A stretch of 64,000 bases of DNA from Sphingobacterium wenxiniae (GCF_900116225.1 NZ_FOZZ01000004.1:1-64000), one strand, 5' to 3'. Shown: positions 1 to 64,000, numbered from the stretch's first letter. Notes: generated by a model not told the origin, from the letters alone. Numbers and translations are program-made.

Positions 1-43
1 CGACTGCTCAGTCGGAATGCCCTGAACCAGCTGAGCTAATCAA
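1..43 (-). other. tRNA-like 5' half (relic) forming the 3' end of the GIY-YIG gene
   Basis: Read on the minus strand this stretch carries TTAGCTCAGCTGGTTCA followed by GGGC, which is the D-arm of the two tRNA-Val genes upstream with one base changed. The D-stem GCTC/GGGC can still pair. The following anticodon arm does not fit a standard 5-bp stem with a 7-nt loop, and the 3' half would lie outside the window. It is either the start of a diverged tRNA or a tRNA fragment fused to the nuclease gene, whose last codons it supplies. The window edge prevents a decision. Confidence 0.4.
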
Positions 44-271
44 GTTGATCAAACGCTTGCGGCTCTTCCAAGATTTTATTTCTTGTTCACGATCCATGGC
101 TTGTAATTTTTCCTCATATATTTCGGTGTAGACTATTCGCCAATCTGAGGTTCTGCCCGTAAACCCACGATGATGGTTATTATGTTTTTTGAGCCTATCG
201 AATAAATCTGAAGTATAGCCAACGTAATATCTATCCAACGCTGAGGAATATAGCACATATACGAAATACAT
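8..271 (-). CDS. GIY-YIG nuclease superfamily protein (small, UPF0213-like)
   Basis: Small single-domain nuclease of about 87 residues. The N-terminus MYFVYVLYS...YYVGYT is the GIY-YIG motif; it is followed by the conserved Arg in LFDRLKKHN and the metal-binding Glu region MDREQEIKSW. I start it at the ATG at 271 because it opens directly into the motif; the frame can be extended upstream only with a non-ATG start. Family members may be structure-specific nucleases or remnants of mobile nucleases, and the substrate is not known. The C-terminal residues ISSAGSGHSD are encoded by a tRNA D-arm-like sequence, and the gene lies directly downstream of two tRNA-Val genes on the same strand. That suggests insertion at, or capture of, a tRNA gene. 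Confidence 0.85.
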   Translation of the reverse strand: MYFVYVLYSSALDRYYVGYTSDLFDRLKKHNNHHRGFTGRTSDWRIVYTEIYEEKLQAMDREQEIKSWKSRKRLINLISSAGSGHSD

Positions 272-321
272 AATCAAAAGTCTATATACTAACAAAGCAT
301 CGATAAATCGATGCTTTGTTG

Positions 322-396
322 TGGGAGATACTGGGTTCGAACCAGTGACCCCCTGCTTGTAAGGCAGGTGCTCTGAACCAGCTGAGCTAATCTCCC
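322..396 (-). tRNA. tRNA-Val (anticodon UAC)
   Basis: The full cloverleaf can be folded on the minus strand: acceptor GGGAGAT/ATCTCCC, D-arm GCTC/GAGC, anticodon stem CCTGC/GCAGG with loop CTTACAA (anticodon TAC), T-arm ACTGG-TTCGAAC-CCAGT, discriminator A. CCA is not encoded. It lies 19 nt downstream of a second, near-identical tRNA-Val. Confidence 0.96.
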
Positions 397-415
397 GAGG
401 TTCTTTTATTTTGTG

Positions 416-490
416 TGGAGAATACTGGATTCGAACCAGTGACCCTCTGCTTGTAAGGCAGATGCTCTGAACCAGCTGAGCTAATTCTCC
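416..490 (-). tRNA. tRNA-Val (anticodon UAC), second copy
   Basis: Cloverleaf on the minus strand with acceptor GGAGAAT/ATTCTCC, anticodon stem TCTGC/GCAGA, loop CTTACAA (anticodon TAC) and T-arm ACTGG-TTCGAAT-CCAGT. It differs from the neighbouring copy mainly by compensatory changes in the acceptor and anticodon stems. It is the first gene of the tRNA cluster; the 230 bases upstream to the TetR gene show nothing I can call. Confidence 0.96.
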
Positions 491-723
491 AAAGCCTTGC
501 GCTTATTGCGTGTGCAAATATAGGTGTAAAATCTGATTTGCAAAATTATTTCTTTGATTTTTTTATGTTTTTTAGACAAGATACTAAGACACAATGTTAT
601 AAAATTTAAGAGATATAGATAGTCAGATGGAGCAATTTATAAAGGGCATACAAAGCTTTTCCAATATTCGATTCTATCTCCGGTTTTAGTAAATCTTTTG
701 GAAGTGAAAAAAAAAACAGATTT

Positions 724-1299
724 TTACAGCAATGTAGCTTCTACTAGGTAAGGTAACATTTCTTTTTGGAAAGAAATAAAATTCTTACGTACATCGGCAT
801 CGGTAACTGCCGTAAAAGCGAAAGAGAAAACAATGTTTTTGCTGCACTTGATAAGAAAGGTTAGTCGTTCTTCCGATACCGTCTGTGCGATGGTTTCATT
901 TTGGATAAATGTGCTTAGCAACAAAAATTCTAAATCTTCAGAAAGCGTTTTAAGATATTCTTGAGCGTTGGCGGACTCCCGAATAAATTCCCACCCCACA
1001 AATTCATTACACACGGTATAAGTAACCCTACTGACCCGAAGAATTGTATTAGCCAAAAAGGTGGACAAATCTTTCTCTCTTACATTTTTATCGAGAATAT
1101 CCTGCACATTTTCGCGGATGTAGTCCATCAGCACAGCATGCAGAATAAGCTCTTTACTCGCAAAATGTTTATAGAAAGTAGCCTTAGCTATGTTGGCATG
1201 CTTAGCTAATTGGTTAACACTGGTTTTATTATAACCGTAGTGTCTGAATAATTCCCGAGCTGATTTTTTTATCGTCTGTACAACCAAATCCGCTTCCAT
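724..1299 (-). CDS. TetR/AcrR-family transcriptional regulator
   Basis: About 191 residues from the ATG at 1299, which I prefer because the TetR N-terminal domain begins there; a longer frame would overlap the upstream gene. The helix-turn-helix is in residues ~20-45 (TSVNQLAKHANIAKATFYKHF), with the typical ATFYKHF recognition-helix end and KELI continuation. The C-terminal ~140 residues form the variable helical ligand/dimer domain, and no ligand can be predicted. It starts 3 bases after the stop of the upstream lipoprotein gene, so the two are probably co-transcribed. TetR proteins usually repress their own or a neighbouring operon. Confidence 0.85.
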   Translation of the reverse strand: MEADLVVQTIKKSARELFRHYGYNKTSVNQLAKHANIAKATFYKHFASKELILHAVLMDYIRENVQDILDKNVREKDLSTFLANTILRVSRVTYTVCNEFVGWEFIRESANAQEYLKTLSEDLEFLLLSTFIQNETIAQTVSEERLTFLIKCSKNIVFSFAFTAVTDADVRKNFISFQKEMLPYLVEATLL

Positions 1300-1301
1300 T
1301 G

Positions 1302-1775
1302 CTAATTCTGCACGTAAAAAATATTTCCACTTTGTCCAACACGATATGGCTTTAACGGGCACTCAGCCAACTCTGCCGGAGAACCATCCCTTAACAACCA
1401 TTTTGCCCCAGACTCTCTGTCAACAATCAACATCCCCTCGACATACACCCGATTTCCTTTTTCTGGGTTCACGGTACTGCAACGGTCATAAGCAATCAAC
1501 TGTGGGTTGCTTTGCGTCCCCATATTATAAACAATCAGTCCCGCATACCCACCATCGGCATATGCCCAGCCATTTGTCGCAAAAACACCGATATGCTCTG
1601 CCTGATTGATATTTGTATTAAATGAACGATCAGGAACGACATTACAAGAACCACCTGAACAACTCCACAACAACAAAAGAAAGACAGAAAGCAACAAAGG
1701 CAATTTTGCCTGTGTCTTGAAGACATAAACAAAATTGCCTTTATCCTGTATTTTTATTGTATTCTCTAGTAGCAC
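1302..1775 (-). CDS. Lipoprotein with a Rieske-like fold lacking the Fe-S ligands
   Basis: About 157 residues. A hydrophobic segment followed by LLLLWSCSGG is a lipobox (SPII), so it should be lipid-anchored. The mature part has the order of elements of a Rieske domain: a YDRC strand where the first cluster-binding loop would be, a long hairpin, then the tail pattern DxxxGxxxxLxDGSP...PLKPYRV...GxxFYV. The CxH and CxxH ligand pairs are absent, so a 2Fe-2S cluster is unlikely. The start is uncertain: the frame opens at a GTG and there is no ATG before the signal peptide. It sits between pheS and the TetR gene. The function is unknown; the Rieske relationship is my reading of the tail pattern. 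Confidence 0.65.
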   Translation of the reverse strand: MLLENTIKIQDKGNFVYVFKTQAKLPLLLSVFLLLLWSCSGGSCNVVPDRSFNTNINQAEHIGVFATNGWAYADGGYAGLIVYNMGTQSNPQLIAYDRCSTVNPEKGNRVYVEGMLIVDRESGAKWLLRDGSPAELAECPLKPYRVGQSGNIFYVQN

Positions 1776-1792
1776 TCCGTTTTCCTTAAGGA

Positions 1793-2833
1793 TTAGATAA
1801 TTTCAGTTTCAAACTGGGATAGGAAACGCACATCGTTCTCAGAGAATAGGCGCAGGTCACGAATTTCGTACTTTAAGTTGGTAATACGTTCGATCCCCAT
1901 ACCAAAAGCAAACCCTGAATATTTCTTGCTATCGATACCACAGTTTTCCAATACATTTGGATCAACCATACCGCAGCCCAAAATCTCTACCCAACCGGAA
2001 TATTTACAAAGGTTACAGCCATCACCTTTACAGATGGTACAAGAAATATCCATCTCAGCAGATGGTTCCGTAAAAGGGAAATAGGATGGACGAAAACGTA
2101 CTTTTGTACCTTCGCCGTAAAGTTCCTGCACAAAGTGAAACAACGTTTGTTTAAGATCGGCAAAAGAAACATTTTCATCTACGTACAAGCCTTCAACCTG
2201 ATGAAAAAAACAGTGTGCACGTGCGGAGATAGCTTCATTACGATAAACACGTCCCGGCATAATCGCACGGAATGGTGGTTTGCCCATTTCCATCAATCGC
2301 ACCTGTACAGAAGAAGTATGTGTCCGTAGGGCAATATCATTACCATCTCGTTTTTCTACGAAGAAAGTATCCTGCATGTCTCTTGCTGGATGTTCAGGGG
2401 GAAAGTTTAATGCAGAGAAGTTATGCCAATCGTCTTCAATTTCCGGACCTTCCGCTACAATAAACCCAAGTTTCTTGAAAATCTCTACGATTTCCTTCCG
2501 CACCAACGAAAGCGGATGCCTTGATCCCAGTTGGAATCCTTCACCCGGGAGCGTCAAATCGCCTTCTTCGCGTTTATTCTGTGTAGACGGCGCTCCTGCA
2601 AACTGACTTTGCGCCTCATTGAATTTATTTTCAGCAAGTTGCTTAAACTCATTCAGGACCTTTCCCAGCACTCTTTTTTCTTCTGGGGAAACCGTCTTAA
2701 ACTCTTCAAACAACGCTTTAACAATACCTTTGGAAACCAAGAATTTCAACCGAAAATTCTCCACATCCGTTGCGTTGGACGGATTAAACTGGTTGATCTC
2801 TTCGGTGTACTGTTTGATTTTATCTTGCAACAT
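1793..2833 (-). CDS. pheS: Phenylalanine--tRNA ligase alpha subunit
   Basis: About 346 residues, the normal length. The N-terminal ~90 residues are the tRNA-binding coiled coil. The class II catalytic core follows: motif 1 (GFIVAEGPEIEDDWHNF region), motif 2 around PGRVYRNEAISARAHCFFHQ, and motif 3 GFAFGMGIERI near the C-terminus. It pairs with PheT (not in this window) to form the alpha2beta2 enzyme that charges tRNA-Phe. I use the ATG at 2833, because MLQDKIKQY is the usual start and a TAnnTTTG box ends 5 nt upstream; the longer frame would run through this promoter. The start codon is therefore close to the transcript end. Confidence 0.96.
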   Translation of the reverse strand: MLQDKIKQYTEEINQFNPSNATDVENFRLKFLVSKGIVKALFEEFKTVSPEEKRVLGKVLNEFKQLAENKFNEAQSQFAGAPSTQNKREEGDLTLPGEGFQLGSRHPLSLVRKEIVEIFKKLGFIVAEGPEIEDDWHNFSALNFPPEHPARDMQDTFFVEKRDGNDIALRTHTSSVQVRLMEMGKPPFRAIMPGRVYRNEAISARAHCFFHQVEGLYVDENVSFADLKQTLFHFVQELYGEGTKVRFRPSYFPFTEPSAEMDISCTICKGDGCNLCKYSGWVEILGCGMVDPNVLENCGIDSKKYSGFAFGMGIERITNLKYEIRDLRLFSENDVRFLSQFETEII

Positions 2834-2838
2834 AATGC

Positions 2839-2846
2839 CAAAGATA
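2839..2846 (-). promoter_or_regulatory. Bacteroidota -7 box (TATCTTTG) for pheS, near-leaderless
   Basis: The minus strand reads TATCTTTG, matching the phylum consensus TAnnTTTG. Only 5 nt separate it from the ATG at 2833, which implies an mRNA with little or no leader. No clear -33 TTG lies at the expected spacing. Confidence 0.55.
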
Positions 2847-2920
2847 CGGCAAAATATTAGAACATTGCAAAAGGCGATAACACAAATTGGAGACACTACA
2901 CATAGCGTCTCCAATCCAGA

Positions 2921-3364
2921 TTAAAACGGCAAACCGTCCGAATCGTTATCATTTTCTGTGAAATCGACTTCCTGCTCTTTTTCTTCCTCCTGCGTTTCTT
3001 CGGCCACGGCAGGTTTCTGAACTTGTCCAAAATCGGAAGGGCGTCCCAATACCTTAAAACTCTCGCCTACAACTTCGGTCACAAAACGACGGGTTCCTTC
3101 TTTGTCTTCATAATTACGGGTGCGTAACTTGCCTTCGATATAGACCAACCTTCCTTTTTGCAAATACTTAGCTGCCATTTCCCCCAGATTCCGCCACATC
3201 ACAATATTATGCCATTCCGTGTGCTGCATGCGCGCACCATCCTTAGAATAATGCTCTGATGTTGCCAAAGGAAAACTGGCTACGGTGATATTACCTTCCA
3301 AATAACGAACCTCCGGGTCTTTGCCCAAATGCCCTACTAAGATTACTTTGTTTACGCTTGCCAT
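2921..3364 (-). CDS. ssb: Single-stranded DNA-binding protein
   Basis: 147 residues. The OB-fold occupies residues 1-~110 (MASVNKVILVGHLGKDPEVR at the start, WHNIVMWRNLGEMA and GKLRTRNYEDKEG in the middle). A short acidic linker follows and ends in DSDGLPF, the conserved SSB tip that binds recombination and repair partners. It coats single-stranded DNA during replication and repair. It begins 2 nt after mutY on the same strand, an operon arrangement common in Bacteroidota. Confidence 0.96.
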   Translation of the reverse strand: MASVNKVILVGHLGKDPEVRYLEGNITVASFPLATSEHYSKDGARMQHTEWHNIVMWRNLGEMAAKYLQKGRLVYIEGKLRTRNYEDKEGTRRFVTEVVGESFKVLGRPSDFGQVQKPAVAEETQEEEKEQEVDFTENDNDSDGLPF

Positions 3365-3366
3365 AA

Positions 3367-4434
3367 TTAGAAGTCTGGGTTAGTTAGATACTCGTTTCTC
3401 TCTAAAAAAGAAAATATAAGTTTATGTTTGGCTAATTTATCTATTTTTTCCAACAAAAAATAATCCCAGTTATTTTTTGTTGTTTTTATATCCGCAGCAC
3501 TTTCAACCACGTAAAACCGGGCATGGATATTCTGGTGGCTCAGCACATGCTTCACCACAGACCCCACCGGTGTCAGCATCAGTCCGTTTTCAAAATAATG
3601 TTGAAATTCCGGCTGATCCTGCAATTGGTCAACCGCAACTTCTTGGGCTGTCTCTATACTCGGAAATTCATAAAGATTCGCCCAGACATCCCCTTCTTCC
3701 CTTTTCGCCATCAGCATTTTCCCTTGCTCACGAACGATAAAATAATGAAAATAACGGTTTTTGCTTTTCTTTCCTTTCAGCTTAATTGGAAGTTCTGCTA
3801 CACGATCCAGTGCATAAGCAACACAGTCTAATCGAAAAATGCAGGTTTCACAATATGGATTTTTCGGCTTGCACTGTATTGCTCCAAAATCCATAATCGC
3901 CTGATTGTATATTCCCGGGCGGTCTTTATCCAATAACTCTTGCGCTAAAGCCGCAAATTGCTTCTTTCCATTCGTCGAGTTAATCGCCTCAGCAATGCCA
4001 AAATATCGTGATAGAACACGATATACATTGCCGTCCACAACAGCTTTGGGTTCATTGACAGAAAAAGAAGCTATCGCCGCAGCGGTATACTCCCCCACTC
4101 CCGGGAGTGTAATCACATCAGCATAGCTCGTAGGAAAATATCCTGCAAAATCATCCTGCACGCGCTTAGCCGCCTTGTGCATATTTCTTGCTCGGGAATA
4201 ATAGCCCAACCCTTGCCACAACCGAAGAATATCTTCCTCTGGTGCTTCTGCAAATTTCGTTACAGTTGGATAATGTTCCAAGAAACGATAAAAATAGGGC
4301 ATACCTTGCTCCACTCGAGTCTGCTGCAAGATAATCTCAGAAAGCCATATAATATAAGGATTATGCGTATTCCGCCATGGTAAATCTCGTCCATACTCGC
4401 TATACCAATCAATCAACTTTGAGGCAAATGACAT
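3367..4434 (-). CDS. mutY: A/G-specific adenine DNA glycosylase
   Basis: About 355 residues. It removes adenine mispaired with 8-oxoguanine. Visible are the catalytic Glu region (LQQTRVEQGMPYF), the helix-hairpin-helix LPGVGEYTAAAI with catalytic Asp in AVVDGNVYRVL, and the 4Fe-4S loop C-x6-C-x2-C-x5-C (CKPKNPYCETCIFRLDC). The C-terminal NUDIX-like domain that recognises 8-oxoG spans residues ~225-350. I start at the ATG at 4434; an in-frame TTG two codons upstream overlaps the promoter box. mutY and ssb form an operon. Confidence 0.96.
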   Translation of the reverse strand: MSFASKLIDWYSEYGRDLPWRNTHNPYIIWLSEIILQQTRVEQGMPYFYRFLEHYPTVTKFAEAPEEDILRLWQGLGYYSRARNMHKAAKRVQDDFAGYFPTSYADVITLPGVGEYTAAAIASFSVNEPKAVVDGNVYRVLSRYFGIAEAINSTNGKKQFAALAQELLDKDRPGIYNQAIMDFGAIQCKPKNPYCETCIFRLDCVAYALDRVAELPIKLKGKKSKNRYFHYFIVREQGKMLMAKREEGDVWANLYEFPSIETAQEVAVDQLQDQPEFQHYFENGLMLTPVGSVVKHVLSHQNIHARFYVVESAADIKTTKNNWDYFLLEKIDKLAKHKLIFSFLERNEYLTNPDF

Positions 4435-4437
4435 GCA

Positions 4438-4445
4438 CAAAGGTG
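4438..4445 (-). promoter_or_regulatory. Candidate -7 box (CACCTTTG) for mutY, near-leaderless
   Basis: The minus strand reads CACCTTTG, one base from TAnnTTTG at the first position, and ends 3 nt before the mutY ATG. It fits the near-leaderless arrangement seen at pheS, truA, ung and queD. Confidence 0.4.
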
Positions 4446-4533
4446 TGTATTTTTTTCATTAAGTCAACGCTATTTTTTTTAACACAACATGCCTAAAATT
4501 TCTTATAATTGCATTATCACTTAAATTTATGAC

Positions 4534-5715
4534 ATGAAAATTTACGTTATCTCTTTGGTAATTTTTTCCCTATCCACAAGTATCTTACCAAATGTTTTCG
4601 CACAGGAGCAACGTGGTCGTATTCGGGACTTTGGCATCAGTATCGGCATTTTACCAACTGGGCAACATAATGCTATCACAGATGTCAGTGGTGTAAAAGT
4701 CGGCCACACGACTTTGATTCAGGGTGCAGATATCCGCACCGGAGTAACCGCGATTCTACCTTATACAGGTAATATTTTCCAAGAAAAAGTTCCTGCTGCG
4801 GTATATGTGGGAAATGGTTTTGGCAAAATGCTTGGTATTTCGCAGATTGAAGAGCTTGGCAATATAGAAACACCTATTTTACTGACCAATACCTTGAACG
4901 CTCCTATTGTTGCCAACGCCCTTATTGACTACATGTTGTCATTACCTGGAAATGAAGACGTCCGCTCGGTGAACAGTGTTGTGGGAGAGACCAACGATGG
5001 CGGACTAAATGACATCCGTGGTCGGCATATACAAGCATCTCACGTCATAGAAGCCATACATACTGCTGCCGCGGGTCCTATAGCGGAAGGAAACGTTGGC
5101 GCCGGCACGGGCACGGAATGTTTGGGATTCAAAGGCGGAATAGGCACCGCTTCTCGCAAACTCCCTTCTTCCAAAGGCGGATATACAGTAGGCGTATTGG
5201 TTCAATCAAACTTTGGTGGTGTATTAGCCGTTAACGGAGCTCCAATAGGACGTGAATTGCGGAATTTTTACATGAAAGACCCCAAAGACACTTATAAGGC
5301 TGATGGCTCCTGCATGATTGTCATTGCTACAGATGCGCCACTTTCTTCCAGAAATCTAAAAAGACTGGCAAAACGATCATATATTGCTTTCGGAAATGTT
5401 GGAGCATTCTCTTCAAATGGAAGTGGAGACTATTCTATAGCCTTCTCTACACATCCCGATGTTCGAATTCCGCACAACAGCAAAGACATGGAACTGACAA
5501 CAATAGATATAAACAATAATGATATGTCGGCTCTGTTCATGGCTGTATGGGAAGCCACCGAAGAAGCTATTCTAAACTCCATGTTCATGGCCGAAGACAT
5601 GAAGGGCCGTGATGGACGGGAATTAAAAGCTATTCCTATCCAACAAACTTTAAAGATTATGAAAAAATATAACAGCCTGCAACATGATAAGCTTCCAAGG
5701 GCCATTGAAAAATAG
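4534..5715 (+). CDS. P1-family (S58, DmpA-like) aminopeptidase, secreted
   Basis: 393 residues with a signal peptide (residues 1-~23, cleavage after NVFA). It belongs to the DmpA/P1 family of self-processing N-terminal nucleophile hydrolases. Conserved features are RDFGI near the N-terminus, the AITDVSGVKVGHTTL block, TNTLNAPIVANAL, GAGTGTECLGFKGGIGTASR, and GS-containing DGSCMIVIATDAPLSSRNL, whose Gly-Ser is the expected self-cleavage site and nucleophile. Family members release N-terminal residues, including D-amino acids or beta-residues, from peptides. It is the first gene of a plus-strand cluster and overlaps the next gene by 32 nt. Confidence 0.92.
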   Translation: MKIYVISLVIFSLSTSILPNVFAQEQRGRIRDFGISIGILPTGQHNAITDVSGVKVGHTTLIQGADIRTGVTAILPYTGNIFQEKVPAAVYVGNGFGKMLGISQIEELGNIETPILLTNTLNAPIVANALIDYMLSLPGNEDVRSVNSVVGETNDGGLNDIRGRHIQASHVIEAIHTAAAGPIAEGNVGAGTGTECLGFKGGIGTASRKLPSSKGGYTVGVLVQSNFGGVLAVNGAPIGRELRNFYMKDPKDTYKADGSCMIVIATDAPLSSRNLKRLAKRSYIAFGNVGAFSSNGSGDYSIAFSTHPDVRIPHNSKDMELTTIDINNNDMSALFMAVWEATEEAILNSMFMAEDMKGRDGRELKAIPIQQTLKIMKKYNSLQHDKLPRAIEK

Positions 5716-6787
5716 TGTACTGATCTTGTTTATTTTCTTATTTGGGCTACACCATAGCTTTGCCCAACAGGAACAGGAAGCTATTCAGGTTATTGCTGAA
5801 AAAGCGGGAATACCAGGATTGCAAATCCTCCACCAAAAAGATGGTGAACGTCGGTCATTCGTATATGGTGTCAAACATAGCAAAACCCAGAACCTTATTA
5901 ACGAGAAGACCATATTCCAGGCAGCATCGTTAACGAAGGTTGTCACCACCTACCTTTTTCTCCGTTTAATGGATCGTGGCTTGATTGCATTAGACCGACC
6001 GCTTTGGGACTATTATTCTTATGACCGTTTACAAAATACGCCAAACAAAGAACTTATCACGGCGCGTATGGTGCTGACACATCGTACAGGGCTTCTGAAC
6101 TGGCAAGGAGATGTTCCAACAGATGCTTGGCGAGCCACTCCCCTAACGTTACAGTTCCTCCCTGGTAGCAATTACATGTATTCGGGAGAAGGGTTTTACT
6201 TTCTGCAAGAGACCTTGGAGCATATCTCGGGAAAAAGCTTCCAGCAACTTGTAGAAGAAGAAGTACTACTGCCTCTTACCATGGACAATTCTGCAATCCT
6301 CTGGAAAGATACCCTTGAAGAAAATATTGCTTATGGACACTCTGATATAGCGCACCCACGGAACTTGGGTAAATATCTGAAAGCCAATGCGGCCTACACG
6401 TTATATACCACCGCTGAAGATTATACCAAATTTATACTGAGGGCACTACTAAATGGTGAAGGCATTTCTCCAACAGCTCACCAGTTTTTATTGAGCAAAC
6501 AGTCTGATGTCAGTAAAGGCAGTACCGCCTCAATAGATGATATATTTGTGCCCTGCTCTTTGGGGTTACGTCTACAAGTCAACGAAGTAGGAACTGCGCT
6601 TTGGCACACGGGTTCTAACCCAGGTTTCCGTTGTTTCTTTATAGCCTATCCTCAAACCAAAGAAAGTCTGGTGGTGTTCATGAATACGGACACTGGTTTT
6701 GTCGCCATGCGCGAACTATTGGCTCTATTTTTGAATAAGTATCAAACATTCTGGGCGTATGAGTGGCGCCAAGGTGAATTGGATTAA
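5684..6787 (+). CDS. Serine hydrolase of the beta-lactamase/PBP (class C-like) family, secreted
   Basis: 367 residues with an N-terminal signal peptide ending near SFAQ. The SxxK motif is S82-L-T-K85 (AASLTKVVT), the tyrosine motif is in NYMYSGEGFY, and the third motif is HTG in LWHTGSNPG. These mark an active-site serine enzyme of the class C beta-lactamase/D-Ala-D-Ala carboxypeptidase/esterase fold; the natural substrate cannot be read from sequence. The gene starts inside the 3' end of the aminopeptidase gene, which suggests translational coupling. Confidence 0.9.
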   Translation: MISFQGPLKNSVLILFIFLFGLHHSFAQQEQEAIQVIAEKAGIPGLQILHQKDGERRSFVYGVKHSKTQNLINEKTIFQAASLTKVVTTYLFLRLMDRGLIALDRPLWDYYSYDRLQNTPNKELITARMVLTHRTGLLNWQGDVPTDAWRATPLTLQFLPGSNYMYSGEGFYFLQETLEHISGKSFQQLVEEEVLLPLTMDNSAILWKDTLEENIAYGHSDIAHPRNLGKYLKANAAYTLYTTAEDYTKFILRALLNGEGISPTAHQFLLSKQSDVSKGSTASIDDIFVPCSLGLRLQVNEVGTALWHTGSNPGFRCFFIAYPQTKESLVVFMNTDTGFVAMRELLALFLNKYQTFWAYEWRQGELD

Positions 6788-6798
6788 CAAAAAAAAGT

Positions 6799-7545
6799 AT
6801 GATTGGAATTGTAGGGGGAGTCGGCCCCTTAGCCGGCGTAGATATTGTAACTAAAATCATCGAAGAAACGAAAGCAAGTACGGATCAAGAACACCTACCG
6901 GTTATTCTTTCTTCCCAACCGCATCGCATTGCGGATAGAACAGCTTATTTATTAGGGAAAACGAATGAAAATCCAGCTTTTGCCCTAGCACAGATTATAC
7001 AGGAACTTGAAAAAGCAGGTGCATCTGTAGTAGCCGTACCTTGCAATACAGCGCATTCTCCTCGTATCTTCGATGTCGTTCGTGAAGAATTGGATAAGGT
7101 CTCCTGCGGTGTCAAGCTATTACATTTGGTTGAAGAAACTGCGCGCTATATCGTGGAGCAGCACGGCAATATTGCTGTCGGCATCTTAAGCACAACGGGA
7201 ACAAGAAACACAGGGCTATACCGCAATGTATTAGATCAAAATGGGCTAACACCCATCGAGCCGGACGACAACTGGCAAGAGAAAATACATACAGCCATTT
7301 ACGATACAACATACGGTATTAAGGCTATCTCTTCTCCGGTAAGCAACCGTGCTCGCCAAGAAATTCTTGAAGCGATTGCCGAACTAAAAAAAGCTGGGGC
7401 ACAGGCTGTAATATTAGGTTGCACAGAACTCCCTTTGGCCATCCACGAGAAAGAAAGTGCGGGGTTACCCATCATTGACCCCAACCGTATTTTGGCAAGG
7501 GCTTTGATACAACAGCTTAATTCAGAAAAATTAAAAGGTGATTAA
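6799..7545 (+). CDS. Aspartate/glutamate racemase family protein
   Basis: 248 residues. It starts MIGIVGGVGPLAG, the signature of the Asp/Glu/hydantoin racemase superfamily. The two catalytic cysteines are in AVPCNTAHSP and ILGCTELPLA. These PLP-independent enzymes interconvert L- and D-amino acids; aspartate is the usual substrate of this subgroup, but that is inferred. It lies 11 nt after the serine hydrolase gene and is probably co-transcribed with it and the aminopeptidase. Together they could release and convert D-amino acids from peptides or peptidoglycan fragments. Confidence 0.9.
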   Translation: MIGIVGGVGPLAGVDIVTKIIEETKASTDQEHLPVILSSQPHRIADRTAYLLGKTNENPAFALAQIIQELEKAGASVVAVPCNTAHSPRIFDVVREELDKVSCGVKLLHLVEETARYIVEQHGNIAVGILSTTGTRNTGLYRNVLDQNGLTPIEPDDNWQEKIHTAIYDTTYGIKAISSPVSNRARQEILEAIAELKKAGAQAVILGCTELPLAIHEKESAGLPIIDPNRILARALIQQLNSEKLKGD

Positions 7546-7632
7546 ACCTTTTATTAAAATTATATTCTTTTATAACAAAATGTAGCGTTACAATATTTCG
7601 ATACGTTTACATTGAGTAAAATAAAAAAGAAT

Positions 7633-8133
7633 ATGAAAAATAACATTTTAAAAACAGTAGGTTTAATCGTAGCCTTATTCACAGTAAGTCATTTTACTAT
7701 GGCACAAACCGTTAACAAACAAGACTTATCCATCTTTCCTAAAGCGGAGGCGGGTTATAAGCAAATGGTTATTGAAGTCCCTCATTCCAATAAGGACAAT
7801 CAAAAGAGAATTGAATTTATGGTTGGAAAGATGATGGAGGTCGATGGCTGTAATCAATTCGGTTTGACCGGCACTTTAGAGAAAAAGGATCTAGAAGGAT
7901 GGGGATATTCCTATTATATTTTTAAAACAGAAGGCCATGTAATCAGCACACAAATGGCCTGCCCTGGACAACCGAATAGAAACCTGTTCGTATCGGCACA
8001 ACCCGAAATGACAGATTACAACGGGAAGCTACCGATCGTGATATATGTTCCCGAAGAGTATGAAGTCCGCTTCAAAATCTATAAAGCTGAGGAAGAGATA
8101 TACCATGCTGGTGAAATCACTTCTAACAAATAA
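7633..8133 (+). CDS. eco: Ecotin-type serine protease inhibitor
   Basis: About 166 residues from the ATG at 7633; an in-frame TTG upstream would only lengthen the signal peptide. The signal peptide ends near TMAQ. The mature protein matches ecotin: LSIFPKAEAGYKQMVIEVP, VDGCNQFGLTG, and the reactive loop STQMACPGQ with Met in the P1 position. The two cysteines would form the usual disulfide. Ecotin is a periplasmic inhibitor of trypsin-fold proteases such as trypsin, chymotrypsin and elastase. It follows the racemase gene after 87 nt and ends just before a strong bidirectional terminator. Confidence 0.93.
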   Translation: MKNNILKTVGLIVALFTVSHFTMAQTVNKQDLSIFPKAEAGYKQMVIEVPHSNKDNQKRIEFMVGKMMEVDGCNQFGLTGTLEKKDLEGWGYSYYIFKTEGHVISTQMACPGQPNRNLFVSAQPEMTDYNGKLPIVIYVPEEYEVRFKIYKAEEEIYHAGEITSNK

Positions 8134-8139
8134 ATATTA

Positions 8140-8175
8140 AGTAATAAACGAGGTCTAAAGACCTCGTTTATTACT
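8140..8175. terminator. Bidirectional hairpin terminator between eco and the Rieske gene
   Basis: Perfect 17-bp arms (AGTAATAAACGAGGTCT and its complement) with a 2-nt loop. It lies between two convergent genes and touches the stop codon of the Rieske gene. T-rich sequence follows on the plus side (ttactttaaa). Confidence 0.8.
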
Positions 8176-8508
8176 TTAAAATATTTTCTTCCACCAAGGC
8201 TTTCTAAACCCTACATACCATTTCCCGTTTTCTTCCCTTACTGGAAAAACATCGATATAATTTCCCTGACCAACATCTCCTTTTCCCGTCTGCAAATCAA
8301 ATCGGTGCCGATGGTAAGGACAAACTAATTTACCTTCTTCACACCAACCTTGGCTTAAGTCTGCTCCTGCATGTGGGCAACGGCTACCCGTAGCATAAAG
8401 TTTCCCTCTCAACAGCAGTAAGCACAATCGCTTGCCCCCGACAACCACTTTCTGTATCTTGCCCTCTTGTTGAGGCAGCTGAATGACATACCAAGTTAAC
8501 TTCTCCAT
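8176..8508 (-). CDS. Rieske [2Fe-2S] domain protein
   Basis: About 110 residues from the ATG at 8508 (MEKLTWYVI). The cluster ligands are clear: CPH in RCPHAGADLSQGWC and CPYHRHRFDL, i.e. C-x-H and C-x2-H. The tail GNYIDVFPVREENGKWYVGF is typical of the NirD/ferredoxin-like small Rieske proteins that pass electrons to oxygenases or nitrite reductase. No partner oxygenase is adjacent, so its partner is unknown. It lies downstream of typA, separated by a hairpin. Confidence 0.92.
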   Translation of the reverse strand: MEKLTWYVIQLPQQEGKIQKVVVGGKRLCLLLLRGKLYATGSRCPHAGADLSQGWCEEGKLVCPYHRHRFDLQTGKGDVGQGNYIDVFPVREENGKWYVGFRKPWWKKIF

Positions 8509-8532
8509 GATTAAAAATAACCATAAAAAACA

Positions 8533-8564
8533 AAGGAGCAAAGACATTGCTATCTTTGCTCCTT
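8533..8564 (-). terminator. Hairpin terminator after typA
   Basis: Arms AAGGAGCAAAGA and TCTTTGCTCCTT with an 8-nt loop lie between the end of typA (8589) and the start of the Rieske gene. The T-tract on the minus side (ttgttttttatgg) supports termination of typA transcripts. Confidence 0.6.
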
Positions 8565-8588
8565 GTTCTTGTATGTTATTACTAACGC

Positions 8589-10394
8589 TTATTGAAATTT
8601 CTTAGCGTTAATTTTTCTTTCGTTTTCAGTCAAGTAAATCTTGCGCAGACGCATAGACTGTGGCGTTACCTCGATGTACTCATCCGCTTGGATATATTCC
8701 ATACATTCTTCCAAAGAGAATTTGATTGCCGGAGCGATACGTGTATTGTCATCAGAACCAGAAGCACGCATATTTGTCAATTGCTTACCTTTGGTAACAT
8801 TAATCGTCAAATCGTTATCACGGATGTGTTCACCTAAGATCTGTCCTTCGTAAATCTCAACACCTGGATCAACGAAGAAGCGACCACGGTCTTGCAACTT
8901 GTCTATAGAGTATGCAGTTGTCGAACCTGTATCCAAAGAAATCAATACACCTGCCATACGCTTAGGAATAGTTCCTTTCCAAGGCTCATATCCTTTCAGA
9001 CGGTGTGCCATCACAGCCTCACCAGCTGTCGCCGTCAATACGTTATTACGCAAGCCAATGATACCACGTGAAGGAATAGAGAACTCTAAATGTTGCATAT
9101 CGCCCTTAGCTTCCATAATCAATAACTCACCTTTACGCTGTGTTACCAATTCGATTACCTTACCGGATACCTCCGCTGGAACGTCTACAACAAGTTCTTC
9201 GATAGGCTCACATTTCACACCATCAATTTCTTTAACGATAACCTGTGGCTGACCAACTTGCAATTCATAGCCTTCGCGACGCATAGTCTCGATCAAAACC
9301 GATAAGTGAAGGATACCACGACCATATACCAACCAAGCATCTGGAGATTCTGTAGGAACTACACGCAATGCTAGGTTTTTCTCCAATTCTTTTTGCAAGC
9401 GGTCGTATATATTACGCGAAGTCACCAATTTACCTTCTCTACCAAAGAAAGGAGAGTTGTTAATTGTGAACAACATGTTCATCGTTGGCTCATCAATGCT
9501 GATAACTTCTAATTGTTCTGGGTTTTCAAAATCAGCAATAGTATCACCAATATCAAAACCTTCGATCCCAACTACTGCACAGATATCACCAGCATGTACT
9601 TCAGGCACCTTAATACGGCCCAAGCCCTCAAATACCTGTAATTCTTTTACGCGGGATTTTACGATTTTACCATCACGTTTTACCAACGATACTGGTTGGT
9701 TTTCTTTAATCGTTCCACGAGCTACACGACCGATAGCGATACGACCTACGAAAGTCGAGTAATCCAGGGAAGTAACTTGCATTTGCAATGTACCTTCGGA
9801 AACCTTAGGTGCAGGAATATGTTCAACAATCGCGTCCAATAAATCGGTGAAGTCGGTTGTCGGTTTTTTCCAATCGGTAGACATCCACCCTTGCTTAGAT
9901 GACCCGTATAATACAGGGAAGTCCAACTGGTCTTCCGTTGCGCCCAAATTGAAGAACAAGTCGAATACATTCTCATAAACTTCGTCAGGGCGACAGTTCT
10001 CTTTATCCACTTTGTTGACAACAACAATCGGCTTGATACCCAAACCTAAAGCTTTTCCTGTTACGAAACGTGTCTGTGGCATTGGTCCTTCGAAGGCATC
10101 CACCAATAACACAACACCATCCGCCATTTTCAATACACGCTCTACTTCTCCACCAAAATCGGCGTGACCAGGGGTATCAATGATGTTGATCTTGAAATCT
10201 TTGTATTTTACAGAAACGTTCTTTGATACGATGGTAATACCACGCTCACGTTCCAAGTCATTATTATCCAGGATCAATTCTCCTGCATTTTCATTTTCTC
10301 TAAATTGATTGGTAAAATAAAGAATCTTATCAACCAAAGTAGTTTTACCGTGGTCAACGTGTGCGATAATCGCGATATTTCTAATGTTCTGCAT
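8589..10394 (-). CDS. typA: Ribosome-associated translational GTPase TypA/BipA
   Basis: About 601 residues from the ATG at 10394 ([20 protein letters not shown]). G1 is AHVDHGKT, G2/switch I is RERGITI, G3 is DTPGHADF, and G4 is VVNKVDK. Domains II, III, V and the C-terminal BipA domain follow in the order known for LepA/EF-G relatives. It binds the ribosome and helps assembly or translation under stress and cold. It is transcribed from a promoter that lies inside the hairpin separating it from kbl. Confidence 0.97.
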
Positions 10395-10414
10395 TGAGCA
10401 ATAATGTATTATAA

Positions 10415-10457
10415 AAAAATTGAGGTGCAAAGATAATTATTTTGCACCTCAATTTTT
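10415..10457 (-). terminator. kbl terminator hairpin that also contains the typA -7 box
   Basis: 17-bp arms AAAAATTGAGGTGCAAA and TTTGCACCTCAATTTTT with a 9-nt loop lie downstream of kbl. On the minus strand the loop and left arm read TATCTTTG (10428-10435), a match to TAnnTTTG, placed about 35 nt before the typA start. One element thus appears to end kbl transcripts and start typA transcripts. Confidence 0.65.
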
Positions 10458-10471
10458 GCTTTTTTATGTTA

Positions 10472-11662
10472 TTATTTTATTACGTCTAACTCTTTACCGA
10501 CTTTAGTAAAGGCAGCGATAGCTTTATCAAGGTGTTGAATATCGTGGCCTGCGGATATTTGCACGCGTATTCTTGCTTTCCCCTGAGGTACAACCGGATA
10601 GTAAAAGCCAATCACGTAAATGCCCTCTTCCAACATTCGCGCAGCAAACTCTTGTGCCAATTTCGCATCGTATAGCATCACTGGAACAATCGGATGGAAA
10701 CCCGGTTTGATATCAAAACCAGCCTCGGTCATCTTCTCACGGAAGTATTTCGTATTAGCCTCCAATTTATCACGCAACTCTGTGGTCTCACTCAGCATAT
10801 CCAGAACAGCAACAGAAGCCCCTGCAATCGCTGGAGCTAAGGTGTTCGAGAATAAGTATGGTCGTGAGCGCTGACGCAACATATCAATGATTTCTTTCTT
10901 GCCCGATGTAAAACCGCCAGAAGCACCACCTAAAGCTTTACCAAGTGTTCCTGTAATAATGTCCACACGGTCAATCACATCGAACAATTCATGTGTACCA
11001 CGGCCTGTCCTACCGATAAAACCCGAACAGTGGGATTCATCAATCATCACCAACGCCTCATACTTGTCCGCTAAATCACAGATTTTGTCCAAAGGAGCTA
11101 CCGAACCATCCATTGAAAAAGCTCCATCTGTAACGATAATACGATGACGAGCTCCGGAAGCCGCTTGAAGTTGTGCCTCTAAGTCGGCCATATCGCAGTT
11201 TTTATAACGGAAACGTTGCGCTTTACACAAACGCACACCATCAATAATAGATGCGTGATTCAATTCATCGGAAATAATCGCATCTTCTGCTCCCAATAAT
11301 GGTTCGAAAACACCACCATTCGCATCAAATGCTGCCGCATACAAAATTGTATCTTCCGTACCCAAAAACTTGGATATTTTCGCTTCCAATTCCTTATGTA
11401 CATCCTGCGTACCACATATAAAACGGACGGAGGACATGCCATAGCCATGAGTGTCGATAGCCTTTTTCGCGGCTTCAATTACTTTCGGATGAGATGACAG
11501 CCCCAAATAGTTATTGGCACAGAAGTTAATTACTTCCTGCCCAGTGCTGACTTTAATATCTGCACCTTGCGGTGTCACAATAATGCGTTCTTCTTTATAT
11601 AAACCAGCCTCTTTAATTGCGACAAGTTCTTTTTCCAATACTGGTTTTAATGTTTTGTACAT
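10472..11662 (-). CDS. kbl: Glycine C-acetyltransferase (2-amino-3-ketobutyrate CoA ligase)
   Basis: About 396 residues from the ATG at 11662 ([13 protein letters not shown]). PLP-dependent alpha-oxoamine synthase family. Visible are [13 protein letters not shown], the [10 protein letters not shown] block, [13 protein letters not shown], the Asp-Glu-Ser-His in [11 protein letters not shown], and the PLP-lysine in [14 protein letters not shown]. It converts 2-amino-3-ketobutyrate plus CoA to glycine plus acetyl-CoA in threonine breakdown. The usual partner threonine dehydrogenase (tdh) is not adjacent. Serine palmitoyltransferase is a related alternative, but the start and the GASGGFTSG region fit Kbl best. 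Confidence 0.92.
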
Positions 11663-11773
11663 AATCTTAAGTAAAAAGTCAAAATTAAAAAACCCCAAAA
11701 GCACCAGCTTCCAGATATTTATGCTAAGATAAAGGTATATTTTTAAATAAACCGATGAAATCGATTGCTTAAT

Positions 11774-13021
11774 TTACTCATATCGCAAAGCTTCCACAGG
11801 ATCCAGTCTGGATGCTTTTTTCGCCGGATAGAAGCCCGAGGCTGCTCCAACACCGATACACACGGACAGGCCTAGCAGCATCCAACGCCAAGGAATAATG
11901 AAATCTGCCCCCAACGCTATGGCCAACAGATTGCCTATAGCAATCCCCAGGACAATACCTGCCAACCCACCAATAACACAGATTACGATAGCTTCCATTA
12001 AAAACTGCTTACGGATAACACTTGGAGTTGCTCCGATAGCCTTCCGAACGCCAATTTCACGTGTACGTTCCGTAACCGACACCAACATGATATTCATCAG
12101 CCCTATAGATGCTCCAAGTAAAGTGATGAACGCGATAACAATAGCCCCTAATGTAACGTAAGTGAGGTTCTGCATCAAAATCTGTGCAACAGCATCGGAC
12201 TTTACAATTTCGAAATCATTAGTTTGCTTGGCATTCAGCGCCCGAACCTTGCGAAAGGTCGCGATCGCTTCTCCTTCGGCACCATCCATTTTGAATGGAT
12301 CCGTTGTCATGACCGTAATAACAAAAGAGGGATTGGAGGAACTCATCATCGCCCGACCTCGAGAAATCGGAACAAAACAGGCTTTATCTGCACCAAAACC
12401 CGCACTAGAACCTTTGCTTTCTAACACGCCAACCACCGTAAACCGATCACCTCCAACAGTAATATACTCACCAATAGGGCTTTTATTATTCTTGAATAGC
12501 TTGCTCTTCACTTCCTGACCGATGATAACTACACTGTTGCTGTTTTCAACATCTTGCGCAATAAAATTCCGTCCTTCAGCCAGTTTATAACCTGAGGTCT
12601 GGAGATAGTTTTCATCGGTTCCAAGAACGCCAATATTGGGATTTGTCTTTTCAGTAAGGTATTTCACAGTAGCCCCCCAAGTTACGTTCACGTTGAGTGA
12701 AACCAGGGCATCAAAATCAAAATTCTCCTTAAATGCCAATGCCTGTCGATAGGTGATCGATGGAAACACTTTTGCTCGACTGCCCCCAGAGCCGATCTGC
12801 ACATTTACACCTCGGTTTCGGATGTTGAAGGAGTTGGATCCCATCGAAGAAAACGAATTGGTCAACGAACTCTGTATAGCATCGATAGAGGTCAATACAC
12901 CTATCAGTGCCATAATACCGATAGCTATAATTAAAGCGGTCAAGAATGTGCGCAGCTTATTGCTTACAATAGATTGTAAGGCCAGCTTCACATTCTCACG
13001 ATAGGACATATTGACGGACAT
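11774..13021 (-). CDS. ABC transporter permease, MacB/FtsX family
   Basis: About 415 residues from the ATG at 13021 (MSVNMSYRENVKLALQSI); an in-frame ATG 4 codons later is also possible. Topology is typical of MacB-type permeases: one N-terminal membrane helix (LRTFLTALIIAIGIMALIGV), a ~220-residue periplasmic MacB_PCD domain, then three helices in the C-terminal FtsX domain with the conserved VSVTERTREIGVRKAIGAT. No ATPase gene is adjacent, so its partner is elsewhere. MacB-like systems act as mechanotransmission pumps for lipoproteins, peptides or drugs. Confidence 0.92.
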   Translation of the reverse strand: MSVNMSYRENVKLALQSIVSNKLRTFLTALIIAIGIMALIGVLTSIDAIQSSLTNSFSSMGSNSFNIRNRGVNVQIGSGGSRAKVFPSITYRQALAFKENFDFDALVSLNVNVTWGATVKYLTEKTNPNIGVLGTDENYLQTSGYKLAEGRNFIAQDVENSNSVVIIGQEVKSKLFKNNKSPIGEYITVGGDRFTVVGVLESKGSSAGFGADKACFVPISRGRAMMSSSNPSFVITVMTTDPFKMDGAEGEAIATFRKVRALNAKQTNDFEIVKSDAVAQILMQNLTYVTLGAIVIAFITLLGASIGLMNIMLVSVTERTREIGVRKAIGATPSVIRKQFLMEAIVICVIGGLAGIVLGIAIGNLLAIALGADFIIPWRWMLLGLSVCIGVGAASGFYPAKKASRLDPVEALRYE

Positions 13022-13197
13022 GGAAAAATCTTTGCCCCAAATTACTTGAAATAATGCACAAAAACAAAAGAGCCTATAAAATTCACGGGACAAGTGCACG
13101 AAAAAATTGATTAAACAAATCATCCATTTTGCTTAGATGTTCTATCATTCATTATAATGTGATACATTTTTCTACTATATAAAATAGATTATTTTGC

Positions 13198-13205
13198 TAA
13201 ATTTG
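13198..13205 (+). promoter_or_regulatory. -7 box (TAAATTTG) for rarA
   Basis: TAAATTTG matches TAnnTTTG and ends 8 nt before the rarA ATG, giving a transcript with almost no leader. Confidence 0.55.
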
Positions 13206-13213
13206 TTATCATT

Positions 13214-14494
13214 ATGGCAACATCAATCCCTTTAGCGGAACGTATGCGTCCGAAGACTATTGCTGATTATATAGGTCAATCCCACATTATTGGTGAAGGC
13301 GCGGTCTTGCGCAATGCTATACAACAGGGCAGTATTCCCTCTATGATTTTTTGGGGACCTCCAGGGGTCGGGAAAACGAGTTTGGCTTTGTTGATTGCCA
13401 ACGAGCTAAATCGTCCTTTCTTTTCGCTCAGCGCGATACAAGCTGGCGTAAAGGATATCCGTGAAGTCATCGATAAAGCGGAAAAGCTTCGGAACTTCAA
13501 TCAGGAGCAACCCATTTTATTTATCGATGAGATTCACCGCTTCTCGAAATCCCAACAGGATTCTTTATTGGGCGCAGTGGAACGTGGATTGGTGACTTTA
13601 ATCGGTGCCACAACAGAAAATCCATCTTTTGAGGTTATATCTGCTTTATTATCCCGTTGCCAAGTGTATGTCTTGGAGCATCTTTCCGAAGAAGATTTAC
13701 GAGCCATTCTTACACAGTCGATTGAAAAGGATGCTTATTTACGCGAACATCCAGTAAAATTGAAAGAATACGAAGCGTTGTTTCGCTTATCTGGTGGTGA
13801 TGCCCGAAAACTGCTGAATGTATTTGAACTTGTCGTACAGGCCGCTTATACGCAACAACAAGAAGTCACCAACGATTTTGTACTGAAGCAGGTACAGCAA
13901 AATATGGCGCGCTATGACAAAACCGGAGAACAGCATTATGACATCATCTCTGCATTTATCAAATCTATTCGTGGAAGCGACCCAAACGGCGCGATATATT
14001 GGTTGGCACGCATGCTTGATGGTGGAGAGGATCCAGTTTTTATTGCAAGAAGATTGGTTATATCTGCCTCTGAAGATATAGGCAATGCCAATCCCAATGC
14101 GCTATTGTTGGCAAACAACTGCTTCCAAGCCGTGAAAGTATTGGGAATGCCAGAGGCACGGATACCTTTAGCACAAGCCACAACATACCTAGCATCCTCA
14201 GCTAAAAGCGATTCCGCTTATGATGCTTTACAGAAAGCCATGACTCTGGTAAAGAAGACAGGCGATCTTTCCGTACCTCTTCATCTTCGAAATGCTCCGA
14301 CCAAGTTGATGAAAGATTTAGATTATGGAGCCGAGTATAAATATGCACACGCCTATCCAGGACATTTCGTAGAACAGGAATTCCTACCAGAACCTGTTTC
14401 GGGAACACAACTTTATGAACCGAAAAACAATGCAGCCGAGAATAAAATTCGAGAAAGTCTAAAAAGCAAATGGAAAGATAAGTATGGGTATTAG
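13214..14494 (+). CDS. rarA: Replication-associated recombination protein A (MgsA/WRNIP1-type AAA+ ATPase)
   Basis: 426 residues, full length. Walker A is GPPGVGKTSLA, Walker B is ILFIDEIHRF, sensor 1 is GATTENPSFEV, and the arginine-finger region follows LLSRCQVYVL. The C-terminal half is the tetramerisation and MgsA domain (DYGAEYKYAHAYPGHF). It acts at stalled replication forks together with SSB and RecG; both of those genes are in this window but not in the same operon. Confidence 0.96.
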   Translation: MATSIPLAERMRPKTIADYIGQSHIIGEGAVLRNAIQQGSIPSMIFWGPPGVGKTSLALLIANELNRPFFSLSAIQAGVKDIREVIDKAEKLRNFNQEQPILFIDEIHRFSKSQQDSLLGAVERGLVTLIGATTENPSFEVISALLSRCQVYVLEHLSEEDLRAILTQSIEKDAYLREHPVKLKEYEALFRLSGGDARKLLNVFELVVQAAYTQQQEVTNDFVLKQVQQNMARYDKTGEQHYDIISAFIKSIRGSDPNGAIYWLARMLDGGEDPVFIARRLVISASEDIGNANPNALLLANNCFQAVKVLGMPEARIPLAQATTYLASSAKSDSAYDALQKAMTLVKKTGDLSVPLHLRNAPTKLMKDLDYGAEYKYAHAYPGHFVEQEFLPEPVSGTQLYEPKNNAAENKIRESLKSKWKDKYGY

Positions 14495-14549
14495 AAGTCT
14501 CTTAGAACGGCAAGAAGTCACATAAACTAAAAATGAGCCGAAACAACCA

Positions 14550-15083
14550 ATGTATAACAAATTAGACAGACGTTCCATTCGATTATACGGGTATGACTAT
14601 TCACAGGAAGGGCTTTACTTCTTAACAATCTGTTGCCAAGATCGAATTTGTTTTCTTGGTGAAATTATCGCTAGCGAGATGATATTAAACGAAATTGGAA
14701 AACAAGCCAAAAATTGTTGGTTAGAGATACCCAATCATTTCAACAATGTTAAATTACATGAATATGTTATCATGCCGAATCATATACATGGAATTATTCA
14801 AATCTTAGGGGCAAAAAATTTTTTGCCCAATGAAAAAAATATTTTATATAATGGGACGAAAGATATTTCGCCCCTACGCGGGACGTCAAAAACAATAGGA
14901 TCAATAGTTCGCGGATTCAAAATCGGCGTTACCAAATGGGTACGTCAAAACACGGACATATACAATTTATGGCAACGCAATTATTATGAACATATTATTC
15001 GTAGCAATGAATCTTATCAAAGGATTACTGATTATATACAAAACAACCCTCAAAATTGGATGAAAGATAAATTTCACCAATAA
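14550..15083 (+). CDS. REP-associated tyrosine transposase (RAYT, Y1/IS200-like)
   Basis: 177 residues. It starts at a TnpA_REP-like core: RRSIRLYGYDYSQEGLYFLT, then ICCQDR, and the HUH motif in MPNHIHGII. The catalytic tyrosine lies in the C-terminal helix (YYEHIIRSNESYQRITDYI). Such proteins nick and move short palindromic REP elements rather than whole insertion sequences. Two palindromes lie inside the coding sequence, in the variable loop between the HUH core and the SKTIGSIVRGFK block. There are no IS-like ends around the gene, so it is a single-copy domesticated-type RAYT. Confidence 0.9.
   Translation: MYNKLDRRSIRLYGYDYSQEGLYFLTICCQDRICFLGEIIASEMILNEIGKQAKNCWLEIPNHFNNVKLHEYVIMPNHIHGIIQILGAKNFLPNEKNILYNGTKDISPLRGTSKTIGSIVRGFKIGVTKWVRQNTDIYNLWQRNYYEHIIRSNESYQRITDYIQNNPQNWMKDKFHQ
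14809..14828. repeat. Perfect 20-bp palindrome inside the RAYT gene
   Basis: GGGC followed by six A, six T and GCCC: a perfect self-complementary sequence within the coding region, at the loop that varies between RAYT proteins. It resembles a REP-type hairpin. Confidence 0.75.
14853..14873. repeat. Second REP-like hairpin inside the RAYT gene
   Basis: GGG-A-CGAAA, loop GATA, then TTTCG-CCC: an 8-bp stem with one bulged A, 24 nt after the first palindrome and in the same variable loop of the protein. Confidence 0.6.
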
Positions 15084-15110
15084 CCCACATAGGAAAGACA
15101 TAAACAAAAA

Positions 15111-15137
15111 AGCCCGCAACAAAATGTGCTGCGGGCT
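15111..15137. terminator. Bidirectional terminator between the RAYT gene and metE
   Basis: AGCCCGCA and its complement TGCGGGCT flank an 11-nt loop, with an A-tract on the left and T-rich sequence on the right. It serves the convergent RAYT and metE transcripts. Confidence 0.8.
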
Positions 15138-15164
15138 GTTCTATTTTATAATACTAACTTATTC

Positions 15165-17480
15165 TTAGCTTTCTGCGCGTAAGATTTTTGCAGCTTCAAC
15201 CATAGCTTCCAAAGCAGCTTTAGTTTCAGGCCATGCACGTGTTTTCAGACCACAGTCAGGATTAACCCACAACTGCTCTGCTGGAACCACATTTTTAGCT
15301 TTACGCAACAATTCCACCATCTCTTCAGTGCTTGGTACACGTGGGGAGTGAATATCGTATACACCAGGTCCAATATCATTTGGATATTTGAAATCACCAG
15401 CAAAAGCATCCAACAACTCCATTTGTGAACGAGAAGTCTCGATAGTAATTACGTCAGCATCCATTGCAGCGATGTCTTCGATAATATCGTTGAACTCCGA
15501 GTAACACATGTGTGTATGGATTTGTGTATCATCGTCTACATTGGAAGAAGAAACACGGAACGCACGTACCGCCCAGTTTAGGTAATCTTTCTGGTCAGCT
15601 TTACGCAATGGAAGACCTTCGCGAATAGCCGGTTCATCGATTTGGATGATTTTAATACCTTCTTTTTCCAATGCTTGCACTTCGTCTAAGATAGCTAATG
15701 CAATTTGGTAAGTTGTAGTCGAGCGAGGTTGATCGTTACGTACAAAAGACCATTGCAAGATCGTTACCGGACCTGTCAACATTCCTTTTACAGGACGGTT
15801 AGTCAATGACTGTGCATAGGCAGACCAACGCACTGTCATATCAGCTGGACGATAAACATCACCATAAATAACCGGAGGTTTCACACAACGAGAACCGTAA
15901 GATTGTACCCAACCGTTTTTGGTAAAGGCATAACCCGCCAATTGCTCACCGAAGTACTCTACCATGTCATTACGCTCGAATTCACCGTGCACCAATACAT
16001 CGATGTCCAGCTCTTCTTGCAAACGGATTGTTCTTTCGGTTTCTTCTGCGATTTCTTTATCGTATTGTTCTTGTGTAATAGCACCTTTTTTCAAATCAGC
16101 TCTCCACTTACGTACATCTTTTGTTTGCGGGAAAGATCCGATAGTTGTCGTAGCGAAAGCCGGCAAGTTGAATTTTTCTTGTTGTGCAGCTTTACGAACT
16201 GGGAAAGGAGAAGTACGTGTAGCATCATCATCTGTGATGTTTGCTGTACGCTCTTTTACCTCCGGCTTGTGGATCAAAGGTGAGGTACGACGGCTTTCTG
16301 CTGCAGCTTTGTTTGCTTCAAAACGCTCAGCTGTTTTTGCATCAACTTCGCTATCAGCCAAGATTGCTAAATCTTTCACCTCAGCCAATTTCTGCTTAGC
16401 AAAAGCCAACCAGTTTTTAACTTCAGCAGGTAAAGATTCTTCGTTATCTTCATTATCCAAATCAAAAGGCACGTGCAATAATGATGATGAAGGTGCTATC
16501 CATACGCGGTCTGTCCCTAAAGCATCTACTGCTTGTTTGATTTTAGCCAAAGATTTTTCGTAATCGTTTTTCCAAATGTTACGTCCTTCTACCACACCCA
16601 ATGACAAAGTCAATGAGGCAGGAACTTTAGCCAGAACGGTATCCAATTGGTTTTCGCCACGCACTAAATCTAAGTGCAAAGCGTGAACAGGTAGATTAAC
16701 AGCAACTTCTTCGTTATCGCGAAGCGCTTCGAAATAAGTAGCTACTACCAATTTGATGTCTTGAGCCGCAGCAGCAAGTTTTTCAAATACTTTGCTGTAC
16801 AATGCTTTTACGTCCGCATCTATATCTAATGCCAAATAAGGCTCATCAATCTGCACATATTGTGCACCTGCAGCAGCCAATTTGGCCAAAATTTCTTCGT
16901 AAACAGGAAGCAATCTATCGATCAAATCGATACGGTTGAAACCGGCTTCTTTTTCTTTACCTACTAAAAGGTAAGTGATTGGGCCAATCAATACAGGTTT
17001 TGTTTCGACACCCAATGATTTAGCCTCGTTGTATTCGTTCAGGAATTTCTCCGAAGTCAATTTGAATTGTTGGTCTTTGGTAAATTCAGGAACGATATAA
17101 TGGTAGTTCGTGTCGAACCACTTGGTCATTTCCATTGCCGTAACGTCAACACCTTCCTCCTGGAAGCCGCGCGCCATAGCAAAATATAAATCCAGGTTGT
17201 ACTGGCGGTCAATCTTGTTCAACAAAGAGTTGTAGCGAGCCGGGATAGCTCCCACAGTCAATGACAAGTCTAATACTTGGTCATAGAAAGAGAAGTCGTT
17301 GGAAGGAATAAGGTCGATTCCTGCATCCTTTTGAGTCTTCCAATTGCCTTCACGGATTTTCAGTCCAGCTTGCAATAATTCTTCCGCTGAAATTTTCTTA
17401 GCCCAATATGCTTCATTGGCCTTTTTCAATTCGCGGAAAGCTCCCACACGTGGGTAACCTAAATTGTTTGTTAATAACAT
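15165..17480 (-). CDS. metE: Cobalamin-independent methionine synthase
   Basis: 771 residues, normal for MetE. It starts MLLTNNLGYPRVGAFRELK. The C-terminal barrel carries the zinc and substrate residues: FATTTIGSFPQTKDVR, the IQIDEPAIREGLPL block, HTHMCYSEF (His and Cys ligands) and NPDCGLKTR (Cys ligand). It transfers a methyl group from 5-methyltetrahydropteroyl-polyglutamate to homocysteine. The leader holds a SAM-I riboswitch, so expression should fall when S-adenosylmethionine is plentiful. It stands alone and is not in an operon. Confidence 0.97.
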   Translation of the reverse strand: MLLTNNLGYPRVGAFRELKKANEAYWAKKISAEELLQAGLKIREGNWKTQKDAGIDLIPSNDFSFYDQVLDLSLTVGAIPARYNSLLNKIDRQYNLDLYFAMARGFQEEGVDVTAMEMTKWFDTNYHYIVPEFTKDQQFKLTSEKFLNEYNEAKSLGVETKPVLIGPITYLLVGKEKEAGFNRIDLIDRLLPVYEEILAKLAAAGAQYVQIDEPYLALDIDADVKALYSKVFEKLAAAAQDIKLVVATYFEALRDNEEVAVNLPVHALHLDLVRGENQLDTVLAKVPASLTLSLGVVEGRNIWKNDYEKSLAKIKQAVDALGTDRVWIAPSSSLLHVPFDLDNEDNEESLPAEVKNWLAFAKQKLAEVKDLAILADSEVDAKTAERFEANKAAAESRRTSPLIHKPEVKERTANITDDDATRTSPFPVRKAAQQEKFNLPAFATTTIGSFPQTKDVRKWRADLKKGAITQEQYDKEIAEETERTIRLQEELDIDVLVHGEFERNDMVEYFGEQLAGYAFTKNGWVQSYGSRCVKPPVIYGDVYRPADMTVRWSAYAQSLTNRPVKGMLTGPVTILQWSFVRNDQPRSTTTYQIALAILDEVQALEKEGIKIIQIDEPAIREGLPLRKADQKDYLNWAVRAFRVSSSNVDDDTQIHTHMCYSEFNDIIEDIAAMDADVITIETSRSQMELLDAFAGDFKYPNDIGPGVYDIHSPRVPSTEEMVELLRKAKNVVPAEQLWVNPDCGLKTRAWPETKAALEAMVEAAKILRAES

Positions 17481-17554
17481 AAATTTCTACTTGTTTTTTC
17501 TTATCCTAAAACTATTCATGCTTTGCAGAGAAGGACACTCGGACTTGGTGACTT

Positions 17555-17659
17555 CAGCTTATCTTTCCCCTTAACCTTGGAGTAGAATGTAGCACCTTGT
17601 CAAGAGACAGGTTGCTAAGGCTTCATCGGGTCTAATCCCTCTACCTTTCTCTATAAGCG
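17555..17659 (-). ncRNA. SAM-I (S-box) riboswitch upstream of metE
   Basis: The minus strand shows the S-box core in order: P1 (CGCTTATAG pairing with GATAAGC), AGAGAAAGGTAGAGGGA, then GACCCGATGAAGCC and TTAGCAACC, followed by the P3 and P4 stems. These are the conserved kink-turn and SAM-binding strands of SAM-I. The ~75 nt between P1 and the metE ATG show no clear intrinsic terminator, so control may be at translation initiation or by another route. Confidence 0.93.
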
Positions 17660-17749
17660 GTGCTAATATACGGCTTAAATTTGAAAATCACAAAATAATG
17701 TGAAAATCAGTTAAGTCTGTGCCACTTAAAAAACAAGAAGGGACTATCC

Positions 17750-19390
17750 TCAATGAATACGTTTAGCTTCGTAATCACTTTCGTTGCTCAACCGATCTAC
17801 CGCCCTCACAGCTACTGCTTTTAATGCTTTGCCGCCCTTTGATAGCGATAGGCTTTTCTCAGTCTGCGGTCTCTCTAATATCTCATACGACCACTCATCT
17901 CCATATTGTGTATACAATATCCATTGAAATACCTCCTCCGGCTGTTGGTGCAACCATTTTGCAAATACGCTACTGGACTGCTTAGTCAACAACAGTGTCG
18001 GTGTCAGCAAAGGATTCGCTTTCAACCATGGAGAGCGCGGTATCAAGGACTGCTGCTGATAAACTTCTTTTACAGCAGAAACCATTGCCGAACTCTTGGT
18101 TAATCCAGCTATGCTCCAATGCACCGCACCTACGCTATTTGGAATAATCTGGCGGGTAGCAGTAATTTGGTTAGCGATTTCCTGCGGTCTGTTAGGAGAC
18201 CGGACCTCTACTGTATTCAGTCCCGGCCAAAGGTGGCGTTTTTGAGTGTTTTCACTCTCCCACCATCTTAAAAGCGCTGTAAAACTTTGTTTTTGAGGCT
18301 CAATTGGCCAATACAATTGAGGTGTAAAATAGTCAATCCAACCTTTATTTAACCATAATTTGGCATCGGCATATAGTTCATCATATTGTGAAGAGCCTGT
18401 AACACCTGCAGGATAACCGGGCTTCCAAATACCAAATGGACTAATCCCGAACTTGACAAAATTTTTCTCTGCCTTGATCTCTTTGTATATTCTTTCGATG
18501 AAACGGTTGACATGGTCTCTCCGCCAATCAGCACGTGACAAAGTCCCACCACTATTACGGTAGGCATTCCATGTTGCATTATCTGGAAAATCAGCTCCAC
18601 CATTATAGCTGGCATAAGGATAAAAATAGTCGTCAATATGCACGCCATCAATATCATAGCGTTTTACAATGTCCATCACCACCTTAGCCGCATGATCTTG
18701 TGTTTTAGGATTTGCCGGGTCAAACCAATACATGCCATTTTTCAATCGCACGACCAATTCAGGCATTTTCTTCACGAGAGATTCATTCGTTACCGCACCT
18801 CCTGCAGAGTGGTGCGCACGATAAGGATTTAACCACACATGCAACTCTAAACCTCTTTTATGCGCCTCCTCAACCCAGAATGTCAATGGATCATAATACG
18901 GAGATGGCTTCTTTCCGATCTCGCCTGTTAAGAAATAAGACCAAGGTTCATAAGGGCTATCGTATAGTGCATCGGCAGATGGTCTTACCTGAAAAACAAC
19001 AGCATTAAAGTTATTTTCTTTTAAAAAATCTAAAAGCTCTATGGCTTCCCGTTTTTGGGATTCTGTAGAAAAATTATTTTTCGTAGGCCAGTTAATATTT
19101 GCTACAGTAGCTATCCAAGCTCCACGAAACTCCCGTGAAACCTCTGGCAGGTTGACTCGAAATGGTGCTTCTATTACCGCTTCCGTCACTGCCAATGGCT
19201 TGGTATCAATAGAAGGCACAACAGCTGCCGGTTGCTCCGTCACTTTCAAACCTTCGCTTTTCACGATTTCAACTTCCGGAGATTTCAATTCCTTAGCATT
19301 TCGTTTCTGCTTACGTGAAGCACAGGAAAACAAAGCTGTACTGACAATCAGCACACAAGCTATCGTACTCTTTAGGACTCTTAAATTCAT
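17750..19390 (-). CDS. GHL10/DUF187 glycoside hydrolase-like lipoprotein
   Basis: About 546 residues from the ATG at 19390. The lipobox is VSTALFSCASRK, so it is a lipoprotein. After a ~60-residue linker the GHL10 domain begins (REFRGAWIATVANINWPT) with typical blocks AVVFQVRPSADALYDSP, ELHVWLNPYRAH, YDIDGVHIDDYFYPY and KFGISPFGIWKPG. A ~100-residue C-terminal fibronectin-like or sandwich region follows. Related proteins act on cell-wall or exopolysaccharide glycans; the substrate here is not established. It lies next to nagA, which hints at amino-sugar glycans. Confidence 0.9.
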   Translation of the reverse strand: MNLRVLKSTIACVLIVSTALFSCASRKQKRNAKELKSPEVEIVKSEGLKVTEQPAAVVPSIDTKPLAVTEAVIEAPFRVNLPEVSREFRGAWIATVANINWPTKNNFSTESQKREAIELLDFLKENNFNAVVFQVRPSADALYDSPYEPWSYFLTGEIGKKPSPYYDPLTFWVEEAHKRGLELHVWLNPYRAHHSAGGAVTNESLVKKMPELVVRLKNGMYWFDPANPKTQDHAAKVVMDIVKRYDIDGVHIDDYFYPYASYNGGADFPDNATWNAYRNSGGTLSRADWRRDHVNRFIERIYKEIKAEKNFVKFGISPFGIWKPGYPAGVTGSSQYDELYADAKLWLNKGWIDYFTPQLYWPIEPQKQSFTALLRWWESENTQKRHLWPGLNTVEVRSPNRPQEIANQITATRQIIPNSVGAVHWSIAGLTKSSAMVSAVKEVYQQQSLIPRSPWLKANPLLTPTLLLTKQSSSVFAKWLHQQPEEVFQWILYTQYGDEWSYEILERPQTEKSLSLSKGGKALKAVAVRAVDRLSNESDYEAKRIH

Positions 19391-19462
19391 AGAATGCAAA
19401 ACTACACTTTTCCTTATCATCAACGAAGAAGTTTTGACTTTGCTTATCCAACCACTTAAATG

Positions 19463-20575
19463 TTACACAATCCGATTCCCTTCAAAATAGACAGACTCTA
19501 CTTCAAAATCAGCATTGAAAACGAGAATATTCGCTTTTGCCCCTATCCGAAAACTACCGATATCATCTCTCCCAATCAATCTTGACGGATAAAGAGTTGC
19601 CATACGAATTGCTTCATCTAATGAAACATCCACTTTTTCTATACAATTCTTCACAGCTTTCAGCAACGACAAAGCAGATCCACTTAACGTCCCATCCTCC
19701 AGAACATAATGATCCCCTTCCAGTCTATGTCGGTAAATTCCTTTGTTGCATGTTGCAACCGCATCGGTAATCAGAAACAACCGCTCACCCATTAATTGTT
19801 TGCTGAGTTTCACAGCCTCAAAGTCTACATGTACACCATCGACAATAATAGAAGCAACGGCTTTCGGGTGTGTAAAAACAGCTCCCGGAAGCCCTACATC
19901 ACGATGATGAAAAGGAGACATAGCATTCCAAAGATGTGTCGCCGCTTTGATACCGGCTTCAAATCCATCCACTCCTTCTTGACAAGTAGCCATACTATGC
20001 CCCGCACTTAATAAGATATTGTTGTCAAGCAATGCTTCTATGCATTCTTTGTCTACGCATTCAGGAGCTATAGTCATCATTTTAACAACGCCATCTGCAT
20101 CCTGCAATACATCCTGAATGCAGGAATGGGTTGCAGGGATAATCAGCTCTTTAGGATGAGCACCTCGTTTCAACGGGTTTAAAAAAGGACCCTCCAGATG
20201 CAATCCCAAAGCTACTTTCGGTCTGCTTTCCTTAAAAACCGCTATTGCATCTTTGAATACAGCCACCGTATTTGTAGCCAGTGTTAGCATGAATGATGTA
20301 CACCCCTGCTGTAACAACCTCTTCTCTATCCTATCCAACGATACTGGCGTTAACTCTGCCGAGAAAAGATCATCTCCTGCACCATAAATCTGTAAATCAA
20401 TAAGCCCAGGACAGATATTTGCCTGATTTACATCAACCTGCCGATAACCTTCGGGAACGGTTTCTTTCGGAACGACTCCCTGTATCCGGTCACCCTCCAT
20501 TAACAATGCATGCTTTAAATAAACTTCTTCTCTGTCGAAAATCCGTCCGTTAATCAGTGCTATTTTCTCCTCCAT
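19463..20575 (-). CDS. nagA: N-acetylglucosamine-6-phosphate deacetylase
   Basis: 370 residues, amidohydrolase superfamily. Metal and substrate residues are visible in GLHLEGPFLNPLKRGAH, SAGHSMA, ATHLWNAMSPFHHRD, IVDGVHVDFEA and LITDAVA. It converts GlcNAc-6-phosphate to glucosamine-6-phosphate and acetate, in amino-sugar recycling or chitin use. nagB is not in the window. The GHL10 lipoprotein gene follows after 72 nt on the same strand, so the two may be co-transcribed. Confidence 0.96.
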   Translation of the reverse strand: MEEKIALINGRIFDREEVYLKHALLMEGDRIQGVVPKETVPEGYRQVDVNQANICPGLIDLQIYGAGDDLFSAELTPVSLDRIEKRLLQQGCTSFMLTLATNTVAVFKDAIAVFKESRPKVALGLHLEGPFLNPLKRGAHPKELIIPATHSCIQDVLQDADGVVKMMTIAPECVDKECIEALLDNNILLSAGHSMATCQEGVDGFEAGIKAATHLWNAMSPFHHRDVGLPGAVFTHPKAVASIIVDGVHVDFEAVKLSKQLMGERLFLITDAVATCNKGIYRHRLEGDHYVLEDGTLSGSALSLLKAVKNCIEKVDVSLDEAIRMATLYPSRLIGRDDIGSFRIGAKANILVFNADFEVESVYFEGNRIV

Positions 20576-20689
20576 TGTGCAATTTATTAAAAATTTTGCC
20601 CCATTCTATACCCCTTCTGTCAATGCTGTGATAAATTATTCCTGTGAATGGATATTGCTATTCCCGAATTTGCATTGTAACTTCGCTCT

Positions 20690-20824
20690 ATGAAGCCAGA
20701 AAATACAAAACCCGACCTGTCAAAATCATCCCGTTTTAATAGAAAAGCGATGAAAATCATGAACATCACGGCTATCACTGTATTCGTTTTGGCAATCTTA
20801 TATAAGTTATTTCTATCCAAATAA
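20690..20824 (+). CDS. Small membrane protein (44 aa), unknown
   Basis: A short frame from ATG 20690: about 24 polar, basic residues (MKPENTKPDLSKSSRFNRKA) followed by one hydrophobic helix (MNITAITVFVLAILYKLFL). It ends 4 nt before the ridA start, so the two may be co-transcribed. A TAACTTCG sequence, one base from TAnnTTTG, ends 4 nt before its ATG with a TTG 20 nt further upstream. The single membrane helix preceded by positive residues, the promoter and the close spacing argue that it is real. No function can be assigned. Confidence 0.5.
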   Translation: MKPENTKPDLSKSSRFNRKAMKIMNITAITVFVLAILYKLFLSK

Positions 20825-20828
20825 TATC

Positions 20829-21215
20829 ATGTCAAAAAAAGAGATTTTAAATACAAATCAAGCACCAGCAGCTATCGGACCCTACAACCAAGCTATCAAA
20901 GCAGGTAATACTTTGTACGTATCGGGACAGATCCCGCTTATTCCTGAAACCATGGAATTAGTACAAACAGGGGTTGCAGACGAGACCCACCAAGTACTTA
21001 AAAATGTACAGGCCATATTATCAAATGCCGGATATTCGTTTAACGATGTTGTTAAGGCGAGTATTTTTATTAGTGACATGAACGATTTTGCTACTATCAA
21101 CGAAGTATATGCCCAATATTTTGTGGAGAAGCAACCAGCCCGCGAATGCGTCGCGGTGAAGACCCTTCCCAAAAATGTGAATGTAGAAATTTCAGTGATT
21201 GCTTGGAAAGCATAG
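20829..21215 (+). CDS. ridA: Reactive intermediate/imine deaminase RidA
   Basis: 128 residues with the YjgF/RidA signature: APAAIGPYNQAIKAGNTLYVSGQIP at the N-terminus and PARECVAVKTLPKNVNVEI near the C-terminus. The conserved Arg (PARE) binds the carboxylate of the substrate. It hydrolyses reactive 2-aminoacrylate and related imines made by PLP enzymes to the keto acid and ammonia. The EamA transporter gene follows after 3 nt. Confidence 0.95.
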   Translation: MSKKEILNTNQAPAAIGPYNQAIKAGNTLYVSGQIPLIPETMELVQTGVADETHQVLKNVQAILSNAGYSFNDVVKASIFISDMNDFATINEVYAQYFVEKQPARECVAVKTLPKNVNVEISVIAWKA

Positions 21216-21218
21216 ACA

Positions 21219-22127
21219 GTGGAACAACAGACAACTGAGAGCCGCAAAAATTATTTCTTAGCGGCCTTTCTCGCACCCCTGATCTGGGGCTTTATGGCTA
21301 TCCCGGTACGATGGATCAAGCAATACCCTGCTGAGGACATTTTGTACTACCGCATCCTCACAGCATTACTCGTATTGGGTCTGTTTATCCTATTATTTCG
21401 AAAGCAGGCCCTCAGGCAGGATGTTTCGATCTTTAAACTGCTGGGAAAACGCGAGCAGAAACGTATTATCGGTTTAACACTGTTGGCTTCCTTTTTTATT
21501 TTCGGAAATTGGTTCACTTATATTTATGCCGTGAACCATATCAGCGTGCAGTCCGCTGCCTTTGCCTATCTCATTTGCCCATTGATTACCGCAGTAGCAG
21601 CCTATTTCCTCCTGAAAGAGCGGCTTTCCTTGCTCAAGAAAACGGCTTTGCTTATTGCCTTGCTGAGCGCAATTACCTTGGCTTCGGGGTCATTGGTCGA
21701 TGCCTTATGGTCCATCAGTATAGCTACACTCTATGCGCTATATTTAATTATCCAACGGGTCGTGCAAGGCTTTGACAAATTGAACACCTTAGCTTTGCAG
21801 CTGCTCATCTGCTCTTTTTTTGTGATACCCCGACTCATTTTCAATCAGCATGCTGTACCGCAGGAGCAGATGTTCTGGGTCAGCATCCTGACCATTGCCG
21901 TGGTTTTCACCATTATTCCTCTATTCTTAAGCATGTATGCCCTGACCAGAATATCATCCACGACAACCGGGGTACTGCTCTATATCAATCCACTCATCGC
22001 ATTTACCTTAGCGGTCACTTATTTTCAAGAATCAGTGGATATACATAAATATATTGCTTACGGTTTTATTCTGTTTGCAATTATCCTCTTCAATGCGGAA
22101 ACGCTAAGAAGATTGGTCAAGAGATAA
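21219..22127 (+). CDS. EamA/RhaT-family transporter (RarD-like permease)
   Basis: 302 residues with about ten membrane helices in two EamA repeats (first starting AFLAPLIWGFMAIPVRW, second near TLYALYLIIQRVV). It starts at a GTG, 3 nt after ridA. EamA permeases export amino acids, nucleosides or other metabolites; the substrate is unknown. RarD-like proteins are the closest pattern I recognise (PVRWIKQYPAEDILYYRI). Confidence 0.88.
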   Translation: MEQQTTESRKNYFLAAFLAPLIWGFMAIPVRWIKQYPAEDILYYRILTALLVLGLFILLFRKQALRQDVSIFKLLGKREQKRIIGLTLLASFFIFGNWFTYIYAVNHISVQSAAFAYLICPLITAVAAYFLLKERLSLLKKTALLIALLSAITLASGSLVDALWSISIATLYALYLIIQRVVQGFDKLNTLALQLLICSFFVIPRLIFNQHAVPQEQMFWVSILTIAVVFTIIPLFLSMYALTRISSTTTGVLLYINPLIAFTLAVTYFQESVDIHKYIAYGFILFAIILFNAETLRRLVKR

Positions 22128-22185
22128 AGGAGTAACAAAAAATTTTGCTTTTCATTCCCATGACATGACAGGTTAATAAATTCCT

Positions 22186-22193
22186 TACCTTTG
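22186..22193 (+). promoter_or_regulatory. -7 box (TACCTTTG) for truA, near-leaderless
   Basis: TACCTTTG matches TAnnTTTG and ends 4 nt before the GTG start of truA, so the mRNA should begin at or next to the start codon. Confidence 0.55.
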
Positions 22194-22197
22194 CAAA

Positions 22198-22956
22198 GTG
22201 GAAGAAAAAAAGCAACGGTATTTTCTGGAAATATCCTATGACGGAACGGCATATCATGGCTGGCAAATACAGCATAATGCTATTTCCGTACAGCAAAAGC
22301 TCCATGAAGCACTAAGCAAGATATTGCGACAAAACATTGAAACAACAGGAGCAGGAAGAACAGATACAGGAGTTCATGCCCGGCAGCTGTTCGTTCATTT
22401 TGACGTAGACATCATTCAGGACGAGAAGAGGTTTTTGCATTCACTCAACGCACTGCTTCCCTCAGACATCAGCGCCAATAGGTTATTGGCTGTTTCCGCT
22501 GATGCACACGCCCGCTTTGATGCAACAGCTCGTTCTTACGAATACCACATCCACTTTGGAAAGAACCCTTTTTTTGCCAACCGTTCCTGGCAACTGCGGG
22601 ACATTCCTGATGTAGACAAAATGAACCAGGCAGCACATTACCTTTTGGGAACACAGGATTTTGGCTGCTTTTCCAAAGCACATACACAGGTCTTTACCAA
22701 TATTTGCACCATCAGACATGCTGAGTGGGTTTGGGAAGATGGAAGACTGGTCTTTCATATTACTGCCGATAGGTTTCTCCGCAATATGGTACGCGCCATC
22801 GTTGGCACCTTATTGGAGATCGGCATGAGAGACTCTGCTCCCGAAAGTATCCTGAACATCATCCAAAGCAAAGACAGAGCCCAAGCCGGCACATCGGTCC
22901 CGGCACATGGCTTATATTTAACAAAAGTTGTATATCCTTACATTGAATCGAATTGA
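22198..22956 (+). CDS. truA: tRNA pseudouridine(38-40) synthase
   Basis: 252 residues from a GTG. TruA signatures: YFLEISYDGTAYHGWQ at the N-terminus, the catalytic Asp in GAGRTDTGVHA, the RSYEYHIHFGKNPF block and FLRNMVRAIVGTLLEIG at the end. It modifies U38-40 in the anticodon stem-loop. Its stop codon overlaps the TTG start of the ABC exporter gene (TTGA), so the two are translationally coupled. Confidence 0.96.
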   Translation: MEEKKQRYFLEISYDGTAYHGWQIQHNAISVQQKLHEALSKILRQNIETTGAGRTDTGVHARQLFVHFDVDIIQDEKRFLHSLNALLPSDISANRLLAVSADAHARFDATARSYEYHIHFGKNPFFANRSWQLRDIPDVDKMNQAAHYLLGTQDFGCFSKAHTQVFTNICTIRHAEWVWEDGRLVFHITADRFLRNMVRAIVGTLLEIGMRDSAPESILNIIQSKDRAQAGTSVPAHGLYLTKVVYPYIESN

Positions 22957-24719
22957 GCGCACAAAACATCACCGGTAAAACATACGACAGCAGGCTGCTA
23001 AGCCGAATGTCACGCTATATGCGCCCATACAAAGGCATATTTTGGGCTTCCGTAATTCTGACTATTCTACTGGCTGCTGTAGCACCGGCACTTCCGATGC
23101 TGATTGAATATACCTTGGATAAATATATTCTGCATGCAGATGCTTCGGGCCTGAACTGGATGCTACTCGCTATGATAGGGCTTCTTATCCTGCAAACCAT
23201 AATTCGTTACTACCATACTTTAACGACCAATATCCTCGGTCAAGACGTCATCCGCGATATTCGTATAGAGGTATTCAACCATATCAGCAACCTGCGGTTA
23301 AAATATTTTGATAACACCCCTATAGGTAAACTTATCACACGAACCATTTCCGACTTGGAAACCATCGCCAATATCTTTTCGCAAGGACTTATTCAGATTA
23401 TCGGCGACTTATTACAGCTTCTTGTCATCTTTGGCGTGATGCTTTATACCGACTGGAAATTGACATTGATTGTACTGGTTCCAATGCCAATTATGATCTG
23501 GGCAACCTATATTTTCAAAGAGGCCATGAAGTCTGCCTTTATCGATGTACGAACGGCGGTGTCCAACCTGAATACTTTCCTGCAGGAGCATATCAGTGGA
23601 ATGGCGATTATCCAGTATTTCTCACGAGAGAAACAGGAGATGCGAAAGTTTGACGAAATCAACGCCAAGCACCGCGATGCCCATATCCGTGCAAATTGGT
23701 ACTTCTCTATATTCTTCCCAGTTCTGGAGATTATCTTAGCCATATCTACTGGCTTATTGGTGTGGTATGGTTCAAAACAGATTCTAGACAACACCATCTC
23801 TCCCGGGGTTGTCGTAGCCTTCTTGATGTATATCAATATGATATTCCGCCCTATCCGTGAGCTTATTGACCGGTTCAATACTTTGCAAATGGGCATGGTA
23901 TCCGCAGAACGTATCTTTGAAGTATTGGATACAGATGAATTTACGCCCAATAACGGCACAAAACAACCAGCGAATATCCAGGGCGAAATTGAATTTCAGC
24001 ACGTATGGTTTGCTTACAATGATGAGAAGTGGGTATTAAAAGATGTGAGTTTTCATGTGAACCCTGGAGAAACCTTAGCTCTAGTCGGCGCCACAGGTGC
24101 CGGAAAATCATCGACCATCAATATCCTTAACCGGTTCTATGAAATCCAACAAGGAAGTATAAAATTAGATGGAACAGATATACGCGATTACGACCTCAAT
24201 TATTTAAGACGTCATATTTCCACTGTTCTACAGGATGTATTCCTATTCTCAGATAGCATTTTGAATAATATTACGTTGAATAACCCAAACATCAAGTTCG
24301 ATGATGTCGTAGAGGCTGCAAAAAAAGTCGGTGCATACGATTTTATCATGCGTCTGCCCGGAGGCTTTAATTATCAAGTCCAGGAACGCGGAGCCACCCT
24401 GTCATCGGGGCAAGCACAATTGATTTCCTTTATTCGCGCATTAGTCCATAATCCGACTATCCTTATTTTAGATGAGGCAACGTCTTCCGTGGATACCGAA
24501 ACAGAAATCATGATACAGCAGGCCATAGACAATATTATGTCGGGCAGAACTGCCATCGTCATTGCACACCGTTTGTCAACAATTCAAAAAGCCGATAAAA
24601 TCATCGTCTTCGATAAAGGAGAGATTAAAGAAATCGGCACACATACCGAACTCCTCAACATTGAGGAAGGTTATTATAAGAAATTATATGACCTACAGTT
24701 TAATTCTTTAGGTATCTAA
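22953..24719 (+). CDS. ABC exporter, fused permease-ATPase (MsbA/MdlB-type)
   Basis: 588 residues. An N-terminal six-helix ABC transporter domain (residues ~20-320) is followed by the ATPase domain: Walker A ALVGATGAGKSS, Q-loop VLQDVFLFSD, signature LSSGQAQLIS (Q in place of the second Gly-Gly neighbour), Walker B PTILILDEATSSVD, H-loop VIAHRLSTI. It starts at TTG overlapping the truA stop. Half-transporters of this type dimerise and export lipids, peptides or drugs; the substrate is unknown. Confidence 0.94.
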   Translation: MSAQNITGKTYDSRLLSRMSRYMRPYKGIFWASVILTILLAAVAPALPMLIEYTLDKYILHADASGLNWMLLAMIGLLILQTIIRYYHTLTTNILGQDVIRDIRIEVFNHISNLRLKYFDNTPIGKLITRTISDLETIANIFSQGLIQIIGDLLQLLVIFGVMLYTDWKLTLIVLVPMPIMIWATYIFKEAMKSAFIDVRTAVSNLNTFLQEHISGMAIIQYFSREKQEMRKFDEINAKHRDAHIRANWYFSIFFPVLEIILAISTGLLVWYGSKQILDNTISPGVVVAFLMYINMIFRPIRELIDRFNTLQMGMVSAERIFEVLDTDEFTPNNGTKQPANIQGEIEFQHVWFAYNDEKWVLKDVSFHVNPGETLALVGATGAGKSSTINILNRFYEIQQGSIKLDGTDIRDYDLNYLRRHISTVLQDVFLFSDSILNNITLNNPNIKFDDVVEAAKKVGAYDFIMRLPGGFNYQVQERGATLSSGQAQLISFIRALVHNPTILILDEATSSVDTETEIMIQQAIDNIMSGRTAIVIAHRLSTIQKADKIIVFDKGEIKEIGTHTELLNIEEGYYKKLYDLQFNSLGI

Positions 24720-24726
24720 AAAACGA

Positions 24727-24761
24727 AAGACTTCCGAAGTTTCATAAACTTCGGAAGTCTT
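24727..24761. terminator. Bidirectional terminator made of a dispersed palindrome (AGACTTCCGAAGTTT family)
   Basis: 16-bp perfect arms (AAGACTTCCGAAGTTT and complement) with loop CAT, followed by a T-rich and A-rich tail, between convergent genes. Related palindromes occur at 49909-49941 and 62909-62965, so it is also a member of a repeat family. Confidence 0.8.
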
Positions 24762-24791
24762 GCTTTAAAAACGCGTCATTGCGATTTCTAA

Positions 24792-26909
24792 TTAGTTCAA
24801 TCCTCTCTTCTTCATCAAGTGAACAGGGTTTGGATCAGCTCCGCGGAACTGTCTGTACATTTCCGCCGGATTACCTGTACCGCCTCTTTCCAAGATATTC
24901 TTACGGAATGAGGTTGCTGTACCTTGGTCATATAGGGATTTTTCCTTGAATGCTGCAAACGCATCAGAATCCAACACCTCAGCCCAGATATAGCTGTAAT
25001 ATCCTGCAGAATAACCTCCAGAGAAGATGTGCTGGAAGTATGTACTTCTATAGCGTGGGATAATCGCATCGATTAAACCGATTTTCTTCATACCCGCTGC
25101 TTCAAAAGCATTTACATCGCCCGCAATCGGCGTGGTCGTCGCATGATAATCCAAATCCAACAAAGACGCCGCCACATACTCCACTGTAATAAAGCCTTGG
25201 TCAAAAGTACCTGCCTTTTCCATCTTCTCGATTAAAGCATCTGGAATAGCTTCACCAGTTTGGTAATGCTTCGCGTATGTTTTCAATACCTCAGGATCAG
25301 CAGCCCAGTTTTCCATGATTTGCGAAGGTAATTCCACAAAGTCACGGGAAACAGCTGTCCCTGCCAAACTTCTGTATTTTACATTGGACAACAAACCATG
25401 CAAGGCATGTCCAAACTCGTGGAATAAGGTAGTCGCTTCATCAAAAGTCAATAAAGCTGGCTGATCGCCCACTGGTTTGGTGAAGTTACAAACAATGGAG
25501 ATCACCGGCGCTACACGCTGTCCATCTTTTCTGCTTTGCGAGCGGTATGAAGTCATCCAAGCACCACCTCTTTTTGATTCTCTCGGAAAGAAATCTGCAT
25601 ATAACAAGCCAAGATGCGATCCATCTTTATCTTTCACTTCATAAACCTCAACTTCTTCATGATACGTAGGAACATTGTTCAAGGCGATAAAGTTCAAACC
25701 AAAAAGCTTTTTAGCCGTCTCGAATGCGCCTTCACGCACTGCAGCTAGGCTGAAATATGGTTTGATTTCTTCCTCGTTCAAGGCGTATTTTTCTTTACGG
25801 ATTTTCTCTTGATAATAACGCCAATCATAAGGTGCTACTTGAAAATCACCACCTTCTTTTTCAATCTCTTTCTGAATATCTGCAGCCTCAGTTTTTGCCT
25901 TTGCTAAAGCAGGTGTCCAAATTTTGTTCAGCAGGGCATAAGCATTTGTCGGGTTTTCAGCCATGGCTTCTTCCAACACATAAGCAGCATGCGATGGATA
26001 ACCTAGCAATTTTGCCTTCTCTAACCGAAGATTGGCAATCTTTAGCAATGTTTCTTTGTTATCGTTGTCATTGCCATTATTACCACGCAATTGATAGGCG
26101 TCCCATATTTGTTTACGCAATTCGCGGTTGTCAGCATATTGCAAGAAAGGCATAACAGAAGGATTCTTAAGCGTGAATACCCATTTTCCATCTTTACCTT
26201 TAGCCTTGGCATCATCAGCGGCCGCAGCTTTCAATCCTTCAGGCAAACCTGCAAGGTCTTCTTCTTTTTCAACAACCAGCTCATAAGCATTAGTTTCCGC
26301 CAACAGATTCTGCCCGAAGGCTGTTGTTAGAACAGAAAGTTCAGAATTTATTTTTTTAAGCTTCTCTTTGTCTTCAGCAGAAAGGTTTGCTCCAGAACGT
26401 ACAAAGCCTTTATAAGTCTCCTCCAACAATTTGGCATCCTCCGCATCCAAGGTTAAAGAAGCACGGTTATCATATACGGATTTTACACGTGCAAATAGCT
26501 TTTCGTTTAGAGAAATCTCATCACGGTGCGCAGAGAACACAGGAGCCAAGTCCTTATCAATAGCTTGGATAGAATCGTTCGTGTTGGCCGAATTTAAGTT
26601 TCCGAAGACACGTGAAACATTGCCCAAGAGGCTCCCTGCATTTTCCAATGCAACGATCGTATTGTCAAATGTAGGTTCTGCACTGTTATTGACAATAGAA
26701 TCAATCTCTTGATTGTGCTGTTTTAAAGCTTCCTCGAATGCTGGTCTGAAATGCTCGTTTTTAATTTTATCAAACGGTGGCACTTCAAAAGGGGTATCAT
26801 AAGCTGCGAGCAACGGATTGTCTGAAGTTTGGGTCTTATTCTGTCCGTCACAGCCAACCACAACAGCCGCCACAACTAAGCATAGGGGTAAGAATTTTGT
26901 TTTATTCAT
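24792..26909 (-). CDS. dcp: M3-family metallopeptidase lipoprotein (peptidyl-dipeptidase Dcp-like)
   Basis: 705 residues. The lipobox VVAAVVVGCDG indicates a lipid-anchored protein. The zinc site is HEFGHALHG within LTFDEATTLFHEFGHALHGL, and the third ligand lies in the FVELPSQIMENW helix. Conserved blocks NPLLAAYDTPFEVPPFDKI and YAYIWAEVLDSDAF type features place it with Dcp/oligopeptidase A. It removes dipeptides from the C-termini of oligopeptides, here on the periplasmic side. It is a single-gene unit with an AT-rich upstream region. Confidence 0.95.
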   Translation of the reverse strand: MNKTKFLPLCLVVAAVVVGCDGQNKTQTSDNPLLAAYDTPFEVPPFDKIKNEHFRPAFEEALKQHNQEIDSIVNNSAEPTFDNTIVALENAGSLLGNVSRVFGNLNSANTNDSIQAIDKDLAPVFSAHRDEISLNEKLFARVKSVYDNRASLTLDAEDAKLLEETYKGFVRSGANLSAEDKEKLKKINSELSVLTTAFGQNLLAETNAYELVVEKEEDLAGLPEGLKAAAADDAKAKGKDGKWVFTLKNPSVMPFLQYADNRELRKQIWDAYQLRGNNGNDNDNKETLLKIANLRLEKAKLLGYPSHAAYVLEEAMAENPTNAYALLNKIWTPALAKAKTEAADIQKEIEKEGGDFQVAPYDWRYYQEKIRKEKYALNEEEIKPYFSLAAVREGAFETAKKLFGLNFIALNNVPTYHEEVEVYEVKDKDGSHLGLLYADFFPRESKRGGAWMTSYRSQSRKDGQRVAPVISIVCNFTKPVGDQPALLTFDEATTLFHEFGHALHGLLSNVKYRSLAGTAVSRDFVELPSQIMENWAADPEVLKTYAKHYQTGEAIPDALIEKMEKAGTFDQGFITVEYVAASLLDLDYHATTTPIAGDVNAFEAAGMKKIGLIDAIIPRYRSTYFQHIFSGGYSAGYYSYIWAEVLDSDAFAAFKEKSLYDQGTATSFRKNILERGGTGNPAEMYRQFRGADPNPVHLMKKRGLN

Positions 26910-27177
26910 TACTGTCTATAATTTTTTTAAAGGAACAAACCTACATAAAATGCTCCGCATTAACGAAATGAATTGCAATGAATTCATGTACTCCATTGCG
27001 AAAACCAGGAGAAATACATACAACCAGTGTAGCACATTCCCCTTTCTCTTCGTTTAAAGGAACAGCTGATAACAGATAAAAAGTGATGGTGGTTATGGTC
27101 GTGAAGATAGTGATGGATGATATTGCTTCTCACACCTCCAGAACTTCGTTCACTTTATAACTTTAAAATTATAAACC

Positions 27178-27894
27178 ATGACACACAAAGCATTCTTTGT
27201 CGCTTGTTTTTTCGCCCTATTTTTGGGTAGTCTGATTTTTACGTCTTGCGACAAATCGGATTCCTACGCTGTTCTGTCCGAGCGGGCACATCAGAAATTC
27301 CTGGAAATAAAAGCTTTGTCTGAACAAAATTCCTGTGCAGACATGGATAAGCTTTCCATCAAAAAAGTTCCTTATAGTTGCGGGCATTATTTTGCTATCC
27401 ACGAAAACCAGATTAGCACTTTTGAGAAACTTACAAAAGAATATCTGGCACTACAAGCAGAAGCAGACAATGCAAAGGACAGACCTATAATCTACTATTA
27501 TTCACCTTGCGTACCTTATCCTCCTCTGGAAATCATCTGCGAAAACGGAAAAGCCAAGCTTCTTTATCCTTACGAAATACAAGATATTGAAAAGTTAAGT
27601 ACGGCTATTGAGAAAAGCTGGGAGAGTTTAAAACATTTTTACGATGCTGTTCCCTGTACGAATGCCTCAGATTGGCGTACACAGGCCATTCTCACTGGCT
27701 GTTGCTATGAAGCCTTGGCTGTACACAAAACAATCCGTACGGATGAATTTATCGAGAAAACATATCTTCACACCAATTTAGTAGGGATGAAAAGAATGCT
27801 TGAAAAGACGGAGTGTTCGACCGTATATTGCAACAACTCCTTCAAAGAAGTAAAATGTGTAGACGGCAGACCTACTGTAGAACGCCAGGAATAA
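27178..27894 (+). CDS. Lipoprotein of unknown function, cysteine-rich
   Basis: 238 residues with a signal peptide and lipobox LIFTSCDKSD. I do not recognise a domain. The mature part is mainly helical, rich in Lys/Glu, and has 13-14 cysteines, several in pairs (PYSCGHYF, GCCYEALA, ECSTVYC), which suggests disulfides in the envelope. It ends before a strong hairpin and is followed by recG. The upstream 170 bases contain the repetitive GTGATGG-type sequence described in the findings but no other gene. Confidence 0.7.
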   Translation: MTHKAFFVACFFALFLGSLIFTSCDKSDSYAVLSERAHQKFLEIKALSEQNSCADMDKLSIKKVPYSCGHYFAIHENQISTFEKLTKEYLALQAEADNAKDRPIIYYYSPCVPYPPLEIICENGKAKLLYPYEIQDIEKLSTAIEKSWESLKHFYDAVPCTNASDWRTQAILTGCCYEALAVHKTIRTDEFIEKTYLHTNLVGMKRMLEKTECSTVYCNNSFKEVKCVDGRPTVERQE

Positions 27895-27906
27895 AATCAG
27901 TTTTAG

Positions 27907-27945
27907 ACGAAGGGCTAATTTATATTTTGTAAATTAGCCCTTCGT
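27907..27945. terminator. Hairpin terminator between the lipoprotein gene and recG
   Basis: 16-bp arms (ACGAAGGGCTAATTTA and complement) with a 7-nt loop TATTTTG. It ends 6 nt before the recG ATG, so it terminates the upstream gene and probably also lies within the recG promoter region. Confidence 0.7.
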
Positions 27946-27951
27946 TGTAAC

Positions 27952-30057
27952 ATGGCTGAATTATCTGTAATAACTCCCATAGAATACCTAAAAGGTGTAG
28001 GCCCACAGAAAGCGGATGTGCTCAAAAAGGAGTTACAGCTGTTTACTATTGGGGATCTGTTGCAATACTACCCTTTCCGATATATTGATCGAACACAATT
28101 TCATAAAATACGGCAGCTACATCCCGAGATGATGGGCGCCCAAGTATTGGGTAGGTTGATTTCGTTACAGGAAGTCGGTGAAAAACGTTCGCGCAGGCTA
28201 GTTGGTCAATTCCGAGACGACACGGGAAGCATAGAGCTGGTGTGGTTTCAAAGTATTACGTGGCTCAAAAAAAGTCTGAACGTGGGTGCTGCGTATATCA
28301 TATATGGGAAGCCAACGGAGTTTAATGGACAGATTTCCCTTACACATCCTGAGATGGAATTGTACAATACACAGGAAAAGAAAATCGGCAACATGACTAT
28401 GCAGCCTGTTTATTCTTCGACTGAAAAACTAAAGAAGTTCAATCTGGACACCAAAGGCATTCAACGGTTACAACAGACTGCTCTGGAAACGGTATACCGC
28501 AGTCTACATGAATCCTTACCGGACTATATCATACATGAACATCAATTGATGCCCTATGCGCAGGCGATGCTTGCAATCCACTTTCCACAGAACACACAGG
28601 ATCTCAATGCAGCTATCCGAAGATTAAAATTTGAGGAGCTATTTTTTATACAACTTCGCTTGTTACGGAACAAACAGTTGAATATCCAAAAATATAGGGG
28701 ACATCGCTTCGATAAAGTCGGTGATAAATTCAACACCTTTTTTAACGAACGGCTGCCTTTTCCATTGACCAACGCACAAAAGCGCGTTGTCAAGGAAATA
28801 CGTATTGACACCAATACCGGAGCCCAAATGAACAGATTGGTGCAAGGAGATGTCGGCTCTGGTAAAACAGTTGTTGCATTGATGTCGATGCTCCTCGCTA
28901 TCGACAATGGCTATCAAGCCTGTATGATGGCACCCACAGAAATTCTCGCCCAACAACATTATGCAGGCATCACAGCATTACTGGGCGAAGAGATATGCAC
29001 GGTAAAACTCCTTACAGGATCTACTCCTGCCAAGGAACGCCGTATCATCCACCAACAATTGGAAGAAGGCACACTCGATATCCTTATCGGCACCCATGCG
29101 CTGATTGAAGACAAAGTCAAATTCAAGAATATCGGTTTTGTCGTTATCGACGAACAGCATCGATTCGGCGTGGAACAGCGTGCGAAACTATGGCGTAAGA
29201 ATATTATACCTCCACATATGCTGGTCATGACCGCAACGCCAATCCCACGGACATTGGCGATGACCATGTATGGCGATTTGGACATTTCTGTTATCGATGA
29301 GCTTCCTGCCGGACGTAAACCTATTAAAACCGTCCATTTCTTCGAAAATCAACGTCTACGTGTCTTTGGTTTTATGCGGGAGGAAATCTCTAAGGGTCGA
29401 CAGATCTATGTGGTCTACCCGCTCATCAAGGAAAGCGAGAAGATGGATCTGCTGTATCTCGAGGCTGGATTGGAGAATCTACAACGGGAGTTTCCTTTAC
29501 CACACTATAAAATCAGTATCGTCCATGGCAAGATGCCGGTGAAGGATAAAGATTTTGAGATGCAACGTTTCGTAAAGGGAGAAACACAGATTATGGTCGC
29601 CACGACAGTGATCGAAGTCGGCGTGAACGTGCCAAATGCATCGGTTATGATTATCGAGAACTCCGAGCGTTTCGGTCTTTCCCAACTGCACCAACTACGC
29701 GGCCGTGTAGGCCGAGGAGCAGAGCAGTCTTTCTGTATCTTGATGTCAGGCAATAAACTAAGCAAAGAAGGCAAGACACGTTTGGAAACCATGGTTCGAA
29801 CATCCGACGGATTTGAAATTGCCGAAGTTGACCTTCAACTTCGTGGCCCTGGAGACATTTCCGGCACGCAGCAATCGGGCGTATTGGAAATGAAAATCGC
29901 CAATCTTGCTGCCGACCAAGCTATATTGACCGAAGCGCGAAACCGCGTTATAGACATATTCAAGACAGACCCGCAGCTTCTTCTGGAGAAAAATAAAATG
30001 CTGGGACAATACCTGTCACAAAGAAGCCCAGGAATCTCCTGGGATAAGATTTCTTGA
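27952..30057 (+). CDS. recG: ATP-dependent DNA helicase RecG
   Basis: 701 residues. The N-terminal wedge domain contains the OB fold (~60-150). The superfamily 2 helicase core follows: Walker A GDVGSGKTVVAL, motif II VVIDEQHRFG (DEQH), MTATPIPRTLAMT, and the C-terminal motifs VGRGAEQSFC with ELQLRGPGD-type TRG region (VDLQLRGPGDISGTQQSG). It remodels stalled forks and Holliday junctions. Monocistronic, facing the XRE gene of locus A with a 4-nt gap. Confidence 0.97.
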   Translation: MAELSVITPIEYLKGVGPQKADVLKKELQLFTIGDLLQYYPFRYIDRTQFHKIRQLHPEMMGAQVLGRLISLQEVGEKRSRRLVGQFRDDTGSIELVWFQSITWLKKSLNVGAAYIIYGKPTEFNGQISLTHPEMELYNTQEKKIGNMTMQPVYSSTEKLKKFNLDTKGIQRLQQTALETVYRSLHESLPDYIIHEHQLMPYAQAMLAIHFPQNTQDLNAAIRRLKFEELFFIQLRLLRNKQLNIQKYRGHRFDKVGDKFNTFFNERLPFPLTNAQKRVVKEIRIDTNTGAQMNRLVQGDVGSGKTVVALMSMLLAIDNGYQACMMAPTEILAQQHYAGITALLGEEICTVKLLTGSTPAKERRIIHQQLEEGTLDILIGTHALIEDKVKFKNIGFVVIDEQHRFGVEQRAKLWRKNIIPPHMLVMTATPIPRTLAMTMYGDLDISVIDELPAGRKPIKTVHFFENQRLRVFGFMREEISKGRQIYVVYPLIKESEKMDLLYLEAGLENLQREFPLPHYKISIVHGKMPVKDKDFEMQRFVKGETQIMVATTVIEVGVNVPNASVMIIENSERFGLSQLHQLRGRVGRGAEQSFCILMSGNKLSKEGKTRLETMVRTSDGFEIAEVDLQLRGPGDISGTQQSGVLEMKIANLAADQAILTEARNRVIDIFKTDPQLLLEKNKMLGQYLSQRSPGISWDKIS

Positions 30058-30061
30058 TATA

Positions 30062-30286
30062 TTATTCTTCCTCGCTTATCAACTGTAGGTGACCATATAG
30101 TTTATTAAGCAGCTCACATGGGTTCGCATCAATCGCTTTTGCAATAAGATATAATTCTTCTGCCCTCAAATGCGATGACGCATTCAATGTGAGTTCGTTT
30201 ATACGGGCTTTACTGAGCCCTGTTCGCCTAGCTACCATAGACTTATTTACCGATCGCTTTGCTAAAAATTCACCTAACGCTGTCAT
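30062..30286 (-). CDS. Small XRE-type (Cro/C1) DNA-binding regulator
   Basis: 74 residues, essentially one helix-turn-helix domain: FLAKRSVNKSMVARRTGLSKARINELTLN with the second half ELYLIAKAIDANPCELLNKLYG. It is divergent from the HEPN-type gene at 30419, and the 133 bp between them hold two direct repeats that could be its operator. Similar small XRE proteins accompany toxin-antitoxin and defence genes. Its role as regulator of the locus is inferred from position. Confidence 0.8.
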   Translation of the reverse strand: MTALGEFLAKRSVNKSMVARRTGLSKARINELTLNASSHLRAEELYLIAKAIDANPCELLNKLYGHLQLISEEE

Positions 30287-30322
30287 ATTTTCTATCCAAT
30301 AGTTTGCTTAAAACTACTGAAC

Positions 30323-30386
30323 GTATAGAAAAAATGTACAAATAATTTTTTTATTGAAAGTTAATCAATACATTTGTATAGAAAAA
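30323..30386. promoter_or_regulatory. Direct repeats GTATAGAAAAA and -7 box between the divergent XRE and HEPN-type genes
   Basis: The 11-bp sequence GTATAGAAAAA occurs at 30323-30333 and again at 30376-30386, 53 bp apart, about five helical turns. TACATTTG at 30369-30376 matches the -7 box on the plus strand and overlaps the second repeat by one base. Binding of the XRE protein to the repeats would cover this promoter; that is inference. Confidence 0.45.
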
Positions 30387-30418
30387 CCATACAATTAATA
30401 ATTTTTATAAATCGAATT

Positions 30419-32209
30419 ATGGTAATAGATAAACAACTTTTAGTAGCACGGCTGGTTCAACGAATGGACTTGGATCGCATTTTTCTCTTTTCGTACTCTT
30501 TTTTAGGAAACTATCATCAGCACTTGATTTTGGTAATGAAACCAGAAGATGGTATTTCCCCGAAGGTGATGAAACCTGTTATCGAGCTTTGCCTCATTGA
30601 TATGGATAATTTATCTTTTGAACTGATCCCGTTTGGGGAATGGCGTAACAAAGTTCGCCATGGGGGATTGTATTATGCATACGCTTCAATACCTAAACAT
30701 GAAATATATCGATCGCCCCGAAAGATGACAAAATCGCTTACCGCTAATGAGATTGGTGGTGTTATCGAATTGGCCAATCAATGGCAAATGAAGATCAAAA
30801 AAGAAGGGGAGGAATTTCGAGAGGGGGCATTGAAGTTTGCTGAACATGGTAATTATCTGAAAGCCGCCTTTATGGTGCACCAGAGTCTAGAGTCTTTTTT
30901 GCGTTTGCCTCAGGCTATGATACAGGGAAACACGAATAATCAGCACAACTTGGAGAACAGAATGCGGACGCTAAGCACCCATATACCTGCTTTCAAAACG
31001 GTTTTGTTGGGCGAAGCTTTTATGGATATAGAAACATTTCGACTGCTTGACAAGGGCTATCACGCCGTGAAGCAGCATAGGGATTTGGAGATAACCGCTT
31101 TCGATGCTTCTTATCTGTACGATAAGTGCTGTGAGATATCCAAAGCCATCGAAATACTGTATCAGTTTTTTCTAGACGCGTTGAAGACAGAACAGCAGAT
31201 CCGCTTGGAACAGGCCGCACAACAGGCGCAGATAGCAGAAGAAAAGAAGAAGGTAAAATCCATCAATACAGATGGAGGTGGCACCACACATATAAGGAGC
31301 GAAGATTTTTCCGGTTTTCCTTGGCCGCAACAATACAAGGATGACGTCCATGCATTGTTAGATAAGATTAAAGGGAATCATAATCCGGAACAGATTACGA
31401 TGCTGAATTACCATACCGGTGGTTTTTCGGGAAGCAGTCTTTTCCAATCAGAAACAAGTGAAGAATCGGGTGTGAAGGTAGAGCTTTATCTCGTGGTTCT
31501 GATGAAGAACACGGGGCCTTTTACCTTTAAGACCATGCAGGTCGGCATGGCCCGTGCGATGGTGGTTTTCCTAGACCTCCCGTATGTAGAAAAAGGCTTG
31601 GCTGAAGGGAACAGATTTGTGCATACTATGTGGACAAAAGGACATGTGCTACGTCGGAAATCCACTTTTAAACCTTCTTTTGATTTAGGGGATATCGACT
31701 GGAAACAGGAATGGGAACGTGCGGATAAGCTATGGAAAAGCGGTAAAGCTGTCATGGATAATTTAATCAGCACGGTTAGAGGTGCACAACCTCTTTTTGC
31801 TGATACAGGAATTTTATTGCTACGTAATATTATAGAGATTGGCATTCACAGCTTTTTACGGGTGGCATCAGGGTACTTGCCGAAAGCCAAGAATCTGGAT
31901 GAACTGATGGATTGGACACGGGTGGTCGGCGGACAGGTAGTGGACTACTTGTTAGATGAAAGCGGGCTTCGAGGTCAAATGCTGCACCTCATGCTTCATC
32001 CCAAAACACTGTGGTGGAATCCAGATTTACTGGATTCTTTGGAAGAAATAACACCCGATTTTTATCGCCTACAGGCAGAGAAATTGGCTGATCGGTTTGA
32101 TCGGCTCTGCTTTGATGCTATTGAAAAAATTAAAAAGCAGGCAATCAGCGCAACCGAGCTTGATTCCCTGTTACCTTCGGCAATGGAGGCTGCGCAAGAT
32201 AATGGTTAA
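30419..32209 (+). CDS. Dual (nucleotidyltransferase-like + HEPN-like) protein, locus A
   Basis: About 596 residues from ATG 30419; an upstream TTG in frame overlaps the -7 box and is unlikely. I read it as two tandem units. Unit 1: residues ~1-100 are a beta-rich segment placed like the NTase domain of Bacteroidota NTase-HEPN proteins, but without the GS...D catalytic motif. Residues ~135-255 are a HEPN-like helical domain (YLKAAFMVHQSLESFLR, then FRLLDKGYHAVKQHRDLEI). A Gln/Glu/Lys-rich coil (255-285) leads to unit 2 (~305-425 and ~430-575). A candidate R-x4-H (RTLSTH, ~183-188) is the only HEPN RNase-type motif. Function unknown. Confidence 0.7.
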   Translation: MVIDKQLLVARLVQRMDLDRIFLFSYSFLGNYHQHLILVMKPEDGISPKVMKPVIELCLIDMDNLSFELIPFGEWRNKVRHGGLYYAYASIPKHEIYRSPRKMTKSLTANEIGGVIELANQWQMKIKKEGEEFREGALKFAEHGNYLKAAFMVHQSLESFLRLPQAMIQGNTNNQHNLENRMRTLSTHIPAFKTVLLGEAFMDIETFRLLDKGYHAVKQHRDLEITAFDASYLYDKCCEISKAIEILYQFFLDALKTEQQIRLEQAAQQAQIAEEKKKVKSINTDGGGTTHIRSEDFSGFPWPQQYKDDVHALLDKIKGNHNPEQITMLNYHTGGFSGSSLFQSETSEESGVKVELYLVVLMKNTGPFTFKTMQVGMARAMVVFLDLPYVEKGLAEGNRFVHTMWTKGHVLRRKSTFKPSFDLGDIDWKQEWERADKLWKSGKAVMDNLISTVRGAQPLFADTGILLLRNIIEIGIHSFLRVASGYLPKAKNLDELMDWTRVVGGQVVDYLLDESGLRGQMLHLMLHPKTLWWNPDLLDSLEEITPDFYRLQAEKLADRFDRLCFDAIEKIKKQAISATELDSLLPSAMEAAQDNG

Positions 32210-32224
32210 AAAGCTATCCAAATA

Positions 32225-32375
32225 AAAGTCCGCAGGAGGCCCGTATTCTCACGGTATCTGGCGCGGTGCTCCTGTCGGACTTACATATGGAACTAAACAA
32301 ACAGAAAGCTACCAGCTGGGCAGGTCCTTCGGAGCCCAAGGTGCCCACGCGGGTACGCTTTTAAAAACCGAAAAA
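32225..32375 (+). other. Structured intergenic segment before the SNF2 gene
   Basis: Two strong predicted hairpins: AAGTCCGCAGGAG pairs with CTCCTGTCGGACTT (32229-32286 region), and TGGGCA pairs with TGCCCA around an inner TCC-TTC-GGA stem further on. The stretch is also open in frame with the helicase gene from a TAA upstream, but contains no ATG, GTG or TTG start. It may be an RNA leader or a fragment of a lost coding region. I cannot tell which. Confidence 0.4.
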
Positions 32376-35300
32376 ATGGAAAACAAAGAATTGATAACCT
32401 CCGAAACGGAGGCAAAAGCTACGGCTTTGCCTAAACGCAAAGCTGACGAACCCTATTTGATCCCATGGGAGGGTGGAGAACCTTTTAAATGTTCCAAGGA
32501 GTACGTGCTTCAATTTTATAAAGGACGGAAAAAGGTGAAGAACTCGGTATTCTCCGGAAAATTCAATGATTTTTACTCCTTTGATGAGTACAGTATTTCC
32601 GTTAGAGAAAAAGGCGAGGGAAAATACACGCTGTTTCTTTCGTTGACCAAAACACATCTATCGATTCGATGTAGTTGTGCAAAGCAAGCGGAAGCTTTGT
32701 GTGAACATGCTGCTGCAGTGCTTTACGACAAGATACCGTCTCACAAATCTTTCTATTTTAAAGGCTTATATAATGAAGATCTGTTAGCACTATCACAAAA
32801 GTTTCGTTCGATGCTGAGCATTCATCTGGAAGCAAGTTGGAATACACTGGAATTACAGTTGCAGAATAATTCAACTTTTGGACGTCTCTACAACTTTAGT
32901 ATAACCGATGGATATGATGAGGACGTATGGTCATATTGCCCCTTGCCTTATCGCAACATGCATTTTCCCGCTTCAAAATTCGAAGACGTAGAATTCTTGG
33001 TTATCACAGATGGCTTATACTGTGGTCTTCCTTATGTTTTGCCCTACATGGAAAAAAACAAACAAGGTCGTAATCTGTCAAAAAGTTATCTGTTTTATGA
33101 AGGAGAAGAACCGGAGTTATTGTCTCCGCATGACCTATTTAAAGAGCGTATCTGCAAAAACATATTGGAGATCGCCAATAATGACGAGTATCAAATAGAC
33201 GGCATACCTCTAGACGGGGATTCCAATCGTCATGACCATAGCAAGGCATTAGGGATATTACGAGAATGGCGTACGCTTATCTCGTCACTAAAAGACAATG
33301 AAACATTGTGCTTTACCGAACTTTGGGGATATACCTACACCCCCTACCGGGCAAAACTAAAAAATGTATATCGCAAAAAGGATACACCTGTGTCCTTAGG
33401 CAATGGAGATGTAAAATTGCAAATCGACGTGGAAGACCATCCTTCTTATCTCCGTCTAACATTCACCCTTTTCTATCAAGAGGAACGTATAGAAACCCCT
33501 CAGTTTTTATCTGACAACCATTGTTTCTTCTTATTAGTCGAAGAGAATCACGTCGTTTTTGTGGACGATCTTGATCTGGAGAAAATCATTCGGGAAGCAC
33601 GGAAGTCGGATTTCATCTTAACCGTCATCGAGCATGATCGAGGGAAGTTCTTGGAAGAAAGTCTTATTCCGCTTTCCCAACGGTATACGATACAAGTCGT
33701 GCTTAAAGGGAAAAGAGCAAATACCATCGTACAGGCTAAAAAGCCGAAGCGGATCGTTGACATTGCTATCAAGGACGAGACGCTTACGGTTCGAGCAAGT
33801 GTTTTTTATGATCGGTTTGGCGAACACCCTTTGGCTCCACATACCAATATGTTGGTAAGGACGAACGAGGATGGGCAGTATGTGTATGCACAACGCCATA
33901 CCGGGGTCGAACAGGAATTTTATGATTTCCTACAGCAACAGCACAAAACTTGGCCAGAACAACAGCACGAAAGTATGTTCTCGTTACCCCTGGATAAGAT
34001 TGACCATACACAATGGCTGTCCCTTTTTTGTGAACGGTGCAAGCAGGAAGGTATCGAATTGCAAATGGATACGATCCAACGGGGATCCTCCTATTATCCG
34101 CATCCCCTGCATTGGGAAGTGAGAAACGTGCAATTTCAGGATAATAAATGTAAGATTTTATTTGCACCCAAATTTCGTAATAAAGTCATTCCACTACCCG
34201 AGTTCGAAAACATGATTACGAAAACGACTGCGGTATATGACTTAGGAAAAAATCAGTATGGTGTTATCCGTTCTATTGATATTGGTCTATTTCGGCCTAT
34301 CTTTCTAAGCGCGAAAATTGACGGCGATTATATAATCCTTAATTCGTTGCAAATGCTCTCTTTCCAGAGCATCCTGGAGCAGATTGACAGCAAGATTGTT
34401 GACGATAGTATACGCGAGCGCCGGGAGCGACTGACTAGACTGGAAGAGATTCCGCAGTTAGCGGTACCTTCATCTGTTCAGGCAACGCTGCGTCCATATC
34501 AGCAGGCGGGGTTCAGTTGGATGGCTTTTCTCAACGAATTCCAATGGGGCGGTTTGTTGGCTGATGATATGGGCTTAGGTAAGACATTACAAGTGATCAC
34601 CCTGCTGGAACATTTTTATCAAGCTCACCCCAGTGCTCCTGCATCGCTGGTGGTTGTACCCAACTCCCTCCTCTTCAATTGGCAGAATGAATACCACAAG
34701 TTCACACCCAACCGAGAGATCATTGTTTACTACGGCATTACCCGTCAAAATAGAACCGATTTTGACAAGGGAGTTATTGTTTTGACGACATACGGCACGC
34801 TTTTATCCGACAGTGATTTCTTCGCCGAAAAATCCTTTTCTTATTTAATTATGGATGAATCCCAGAATGTAAAAAACCGTAATTCTAAACGTTTCGAGAG
34901 TTTAACCCGGATCCAAGCGAAATACAGGATTGCCATGACGGGCACACCAATAGAAAACGGCATCCAGGACATTTTCTCGCAAATGAGTTTGGTTAATCCC
35001 GGTTTTTTCGGAAACTATAGGGCTTTTAATAAGCTGTACAAAGGTGCTACGGATGCAGACACTATGCAAGAAACGCTGAGTAATCTCCAAAAGGTCATAC
35101 AACCGTTTATCTTACGACGTACAAAAAAGCAGGTAGCTTTGGATTTACCCAACAAAACGGAAACAGTTCTACATATAGAAATGATTCCTGCACAACGTAA
35201 GGTATATGAAAAATACCGCAAGTTCTTTCGGAATGAAGTACAGCGTAGTCTAGAAAGTGAAGAACCTGCAAAATCCAAGTTTATAGCTATCGAAGCATTG

Positions 35301-35873
35301 ATCAAACTGAGACAGATCTGTAATTCTCCAAGTTTGCTAAAAGGAGAGACATTCGATAAGAATGCTGTCAAGTTGGATTATATCGATGAGATTCTGGAGG
35401 ATGTAACGCCGGATCATAAGGTATTGTTATTTTCATCATTTACGGGAATGTTGCAGTTAGTGGCTGAACGTATCGAAGAGCGAGGAATAGAATTCGCTTA
35501 TCTTGACGGCAAAATGTCACAGGATAAAAGACAAAATGCTGTACAGGCTTTTCAAGAAAGGGAGAGTTGCCGTATTTTTCTGATCAGCCTTAAAGCGGGT
35601 GGCACAGGGCTCAACCTTACTGCGGCAGATTATGTGTATATCCTTGATCCGTGGTGGAATCCGGCTGCCGAAGCGCAAGCCATCGACCGTTGCTACCGTA
35701 TTGGTCAGGATAAACATGTGAATGCCTACAAAATGGTGTGCCGAGATAGTGTAGAAGAAAAGATCTTGGCCTTACAGGAGCATAAGAAGAAATTGGCAGA
35801 CGGTCTAATTTTGGATGAGGCCAATATCATGAAGTCGCTTAGTAAGGACGAGTTGTTGAAATTGTTTGAATAA
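32376..35873 (+). CDS. SNF2-family DEAD/DEAH helicase with SWIM zinc finger
   Basis: 1165 residues. A SWIM zinc finger lies at ~99-111 (CSC ... CEH). About 580 residues of beta-rich, family-specific sequence follow. The SNF2 ATPase starts near 705 (LRPYQQAGFSWM; Walker A DDMGLGKT; motif II DESQ in IMDESQNVKN; TGTPIENG). The C-terminal helicase domain spans ~1000-1140 with SLKAGGTGLNLTAADYV and DRCYRIGQ. These are DNA-translocating ATPases; bacterial versions remodel nucleoprotein, and some work in antiphage systems. The motif II variant DESQ is common in SNF2 proteins. It follows the HEPN-type gene by 166 bp on the same strand. Confidence 0.92.
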   Translation: MENKELITSETEAKATALPKRKADEPYLIPWEGGEPFKCSKEYVLQFYKGRKKVKNSVFSGKFNDFYSFDEYSISVREKGEGKYTLFLSLTKTHLSIRCSCAKQAEALCEHAAAVLYDKIPSHKSFYFKGLYNEDLLALSQKFRSMLSIHLEASWNTLELQLQNNSTFGRLYNFSITDGYDEDVWSYCPLPYRNMHFPASKFEDVEFLVITDGLYCGLPYVLPYMEKNKQGRNLSKSYLFYEGEEPELLSPHDLFKERICKNILEIANNDEYQIDGIPLDGDSNRHDHSKALGILREWRTLISSLKDNETLCFTELWGYTYTPYRAKLKNVYRKKDTPVSLGNGDVKLQIDVEDHPSYLRLTFTLFYQEERIETPQFLSDNHCFFLLVEENHVVFVDDLDLEKIIREARKSDFILTVIEHDRGKFLEESLIPLSQRYTIQVVLKGKRANTIVQAKKPKRIVDIAIKDETLTVRASVFYDRFGEHPLAPHTNMLVRTNEDGQYVYAQRHTGVEQEFYDFLQQQHKTWPEQQHESMFSLPLDKIDHTQWLSLFCERCKQEGIELQMDTIQRGSSYYPHPLHWEVRNVQFQDNKCKILFAPKFRNKVIPLPEFENMITKTTAVYDLGKNQYGVIRSIDIGLFRPIFLSAKIDGDYIILNSLQMLSFQSILEQIDSKIVDDSIRERRERLTRLEEIPQLAVPSSVQATLRPYQQAGFSWMAFLNEFQWGGLLADDMGLGKTLQVITLLEHFYQAHPSAPASLVVVPNSLLFNWQNEYHKFTPNREIIVYYGITRQNRTDFDKGVIVLTTYGTLLSDSDFFAEKSFSYLIMDESQNVKNRNSKRFESLTRIQAKYRIAMTGTPIENGIQDIFSQMSLVNPGFFGNYRAFNKLYKGATDADTMQETLSNLQKVIQPFILRRTKKQVALDLPNKTETVLHIEMIPAQRKVYEKYRKFFRNEVQRSLESEEPAKSKFIAIEALIKLRQICNSPSLLKGETFDKNAVKLDYIDEILEDVTPDHKVLLFSSFTGMLQLVAERIEERGIEFAYLDGKMSQDKRQNAVQAFQERESCRIFLISLKAGGTGLNLTAADYVYILDPWWNPAAEAQAIDRCYRIGQDKHVNAYKMVCRDSVEEKILALQEHKKKLADGLILDEANIMKSLSKDELLKLFE

Positions 35874-35888
35874 AACCGGTAAACAAAA

Positions 35889-36270
35889 TCACAACCCTCC
35901 CCTCTTGTATATCTCACTTAATACTAAGGGTAACTTGACAAGAAACTCCCGAATAGCGATATAATAGTGATCCAAAGGGAGTTCCTTCATATTATCTTCG
36001 GTATAATCCCGATGTTGAAGAAGATCGCCCAGCACGGCATACCATTCTTTAAGCGATTTGAAATCGTAAAACGCGCGTAAAGAGTTTGTCGGAAAAATAC
36101 GAGCATCTTCTACTTCAGCGTCAAATACTTCTTGACATTGGTATTGGAATACATAGATTTAGCTTGTCTTTTCTCAAAATAACAAACCGGACTTCAACCA
36201 TCTGTGCAAGGTAGTTATATAATAAATCCATATTCAAACGTGGCACTTGTGCGCATGGATGGATAAATGG
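35889..36270 (-). pseudogene. Frameshifted remnant of a paralogue of the locus B 441-aa protein
   Basis: The minus strand has an open frame of ~90 codons ending at a TGA (35889-35891) that reads FYDFKSLKEWYAVLGDLL ... DHYYIAIREFLVKLPLVLSEIY. This aligns with residues ~125-185 of the protein at 40939 (FFSYKSLAEWYICIDDLW ... DNYFAIKELLLRLAQALYQIY). There is no start codon in this frame. The preceding part (MDLLYNYLAQMVEVRFVILRKD) is in another frame, joined near 36165, so one frameshift splits the gene. The N-terminal remainder and any C-terminal domain are gone. The rest of the gap to hflX (36270-36488) holds nothing I can assign. Confidence 0.7.
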
Positions 36271-36488
36271 AGCTATTAATCAGACAATTGAAATTACTAA
36301 AAGCCTATTTATAGATGAATAAGAAAAAGTTGTAAGTTTTGAAAAGTTAAAAAACACCATCGCTAGATGGCGGAAACTTTACCAATTGGGAATCATCACA
36401 AGCTCTATCAGTATGACAAAGTATCTTCCTTGGCTTACCCATATACTCCACAAGCAGACAATCTCCACTACGTTAGCACAAAAACAAT

Positions 36489-36496
36489 TATCTTTG
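36489..36496 (+). promoter_or_regulatory. -7 box (TATCTTTG) for hflX
   Basis: TATCTTTG matches TAnnTTTG, 43 nt before the hflX ATG. This transcript would have a normal leader. Confidence 0.5.
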
Positions 36497-36539
36497 TAAG
36501 CTTGTTCTATTTGTACAAGATATAGGAACGGAATAATAT

Positions 36540-37730
36540 ATGGGAAAAACAAAAATATACGACACAGCAATTAAGCCCGAAACAGCATTACTTGTCTCTG
36601 TAATCACACCGGATATTTCAGAACAGACAGCAAAAGACTATCTGCAAGAACTGGAGTTTCTGGTACAAACTGCAGGCGGACAGGTACAGGGCATCATCAC
36701 ACAGAAATTGGCTAAGCCAGAACATGCTACCTTCGTAGGTAGCGGAAAGCTTGAAGAAATCCGTCAATATGCAGAAGCAGAAGAAATCGATATGATTGTC
36801 TTTGACGATGAATTGTCTCCTTCACAACTCCGCAATCTGGAACGAGAGTTGAAGCGCAAGATTTTAGACCGTTCCAACCTTATTCTGGATATTTTCGCCA
36901 AACATGCTCAAACTGCACAGGCCAAAACACAGGTAGAGTTAGCACAACTTCAATACCTGTTGCCCAGGCTGACTCGTATGTGGACCCACTTGGAACGTCA
37001 GCGAGGCGGTATTGGTATGCGTGGTCCCGGAGAATCCCAAATCGAAACGGATAGACGGATTATCTTAAACAAAATATCGCTCTTAAAAGAACGGCTACAG
37101 GTCATCGACAAACAAAACGAAACCCAACGCAAAAATCGTGGGGAATTGATACGTGTCGCATTAGTGGGATATACCAATGTCGGAAAATCCACAATTTTGA
37201 ACATGATCTCAAAATCAGACGTGTTGATGGAGAACAAATTGTTCGCCACCTTAGACACTACTGTGCGTAAGGTCGTCATTGACAACCTTCCTTTCCTGCT
37301 TTCGGACACGGTAGGGTTCATTCGTAAGCTTCCCCACCACTTGGTAGAATCCTTCAAATCTACTTTGGATGAGGTACGCGAAGCTGATGTATTGATTCAT
37401 GTCGTAGATATTTCACACCCCAATTTCGAGGACCATATCATGGCTGTCAACGAAACATTAAAGGACATCAATGCCTTAGACAAGCCTATCATCACTGTTT
37501 TTAACAAGATAGATGCATACAAACCTCCCGTTGAGGTAGATGAAGACGGCGAAGAGATTAAAGTCACCCTGGAAGATTTCAAAAATTCCTGGATGGCAAA
37601 AAATTCAGATCCGGCAATATTCCTTTCCGCAACAGAGAAGACAAACGTCGAAGAGTTCAAACAAAAGCTTTACGAAATCATCTCCAAGATGCATACCGCA
37701 CGGTATCCGTATAATAATTTGTTGTATTAA
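36540..37730 (+). CDS. hflX: Ribosome-associated GTPase HflX
   Basis: 396 residues. The HflX N-terminal domain includes ETALLVSVITPD, TFVGSGKLEEI and the basic linker KAKTQVELAQLQYLLPRLTRMW. The G domain has P-loop VGYTNVGKST, G3 SDTVGFIRKLPHHLVESFKSTLDE and NKID. A C-terminal extension (~340-396) contains an acidic stretch VDEDGEEIKV. HflX splits or rescues stalled ribosomes under stress. lipB follows downstream and may be in the same transcript. Confidence 0.96.
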   Translation: MGKTKIYDTAIKPETALLVSVITPDISEQTAKDYLQELEFLVQTAGGQVQGIITQKLAKPEHATFVGSGKLEEIRQYAEAEEIDMIVFDDELSPSQLRNLERELKRKILDRSNLILDIFAKHAQTAQAKTQVELAQLQYLLPRLTRMWTHLERQRGGIGMRGPGESQIETDRRIILNKISLLKERLQVIDKQNETQRKNRGELIRVALVGYTNVGKSTILNMISKSDVLMENKLFATLDTTVRKVVIDNLPFLLSDTVGFIRKLPHHLVESFKSTLDEVREADVLIHVVDISHPNFEDHIMAVNETLKDINALDKPIITVFNKIDAYKPPVEVDEDGEEIKVTLEDFKNSWMAKNSDPAIFLSATEKTNVEEFKQKLYEIISKMHTARYPYNNLLY

Positions 37731-37775
37731 TTAGTGATGGAGGTGATGGGAGTGATGGATGAGGACAATCAAGAT

Positions 37776-37832
37776 ATGAAATCGCATAAAGACTTAAAAG
37801 TTTGGCAGGAGAGTATGATTTTAGTAAAATGA
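37776..37832 (+). pseudogene. Truncated start of a four-helix-bundle (23S rRNA IVP-type) gene
   Basis: An 18-codon frame, MKSHKDLKVWQESMILVK, ends in a stop that overlaps the lipB ATG (ATGA). It matches the N-terminal pattern of the S23/IVP four-helix-bundle family (M-xx-KDL-x-VWQ-x-SM-x-L), whose members are ~120 aa. The body of the gene is missing. The 45 nt in front are GTGATGG repeats of the kind often found before such genes. Confidence 0.5.
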
Positions 37833-38524
37833 ACAAACAAGTACAATTCATCGATTGGGGACTGGTTGACTACCAAGACGCTTGGGATAGGCAGGAAAAG
37901 ATATTTGCCGATACATTGGCTATCAAACATGATAACCGTGTCAACGAGACGAATACACCCACACCAAACTACTTGATTTTCACGGAGCATCCACATGTAT
38001 ACACGTTGGGTAAAAGTGGACATCCGGAATATTTACTGTTGGATGAAGAAGGGTTGAAAGAAAAAGATGCCCGTTTTTATAAAATCAACCGCGGAGGGGA
38101 CATCACCTATCACGGCCCTGGCCAGATTGTGGGGTACCCTATATTAGACCTTGACAACTTCTTTACCGACATTCACCTTTATCTCCGTACGTTGGAAGAA
38201 GCCATCATCCGTACCTGTGCAGATTATGGCATAGAGGCTGGACGTTATGAGGGCTATACAGGCGTATGGTTAGATGCCGACAATGAAAAAGCACGTAAAA
38301 TCTGTGCGATGGGCGTACGGGCATCCCGATGGGTAACCATGCACGGATTTGCTTTCAATGTCAATGCGGACTTAAATTATTTTGGACATATCATTCCCTG
38401 TGGTATTGACGATAAAGATGTCACCTCGCTTGAACGAGAACTGGGGCATAAACTTGATATTGACGAAGTCAAAAGCAAGCTGAAAGGACATATTGCGGAT
38501 TTATTTGGGATGGATCTGGTTTAA
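37829..38524 (+). CDS. lipB: Lipoyl(octanoyl) transferase
   Basis: About 231 residues from ATG 37829 (MNKQVQFIDWGLVDYQDAW). LipB signatures: FTEHPHVYTLGKSG, the RGGDITYHGPGQIVGYPI block, and the catalytic Cys in HIIPCGI, with the conserved Lys in ARKICAMG. It moves octanoyl from acyl carrier protein to lipoate-dependent enzymes. Its stop overlaps that of the convergent SH3 gene by 4 nt, so no terminator separates the two. Confidence 0.95.
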   Translation: MNKQVQFIDWGLVDYQDAWDRQEKIFADTLAIKHDNRVNETNTPTPNYLIFTEHPHVYTLGKSGHPEYLLLDEEGLKEKDARFYKINRGGDITYHGPGQIVGYPILDLDNFFTDIHLYLRTLEEAIIRTCADYGIEAGRYEGYTGVWLDADNEKARKICAMGVRASRWVTMHGFAFNVNADLNYFGHIIPCGIDDKDVTSLERELGHKLDIDEVKSKLKGHIADLFGMDLV

Positions 38525-39747
38525 CAGAAATACACTACCTCGAATCCAACAAGGCCACTGTCTTTAAAGGTAAAAATATATACCCCTGCATCACCATTAG
38601 CGATTCGGTATACATGTGGTTGGCCAACCCAATCTACAGCTAATAAATGACCAAATTTGGTCACAAAATCCTGTTCGGAGTAACCTTCCTTTAGATATTC
38701 CTTGCCCAAGCCAAGAGTAACATCTCCTTTCCCAAACTGTATCTGGTATACCCCACCAAGAACCTTCCCTTCTTGGTTCTCTTCAAAGGCAACCTGTACC
38801 CCGGGGGATTGGTAAAAATATAACGGCTCCCAGCCACACTCTGGTGAACCCGGAATATCATCAACTTTCAGCATCCCCAACGCTTCCATTTGTTTATCGG
38901 TAATCTTACCGTCTGTAAGACGTGTTCCCTTAACCAGATAATGCATATTTAATTGTTTCAAAACAACTGCATAACGCTCATAATCCGTAATACCTTCGGC
39001 TAAACGGCCTGCCAATAGTTTCTCAAATGCGATATCCACTTTGGGATTCTCTCTCCCCGCATTCGTTAGGGATTGTTCATAATATTGCAATGCTTCCTTT
39101 CGCTGCTCAGCCGTTCCATTCCATCCCAATTCACGCAAACGTCCTCCCAGAGTAAGCTCCTGCTCAACGTCTTTTCCCTTGACCTCAAGATAAGCCGATA
39201 GCACCTGCTCGTAGCTTACCTCCATGCCCAGAAACTTAAATTGTATATAGGCCGGCTGTTCATGAAAATGATCCCCCACATACACCCATCCATCTGCATA
39301 AAGCGGAACATAATCGATAAACATCATTTCATTAAGCCGTGCTTTTCGGACGACCCTTGCTGAGGTATTAGGTTCCTCGCGCACCCGTAACTCGGACACC
39401 TGCACATACTGGTGAGGAGCCTGAAAACCTTCCCTTCCCCTATAGAAATATTGAGCCGGCTCACCCTCCGAACGCTTCGCAAACATCGCTCTGCCTAAAG
39501 GTTGCTTTTCTATATAACCGATGTCTCCATTGCTGACTTTGATACGATAATGCGTATCCGTGGAATCCAATAACATAACTGATGCTTCTGTACTGAACAC
39601 ACCGATAACCGACATGCTGTCATCAGGCGAGGATATCAAATGTCCCCATTGACTGGTATAGACAGGCTTCCATTCTTTGATCTGCCCCACCGCTATCTGT
39701 CCCGCAGTAAAAGATATTAGGATGATAATAAATCGAAAAATATTCAT
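38521..39747 (-). CDS. Secreted SH3-domain protein, unknown function
   Basis: About 408 residues from ATG 39747. A signal peptide (FIIILISFTAGQIAVGQ) is followed by bacterial SH3-like repeats, the first at ~35-85 (SVMLLDSTDTHYRIKVSNGDIGYIEK) and a second at ~110-165 (VSELRVREEPNTSARVVRKARLNEMMF ... ADGWVYV). The middle is helical and TPR-like; the C-terminal domain ends DAGVYIFTFKDSGLVGFEVVYF. Related proteins occur widely in Sphingobacteria and usually bind cell-wall or other proteins. The function is unassigned. Confidence 0.75.
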   Translation of the reverse strand: MNIFRFIIILISFTAGQIAVGQIKEWKPVYTSQWGHLISSPDDSMSVIGVFSTEASVMLLDSTDTHYRIKVSNGDIGYIEKQPLGRAMFAKRSEGEPAQYFYRGREGFQAPHQYVQVSELRVREEPNTSARVVRKARLNEMMFIDYVPLYADGWVYVGDHFHEQPAYIQFKFLGMEVSYEQVLSAYLEVKGKDVEQELTLGGRLRELGWNGTAEQRKEALQYYEQSLTNAGRENPKVDIAFEKLLAGRLAEGITDYERYAVVLKQLNMHYLVKGTRLTDGKITDKQMEALGMLKVDDIPGSPECGWEPLYFYQSPGVQVAFEENQEGKVLGGVYQIQFGKGDVTLGLGKEYLKEGYSEQDFVTKFGHLLAVDWVGQPHVYRIANGDAGVYIFTFKDSGLVGFEVVYFC

Positions 39748-39891
39748 GGTATACATTTGACTGTTGCCTCTATCTACGAAAGATGGTATCTAAGAAATAA
39801 TTATAAAACGCTTGTGTGTCATGCTCCCTCCTACCCTCGAGACGACATTAAAGAAAATTTAAGCTTTTTAGCTCGCCAATTAGAATACCGT

Positions 39892-40287
39892 CTACCCTTT
39901 CTGAAGCGCAGCGATTTTCTCTTCTAGCAATGCTACCTGTTTTTCCAGAGAGAAGATTGTTTTTTCCTGCGAACGCACTGTCTGCTCCAATGCAGCTATC
40001 AGTTTACGTTCCTCATCAATTTCGTCCGTTCCTTTATAAAAATTATGTTTATCCCGAACTCCGGCAGCCCCCGTTCTATACATATCCCCTTCATCTGCAA
40101 TCAGCCAGGCAGGGCTAATATCATAATGCCTGGCTAAAATAGCCGCTACCGCATCCGAACTCAATGCAGAGGACTTTTGCACACCTTTGAAATTGGCATA
40201 CGACAGCCCTAAATCCTTGAAAAAATCAACCTTATTGATGCCTTTGCTCTCCGCGATAAGCAAAACTCGTTCCTTAATAGTAGACAT
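39892..40287 (-). CDS. XRE-type regulator with C-terminal coiled coil, locus B
   Basis: 131 residues. The N-terminal helix-turn-helix (ERVLLIAESKGINKVDFFKDLGLSYANF ... SSDAVAAILARHYDISPAWL) has the ISPAWLIADEGDMYR tail of Bacteroidota phage-repressor-like proteins. The last ~45 residues are a heptad-rich coiled coil (ERKLIAALEQTVRSQEKTIF) for dimerisation. It is divergent from the locus B operon; the 650-bp gap contains a very long inverted repeat that could be its operator. No peptidase (LexA-like) domain is present. Confidence 0.85.
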   Translation of the reverse strand: MSTIKERVLLIAESKGINKVDFFKDLGLSYANFKGVQKSSALSSDAVAAILARHYDISPAWLIADEGDMYRTGAAGVRDKHNFYKGTDEIDEERKLIAALEQTVRSQEKTIFSLEKQVALLEEKIAALQKG

Positions 40288-40611
40288 TATGCTCTCTTAT
40301 CTGTTTTCAACACAACTATAATTCTTATTACCGGCCAATAGGGTCAATTATTCATGCTGCCTATATGGCTAATTGTCTATTTATATATTGAAAAATAAAC
40401 AAAAGAAAACAAATACCAAATTAATTTCACATTTAACGCAAGATAAACGCACTAACATTTGTCTTTAATAGGATTGTGTTGAGGTAAAGCGGAGGTTTTA
40501 TAGATACAATAAAAACCAATAAGATAATATAAAGACCACATTAGAAAATCAGCACAAAACCCTATAAATCATATATAAAAAGTAAAATTTCAAAATAAGA
40601 AAGAAAATACA

Positions 40612-40659
40612 AAGACATTATTTTGTCTTTTTCGTTTGTATAAGATAAAATAATGTCTT
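40612..40659. promoter_or_regulatory. Long inverted repeat in the XRE-locus B divergent region
   Basis: Perfect 13-bp arms AAGACATTATTTT / AAAATAATGTCTT extend over a G-T mismatch by several more pairs (GTC...GAT), leaving a loop of about 12 nt. The total stem is around 18 bp, unusual for a regulator site in an AT-rich gap. It may be an operator for the XRE protein or fold as RNA. Downstream at 40659-40667 lies TTAAATTTG, which contains the TAAATTTG -7 box on the plus strand. Confidence 0.55.
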
Positions 40660-40740
40660 AAATTTGTTTAATTATTAGCGCATAGCCATTTATATGCTAT
40701 AGAATTTTAGCTATAACAGATAGGCGCATCACGAAGCACT

Positions 40741-40938
40741 ACGATATGGGGACAGATCTCGCCCCATTAAACGACACAAAAACTTTCAGGTAAAGTACTG
40801 GGAGAGTAATGGAAGTAAGATTCCGTTCACCTCGCTCACCTTAGCATAAAATAATAACGGTTACGTTTTGCGGGACTCGTGCTGAACTCGTTGCCCCATA
40901 GCGATAACCATTTCTATAACTTAAAAAAATAATATACA
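40741..40938 (+). other. Leader of the locus B operon with a GGGG/CCCC hairpin
   Basis: ATGGGG (40746-40751) can pair with CCCCAT (40762-40767) nearby or with another CCCCAT at ~40893, an alternative-pairing layout. The sequence is GC-richer than its AT-rich surroundings. It has no open frame of note and ends at the ATG of the 441-aa gene. No known riboswitch is recognised; function unknown. Confidence 0.35.
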
Positions 40939-42264
40939 ATGAAAAAGCAAAAGAAAAAATTAAAAGCAAGGCAGTTCAGGTACCTGACCAAGGCAGACGT
41001 AAAAAACCCTTTGGAGCACCTCTATACTTTCTACGGAGACGAAACGCGCATTGCATACTGGCTAAGAACGATTAACACCCTCATAAACATAGCTGTAGAA
41101 CCCGCAATGTCATCTCCTGCCACTCGGGACAATGGCCATTATGCCCAACGGTTGATTAAACAAATCGAAATTGCCTATGTTATTTTTAAAAAGTGTGGAC
41201 TACCCACGATTGAAACTCCGTTAAATTTCTTCCAAACCCGCAAGGACTATGGTACTTATATCATTGAAGGAGCCTACACCCTTGAAGGAGAAGAGAATCC
41301 TGCACACGAGATCAGTCGGTTCTTTTCCTACAAAAGCTTAGCCGAATGGTACATCTGTATTGACGATTTGTGGGCAAATATGATTGATAAAATCGATCCC
41401 GTAGATGAAATTTTGCGTGACAACTACTTCGCCATAAAAGAATTGCTTTTGCGATTGGCACAAGCGCTATACCAAATATATGAAGAGGATAAATTACCCT
41501 ACACAAAAGAAGGTAAAGACAAACAGGACAAGACCCCCGAAACAGCAAATACAGCTAACAGCAAAGAGGCAATAGAGCCCCTCGGCACACCACTTGTCGA
41601 ACAATCTTCAGAAAAAGAAGAGGAAGAGGACGACAACTTTTATCCCAAAGACCGGGTTACACTTCCTGGATGGCTTGCTCCACAGCGCTATTCAGCCGGT
41701 GCTGTAAAAAACTTTTGCAGTATGGACGACTTATGCAATTGGCGGGAAATCCTTTGGTTTTGGTATCAATCCGTTATTATAAAGGATCTATATTGGTCGG
41801 AGCATAATGAAAAATTGGGCTACTCCGGAGGTGATTTGCTTTTTCACTATTCCACACTTTATAGTTTATTGGAAATGTACTGCTCGCAACTAACCGAAAA
41901 TGGATTGGAAACTCCTGCAGATGTAGCGTCCATATCCATTTTAAACCAAACTTTACGTAGCTCCATAAAGTATAGGGGGCAGATCGAAGTACTTTTTTAC
42001 GTAAACAATCAGGACAAAGAAAAGCCGTTGGATAGCATCCTGTCCACTATCAGCATCTACAGCAAGGCTCAATGGGATAAAATCTTATATGAATGGCTTT
42101 CTTTCGGCTTATCAAAACGCGATATCGACGAGGGAAACTATACCCCGGAAGCATCGCGCATTTATCAATTGTTAATCCGCATTGTAGAGTTAACCTATGT
42201 ATTGGCCGCACAAGCAGAAGAAGAGGAAAAGGACGACTGCGCAGAAACTCCAGAAGAGAATTAA
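40939..42264 (+). CDS. Helical-repeat protein of unknown function, partner of the HEPN-type gene (locus B)
   Basis: 441 residues, mainly helical, with no recognised catalytic motif. At least three related segments of the pattern h-xx-F-xxxx-xL-xxW-xxx-h can be aligned: FYGDETRIAYWLRTINTL (~33-50), FFSYKSLAEWYICIDDLW (~128-145) and FCSMDDLCNWREILWFWY (~253-270). An acidic linker (EKEEEEDDNF, ~220-230) separates N- and C-terminal halves. The tail is acidic. It resembles RteC-type Bacteroidota helical proteins only loosely. It precedes the HEPN-type gene by 54 nt and is probably co-transcribed. A remnant of a paralogue lies at 35889, near locus A. Confidence 0.7.
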   Translation: MKKQKKKLKARQFRYLTKADVKNPLEHLYTFYGDETRIAYWLRTINTLINIAVEPAMSSPATRDNGHYAQRLIKQIEIAYVIFKKCGLPTIETPLNFFQTRKDYGTYIIEGAYTLEGEENPAHEISRFFSYKSLAEWYICIDDLWANMIDKIDPVDEILRDNYFAIKELLLRLAQALYQIYEEDKLPYTKEGKDKQDKTPETANTANSKEAIEPLGTPLVEQSSEKEEEEDDNFYPKDRVTLPGWLAPQRYSAGAVKNFCSMDDLCNWREILWFWYQSVIIKDLYWSEHNEKLGYSGGDLLFHYSTLYSLLEMYCSQLTENGLETPADVASISILNQTLRSSIKYRGQIEVLFYVNNQDKEKPLDSILSTISIYSKAQWDKILYEWLSFGLSKRDIDEGNYTPEASRIYQLLIRIVELTYVLAAQAEEEEKDDCAETPEEN

Positions 42265-42318
42265 TTATTGAACAACAAATAACACTGTAACCTTTTCAAC
42301 TTGTAAATACTAAAGATT

Positions 42319-44019
42319 ATGAACACATTACCATCTGATACCCTTACCCTGCTGACAGAGCAGCTTCCCGTTGACGAAATCTTTCAATGGACCTACCAGC
42401 GTAATGGAAAAAAATACAGCATGTTGCACATTCACTTGCAACCAGAACCCGGCATACGGTTCAACGATGCACGTGAAACCTGTGAAAATATTTTGGCGAA
42501 CGAGAAAAATCTGCATTTCACGCTTTATTTCACCAAAGAAATTCAAAAAGAAATAGAGCTTGGGGCTGCACGCTTCTATTTAATTTGTCAGCCGTCCAAT
42601 AGGATCTATCAAAATCCTAACCCAAAATCTGCCATTCAACTACCAGAAATCAGCGCCGCTGATTTATCTCTGCAAGCAACCGCTTATATAAACAAGGAAG
42701 TAGAGAAAATACAGTCCTTTATCAATGGATATAGCTTTTATTTAGTAAATAACAACTGTGCGCATGCCGCTTTTATGCTGCATCAAGCCCTGGAACTTTC
42801 CTGCCGGACAGCCCAAAAATTGCTATCCGGCGACGAAAAGAAGTCCCATTCAATCAAGAGCAACATTGCATTCCTCAAAGTTTTCGACTCCAAGTTAGGA
42901 AAACTTGGCAGTACAACGACCAGAGGAGCAGCATTGGCAAAACTCGATGAATCTTATATCGCCTTTCGTTACGAACAAGACTTTTGCATGGGAAGAGCAC
43001 CGTTGGAATGTTGCTATCAAATCACCTGTAAAGCGCTGGAATGGATAACGAAATATTCAACGATATTTCTGCAAGAAATCCAAAATAAACTCAACAGGCA
43101 ACCCATTGCTCATCAAGAATCTAAAACTCCTCTTAATTATAATCATATAGACATGGAAAACAACACACACACCAACAACAATCCCCGTGAGCTCATCCTC
43201 AATGCCCTACAAGCACTTGGCAAGGTGCATGCTGTATATTGCTTCGCTTACAAAAACGCACTGCAACAAATAACCAACAATCTCCTGTATATCCACCACG
43301 CCCAGCTGGATGTCGAACATTATTACCTCTTTGTCATCATGGGGGAAGCCCCAAAATCCTTGATGGACTTCCAAAACAGCATACAGCAACTTCTGCCAAG
43401 CAGCATCCATATTACCCTCATTGCCGAAAATACAGATCGGGTACAGAAACACCTGAAAGAGGGCGACCTATTCCGATCAAACCTATTACGCTCGGCGGAA
43501 TGTTGGTATCAAGAGCATCATTTTGACTTGGAGAACATCCAAACAGCCGCTCTGGACAAACCCCAGATGAAATGGTTATGGGAAAAACGATATAACAACG
43601 CCCTACAGCTGGCTCCTCCTTGGACAGGAGAAGCAGAAAGACCACTAAATGAAGCAACCTGTTACACACTCAGTTTAGCCATAGAGCAGATTTGTTTAGG
43701 GTTGATACAACACTTTATGCATTATATACCGGACTCCACCCTCCTAAATTATTTAATGAATCTTTGCGATATTATCTGTCCAGAAGGTACTGCCGTCTTT
43801 TTAAGGGATAGCCAGGAAGAGGAAAATACTTTCAACGTCTTGATTAAAGCACAGCAAAAATTCCGGCACTCACCAAACTTTTCAATCAACAGAAAACACA
43901 TCCCGATCCTGTATCAACAAACACAATCCTTTATCAAGCACGCTAATGAAATTATCACAAAAGATTTGCAGGATGAAGAAAAAGAAGAAGCATCTCTTTG
44001 CCGTGAAGAAACGGCATAA
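42319..44019 (+). CDS. Dual (nucleotidyltransferase-like + HEPN-like) protein, locus B
   Basis: 566 residues. Unit 1: ~1-100 is an NTase-like beta-rich segment (FQWTYQRNGKKYSMLHIHL ... ARFYLICQPSNRIYQNP). Residues ~145-250 form a HEPN-like domain with the family pattern CAHAAFMLHQALELSCR and LDESYIAFRYEQDF. A polar linker (~255-290) follows. Unit 2: ~300-405 matches the NTase pattern more closely (KVHAVYCFAYKNALQ ... HYYLFVIMGEAP ... LKEGDLFRSNLLRSA), and ~440-550 is a second HEPN-like domain (SLAIEQICLGLIQHFMHYI ... KAQQKFRHSPNFSIN). No GS...D or R-x4-6-H motif is clear, so catalysis is doubtful. It shares architecture with the locus A protein at 30419. Confidence 0.7.
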   Translation: MNTLPSDTLTLLTEQLPVDEIFQWTYQRNGKKYSMLHIHLQPEPGIRFNDARETCENILANEKNLHFTLYFTKEIQKEIELGAARFYLICQPSNRIYQNPNPKSAIQLPEISAADLSLQATAYINKEVEKIQSFINGYSFYLVNNNCAHAAFMLHQALELSCRTAQKLLSGDEKKSHSIKSNIAFLKVFDSKLGKLGSTTTRGAALAKLDESYIAFRYEQDFCMGRAPLECCYQITCKALEWITKYSTIFLQEIQNKLNRQPIAHQESKTPLNYNHIDMENNTHTNNNPRELILNALQALGKVHAVYCFAYKNALQQITNNLLYIHHAQLDVEHYYLFVIMGEAPKSLMDFQNSIQQLLPSSIHITLIAENTDRVQKHLKEGDLFRSNLLRSAECWYQEHHFDLENIQTAALDKPQMKWLWEKRYNNALQLAPPWTGEAERPLNEATCYTLSLAIEQICLGLIQHFMHYIPDSTLLNYLMNLCDIICPEGTAVFLRDSQEEENTFNVLIKAQQKFRHSPNFSINRKHIPILYQQTQSFIKHANEIITKDLQDEEKEEASLCREETA

Positions 44020-44046
44020 AGAACGTGCACAACCACATCCTCCCAA

Positions 44047-44661
44047 TCAATATACATAAGAGGATACCACAAAAGAATACGGAGACTGTGAGTTTCGGCC
44101 AACAAAACAAACCCGGAACTCATACTCTTCTCTTATAGCAAGATTCTCTATAACACATCGGGATCTACTGCTTAACACCACCTGCCAAGGCTCCCCTTCA
44201 ATCTTTTTCCTATATTCAAACCTATAGACGTACACCTTAGGTGAAGCTTTAACCCTTAGTTTCATTTTCCCTGTGCCTATTTCACCTTCTGCACGGAAAT
44301 CCTCTGGCGTATCGGGATTTCGATTGGCAGAGCTTCTTTTCTTTGAAGGGACGAAACCCGCTGCGAGAATAATCCCCTTATCTCCCTTAGCTACAAAATG
44401 CACATAAGACGAAAGAATTCTCAACAAATTCAACAGGTCTTTCCGCTTCGAGTCACGGATCACAAGCATCCGCTTGTCCCGATAAGCAGCATCTGAACAG
44501 GCATCACTAAACGCACGGATTTCCTTTTTAAAATCCGCCAAACTAGGAACAGGATTTGGGAAAAGACCCTGATTCTTTTCCATCTCAGCTGAAATTATAT
44601 AACAATAGTCCAATAATTCAACATCAGAAATATTATGCGATCGAATAGTAGGTTTCAACAT
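44047..44661 (-). CDS. Fibronectin type III-like protein, unknown function
   Basis: 204 residues, no signal peptide. The N-terminal ~95 residues are helical (FPNPVPSLADFKKEIRAF, KRKDLLNLLRILSSYVHFVAKGD), a pattern seen in Bacteroidota proteins with a fused Fn3 domain. The C-terminal part (~125-200) is Fn3-like (YVYRFEYRK ... NLAIREEYEFRVCFVGRN). It is convergent with the HEPN-type gene and 28 nt from it. Related proteins are common accessory genes; function unknown. Confidence 0.7.
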   Translation of the reverse strand: MLKPTIRSHNISDVELLDYCYIISAEMEKNQGLFPNPVPSLADFKKEIRAFSDACSDAAYRDKRMLVIRDSKRKDLLNLLRILSSYVHFVAKGDKGIILAAGFVPSKKRSSANRNPDTPEDFRAEGEIGTGKMKLRVKASPKVYVYRFEYRKKIEGEPWQVVLSSRSRCVIENLAIREEYEFRVCFVGRNSQSPYSFVVSSYVY

Positions 44662-44689
44662 AATGTGTTATAATTATATGGTTTATAAA

Positions 44690-45045
44690 GCTTTCTCCTA
44701 AATTACACAATAAAAAAGAAAAAACACATACCTAATATTGATTATCAAACACTATAGGAATAATATTAGTTTATATTTTTAGCATATAGATAGATTTTGG
44801 TGAACAATTATTAACTAAATATTAGTTATTTGTTACTGCTAAACCAATATTATTTTATGTTCAATAACCATAATTTTATTTTCAGAAAAAAGATATTAAT
44901 TATTTTATAATAGTAGAATATACCTATTAAAAATAATATCTTATCAACATTATATAATAGTATACTATTTGTAAATAATTAAATATAAAGACAGTATAAT
45001 CAGATATAAAGCATAAACTAACAATAATTGATTTTGCTTTTCTAA
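44690..45045. other. Very AT-rich gap between locus B and the MBL gene
   Basis: About 350 bases without a coding frame, composed almost only of A and T with short internal repeats (TTAGTT, AATATTAG, TATTAT). No gene, tRNA or clear palindrome is visible. It may mark the edge of the accessory locus. The sequence to 45092 also holds no gene. Confidence 0.5.
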
Positions 45046-45092
45046 CTCACGACCAATCTTTGCCAAGAAAGCGGGCGGTAAGAACATAGGTA

Positions 45093-45929
45093 TTAATTTT
45101 CTGGAAAAACAAATGTCGCTTGGTAGAAAGTCTGTTGCACACGGATTTGAACAATTTCTTCGGTAGACAGTTCTGCAGTATCGAATAAACGGGTTTCCTC
45201 GTAACGTGTTGCGATGGAAAGCTTCATCCTTTCGCAGTGCGGAGCAAAAGTCTCCTGTACCCGATCCACTGTATTATTTTGTCCGGAAAGATGTCCTAAT
45301 ATCAGGTGTTTCAATCGGGCGGTTCTATTCTCTAACAAAGCCTCCAAAGCTATACGGTTAGATAAATGCCCCCAACCGCTTCGGATACGGTTTTTCAGAT
45401 AAAATGAATATCGGCCGGTCTCCAACATTTCTTCATCGTAGTTGGACTCCAATAGTAAGATATCCGCATGTTGAATCACATGCTTTACGTTATCACAAAT
45501 CCGACCTAAGTCGGTCATTATAGCTATATTCAATACTCCATTAGACACAACAAAGCTACAAGGTTCCTTCGCATCGTGGTATTTCGGAATACCGTAGACT
45601 GTCATATTGCCAATCTGTACTTTAGCATCCGATGGTATGATATGCACCAATTCCTCGGGAAGATGCAGACGAGAACCTTTATATGAGCCTGCTGTAATAT
45701 AAACAGGAATCTGATAGCGTTTACAGAAAACGGAAAGTCCGCGGATATGATCCGTATGCTCATGGGTAATAAAGATAGCGGAAATAGAAGAGGGTACTAT
45801 GCCCAAATTATGCATACGTAGCTCCACATGTTTGGCATTCACACCTACATCGACCAAGATCGCATCTTGACCATCAGCTATATAATAGCAATTGCCATTG
45901 CTTCCGGAAGCTAACGCAGCGTATTTCAT
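45093..45929 (-). CDS. MBL-fold metallohydrolase (WalJ/YycJ-type)
   Basis: 278 residues, metallo-beta-lactamase fold. The zinc site is ITHEHTDHIRGL with additional ligands in PKYHDAKEPC and LGHLSGQNN. The start MKYAALASGSNGNCYYI is the family's N-terminal block. WalJ-like enzymes act as exonucleases in DNA repair or cell-wall control in Firmicutes; the exact role here is inferred. It ends 1 nt after the start of the next gene is reached on the same strand, so sdaA and this gene form an operon. Confidence 0.92.
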   Translation of the reverse strand: MKYAALASGSNGNCYYIADGQDAILVDVGVNAKHVELRMHNLGIVPSSISAIFITHEHTDHIRGLSVFCKRYQIPVYITAGSYKGSRLHLPEELVHIIPSDAKVQIGNMTVYGIPKYHDAKEPCSFVVSNGVLNIAIMTDLGRICDNVKHVIQHADILLLESNYDEEMLETGRYSFYLKNRIRSGWGHLSNRIALEALLENRTARLKHLILGHLSGQNNTVDRVQETFAPHCERMKLSIATRYEETRLFDTAELSTEEIVQIRVQQTFYQATFVFPEN

Positions 45930-45930
45930 A

Positions 45931-47358
45931 TCAACATTCTGGTAAACTCAACGGGACTTTGATCGCCAAACCACCGTCAGCCGTTTCTTTATATTTCACA
46001 TTCATATCCTGTGCAGTGTCCCACATGGTACTAACCACCGCATCCAGACTCACCTTGGCTTTATCCGGATTAGAAGTTAATGCCAGCTGTGCTGCGGTAA
46101 TAGCTTTTATCGCCCCCATAGTGTTTCGTTCTATGCAAGGAATCTGCACCAGCCCACCAATAGGGTCGCAGGTCAGGCCCAAATGATGTTCCATCGCAAT
46201 TTCTGACGCCATAAGAACCTGTCTTTGCGAACCGCCCAGACATTCGGTCAATGCTCCTGCAGCCATCGCTGAAGATACCCCAATCTCAGCCTGACAACCA
46301 CCCATTGCTGCTGAAATAGTTGCTCCCTTTTTGAATATAGACCCTATCTCGGAAGCCGTAGCAATAAATTGGATGATTCTTTCCTCCTTATAGGCATCGT
46401 GGAAGGTAATATAGTATTGCAACACGGCCGGAATCACGCCTGAAGCGCCGTTTGTTGGTGCAGTCACAACCCGTCCGAAGGATGCATTCTCTTCATTGAC
46501 AGCCAGCGCAAAACAACTCACCCAATCCAAAATATAACCAAAATCCTTCCCTCCCTCGCGTATAGCCTGTAACCATGATTCATAATCGGTATATGCACGA
46601 TCTTTCAGCAAACGTTTACTCATTTTGGATGCCCGACGTTCTACATTCAGTCCGCCCGGCAATACACCGGTTGTATGACAACCTTTGTATATACAATCTT
46701 TGATAGTATAAAATATCTGCATAACGCCAGCTCTTGTCTCCTCCTCTGGACGCCAAGCCAACTCGTTCTCCATCACCAACTCGGAAATTTTCAGGCCAGT
46801 ACGCATACACCAAACCATCAGTTCTTGCGCCGTATCTACCGGAAAAGACATATCAACCTCACTCAACACACTTTGTGAATCATTTTCTTGCACCACAAAA
46901 CCGCCTCCGATGGAATAATAGGTCTCGCTAATAGCGGTGCCATTGTTCAAGAATGCCTGGAAAGTTACGGCATTAGGATGAAAAGGTAAACTTTCGGCAT
47001 AAAGGAAGAGTAGATCTGTAGTATAATTGAATACGACAGTTTTCTCCCCACCCAAGATAAGCTCTTGTGATTTTTTAATATGCTCGACCTTTGGCATAAC
47101 CTGATATACATCAAAAGTGACAGGGTCATCCCCACTCAATCCCAATAGCACGGCGATATCCGTGCCGTGACCAACACCGGTCTTCGCCAGCGAACCGTAG
47201 AGCAAAATCTTAATCTCCTGCACATCTTGCAATACTTTCCGGCCTTTTAGCAGGTCAACAAAGCGTTGCGCTGCACGCCAAGGCCCCAAAGTATGCGAAC
47301 TGGAAGGTCCGATACCGATCTTAAACATATCAAAAATAGAGATTTGCTCCTTTGCCAT
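45931..47358 (-). CDS. sdaA: L-serine ammonia-lyase (iron-sulfur, single chain)
   Basis: 475 residues with both alpha and beta domains in one chain. It begins with the SDH beta domain ([23 protein letters not shown]). The alpha domain has the Fe-S cysteines ([27 protein letters not shown]) and [10 protein letters not shown]. It deaminates L-serine to pyruvate and ammonia. It is the upstream gene of a pair with the MBL hydrolase, which starts 1 nt after its stop. Confidence 0.96.
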
Positions 47359-47560
47359 TTTCTACCCAATTAAGCTTAGCAAAAATATTGTTTTAAACGG
47401 CAATTTACCGCATTATTCCTGTTAATTTTTAACGTATAAGGTTAGTAATATGGTAAATAATGTAATCTTTATTTACCATATTGGCATTAGAGATTTATAT
47501 GGACAAGGAGGTGGTGGGTTTAATGATTATTATCCTTGATTTTGCTATTATCAGAACGAG

Positions 47561-47697
47561 GCTGTCTAAAAAGCTAAACATCATCGTCATTGCGAGGTAA
47601 CGAAGCAATCTGATGATGTCAAAAACGCAGATTGCTTCGTCGCTGCACTTCTCGCAATGACGCGTTTTTGCGGTTTGCGAACCTTTTTAGACACCCA
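47561..47697. repeat. Dispersed repeat R1, copy 1 (uninterrupted)
   Basis: A ~137-bp imperfect palindrome with ends TGTCTAAAAAG, inner CGTCATTGCGAG/CTCGCAATGACG and AAGCAATCTG/CAGATTGCTT. It lies between sdaA and nagZ, divergent. Two further copies are at 50072 and 52611. No coding. The rest of the sdaA-nagZ gap has no other feature I can support. Confidence 0.85.
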
Positions 47698-47897
47698 CTT
47701 CTTTTTTCTAATCCCCCTTCTTGCAAGATTCAATCACCGTTCGAGTCAGGACCGGCTTTCCTTGTGTCAGGAGGACACAGAAAACTTAGAAAGCTTGAAC
47801 AAAAATGCTTTTTTATGCCGTTTTCAAAAACAAACACGCAGGAAATTTTGATTGCAAATATTTTTTACCTTATTTCGTACTTGTAAAGAACTAAAAT

Positions 47898-49601
47898 ATG
47901 ATAAAAAAGATATTCTCTTTCGTTGCGTTTGTTGCAATTACCTCCACATTACATGCGCAGAAAAAACCAGATTTTGTACAGTTTATCAACACACAGAACG
48001 CCTGGGTAGACTCGGTCTTCAACAAATTGACACCAAAAGAACGCATTGGTCAGCTTTTTTTGGTACGGGCACATACTAACCTTGGACAGAAATACATTGA
48101 TTCGGTAGCTCAGGTTATTGAAAAAGAGCAATTGGGAGGCCTTGTCGTCTTTCAGGGCGGCCCTGTACGCCACGCCGATATGTTCAATCGCTATCAAGAA
48201 ATAAGCAAAGTTCCTTTGTTAATAACCTTTGACGGTGAATGGGGCTTGGGAATGCGGATGCCAGATTCGACGATTTCTTACCCCTTTCAGATGACTTTAG
48301 GCGCTATTCAGAACAATCAACTTATCTACGAGATGGGACGCCAGATAGCGCGTGATTTTCACCGTATTGGGATGCATTTTAACTTTGCCCCGGTGGTTGA
48401 CATCAACAACAATCCGAAAAACCCGGTTATCAATTTCCGTTCTTTCGGTGATAATAAGCAAAATGTTACCCAAAAGGCAAAAGCCTATATGGATGGTATG
48501 GTAGACGGCGGTATTATCGCTTCTCTGAAACATTTTCCAGGCCATGGAGACACAGATGTGGATTCGCATCACGATCTTCCCCAGTTAAAATTTACACGCG
48601 CACGCCTCGACACATTGGAGTTATTCCCTTTCCGTGAACTCATCAAACAGGGCGCACCAGCCGTTATGGTAGCCCACATGAATATCCCCTCATTGGATGC
48701 GACCCCCAACATCCCTTCATCAATCTCTCGGAAGGTGGTAACCGACTTACTCCGCAAAGACTTAGGTTTTAAAGGCTTAACAGTAACCGATGCGATGGAC
48801 ATGAAAGGAGTAAAAAAGTTTTTTCCTAATGGAGAGGCGGACGTTATGGCTATCGAGGCTGGGCATGATCTATTGGAAGTATCTGAAAATAGTGGAAGGG
48901 CAATTGATTTGGTTGAAAAATCGATCAAGAGCGGCCGCCTGAAACAGAGCGAAATCGATCAGCGCGTAAAACGGGTGCTGGCGGCCAAATATTGGCTGGG
49001 CTTAAACCAATATCGACCGGTAGGCACCAACAACCTTATCGCCGACCTTAACACGCCAGCATCCCAATCTTTGGTTCAACGCTTAGCAGATGCTGCAGTT
49101 ACAGTTCTGAAATCCGACAAGGGCATTAAATCTTTTCAAAAGAACGTGCCTACCGCCATTGTATCTGTTGGCATTCCGAAGTTTCAGGACTTTGAGACCG
49201 GGTTAGCCATTCAGCTGAATAACCGCAAAGAGTATATCATTACTGGAAAAGAAACGGCTGAAGAACTGAAGGAGCTCTTAAAAACTATCCGTAGAAGTAA
49301 ACAAATCGTATTGGCTATACACGATAATCGTTCACGACCAAGAAGTGAATCTGACTTAAACGAAGATGTCAAACATTTTATTGAACGGTTAGCAGGGAAG
49401 CGTACGATTTCCGTTCTGTTCACCAACCCATACGCAATGAATAGTATAGACGTAAACCGTTCAAGTGCAATTATCCTTGGTTACCAAAACGAAAGTTTTA
49501 TGCAGAAAGCTGCACTGAAAGTTGTTTTGGGACAGATTAAAGCACAAGGAAAACTATCCGTTACAGTAAATCAAGAGTTTAAAGAGGGCGAGGGGATTTA
49601 A
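47898..49601 (+). CDS. nagZ: GH3-family beta-N-acetylglucosaminidase, secreted
   Basis: 567 residues with a signal peptide (ending near TLHAQ). The GH3 core contains KHFPGHGDTDVDSHHDLP (His-Asp diad of the NagZ type), the AHMNIPSLD block and the nucleophile Asp in VTDAMDMKG. It cleaves GlcNAc-anhydroMurNAc or similar cell-wall linkages, here probably in the periplasm because it has a signal peptide. Bacteroidota NagZ proteins are often fused to a beta-lactamase domain at the C-terminus; this one has only a ~200-residue C-terminal domain. The gap to the sdaA operon is divergent. Confidence 0.9.
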   Translation: MIKKIFSFVAFVAITSTLHAQKKPDFVQFINTQNAWVDSVFNKLTPKERIGQLFLVRAHTNLGQKYIDSVAQVIEKEQLGGLVVFQGGPVRHADMFNRYQEISKVPLLITFDGEWGLGMRMPDSTISYPFQMTLGAIQNNQLIYEMGRQIARDFHRIGMHFNFAPVVDINNNPKNPVINFRSFGDNKQNVTQKAKAYMDGMVDGGIIASLKHFPGHGDTDVDSHHDLPQLKFTRARLDTLELFPFRELIKQGAPAVMVAHMNIPSLDATPNIPSSISRKVVTDLLRKDLGFKGLTVTDAMDMKGVKKFFPNGEADVMAIEAGHDLLEVSENSGRAIDLVEKSIKSGRLKQSEIDQRVKRVLAAKYWLGLNQYRPVGTNNLIADLNTPASQSLVQRLADAAVTVLKSDKGIKSFQKNVPTAIVSVGIPKFQDFETGLAIQLNNRKEYIITGKETAEELKELLKTIRRSKQIVLAIHDNRSRPRSESDLNEDVKHFIERLAGKRTISVLFTNPYAMNSIDVNRSSAIILGYQNESFMQKAALKVVLGQIKAQGKLSVTVNQEFKEGEGI

Positions 49602-49638
49602 CCTCCCTTCGTCATAGTCTGTCCTCTATGCCCATACT

Positions 49639-49683
49639 GTCCTTAGTCTGTCGGGACGGGATGTTTTGGTGGGGACTAAGGAC
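49639..49683. repeat. Hairpin after nagZ
   Basis: 10-bp arms GTCCTTAGTC / GACTAAGGAC with a 25-nt loop, ~40 nt past the nagZ stop. A second short palindrome, GGTAGTC...GACTACC, follows at 49694-49710. They may terminate nagZ transcripts, though no T-tract is next to them. Confidence 0.5.
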
Positions 49684-49745
49684 TTTTATATCAGGTAGTC
49701 TCAGACTACCCTAATTCCTCATCCTTAGAGCGCATTCGTCTCATA

Positions 49746-49814
49746 CTGGCGCACGCCTGTGGCGTGTGTCCTTATTTGTATTTGATTAAAGCACGAGCGG
49801 CACGCTCGCGCCAG
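49746..49814. repeat. REP-like doublet with a three-way-junction shape
   Basis: Outer arms CTGGCGC / GCGCCAG enclose two hairpins, CACGCC-TGT-GGCGTG and CGAGCG-GCA-CGCTCG. Two hairpins under a common stem are typical of the paired REP units (BIMEs) moved by RAYT proteins; a RAYT gene is at 14550. The element is non-coding. Confidence 0.65.
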
Positions 49815-49908
49815 CGAAGGGACATTTGTTTGCAACAAATCATTGTAAGAAACCTATTTTATTGCATTACAAATGCAACAGGCTAAAAACACATATTCTT
49901 CGCGTAGG

Positions 49909-49941
49909 AGACTTCCAAAGTTTTCGAAACTTCGGAAGTCT
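49909..49941. repeat. AGACTTCCGAAGTTT-type palindrome, copy 2
   Basis: AGACTTCCaAAG ... CTTCGGAAGTCT, one mismatch, with a 9-nt loop. Same family as the terminators at 24727 and 62909. Here it lies in a gap without nearby convergent stop codons. Confidence 0.65.
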
Positions 49942-50071
49942 AAAGCTTAGGAAGTATCCACACTAATAACATTAAGGGCTTTACTTCACCGCTGGTGCAC
50001 GCACAATGGTCATCCTAAAAATATCTTCCCCTTTGGAGATTGGAGGAACAAAAACCTCAATTTTTTACAGT

Positions 50072-50170
50072 ATATGACAAAAAAAACGTAGATTGGTTTT
50101 CTTCGGAGCTGCTTCGCGGTCGTCATACTTCCTCGTCCCGAATGCTTTCGGGAACGCGTTTTTTATAACT
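50072..50170. repeat. Dispersed repeat R1, copy 3 (partial, diverged)
   Basis: Right half of R1: ATGACAAAAAAAACGTAGATTGG, CTTCG and CTCG...ACGCGTTTTT match the right arms of the copies at 47561 and 52611. The 18-base hairpin TCCCGAATGCTTTCGGGA (50136-50153) sits at the same place as in the copy at 52611. Confidence 0.6.
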
Positions 50171-50238
50171 TATTCAGTTTTGTCATGCACTAAACAATTT
50201 TTTACAGTTTTCTATGTGTGAATACAAAGCATTTTATA

Positions 50239-50246
50239 TAAGTTTG
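50239..50246 (+). promoter_or_regulatory. -7 box (TAAGTTTG) for the DUF4293 gene
   Basis: TAAGTTTG matches TAnnTTTG, 23 nt before the ATG at 50270. Confidence 0.5.
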
Positions 50247-50269
50247 TTCTTAAAAAGAAAAATATACTT

Positions 50270-50743
50270 ATGATTCAGCGTATTCAAACAGTTTGGTTAT
50301 TGGTTACTACTGTGGTTCTTTTAGGGCTTTTTGTTTTCCCTTATGTGAGCTTTATCGATTTGGTAGGGCTAGGTAAGAAAATCTCAGTTTCAGGGGTTTA
50401 TTCTTCGGTGAACAATGAGGAAGTTCGGGAATCAGCATCTTGGCTACAGGCTATAGCGACCGCAGTTATTGCTCTGTTCCCTCTGTTTATTGTATTTCAA
50501 TTCAGAAACAGAAAGCGTCAGGTAACTTTGATTTTCGTAGAGATTATCCTCATCGTGCTATTGGGCGTTTGGATGTGGATAACAGCTAATTCCACGCTGG
50601 GAGCGATCAATCAAAGTGTGAAAGCTGATAATATCGGTGTAGGTTTCTTCCTATTGCCAGTAGCGATTATCTTCTTGGGTATGGCGATTGGCGGCATCCG
50701 TAAAGATGAAAAATTGATTAAATCAGCAGATAGATTACGATAA
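50270..50743 (+). CDS. DUF4293 integral membrane protein
   Basis: 157 residues with four membrane helices; starts MIQRIQTVWLLVTTVV, the family's N-terminal pattern, and ends with a short cytoplasmic tail (IRKDEKLIKSADRLR). DUF4293 is found in Bacteroidota only and has no known function; it often sits near rho or cell-envelope genes. The next gene starts 1 nt after its stop, so they are co-transcribed. Confidence 0.85.
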   Translation: MIQRIQTVWLLVTTVVLLGLFVFPYVSFIDLVGLGKKISVSGVYSSVNNEEVRESASWLQAIATAVIALFPLFIVFQFRNRKRQVTLIFVEIILIVLLGVWMWITANSTLGAINQSVKADNIGVGFFLLPVAIIFLGMAIGGIRKDEKLIKSADRLR

Positions 50744-50744
50744 A

Positions 50745-51191
50745 ATGAGAAAGATTGTATGGGCGCTTTTTAGCATGCTACTTATTCTCCCTGCCGCATT
50801 ACAGGCGCAGGAGGAGGCTTCTCGATATATGGTCGATGGGCTACAGATTGATTTGAAAAGCGTAGCGGTGGAAAAAGATACACTAACTGTAACCTTGTCT
50901 TTGGTGTCTTTTCGAATGGATCCGAGAGAGTTTACATTGAACACCTTTGCAACTCAAGTTGTAGACGCAGAAGGTAACGGTCACCTCTATTCAACGTTGA
51001 CAATGGGGCGAGTAATGGTGAGGTTGGAGGATCAACAAAACTACCTACACTACTTGCTGGAGGAAGATAAGACTGTGCCACTTCGGTTACAGGTTGCGAA
51101 CTGGAAAGGGGAAAAACCTAAGCAATTGATACTGGTCTTTCAGGATAGTGAAGAAGAAGGAAAATTTATACAAGAAACGGTCGGATTATAA
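50745..51191 (+). CDS. Secreted protein of unknown function, downstream of DUF4293
   Basis: 148 residues with a signal peptide ending PAALQAQ. The mature ~128 residues look all-beta (LQIDLKSVAVEKDTLTVTLSLVSF), like a small sandwich. No motif is recognised. It is translationally close to the DUF4293 gene. The stop codon lies inside a 32-bp palindrome that is probably the terminator. Confidence 0.65.
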   Translation: MRKIVWALFSMLLILPAALQAQEEASRYMVDGLQIDLKSVAVEKDTLTVTLSLVSFRMDPREFTLNTFATQVVDAEGNGHLYSTLTMGRVMVRLEDQQNYLHYLLEEDKTVPLRLQVANWKGEKPKQLILVFQDSEEEGKFIQETVGL

Positions 51192-51204
51192 TCCGACCGT
51201 TTCT
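51175..51204. terminator. Bidirectional terminator palindrome overlapping a stop codon
   Basis: 14-bp arms GAAACGGTCGGATT / AATCCGACCGTTTC around a central AT, with A/T-rich flanks. It overlaps the last codons of the upstream gene and faces the convergent TPR-like gene at 51214. Confidence 0.8.
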
Positions 51205-51213
51205 CTTTGTTCT

Positions 51214-51753
51214 TTATCGAGAATATCTAAATTGCTGCTTGTCCAACATAGACATCTGATCTTTCATCATCTTGATCTGATCGGCAAGAAGTTTATTCTT
51301 GTCGGCTTTCTTCGCTTCTGACAGGAGTTTCTCGGCTTCTCGTTTGTTACGTTTTGCCATGGCAACCCCAGCAAGGCTCAATTTAGCTAACGCTACATTG
51401 TGATCCATATGCAAACCCAATGACAAAGCTTTCTTAAAATATTTTTCTGACTGCAATGGTGCACGTTGTGATTCAATAATACCCAGCAACATATGGTAAT
51501 ATCCGTGCTGCGCACTAATAAGTTGCTTTTCGTAGTTTTTGATATTCTTAAGCCATTTTTCGGCTTTCGACATATTTTCTTTTCTAAGATACCACTGAGC
51601 AATCAGCATATTTTCGTTGAAGAAGACCGTAACCCAGGCAAGAATAGTCACAAAGATGCTTAAAATACCCCACCCCCAATGACCGGTCCAAAACAAAACT
51701 ACAGTCCCGATTAACAGGAGACTACTGAGAATAATGCGAACTATATTTGACAT
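51214..51753 (-). CDS. Membrane protein with TPR-like helical repeats, unknown function
   Basis: 179 residues. Two N-terminal membrane helices (IILSSLLLIGTVVLFW, WGILSIFVTILAWVTVFF) are followed by cytoplasmic helical repeats with TPR-like spacing (AEKWLKNIKNYEKQLIS, KYFKKALSLGLHMDHNVALAKLSLAGVAM). The C-terminus is basic (KMMKDQMSMLDKQQFRYSR). No pathway can be assigned. It is convergent with the secreted-protein gene and divergent from ung. Confidence 0.65.
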   Translation of the reverse strand: MSNIVRIILSSLLLIGTVVLFWTGHWGWGILSIFVTILAWVTVFFNENMLIAQWYLRKENMSKAEKWLKNIKNYEKQLISAQHGYYHMLLGIIESQRAPLQSEKYFKKALSLGLHMDHNVALAKLSLAGVAMAKRNKREAEKLLSEAKKADKNKLLADQIKMMKDQMSMLDKQQFRYSR

Positions 51754-51868
51754 ATATCTAAATATCTACTTAAATTAAAAATTATTACAAATATCCGGTT
51801 ATTTTAGAGCTTATCCAACTTGTTTGATAGAAAAAGTTGGATTATTGGTGTATGAAAACGTAAAATTG

Positions 51869-51876
51869 TAAATTTG
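51869..51876 (+). promoter_or_regulatory. -7 box (TAAATTTG) for ung, near-leaderless
   Basis: TAAATTTG matches TAnnTTTG and ends 4 nt before the ung ATG. A TTG lies 21 bp further upstream, at the right distance for a -33 element. Confidence 0.6.
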
Positions 51877-51880
51877 TATT

Positions 51881-52579
51881 ATGTCAAAACGATACGATGA
51901 AAGCTGGGAGCCAATTCTAAAGCCGCTGTTTAAACAGGATTATATGAAACGTTTATCAGCTTTTGTACAACAGGAACGACAGCTTGGACTGGTGTTTCCT
52001 CCAGAAGATCTGGTATTCAACGCTTTTAACCTTACAGCTTTTGACTCCATTAAAGTGGTCATCTTAGGGCAAGACCCGTATCACAATGATGGTCAAGCAC
52101 ATGGTTTATCTTTCTCTGTACCAGACGGCATGATGCTACCCCCGTCTTTGCGAAATATCTATACCGAACTACAAACGGATATTCCAGGGTTTGTCTACCC
52201 GAAGTCTGGCAATCTAACCGCTTGGGCCGCACAGGGTGTGCTTCTCCTTAATGCGACTTTAACCGTACGCGCTCACCAAGCCGCCTCTCATCAACGGCAA
52301 GGTTGGGAAGAGTTTACAGACCAGATTATACAGCTTATTTCGCAAAGACTATCGAATGTAGTATTCATCCTATGGGGTAGCTATGCACAAAAAAAGAGTT
52401 TTCTTATAGATTCGCAAAAACACTGCGTATTGACTTCTGTCCACCCTTCTCCTTTGTCGGCTCACCGAGGCTTTTTTGGCTGCAAACATTTCTCTCAAGC
52501 CAATGCTTATTTAGTGAGAAATGGGCGGAAACCCATTGATTGGCAGATCCCCCCATCCCCCAAAGGGGGAGTAATATAG
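51881..52579 (+). CDS. ung: Uracil-DNA glycosylase (family 1)
   Basis: 232 residues. Catalytic motif VVILGQDPYHNDGQAHGL (Asp in GQDPYH) and the leucine-loop motif HPSPLSAHRGFFG. It removes uracil from DNA. The last residues IPPSPKGGVI are encoded by the hairpin sequence TCCCCCAAAGGGGGA, so the gene end appears to have been extended or replaced by a short palindrome. A normal UNG ends soon after the PIDW-type motif (here KPIDWQIPPS). A start at 51881 fits the near-leaderless promoter. Confidence 0.96.
   Translation: MSKRYDESWEPILKPLFKQDYMKRLSAFVQQERQLGLVFPPEDLVFNAFNLTAFDSIKVVILGQDPYHNDGQAHGLSFSVPDGMMLPPSLRNIYTELQTDIPGFVYPKSGNLTAWAAQGVLLLNATLTVRAHQAASHQRQGWEEFTDQIIQLISQRLSNVVFILWGSYAQKKSFLIDSQKHCVLTSVHPSPLSAHRGFFGCKHFSQANAYLVRNGRKPIDWQIPPSPKGGVI
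52556..52570. repeat. CCCCC-AAA-GGGGG hairpin at the 3' end of ung
   Basis: TCCCCC-AAA-GGGGGA forms a 6-bp GC-stem in the last codons of ung. A related GC hairpin (CCCCTTCATAGGGGG) is 400 bp downstream at 52971. It may act as a terminator but has no T-tract. Confidence 0.55.
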
Positions 52580-52610
52580 GGCGTGGGAAAGATTGTCAAA
52601 TTATATTTAG

Positions 52611-52973
52611 GGCTGTCTAAAAAAGCTAAACATCATCGTCATTGCGCTGTGCCACGCCTCTGGCGGTGGAGGTAACAAAGTCCCGCCTGAGAAGCTGTTT
52701 AAAAATATAATTTTTACGTAATTTCGACGAGGAACGAGGAGAACCGAACGAAGTGAGTTCTGCGAAGCAAAATCTATGGACAAGAGAATCAAAACACAGA
52801 TTATCACGTCGCTATCGCTCCTCATAATGACGTGTTTTGGGGCGAAAGCAAAAATTTAAATAGTCTCTGAGGCGGGAATGATGTCAAAAACGCAGATTGC
52901 TTTGTGGCTGCGCTTCTCGTCCCGAATGCTTTCGGGAACACGTTTTTGCGGTTTTCGAACCTTTTTAGACCCC
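52611..52973. repeat. Dispersed repeat R1, copy 2, with three insertions
   Basis: The R1 ends are intact (GGCTGTCTAAAA ... CCTTTTTAGACCC). Relative to the copy at 47561 it contains a GC hairpin at 52647-52669, a 197-bp element with inverted ends TCCCGCCTGAGA/TCTCTGAGGCGGGA at 52681-52877, and the 18-bp hairpin TCCCGAATGCTTTCGGGA at 52920-52937. It fills the ung-DUF6695 gap. Confidence 0.75.
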
Positions 52974-52989
52974 TTCATAGGGGGAGGGT

Positions 52990-54069
52990 CTAAGCAAATA
53001 ATTCCTTCAGATTTTTATACTGGTATTCCGCATTGGGCAGTCGCTGTGTATGGTGGATACGTATCTTCCGTCCATGTTGCTTGATATGCGTAAAAAGCAG
53101 ATGGCTGTCATATACTACCTCAAATGGCTCTTTAAAATCAATAGGTTCGAAAGGCTCGCCCAATATCGTGTATTCAAGTTCTCCTTTGGAAGTAAATCGC
53201 TGAATGATAAGCTTATTATCTTGCGTAGGAAATATGGAAAACCATGCACCATCACCCACACCACCTAAATAGTGGGCATTTTTTGGTACAGTAATGGGCT
53301 TGGAAGTGTAGTTCATCGAGCCAATAATCAAGTCATTGGGTAAAAGCGAAGCCTTTTTCGGAGCAACATTATCTCCCAATTGTTTGACTAAGAACCAAAA
53401 TGATTGCCAGCGATTCATTCGAAAATGGCGCAAACCCTCTTCCGGAGTATAAGAATAAATCATGCGGTCAGCCACAGCATTGACCACATTGCTAATCGGG
53501 CTCGCCTTGATAGTTTCCGGAAAATTGATGCTGTGGATCCAAGTATATTTCTGGGATGCATGAATCAACATACGTGTAATGAATCGGGAACAATTGTTAT
53601 TGTTCTTGGCAACCGCTCCATAAGGGTATGTTCCTCGATGCACCCAATCGTCACCAAAAGCTCTTGCCGCTTCAAAATCAATACCTTCTGCAATGGAAAA
53701 GTACAAAATACCTTCACCGTACATTGCTCCTTTAAGTTCTTCAAAAAGCGCTACGATCTCCTCCAGATTAGCAATACTGCCTTTTTCAAAACGCGCTTTA
53801 AGCGTAATCTCTAAGCGAGGGTCAGAATATTTGGATCGCGCTCGCCCATATCCACGTGGTGTAATATAACGTCCAAAATCATAAAAAAGCATTTCGCCCG
53901 TACTGCGCTTAATAATGACTACCCCTGTATGACCGACCTTAAAGTTGAGATTTTTGACGATGCCTATTTTCTTAAAAAACATCATCCATTTCTCATCTCC
54001 ACGAATAGTGGCGTCGGGCCAGGTCAGGATAATAGCCAGGTCAGGATAGGGTATCTGCTTTTCTTTCAT
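52990..54069 (-). CDS. DUF6695-like protein with papain-like His/Cys pair
   Basis: 359 residues, no signal peptide. The N-terminal ~170 residues contain KVGHTGVVIIKRSTGEMLFYDFGRYI and later NNNCSRFITRML. An HTG near a beta strand plus a Cys at the start of a helix is the permuted papain/NlpC-like arrangement, so a thiol hydrolase is possible. The C-terminal ~150 residues are of the DUF6695 type. The DUF6695 label is from memory and not verified. The Lrp gene is 22 nt upstream on the same strand. Confidence 0.65.
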   Translation of the reverse strand: MKEKQIPYPDLAIILTWPDATIRGDEKWMMFFKKIGIVKNLNFKVGHTGVVIIKRSTGEMLFYDFGRYITPRGYGRARSKYSDPRLEITLKARFEKGSIANLEEIVALFEELKGAMYGEGILYFSIAEGIDFEAARAFGDDWVHRGTYPYGAVAKNNNNCSRFITRMLIHASQKYTWIHSINFPETIKASPISNVVNAVADRMIYSYTPEEGLRHFRMNRWQSFWFLVKQLGDNVAPKKASLLPNDLIIGSMNYTSKPITVPKNAHYLGGVGDGAWFSIFPTQDNKLIIQRFTSKGELEYTILGEPFEPIDFKEPFEVVYDSHLLFTHIKQHGRKIRIHHTQRLPNAEYQYKNLKELFA

Positions 54070-54091
54070 AATTGATTAGATTAATATTTTC

Positions 54092-54562
54092 TTAATACTC
54101 CAAAGGTACGATAGGTTCTTTCTTGCTGGTTGACATAATCATCATAGTCTGAAAGGTCTTGACAAAAGGAATCTTGGAAATTTTCTCCATAATGACTCCT
54201 TCGTATGCTTTGATATCTTTCACATATACCTTTAAGATAAAATCACAATTTCCAGTAACGTGGTGACATTCTGTTACCTCAGGAATAGCTTTTACAGCTT
54301 CCACAAATTCGGGAATCGCGTTATGTGTATGGAAATCCAATGAAATCTGTATGAAAGATTTGATTCCCAATCCAAGCTTTTCCTCATCCACAAAGGCATG
54401 ATAGCTCTTAATAAAACCAGAATTTTCCAGCTTCCGCACCCGTTCCAGGGTTGGCGCGGGCGAAAGCCCAATGTTGGAAGCTAATTGCAGGTTGGTGATT
54501 CTGCCGTTCTCTTGAAGCAGTTTCAAAATTTTTAAGTCTGTTTTGTCAGGTTGATATGGCAT
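54092..54562 (-). CDS. Lrp/AsnC-family transcriptional regulator
   Basis: About 156 residues from ATG 54562 (MPYQPDKTDLKILKLLQENG). The N-terminal HTH is ITNLQLASNIGLSPAPTLERVRKLENSGFI; the C-terminal RAM domain (FIQISLDFHTHNAI, TECHHVTGNCDFILKVYVKD) binds an amino acid effector. It is probably a global or specific amino-acid-responsive regulator. The DUF6695-like gene is downstream and may be co-transcribed. Confidence 0.93.
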   Translation of the reverse strand: MPYQPDKTDLKILKLLQENGRITNLQLASNIGLSPAPTLERVRKLENSGFIKSYHAFVDEEKLGLGIKSFIQISLDFHTHNAIPEFVEAVKAIPEVTECHHVTGNCDFILKVYVKDIKAYEGVIMEKISKIPFVKTFQTMMIMSTSKKEPIVPLEY

Positions 54563-54724
54563 TTCGTACAAACATTATATTTTACAAAAAGTAAATATAC
54601 AAAATAATATTTTGCCGAAGAAAATTTAACTTATCCAAATATGGTAAGACTTGATAGGTTAATATACCAATTGTATTTTATAGCAGAAATTTAGATCACA
54701 CCCTAAAACCCGACAAGGTTTTTC

Positions 54725-55147
54725 TTACACTAGACTATAAGTCGCCGAGCATTTTGCGGTTTCTTCTACCTTGCAGCGTATAAGCCGCACAGAATAGTCT
54801 TTCAATTGTTCTGGGCCAATATCTTCGACAAGGTAGCGTGCAATATTTTCTGCAGTGGGATTAAAGGGAACTACCACCAAACTTTCCGTATTAATCTCTT
54901 GCAGTGCTTGTAATAACGGATCCTGTTCCCAAATTAAAAATTTATGATCAAGGTTCTCTTCAATCCATTGACATAAGGTAGATTTAATAACAGAAAAGTC
55001 TACCACGCGCCCTACGGAATCCAGCTGTTCTGCGGCAACAGTGAAGTGTACACGGTAATTATGCCCATGCAAAAAACGGCATTTCCCTTCGTGACCAACC
55101 ACGCGGTGTCCACAGGATATATCATGGTATCGTTCTGCTAAAATCAT
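54725..55147 (-). CDS. queD: 6-carboxy-tetrahydropterin synthase (QueD/PTPS family)
   Basis: 140 residues. Zinc ligands are in SCGHRVVGHEG and FLHGHNYRV, with the catalytic Cys in EGKCRFLHGH, the Asp/His in LDHKFLI and the terminal Glu in KVEETAKCSA. It converts dihydroneopterin triphosphate to 6-carboxytetrahydropterin in queuosine synthesis. No other que gene is adjacent. A TACCTTTG box ends 5 nt upstream. Confidence 0.93.
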   Translation of the reverse strand: MILAERYHDISCGHRVVGHEGKCRFLHGHNYRVHFTVAAEQLDSVGRVVDFSVIKSTLCQWIEENLDHKFLIWEQDPLLQALQEINTESLVVVPFNPTAENIARYLVEDIGPEQLKDYSVRLIRCKVEETAKCSATYSLV

Positions 55148-55152
55148 AATCG

Positions 55153-55160
55153 CAAAGGTA
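55153..55160 (-). promoter_or_regulatory. -7 box (TACCTTTG) for queD, near-leaderless
   Basis: The minus strand reads TACCTTTG and ends 5 nt before the queD ATG, the same spacing as at pheS. Confidence 0.55.
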
Positions 55161-55182
55161 CGAAGAGTATAAGAAAGAAGAA

Positions 55183-55249
55183 AGAGACAAGAGCAAAGAA
55201 GAGAGAGACAAGAGCAAAGAAGAGAGAAACAAGAGCAAAGAAGAGAGAA
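55183..55249. repeat. 21-bp minisatellite between lldD-like gene and queD
   Basis: Three copies plus a partial one of a 21-bp unit AGAGACAAGAGCAAAGAAGAG (purine-rich on plus). The next ~25 bases contain TTGCTCTTTCTTCTT, the inverse of part of the unit, so a hairpin can form with the last repeat. Confidence 0.85.
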
Positions 55250-55280
55250 CGGGAAGTCTTGCCTCTTTGCTCTTTCTTCT

Positions 55281-56456
55281 TTAAATTCTTACACTTTGCA
55301 ACCGTTCTGAGAAACGATTGATTTTATCAATAGAAACTTGTTGCATCACTTGATAAAGATGGGCTTTGAACATATTGATGGTATGCTCTCCTCCTTCATC
55401 ACCCAGCGCACCTACTCCGTACATAAAAGGACGTCCCATAAAATTGAAATCTGACCCTACAGCATGTGCACGAGCTAAATCCACCCCCGAACGAATACCA
55501 CCATCCAACATAATTTTAATCTTACCCTTATAAGCTGAATTGTTTGCCAAACGAATAAGTGATGAGACAGAAGATTCACTGGCATCCAATTGCCTTCCAC
55601 CATGGTTGGACACTATGACACCATCTACGCCAATCTGCAAGGCATCGTTCATGTCCTCTTCCGTAGCAATACCTTTTAGCACCAATGGTCCCGGCCAAAG
55701 GTCCCGGATAGCTTTTATTTTCTCAAAAGTAACTTTTCCAGTAAAGGTTCTGTTCATAAACTGCCCCAGTTGCGCTAGATCCAACCCTTTTTCCATGTAA
55801 GGTTTTAAAGTAGCAAAAGAAGGAATACCATGTTGCAGGGTTTTGATTCCCCAGGTAGGGCATGCCATCGCCTGTAGAATATTATTGATATTCATTTTCG
55901 GCGGCATAGAAAGTCCACTTTTAATCTCGCGATAGCGAAGACCGAAAGCCGGAACATCTACCAACACCACCAAAACAGGACATTCTACAGCTTTTAAACG
56001 GTTAATAATATCATCACGAAGGGCATCTTCAGTCGGATGGTAAAGTTGAAACCACGCACTTCCCTCTGAAACCTCAGCGATGCGTTCAATGCTCAATGTA
56101 GAAACTGTACTGAGAATATATGGAATTTTGTGTTTGCCTGCGGCCTTTGCCAATATTTCAGGTGCATTTGGCCACATCAAACCCTGTAACCCTACCGGTG
56201 AGATCCCAAAAGGAGCACTGTATGTACGACCAAACAATTCGGTAGACATATCAATCGTCCCGGTTTTTTCCAGATAACGGGGTTTCAGATAAATTTGGTC
56301 AAAATCATTCTCATTCCGAGCTAAATTAAGCTCCTCATTACATCCTCCCTCTAAATAGTCGAAAGCAAATTTCGGAATACGACATTTTGCTTTCCTGCGT
56401 AAGTCGGCTACAGAAGGATAGCCAGAATGATATGGAAATTGGATTTTATTGCTCAT
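55281..56456 (-). CDS. FMN-dependent alpha-hydroxy-acid dehydrogenase (LldD-like)
   Basis: 391 residues. It belongs to the L-lactate dehydrogenase/glycolate oxidase family. Visible are FDYLEGGCNEELNLARNEN, the catalytic His in IVSNHGGRQLD, and DGGIRSGVDLARAHAVGSDF for FMN phosphate binding. It oxidises an L-2-hydroxyacid, most often L-lactate, to the keto acid. Electron acceptor unknown. It stands alone after the minisatellite. Confidence 0.9.
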   Translation of the reverse strand: MSNKIQFPYHSGYPSVADLRRKAKCRIPKFAFDYLEGGCNEELNLARNENDFDQIYLKPRYLEKTGTIDMSTELFGRTYSAPFGISPVGLQGLMWPNAPEILAKAAGKHKIPYILSTVSTLSIERIAEVSEGSAWFQLYHPTEDALRDDIINRLKAVECPVLVVLVDVPAFGLRYREIKSGLSMPPKMNINNILQAMACPTWGIKTLQHGIPSFATLKPYMEKGLDLAQLGQFMNRTFTGKVTFEKIKAIRDLWPGPLVLKGIATEEDMNDALQIGVDGVIVSNHGGRQLDASESSVSSLIRLANNSAYKGKIKIMLDGGIRSGVDLARAHAVGSDFNFMGRPFMYGVGALGDEGGEHTINMFKAHLYQVMQQVSIDKINRFSERLQSVRI

Positions 56457-56575
56457 CTCGATTCAAACTTTTGAAAAGTGAAAGGTACAAACTTTCTACA
56501 TAAAAACTGTCTTGTTTCATCAGCCGAGGAATAAGTAATCGATTGCATAAGTTTACTGCGAGGGACAATTGTTTT

Positions 56576-57115
56576 CTATAATTTATATTTTTCTTGCAAT
56601 AGAGCTGCCATTGTCAGACTATCCTCCAAATCGCCAGTCACTTCTCGTTTCCACAGCATATCAATAATCAGCAAGAGTAATCTTGTTTCCAACTCAGGCT
56701 TATCATAGCCCAACTCAGCAAAAGCCTTAGTCAGTACAGGTTGAACAGGTTTCATAAATTGCTCATGCTGCTGCCTGGAAAATAAATTGTGGGACAATCG
56801 TTCCTGTAATTTCCAGAACAACGGCTCATCAGCCACCAACTTACTTGGCAGTAGAACCATATTCTTGATAAATTCTGAAGGATTTGTATAAGTCAACATG
56901 CCTCGATGATGGGAAAGGACACGACGGTACCCTGCTTTGATAAGGTGCATCAACAGTGCCTCCTTATTACCAAAATGCTTAAAGATCAAAGCTTCCGACA
57001 CTCCTGCTTCAATTGAAATCTCCTTTGTAGAAGTATCGGCATAACCCTTTGTTGCAAACAAAGAGAGGGCAACTCGCATGATTCTTTCTTTACGGCTTAT
57101 GGTGGACTCTTTCAT
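56576..57115 (-). CDS. TetR/AcrR-family transcriptional regulator
   Basis: 179 residues. The N-terminal HTH is STKEISIEAGVSEALIFKHFGNKEALL, with the typical FKHFGNKEAL end. The C-terminal ligand-binding domain is helical and ends PELETRLLLLIIDMLWKREV. No adjacent target operon is obvious, since the upstream gap is filled with repeats and the downstream gene is 120 nt away on the same strand. Ligand and target are unknown. Confidence 0.85.
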   Translation of the reverse strand: MKESTISRKERIMRVALSLFATKGYADTSTKEISIEAGVSEALIFKHFGNKEALLMHLIKAGYRRVLSHHRGMLTYTNPSEFIKNMVLLPSKLVADEPLFWKLQERLSHNLFSRQQHEQFMKPVQPVLTKAFAELGYDKPELETRLLLLIIDMLWKREVTGDLEDSLTMAALLQEKYKL

Positions 57116-57264
57116 TTCAAAAACGTTAAACCTATCCCTCTATCACAGGGCGCTGTTCTGAAAAACAAAGATATTCTTTTTTTCGCAGACCTTTGTCGTA
57201 AAGCTGAATACCTTTTAAGGTAAATACAGGATAAATTGTTTTCAATGGGATTTATATTGAGATA

Positions 57265-57416
57265 AAATGGAGGTTTTCTTTAATCTATGTTTTGTCGCTC
57301 AAGCCGCGACTGGCTCATACTTTTGTCTTGCCAAAAGTATGCAAAAGCGTGTCGCTGAAAAGCTTTGACCAAATGGATAGTGCTAAAAACATTTTTCTAC
57401 AGGGTCAAAACTTTTT
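57265..57416 (+). repeat. Repeat module M, copy A
   Basis: About 152 bp, ATGTTTTGTCGCTCAAGCCG ... GACTGGCTCATACTTTTGTC ... GGTCAAAACTTTT. Direct copy B is at 62725-62898. It gives a short in-frame readable product in copy B, but both copies are non-coding in context. It is adjacent to module N. Confidence 0.8.
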
Positions 57417-57540
57417 AGGCGACGTCTGCTGTTAAGGATGGAGTAGTGCATGCAGCAAAAACATATCACTCTGAGCGAAGTCGAAGAGCGGAAGCGATAT
57501 ATCTTCATTTGCGATATATCATAATGTACTCCTGTTTAGG
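57417..57540 (+). repeat. Repeat module N, copy A
   Basis: About 124 bp with CTGTTAAGGATGGAGTAG, the widespread CTCTGAGCGAAGTCGAAGAG sequence, GATATATC repeats and a CTCCTGTTTAGG end. An inverted copy is at 62982-63099. A GNRA-type hairpin AGGCGC-GAAA-GCGCCT follows directly at 57538-57553. Confidence 0.8.
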
Positions 57541-57621
57541 CGCGAAAGCGCCTCTTCGTTCCATCCAAGTGGCGGAAAGATAAAGGAAATCCCGAGGGAT
57601 TGTGTGGAGGGGAAAGTCATG

Positions 57622-57667
57622 GAAACTATTGTCCGAAGCTATCTAAAAAGCTTCGGACAATAGTTTC
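57622..57667. repeat. Long hairpin (19-bp arms) in the TetR-response regulator gap
   Basis: GAAACTATTGTCCGAAGCT and its perfect complement with an 8-nt loop. It is unrelated to other hairpins in this window. A further hairpin GTCACTTTTG/CAAAAGTGAC is at 57742-57766. The rest of the gap to 57902 has no gene; an ORF of 92 codons there runs through these palindromes. Confidence 0.75.
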
Positions 57668-57902
57668 AGACTTGGGAGGGATTTTCTTTGTGTGTGTTGA
57701 GACTGTGCGAAAAGCCACCTCGGATGGGACAAAGGGTTTTGGTCACTTTTGCCCTTCAAAAGTGACGCCCTGTCCCGGCGAGGGACGGAAAGGATGTGCG
57801 ATGGAGAAAATCGACAATTGTCGAAAGAAAACAATTTATTTCATAAAAGACGCTTTAATGAGACAGTGTCAAAAATAATCAAGGCTTTCATGTGATATGA
57901 AA

Positions 57903-58577
57903 TTACGCAATAGTCAACATATATCCAACTCCACGAATATTGGTAATCTTGATACGTTCGTCTTTCGACAGATATTTCCGTATGCGACTTATGAATACAT
58001 CCAGGCTACGTCCTGTGAAATAGTTATCCTCATTCCAGTATGCTCGAATAATCTCATCACGTGGCACGACCTGATCTTTTTGTTCATACAGCCTTCGCAA
58101 AAGCTCCCCTTCACGGAAAGACAGCTTCTCTTCCATGTTGTGTAACGTCAAAGTTGACTTTAAAGTGTCCAATACATAGCTCCCAATCTGATACGTCCGT
58201 GCTGCAGGAGGTTGCACATTACGTTTCACTAACGCCTCAATACGAACGATAAGTTCCTCTATCTTGAAAGGTTTGCGTACGTAATCATTTGCTCCCAATT
58301 TAAAGCCGTGCACAACATCCTCCGTCTGCGTGAGCGCCGTAAGAAAGAGTATAGGAACCTGCGAATCTGTCTTGCGAATCTCTTCTGCAACAGCAAAACC
58401 ATCCATCAGGGGCATCATCACATCTAACACAACAATATCGGGTTTATGATGGTTAAAAGCAATAATGGCTTCTCGTCCATTTACCTTATGCGTTACCTTA
58501 TAACCCTGTTCCTCTAGGCTGTCAGTCACAATCATAGCCAAGCTAAGTTCATCTTCTACATACAATATACGCACCAT
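57903..58577 (-). CDS. OmpR-family response regulator
   Basis: 224 residues. The receiver domain has the phosphorylated Asp at D52 (DIVVLDVMMPLMDG), Thr in FLTALTQTED and Lys in VRKPFKIEEL. The C-terminal winged helix carries MEEKLSFREGELLRRLYEQKDQVV and the recognition part RSLDVFISRIRKYL. It pairs with the histidine kinase directly upstream on the same strand (69 nt gap). The regulon is unknown. Confidence 0.95.
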   Translation of the reverse strand: MVRILYVEDELSLAMIVTDSLEEQGYKVTHKVNGREAIIAFNHHKPDIVVLDVMMPLMDGFAVAEEIRKTDSQVPILFLTALTQTEDVVHGFKLGANDYVRKPFKIEELIVRIEALVKRNVQPPAARTYQIGSYVLDTLKSTLTLHNMEEKLSFREGELLRRLYEQKDQVVPRDEIIRAYWNEDNYFTGRSLDVFISRIRKYLSKDERIKITNIRGVGYMLTIA

Positions 58578-58646
58578 ATTATTTTAAGTTATGGAGGTGA
58601 TAGAAGTTATGGAAGTGAAGAAAGCCATAACCACCGTCACTTTATT

Positions 58647-60062
58647 TTATTTTTTCGGAAATTTCACCGTAAATGTACTGCCTCTCCCTATTGCACTTTC
58701 CACCCCTACTTCTCCTCCATGTTGTTGAATCACCTGTTTCACATACGCCAAACCTATCCCAAAGCCTTTTACCTCATGCAGATGCCCTTCAGAGACACGA
58801 TAAAACATATCAAAAATATGTTTTTGTTGAGACTTATCTATTCCTTTGCCTTTATCTTCCACACGGATTTCGACAAAATCTCCTTTATCCAGTATATGAA
58901 CGGCAACTGTTGCCCGCTCCCCTGAATATTTAATAGCATTATCCAGCAAATTGCTGATAACACTCTTCATATGAGCCTCATCTGCATGAACGAAGAGTCT
59001 CTCTTCCTCAGTTATTAAATCAATAAGTGTCTCTTTCTTTGCGCTCATCTGCGCAGTTTCTATCCCTGAGGCGACAGCACCGACAATATCCATATCCTGT
59101 TTTATCAGTGGCACTCCCCGCACATCATCATGATCCATCTGCAACAGTCGCTCCACCACATTGTTCAAATGTTCCAGTTCTTGTTTAGAAACATGTAAAT
59201 ATTTCTCCGTCCGACCTTTATCGCCTTTGGCACCAAAACGCTGAATAGCTTCGACCGCAGCCATCACCGTCGCAACAGGAGTTTTCAACTCGTGGGTCAT
59301 ATTGTTAACAAAGCTTTTGCGTTGTTGCGCCAGTTCATGCTGTCGTTTTATCGTTTGCAAAAGATAAAGAAACGTACCTATTAAAGCTGCCAAGAGCAAA
59401 ACAGAAAACAGCACCTGCCACCACATCGTTCGCAATAAGTAAGCCCAAGGATTATCAAATTTAGCAATGAGGAACTGTCCGTTATCGGGATTGACCAAAA
59501 TTGGTCGGGTAACTAAATCTTGATACATCGGATTTCTGGCAAAATACGCTTCCAACTCCTCACGCGACATTGTTTGGATAAACAGTTCAAAGTCCGTAGA
59601 CATATTATTTCGCTTCAACGAACGTTGCAACATTTGCTTCAGCTCGTCCAATACTTCCTCATTAAAGGAAATCTTCTCTAACAGATAAGATGGCAGTAAT
59701 TGATCTGGGTCATCCTTGCGCACTCCTCCTGGTTTATCACGGCGATGTCTTTGGAAGTTTACTGTATCTAGAGCTGTTTTCAGCGGTGAAAGGTCAAGCT
59801 CTGGATAAACCTTACCTACGAAAGACAACAAATATCGCTGCCGCCCAGTTCCTGAACCTGTGCTATCTACATCTTTAGCCTCAGGAAGAACTTCTCTTTG
59901 ATAGTAATTCTGTATCACATTGAACAGCGATCTTTCCGCCGAACCTAAAAACAATTCCTGCCGACCACGGTAGCTACCATACAACCAGATCAACAACACC
60001 ATCAGGATACCACTGGCTGTCAGGGCTATCATTAGGACAAGTATTTTATGCTTTTTTAACAT
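58647..60062 (-). CDS. Membrane sensor histidine kinase
   Basis: 471 residues. Two membrane helices (~7-28, ~213-236) flank a ~180-residue periplasmic sensor domain. The H box is FVNNMTHELKTPVATV with H257, the N box VISNLLDNAIKYSGE, and the G boxes VEDKGKGID and GFGIGLAYVKQVIQQHG. It phosphorylates the regulator encoded next to it. The signal is not known. A TAAATTTG box (60071-60078) ends 8 nt before its ATG. Confidence 0.95.
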   Translation of the reverse strand: MLKKHKILVLMIALTASGILMVLLIWLYGSYRGRQELFLGSAERSLFNVIQNYYQREVLPEAKDVDSTGSGTGRQRYLLSFVGKVYPELDLSPLKTALDTVNFQRHRRDKPGGVRKDDPDQLLPSYLLEKISFNEEVLDELKQMLQRSLKRNNMSTDFELFIQTMSREELEAYFARNPMYQDLVTRPILVNPDNGQFLIAKFDNPWAYLLRTMWWQVLFSVLLLAALIGTFLYLLQTIKRQHELAQQRKSFVNNMTHELKTPVATVMAAVEAIQRFGAKGDKGRTEKYLHVSKQELEHLNNVVERLLQMDHDDVRGVPLIKQDMDIVGAVASGIETAQMSAKKETLIDLITEEERLFVHADEAHMKSVISNLLDNAIKYSGERATVAVHILDKGDFVEIRVEDKGKGIDKSQQKHIFDMFYRVSEGHLHEVKGFGIGLAYVKQVIQQHGGEVGVESAIGRGSTFTVKFPKK

Positions 60063-60070
60063 TATTAATA

Positions 60071-60078
60071 CAAATTTA
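60071..60078 (-). promoter_or_regulatory. -7 box (TAAATTTG) for the histidine kinase-regulator operon
   Basis: The minus strand reads TAAATTTG, 8 nt before the kinase ATG, another short-leader arrangement. Confidence 0.5.
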
Positions 60079-60154
60079 AATTAGTAGCTTTGCATCGCAT
60101 CAGCAAGTGGTTGCTTTTAACAAAATATAACACTGATTAACAGTTCAGTTTAAC

Positions 60155-60162
60155 TACTTTTG
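60155..60162 (+). promoter_or_regulatory. -7 box (TACTTTTG) for the DUF4270 gene
   Basis: TACTTTTG matches TAnnTTTG, 18 nt before the ATG at 60180, divergent from the kinase promoter. Confidence 0.5.
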
Positions 60163-60179
60163 CGCGTCAGACTATAAAT

Positions 60180-61556
60180 ATGAATCAAATTTTTAAGAAA
60201 AGCTTTAATTTTTTTATAGCGCCATTTTTTATGCTCCTCCTCATCACTGCCTGTGATAAGGATATGAGTGTGATGTTGGACAATTCTGCTACGAGCAATG
60301 TAGGGGTAACTATGATTGATTCATTTACTGTTAAAACTTCCACTATACAATTAGATAATCTTCCAACACAAGCCACGGGTACGCTGTTAGTAGGCAAGTC
60401 TAATATACAACAAGTGGGCAGCATGGAGTCTTCGGCTTTTTTCCGAATTGGATTTTCTGATTTCACAAACGACATTCCACAGGGAGCTACTTTTGACTCA
60501 TTGAATTTGGTGTTAAAGCCAAATGCATCTCGATATTATTTCGGAGACACGACCGTAACGCAGAAGATTAACGTACACCAAGTAACGGAGACAATCGAAA
60601 CGACTTCTCTCTCTGGGGGTATCAATAACATTGCCACACCGATATATGTAAGCGGAGCGTCTATCTTTTCTAAACAAAAATTCACCTACGACAGTACACC
60701 TTTAGGAAGTGTCAGTTTCCTTCCGCGAATTGCTTCGATGGATTCACTAAGCATCAAGCTTAGCCCAACACTTGGTCAGGACTTTTTTGATCTAGTTATC
60801 AACAATGATATGCGGGCAAGGTCTAATGAAAATTTCCAAGACTATTTCAAAGGTTTAGCCATCGTTCCAGATACAGACAATTCGCTTGCCATAGGTTTTA
60901 GCGATACAGTTCGTGTGAATATTAACTATAGTTACACTGGAGCGGACGGTTTCAAAAAAAACGGGGCAAAAACATTGAGCATTGTCCAAAAGGACCTACA
61001 ACATAATTATATACATTATGATCGCTCGGAAACTGTTTTTGAGACCTTGAGCTTGACGAACAAAGAGATTGCTACTTCAGCAACAGGAGGGCTTACTTAT
61101 TTGCAGGCTGGCACCGGTGTTGTAGCGAAAATGACCTTTCCTTCGTTACAAGATTTTGTGCGAGATGACAACATTTCCATTAACAAAGCAGAATTGGTTA
61201 TCGAGTCGGCCTCTTCAGGAAGCAATGCGGCTCAATCTATTCCAGGCAGTTTGATGTTATTTGTCGCAAATTACGATGGCATCCCAACATCTTATGTACG
61301 GGTTCCTTATGCAACAGCGGCACAACAGGCAAATTTTGTTCCGGGCAACCAGACAGGAAGAAACGGGACATATACATTCAATATGATTGAATATTTAAAG
61401 ATTTTAAAGTCCTCAGATACATATGACCAAACGTCATTATATTTGAGTCCGTTAGTAGGTCCTGCAACATTCAGCACATTGAGTACGGCCTTGATTGCAA
61501 CAGAAAATGGTGCTCCTAAAATTAAATTGAATATATTGTACACAAAATTTAAATAA
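60180..61556 (+). CDS. DUF4270 outer-membrane-associated lipoprotein
   Basis: 458 residues. Signal peptide and lipobox LLLITACDKD. The mature part is a long all-beta protein (YYFGDTTVTQKINVHQVTE, SFLPRIASMDSLSIKL) typical of DUF4270, a family confined to Bacteroidota with unknown function. The kelch lipoprotein gene follows after 3 nt, so they form an operon and may work together on the surface. Confidence 0.85.
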   Translation: MNQIFKKSFNFFIAPFFMLLLITACDKDMSVMLDNSATSNVGVTMIDSFTVKTSTIQLDNLPTQATGTLLVGKSNIQQVGSMESSAFFRIGFSDFTNDIPQGATFDSLNLVLKPNASRYYFGDTTVTQKINVHQVTETIETTSLSGGINNIATPIYVSGASIFSKQKFTYDSTPLGSVSFLPRIASMDSLSIKLSPTLGQDFFDLVINNDMRARSNENFQDYFKGLAIVPDTDNSLAIGFSDTVRVNINYSYTGADGFKKNGAKTLSIVQKDLQHNYIHYDRSETVFETLSLTNKEIATSATGGLTYLQAGTGVVAKMTFPSLQDFVRDDNISINKAELVIESASSGSNAAQSIPGSLMLFVANYDGIPTSYVRVPYATAAQQANFVPGNQTGRNGTYTFNMIEYLKILKSSDTYDQTSLYLSPLVGPATFSTLSTALIATENGAPKIKLNILYTKFK

Positions 61557-61559
61557 TTT

Positions 61560-62564
61560 ATGAATAAGAAAAATTGGCTATTGTTAATCTTGGCCTGCAC
61601 AGTTGCTTTAGCTTCTTTCAATTCTTGTAAGAAAGATAACGACGACGATACTTCGGCAACAGACAATGGACCTACGGAGTGGGAAAGATCAAATGTATTT
61701 AAAAATGACCCGAGAAACGGTGCTGCAGCATTCGTTATTGATAATACAGCATACGTAGTCGGTGGATATGTCAGAAATGAAGGTGCAGTAAATGATGGTG
61801 CAGCATTTAATGGTGAAACATGGAGTGATATTCCTAATTTCCCAGGCACAGCACGCCAGATGGCAGTAGGTTTTGCTATCGATGGCAAGGGCTTTATTGG
61901 TACAGGTTCTGACGGAACAGACGATTTAAATGATTTCTACAAATACGACCCTGCTACAAAAACTTGGTCGAAAATTGCTGATTTCCCAGGAAGAGCGCGT
62001 TATGGTGCTGTAGCCTTTTCTTTAGGTGGTTATGGTTACGTAGGATTAGGTACGACCAAGACTGATGCAAAATTCAGTGATTTCTTCAGATATGATCCTA
62101 AGACTGACAAATGGGAAACTGTTGCTACACCGTTCAAATACAAAAAAGCAGAAGCTTTTGCCTTCGTTATCGGAGACAAAGCATACGTAGGCGGTGGTTA
62201 TGCAAACAGCTCTGACCTTCCTGAAGATTTCTATTCTTTCGATGGAACAAGCTGGAAAGCCCTAAACGATTTAAAACGTGACGACAACAGCTTTACGTAT
62301 GATGTAAGAAAACGTAGTGCTTCTGCATTCGTTATTGGCAACAGTGCGTACGTTGTAAGTGGAAGAAGCGGAACGAGCATTACTAATACAGTGTGGAAAT
62401 ATGAACCATCTTCAGATTCATGGACTGATAAACACCAAAATCTTCCTGCTGATGCGCGTGAAAAAGCTGTAGGTTTCAGCTTAAACGGAAAAGGTTATAT
62501 CACAACAGGGGTAAACGGTTCGTTTATATTTGATAACACTTGGCAGTTTACACAAGTGCGTTAA
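61560..62564 (+). CDS. Kelch-repeat lipoprotein
   Basis: 334 residues. The lipobox is LASFNSCKKDN. About six kelch blades follow, each with the hydrophobic-GY/GG pattern (GAAAFVIDNTAYVVGGY, MAVGFAIDGKGFIGTGSD, GAVAFSLGGYGYVGLGTT, AFAFVIGDKAYVGGGYAN, SASAFVIGNSAYVVSGRS, KAVGFSLNGKGYITTGVN). This is a six-bladed propeller, possibly of the galactose oxidase-like group but without evident catalytic residues. It probably binds a protein or sugar at the cell surface together with the DUF4270 partner. Confidence 0.88.
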   Translation: MNKKNWLLLILACTVALASFNSCKKDNDDDTSATDNGPTEWERSNVFKNDPRNGAAAFVIDNTAYVVGGYVRNEGAVNDGAAFNGETWSDIPNFPGTARQMAVGFAIDGKGFIGTGSDGTDDLNDFYKYDPATKTWSKIADFPGRARYGAVAFSLGGYGYVGLGTTKTDAKFSDFFRYDPKTDKWETVATPFKYKKAEAFAFVIGDKAYVGGGYANSSDLPEDFYSFDGTSWKALNDLKRDDNSFTYDVRKRSASAFVIGNSAYVVSGRSGTSITNTVWKYEPSSDSWTDKHQNLPADAREKAVGFSLNGKGYITTGVNGSFIFDNTWQFTQVR

Positions 62565-62591
62565 TTATTTTTGATAAATACTTCATATTAG

Positions 62592-62623
62592 AAAAGGGTT
62601 CAGCATAAGCTGAACCCTTTTTT
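62592..62623 (+). terminator. Intrinsic terminator after the kelch gene
   Basis: AAAAGGGTTCAGC / GCTGAACCCTTTT with loop ATAA followed by a T-tract, 28 nt past the kelch stop. Confidence 0.9.
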
Positions 62624-62724
62624 TGTTTTTGAGAGAGAATAGAATTTACGACAGAAGCGCATACGTTTTTAATAAAGCAGGGAAAAGCATCTAAATTGTT
62701 TTTCATGAGATTTGTGGGGAGGGG

Positions 62725-62898
62725 AAATGGAGATTTTGTTTCATCAATGTTTTGTCGCTCAAGCCCCCGAAAGCATTCGGGACACTGCGCGACTGGCTCA
62801 TACTTTTATCTTGCCAAAAGTATGCAAAAGCGTGTCGCTCAAAAGTTTTGACCAAATAGATAGTGCAAGGAATATCTTTCTACATGGTCAAAACTTTT
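62725..62898 (+). repeat. Repeat module M, copy B (with hairpin insertion)
   Basis: Direct copy of 57265-57416. Compared with copy A it has an extra ~24-bp segment carrying the hairpin CCCGAAAGCATTCGGGA at 62766-62782, while the surrounding bases match. A 62-codon ORF reads through it, but that is not a gene. Confidence 0.8.
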
Positions 62899-62908
62899 AA
62901 TAGAGTTT

Positions 62909-62965
62909 AGACTTCCGAAGTTTGTGAACGGCGAAGCCCTCAACGAAGTTAAACTTCGGAAGTCT
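62909..62965. repeat. AGACTTCCGAAGTTT-type palindrome, copy 3, split by 26 bp
   Basis: AGACTTCCGAAGTTT and its complement are separated by a 27-base spacer with its own GAAG/CTTC parts, unlike copy 1 (3 bases). It lies between module M and module N in this copy of the array. Confidence 0.7.
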
Positions 62966-62981
62966 TCAATAAACTTTCACA

Positions 62982-63099
62982 CCTAAACAGGAGGACATTA
63001 TGATATATTGCAAATGAAAACATATCGCTCTTCGACTTCGCTCAGAGTGACATGTTTTTGCTGCACGCGCTACTCCATCCTTAACAGCAGATGTCGCCA
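62982..63099 (-). repeat. Repeat module N, copy B (inverted)
   Basis: Inverted copy of 57417-57540: CCTAAACAGGAG, GATATATTGCAAATGAAAAC, CTCTTCGACTTCGCTCAGAG, TACTCCATCCTTAACAG. The order of modules M-N is kept, but N is turned around relative to copy A. Confidence 0.8.
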
Positions 63100-63140
63100 A
63101 AAAAGTACCATACCTCGCCGGCATAGAGGCATTCAATTAA

Positions 63141-63171
63141 AAAAGGGATTCGGCAATGCCGAATCCCTTTT
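63141..63171 (-). terminator. Intrinsic terminator after asd
   Basis: AAAAGGGATTCGGC / GCCGAATCCCTTTT with loop AAT; T-tract on the minus strand, 20 nt past the asd stop. Confidence 0.9.
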
Positions 63172-63190
63172 CTGCTAAGCCTAATGCTAA

Positions 63191-64000
63191 TTATATCAAT
63201 CCCTTTTTGTGTAACAACTCTGCAATTTGTACCGCATTGGTTGCAGCTCCTTTACGCAAGTTGTCTGCGACAACCCAAAGGTTAAGCGTTTTGTCCTGCG
63301 ACTCGTCACGACGGATACGACCGACTAAGACCTCGTCTTTACCATGTGCATCTTTTGGCATTGGATATTTCAGGTTTGCAGGGTCATCAACCACAATAAC
63401 ACCTTCTTGTTGTGCTAAGATCTCACGAACTTCCTGCACATCAAAATCATTTTCAAACTCTATATTAACAGACTCAGAATGTCCCCCCATAACTGGGATA
63501 CGCACTGTGGTTGCTGTTACACGGATAGAGTCATCACCCATAATCTTGTTAGTCTCCTGAATCATTTTCATTTCCTCTTTGGTGTAGCCATTTTCTTGGA
63601 ATACATCAATATGTGGAATAACATTCAGGTCAATTGTATATGGATATGCTTTTTCTCCCTCTTTACCAGCCCGTTCATCCATCAGTTGATTTACGGCTTT
63701 AACACCTGTACCTGTCACAGATTGGTAAGTCGAAACGACTACGCGCTTAATTTTATATTTCTCGTGAAGCGGCTTCAAAACAACAACCATTTGAATGGTT
63801 GAACAGTTTGGATTGGCAATAACCTTATCTTCTGCCGACAATACGTCACCATTCACTTCCGGTACAACTAATTTTTTTGTTGGATCCATACGCCAAGCCG
63901 AAGAGTTATCGACAACCGTGATCCCTGCCTCAGCATATTGTGGTGCAAATTCTGTCGAAGTGCCCCCTCCTGCAGAAAACAATGCCACATCTGGTTTCAA
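63191..64000 (-). CDS. asd: Aspartate-semialdehyde dehydrogenase (3' part, truncated by the window edge)
   Basis: 269 residues visible; the N-terminal NADP-binding part lies beyond 64000. The catalytic Cys is in ANPNCSTIQMVV, and the substrate-binding Arg/His block IRVTATTVRIPVMGGHSESV follows. It reduces aspartyl phosphate to aspartate semialdehyde in lysine, threonine and methionine synthesis. Full-length family members have ~330 residues, so about 60 residues are missing to the right. Confidence 0.95.
   Translation of the reverse strand: MKPDVALFSAGGGTSTEFAPQYAEAGITVVDNSSAWRMDPTKKLVVPEVNGDVLSAEDKVIANPNCSTIQMVVVLKPLHEKYKIKRVVVSTYQSVTGTGVKAVNQLMDERAGKEGEKAYPYTIDLNVIPHIDVFQENGYTKEEMKMIQETNKIMGDDSIRVTATTVRIPVMGGHSESVNIEFENDFDVQEVREILAQQEGVIVVDDPANLKYPMPKDAHGKDEVLVGRIRRDESQDKTLNLWVVADNLRKGAATNAVQIAELLHKKGLI

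Follow-up and report, generated by a model that had tools for sequence, protein, structure and literature searches.

A probably defence-related three-gene module of Sphingobacteriaceae that pairs a repeat protein with a tandem NTase-like/HEPN protein and exchanges blocks of both between species

We analysed a 64,000-nucleotide stretch of DNA from Sphingobacterium wenxiniae, called here the window. Its positions 39892-44019 hold an Xre-type regulator gene and, divergent from it, the gene of a partner protein that we call PART followed by the gene of a 566-aa protein (Table 1). The four open reading frames of the initial annotation (131 aa on the minus strand, 441 aa and 566 aa on the plus strand, 204 aa on the minus strand) have the coordinates and lengths given in it.

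Table 1. Features of the module and of its 3' neighbour, in window coordinates
Feature	Position	Strand	Remarks
Xre/CI-type regulator, C-terminal coiled coil, 131 aa	39892..40287	-	Divergent from operon; PHROG; orthologues beside PART
Candidate operator: inverted repeat with two 18-nt arms (94% complementary) separated by 12 nt	40612..40659	.	Putative function
Bacteroidota-type promoter of the operon, TTTG-N20-TAAATTTG, overlapped by the inverted repeat	40635..40666	+	Pattern count
PART, 441-aa repeat protein, family not described before	40939..42264	+	Without known fold or family
PART-N, aa 1-190, repeat units A and B	40939..41508	+	Also a stand-alone protein; hhalign
PART-C, aa 250-432, exchangeable cassette made of repeat units C and D	41686..42234	+	C types; hhalign
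Tandem NTase-like/HEPN protein, 566 aa	42319..44019	+	Pfam, AlphaFold2, structure comparison
NTase-like domain 1 (NT1), aa 1-110, degenerate, allelically exchanged	42319..42648	+	Fold vs 2rff; motif counts
HEPN-1, aa 111-262, HEPN-T type	42649..43104	+	PF05168; 4nqf_B; invariant residues
NTase-like domain 2 (NT2), aa 285-410, degenerate, species-phylogeny-like	43171..43548	+	MntA 6m6v; flank correlation
HEPN-2, aa 411-560, His lost, Arg mostly kept	43549..43998	+	8yuf over 419-548; columns 475, 516
Fn3-like protein, 204 aa	44047-44661	-	Sub-cut-off Pfam match

The Xre protein matched the PHROG transcriptional regulators at 6e-5 and had only weak HTH matches among Pfam/PDB profiles; its orthologues, 50-60% identical, adjoin PART in many loci. 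The pattern TTG-N(18-23)-TAnnTT(T/A)G, which follows the Bacteroidota-type promoter consensus, stands ahead of PART in 28 of 39 Xre-PART intergenic regions, where shuffling expects 0.5, and about 65 bp around the inverted repeat are conserved 5' of Xre/PART in L104, L072, L115 and L118. Xre may repress the operon via the inverted repeat over the promoter. The 651-bp Xre-PART gap showed no non-coding RNA in an Rfam scan and no second Xre remnant by tblastn. Between the Xre gene and the promoter (40288-40611) the gap is about 325 bp longer than that of relatives, and pieces of it, about 40-60 bp long, turn up in four further spots of the genome.

PART consists largely of helices, and each of its halves also has a short beta hairpin. 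We found no match at E<=0.07 in Pfam, NCBIfam or PHROG, a weak match only in PADLOC (0.0042), and no fold match in the PDB or in BFVD (viral), where the best Z, 6.0 to vinculin, is not meaningful. The initial annotation had proposed an undescribed helical partner and this holds, as the databases searched contain no known family or fold for it. By profile comparison PART is a four-repeat protein: in hhalign, PART-N aligned with PART-C at 3.2e-7, and among the repeat units A matched D at 1.2e-7, B matched D at 7.6e-6 and A matched C at 6e-5. Many genomes encode the N half alone, as a protein of about 185-260 aa, or have paralogues of 180-260 aa in tandem, as in L118, L121, L124 and L127, and PART-C comes in at least three types carried on similar N halves. 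Furthermore, a PART-C-like protein of 384-391 aa replaces the NTase-HEPN gene in two loci (L113, 7845-9020; L116, 7762-8916), and the genomes with this replacement are those of Parapedobacter composti and Olivibacter domesticus.

Regarding the 566-aa protein, the AlphaFold2 model (29 input sequences; mean pLDDT 82, pTM 0.49) has two successive units, each made of an alpha-beta-beta-alpha-beta part and a helical bundle, and structure comparison gives the order NTase-like, HEPN, NTase-like, HEPN. Since pTM is only 0.49, the relative arrangement of the domains is not to be trusted. Pfam HEPN (PF05168) matched residues 145-243 with 25.7 bits (cut-off 22) and was also matched by all 20 members of a diverse alignment of the family, whose profile reached the HEPN structure 4nqf at 1.8e-17. 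With VIA-align, HEPN-1 superposed on 4nqf_B with Z 18.1 (149 aligned residues, rmsd 2.5) and the HEPN-2 bundle (residues 419-548) on the HEPN toxin 8yuf with Z 10.0; NT2 on the MntA-type antitoxin 6m6v (Z 8.6) and NT1 on 2rff (Z 7.9) are near noise level, with a fitting strand order. Taken alone these two values are modest, and the NTase-like assignment of NT1 and NT2 in the model is likely given the strand order, the HEPN-T domain that follows and which structures matched best. The tandem NTase-like and HEPN fusion that had been read from sequence pattern is therefore confirmed by the predicted structure, and the proposed structure check found both kinds of unit. As an oddity the fusion counts for less than was supposed, because MNT-HEPN fusions in one chain are known in the HEPN-T family PF05168 (PMC3710099); the unusual feature here is its tandem duplication in combination with the partner. 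A scan of GTDB contigs with the single protein detected no relatives, since so divergent a family escapes a pattern built from one sequence; an alignment-based scan did find the family.

The NTase motifs are gone. Among 29 close homologues, neither GS nor a DxD-like string occurs in NT1 (0/29 each), and NT2 has no GS (0/29) and a DxD-like string in two sequences. The canonical Rx4-6H RNase motif is found in none of the 29 in HEPN-1, and in two, scattered, in HEPN-2, where Arg is kept in 26/29 and His is missing at the corresponding place (columns 475 and 516). However, H155, Q156, E159, H177, R217 and Y218 of HEPN-1 do not vary among the 29 close homologues and hardly vary in the wider set. 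Thus, of the loss of catalytic motifs noticed initially, the NTase part stands, whereas the HEPN part is not clear, given that H177 and R217-Y218 are kept in 29/29. Rx4-6H is optional in the HEPN-T family, some proteins of which lack the canonical motif His and carry a conserved His elsewhere that possibly contributes to activity; on the other hand, HEPN domains fused to NTases are typically without catalytic residues and usually thought inactive, and MtlR is a precedent of a non-catalytic HEPN (PMC3710099). Since HEPN-1 keeps the invariant His and the Arg-Tyr of its family, it is possible, from its residues, that it is an RNase.

PART and the NTase-HEPN unit are associated both by operon and by fusion, and they may be in physical contact. 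Among 94 genomes of the genus, 36 of the 39 close homologues of the 566-aa gene are directly preceded, within 3.5 kb and on their own strand, by PART, so the neighbour check proposed with the initial annotation came out in favour of a conserved pairing. Both genes are present in 36 of these genomes, PART only in 12, the HEPN gene only in one and neither in 45 (Fisher p 2e-14, uncorrected for genome relatedness). We also read 40 named loci from Sphingobacterium, Parapedobacter and Olivibacter: Xre and PART are divergently oriented in 38, all but L102, at a contig edge, and L124; a two-unit NTase-HEPN gene follows PART in 28, and a paralogous NTase-HEPN gene adjoins PART in 6 further loci, some with an SNF2 helicase. 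In DW12 (G196) the PART and HEPN genes are on separate contigs, each with its own Xre gene (L066, L067). Moreover, proteins of 505-516 aa in a neighbouring genus (L085, 8248-9765; L086, 7337-8887) combine a PART domain (profile E 5e-18) and one NTase-HEPN unit (3e-23) in a single chain. The module was found only in Sphingobacteriaceae chromosomes, with a patchy presence (51/94 genomes), and PART was present in 6 of 395 genomes sampled across the class, 5 of the 6 from the same family. Phage, plasmid and viral collections gave no match, which suggests a chromosomal module; an origin from a mobile element was thereby rejected, and the mobility of the module is not that of a typical defence island.

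In many Sphingobacterium species the module lies, as in the window, between hflX-lipB-SH3 and other housekeeping genes, and its neighbours are mostly housekeeping genes. This shared site shows that the accessory set is no random insertion. Relatives that are closer, with HflX about 95% identical, have the module on the opposite side of hflX, where the window holds a PART relic (35874-36298, minus strand, between an SNF2 gene and hflX), frame-shifted and with stops, with up to 82% identity over 87 aa to the intact PART genes of relatives. In L138 an MBL gene adjoins lipB and the module is not between them, and Parapedobacter genomes keep the operon without the hflX-lipB flanks. PADLOC system models gave no convincing match to the module genes. 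In L120, an AbiEi/AbiEii anti-phage pair (10360-11852) lies directly 3' of the NTase-HEPN gene; L117 has genes of AbiE-like size, and L103, L105 and L122 have a single-unit NTase-HEPN gene in the AbiE slot. A second related locus in the window (30062-35873) comprises an Xre-like gene (74 aa, minus strand), a 611-aa NTase-HEPN paralogue, 25% identical to the 566-aa protein and with the HEPN-1 Arg-Tyr lost, and a SWIM/SNF2 helicase of 1165 aa. This gene set adjoins an intact Xre-PART pair in L134, L136 and L140. The Fn3-like gene had been counted in the set initially. It matched Pfam Fn3 with 18.4 bits, below the cut-off of 25, and it belongs to a family of 11 copies, 25-39% identical, scattered over the genome; we therefore rejected it as a fourth component, and it is probably unrelated to the module.

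The most unusual property of the module, invisible to the initial annotation, is the blockwise shuffling of PART and the first NTase-HEPN unit. The pairwise comparison of 14 loci sharing one site shows that PART-N, PART-C and this unit recombine blockwise between species, whereas by the same measure the flanks and the second NTase-HEPN unit track species history. Median identities were 98% for HflX, 94% for LipB, 71% for SH3, 67-69% for NT1, HEPN-1, NT2 and HEPN-2, 49% for PART-N and 37% for PART-C. The correlation of pairwise identity with that of the flank SH3 was 0.97 for NT2, 0.45 for NT1, 0.26 for PART-N and -0.05 for PART-C. Individual pairs show the same: L120 and L108 have mostly more than 90% nucleotide identity in the flanks and about 50-60% in PART; L109 and L130 have 99% identity in PART-N and 41% in PART-C; and L103 and L130 have the same PART, with a dS of 3.0 in NT1 against 0.54 in NT2 within one gene pair. 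The dN/dS of the 566-aa gene was 0.04-0.36, which means purifying selection within alleles; positive selection on its residues was thus rejected, and the divergent blocks point to old alleles exchanged blockwise. PART-N correlated with PART-C at r 0.06. A matching of PART and NT1 alleles was not seen, PART-N correlating with NT1 at r 0.09, and this value argues against contact of the variable surfaces of PART and NT1.

Several known systems resemble parts of the module. HEPN/MNT (HepT-MntA) toxin-antitoxin systems share the MNT-like and HEPN folds side by side; here, however, there is one tandem-duplicated chain with the NTase motif lost and Rx4-6H missing, plus PART and an Xre regulator. With its single 566-aa chain and without NTase motifs the module falls outside these systems, and it may nevertheless work in a toxin-antitoxin-like way. 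HEPN-1 is a member of HEPN-T (PF05168/4nqf), being above the cut-off, with Z 18.1 and the alternative conserved His, but our protein stands apart by carrying its NTase-HEPN unit twice in one chain and by having a repeat protein as its dedicated partner. AbiV, an anti-phage HEPN RNase (9bj6/9bj7), shares the HEPN fold with Z 8.4-8.8, values that are not specific for such helical bundles, and has its alternative conserved His where HEPN-T proteins have theirs (PMC3710099). Unlike the 566-aa protein, it is without NTase domains and has another partner. The Hailong protein HalB, an active NTase, was matched by Foldseek (E 3e-3) over the NTase and the helical C-terminal part. The 566-aa protein, by contrast, has no such catalytic residues, and among the neighbours read by eye we noticed no HalA-like gene.

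The three-gene unit is probably an undescribed, defence-related module. What was put forward as a candidate undescribed system keeps its tandem fusion, NTase motif loss, partner and pairing, and gives up a clear HEPN loss, the Fn3-like gene and the novelty of the fusion. Our main reading, to which we give a probability of around 0.45, is a chromosomal, recombinationally diversified HEPN conflict module of Sphingobacteriaceae, most likely acting against phages or mobile elements. The conserved pairing, the fusion and the exchanged blocks fit a conflict module with variable recognition better than a housekeeping enzyme, and the two NTase-like and HEPN units of the fold, the operon kept in Parapedobacter, the AbiE pair of L120, the conserved promoter, the invariant HEPN-1 His and Arg-Tyr and the purifying selection also count for it; the housekeeping neighbours, the lack of a PADLOC system and of a classical Rx4-6H, the missing matches in phage, plasmid and viral collections, the usual inactivity of NTase-fused HEPN domains (PMC3710099) and the PART/NT1 r of 0.09 count against it. 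Another reading is a domesticated, non-catalytic ligand- or RNA-binding regulator, whose NTase-HEPN units and PART would sense a nucleotide or RNA and control a cellular process with no conflict role, the exchange being ordinary homologous recombination at a fast-evolving locus. The lost NTase motifs, the usual inactivity of fused HEPN domains with the MtlR precedent (PMC3710099), the stable site among housekeeping neighbours and the strong purifying selection agree with it. Nevertheless, we hold it to be rather unlikely, as it leaves unexplained the patchy presence, the relic PART copy, and swaps of PART-C and NT1 with saturated synonymous divergence that spare the flanks and NT2.

For a fused HEPN/MNT toxin-antitoxin, in which PART or the NTase-like domains would neutralise a HEPN RNase toxin, speak the operon with its Xre regulator, the HEPN fold like that of HepT toxins (Z about 9-10) and the NTase fold like that of MntA antitoxins; the mechanism of MntA requires an active NTase (PMC7641770), though, and the motif it needs is missing here, PART alleles combine freely with those of NT1 where a toxin and its antitoxin should stay matched, and PART and Xre often occur without the HEPN gene (12 genomes), so we consider it improbable. 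Very improbable is a locus for kin discrimination or polymorphic effectors, in which the PART genes in tandem would form an immunity array: such paralogues, as well as the exchange of variable C parts on constant N parts, recall it, but no secretion domain was recognised by eye near the loci, PART is upstream of the HEPN gene and not after it, and both PART halves vary.

Under the reading as a conflict module, the Xre repressor would keep the operon quiet through the inverted repeat overlapping its promoter, and the 566-aa protein would be the effector or a scaffold. Its two NTase-like domains, having lost the catalytic motifs, may be ligand-binding or autoinhibitory, HEPN-1, with its HEPN-T signature, would be the candidate RNase and HEPN-2 a degenerate regulatory copy. 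PART may be a variable sensor or regulator working in contact with the NTase-HEPN unit, and the block exchange may alter recognition or allow escape from inhibitors encoded by invaders. A narrower form, which we advance only tentatively and think doubtful, is a recombinationally diversified immune locus in which PART and the NTase-HEPN head are interchangeable recognition cassettes before a conserved HEPN tail. If true, exchanging blocks at one constant place on the chromosome would renew recognition specificity, a logic comparable, by analogy, to the swapped target-recognition domains of restriction systems.

A shared operon, a conserved site and a fusion tie an undescribed family of repeat proteins to NTase-HEPN proteins, and the exchange between species is limited to this partner and part of the HEPN protein. 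The module therefore offers a testable case for the working of HEPN proteins whose NTase domains are degenerate, and for whether they have an immune role.
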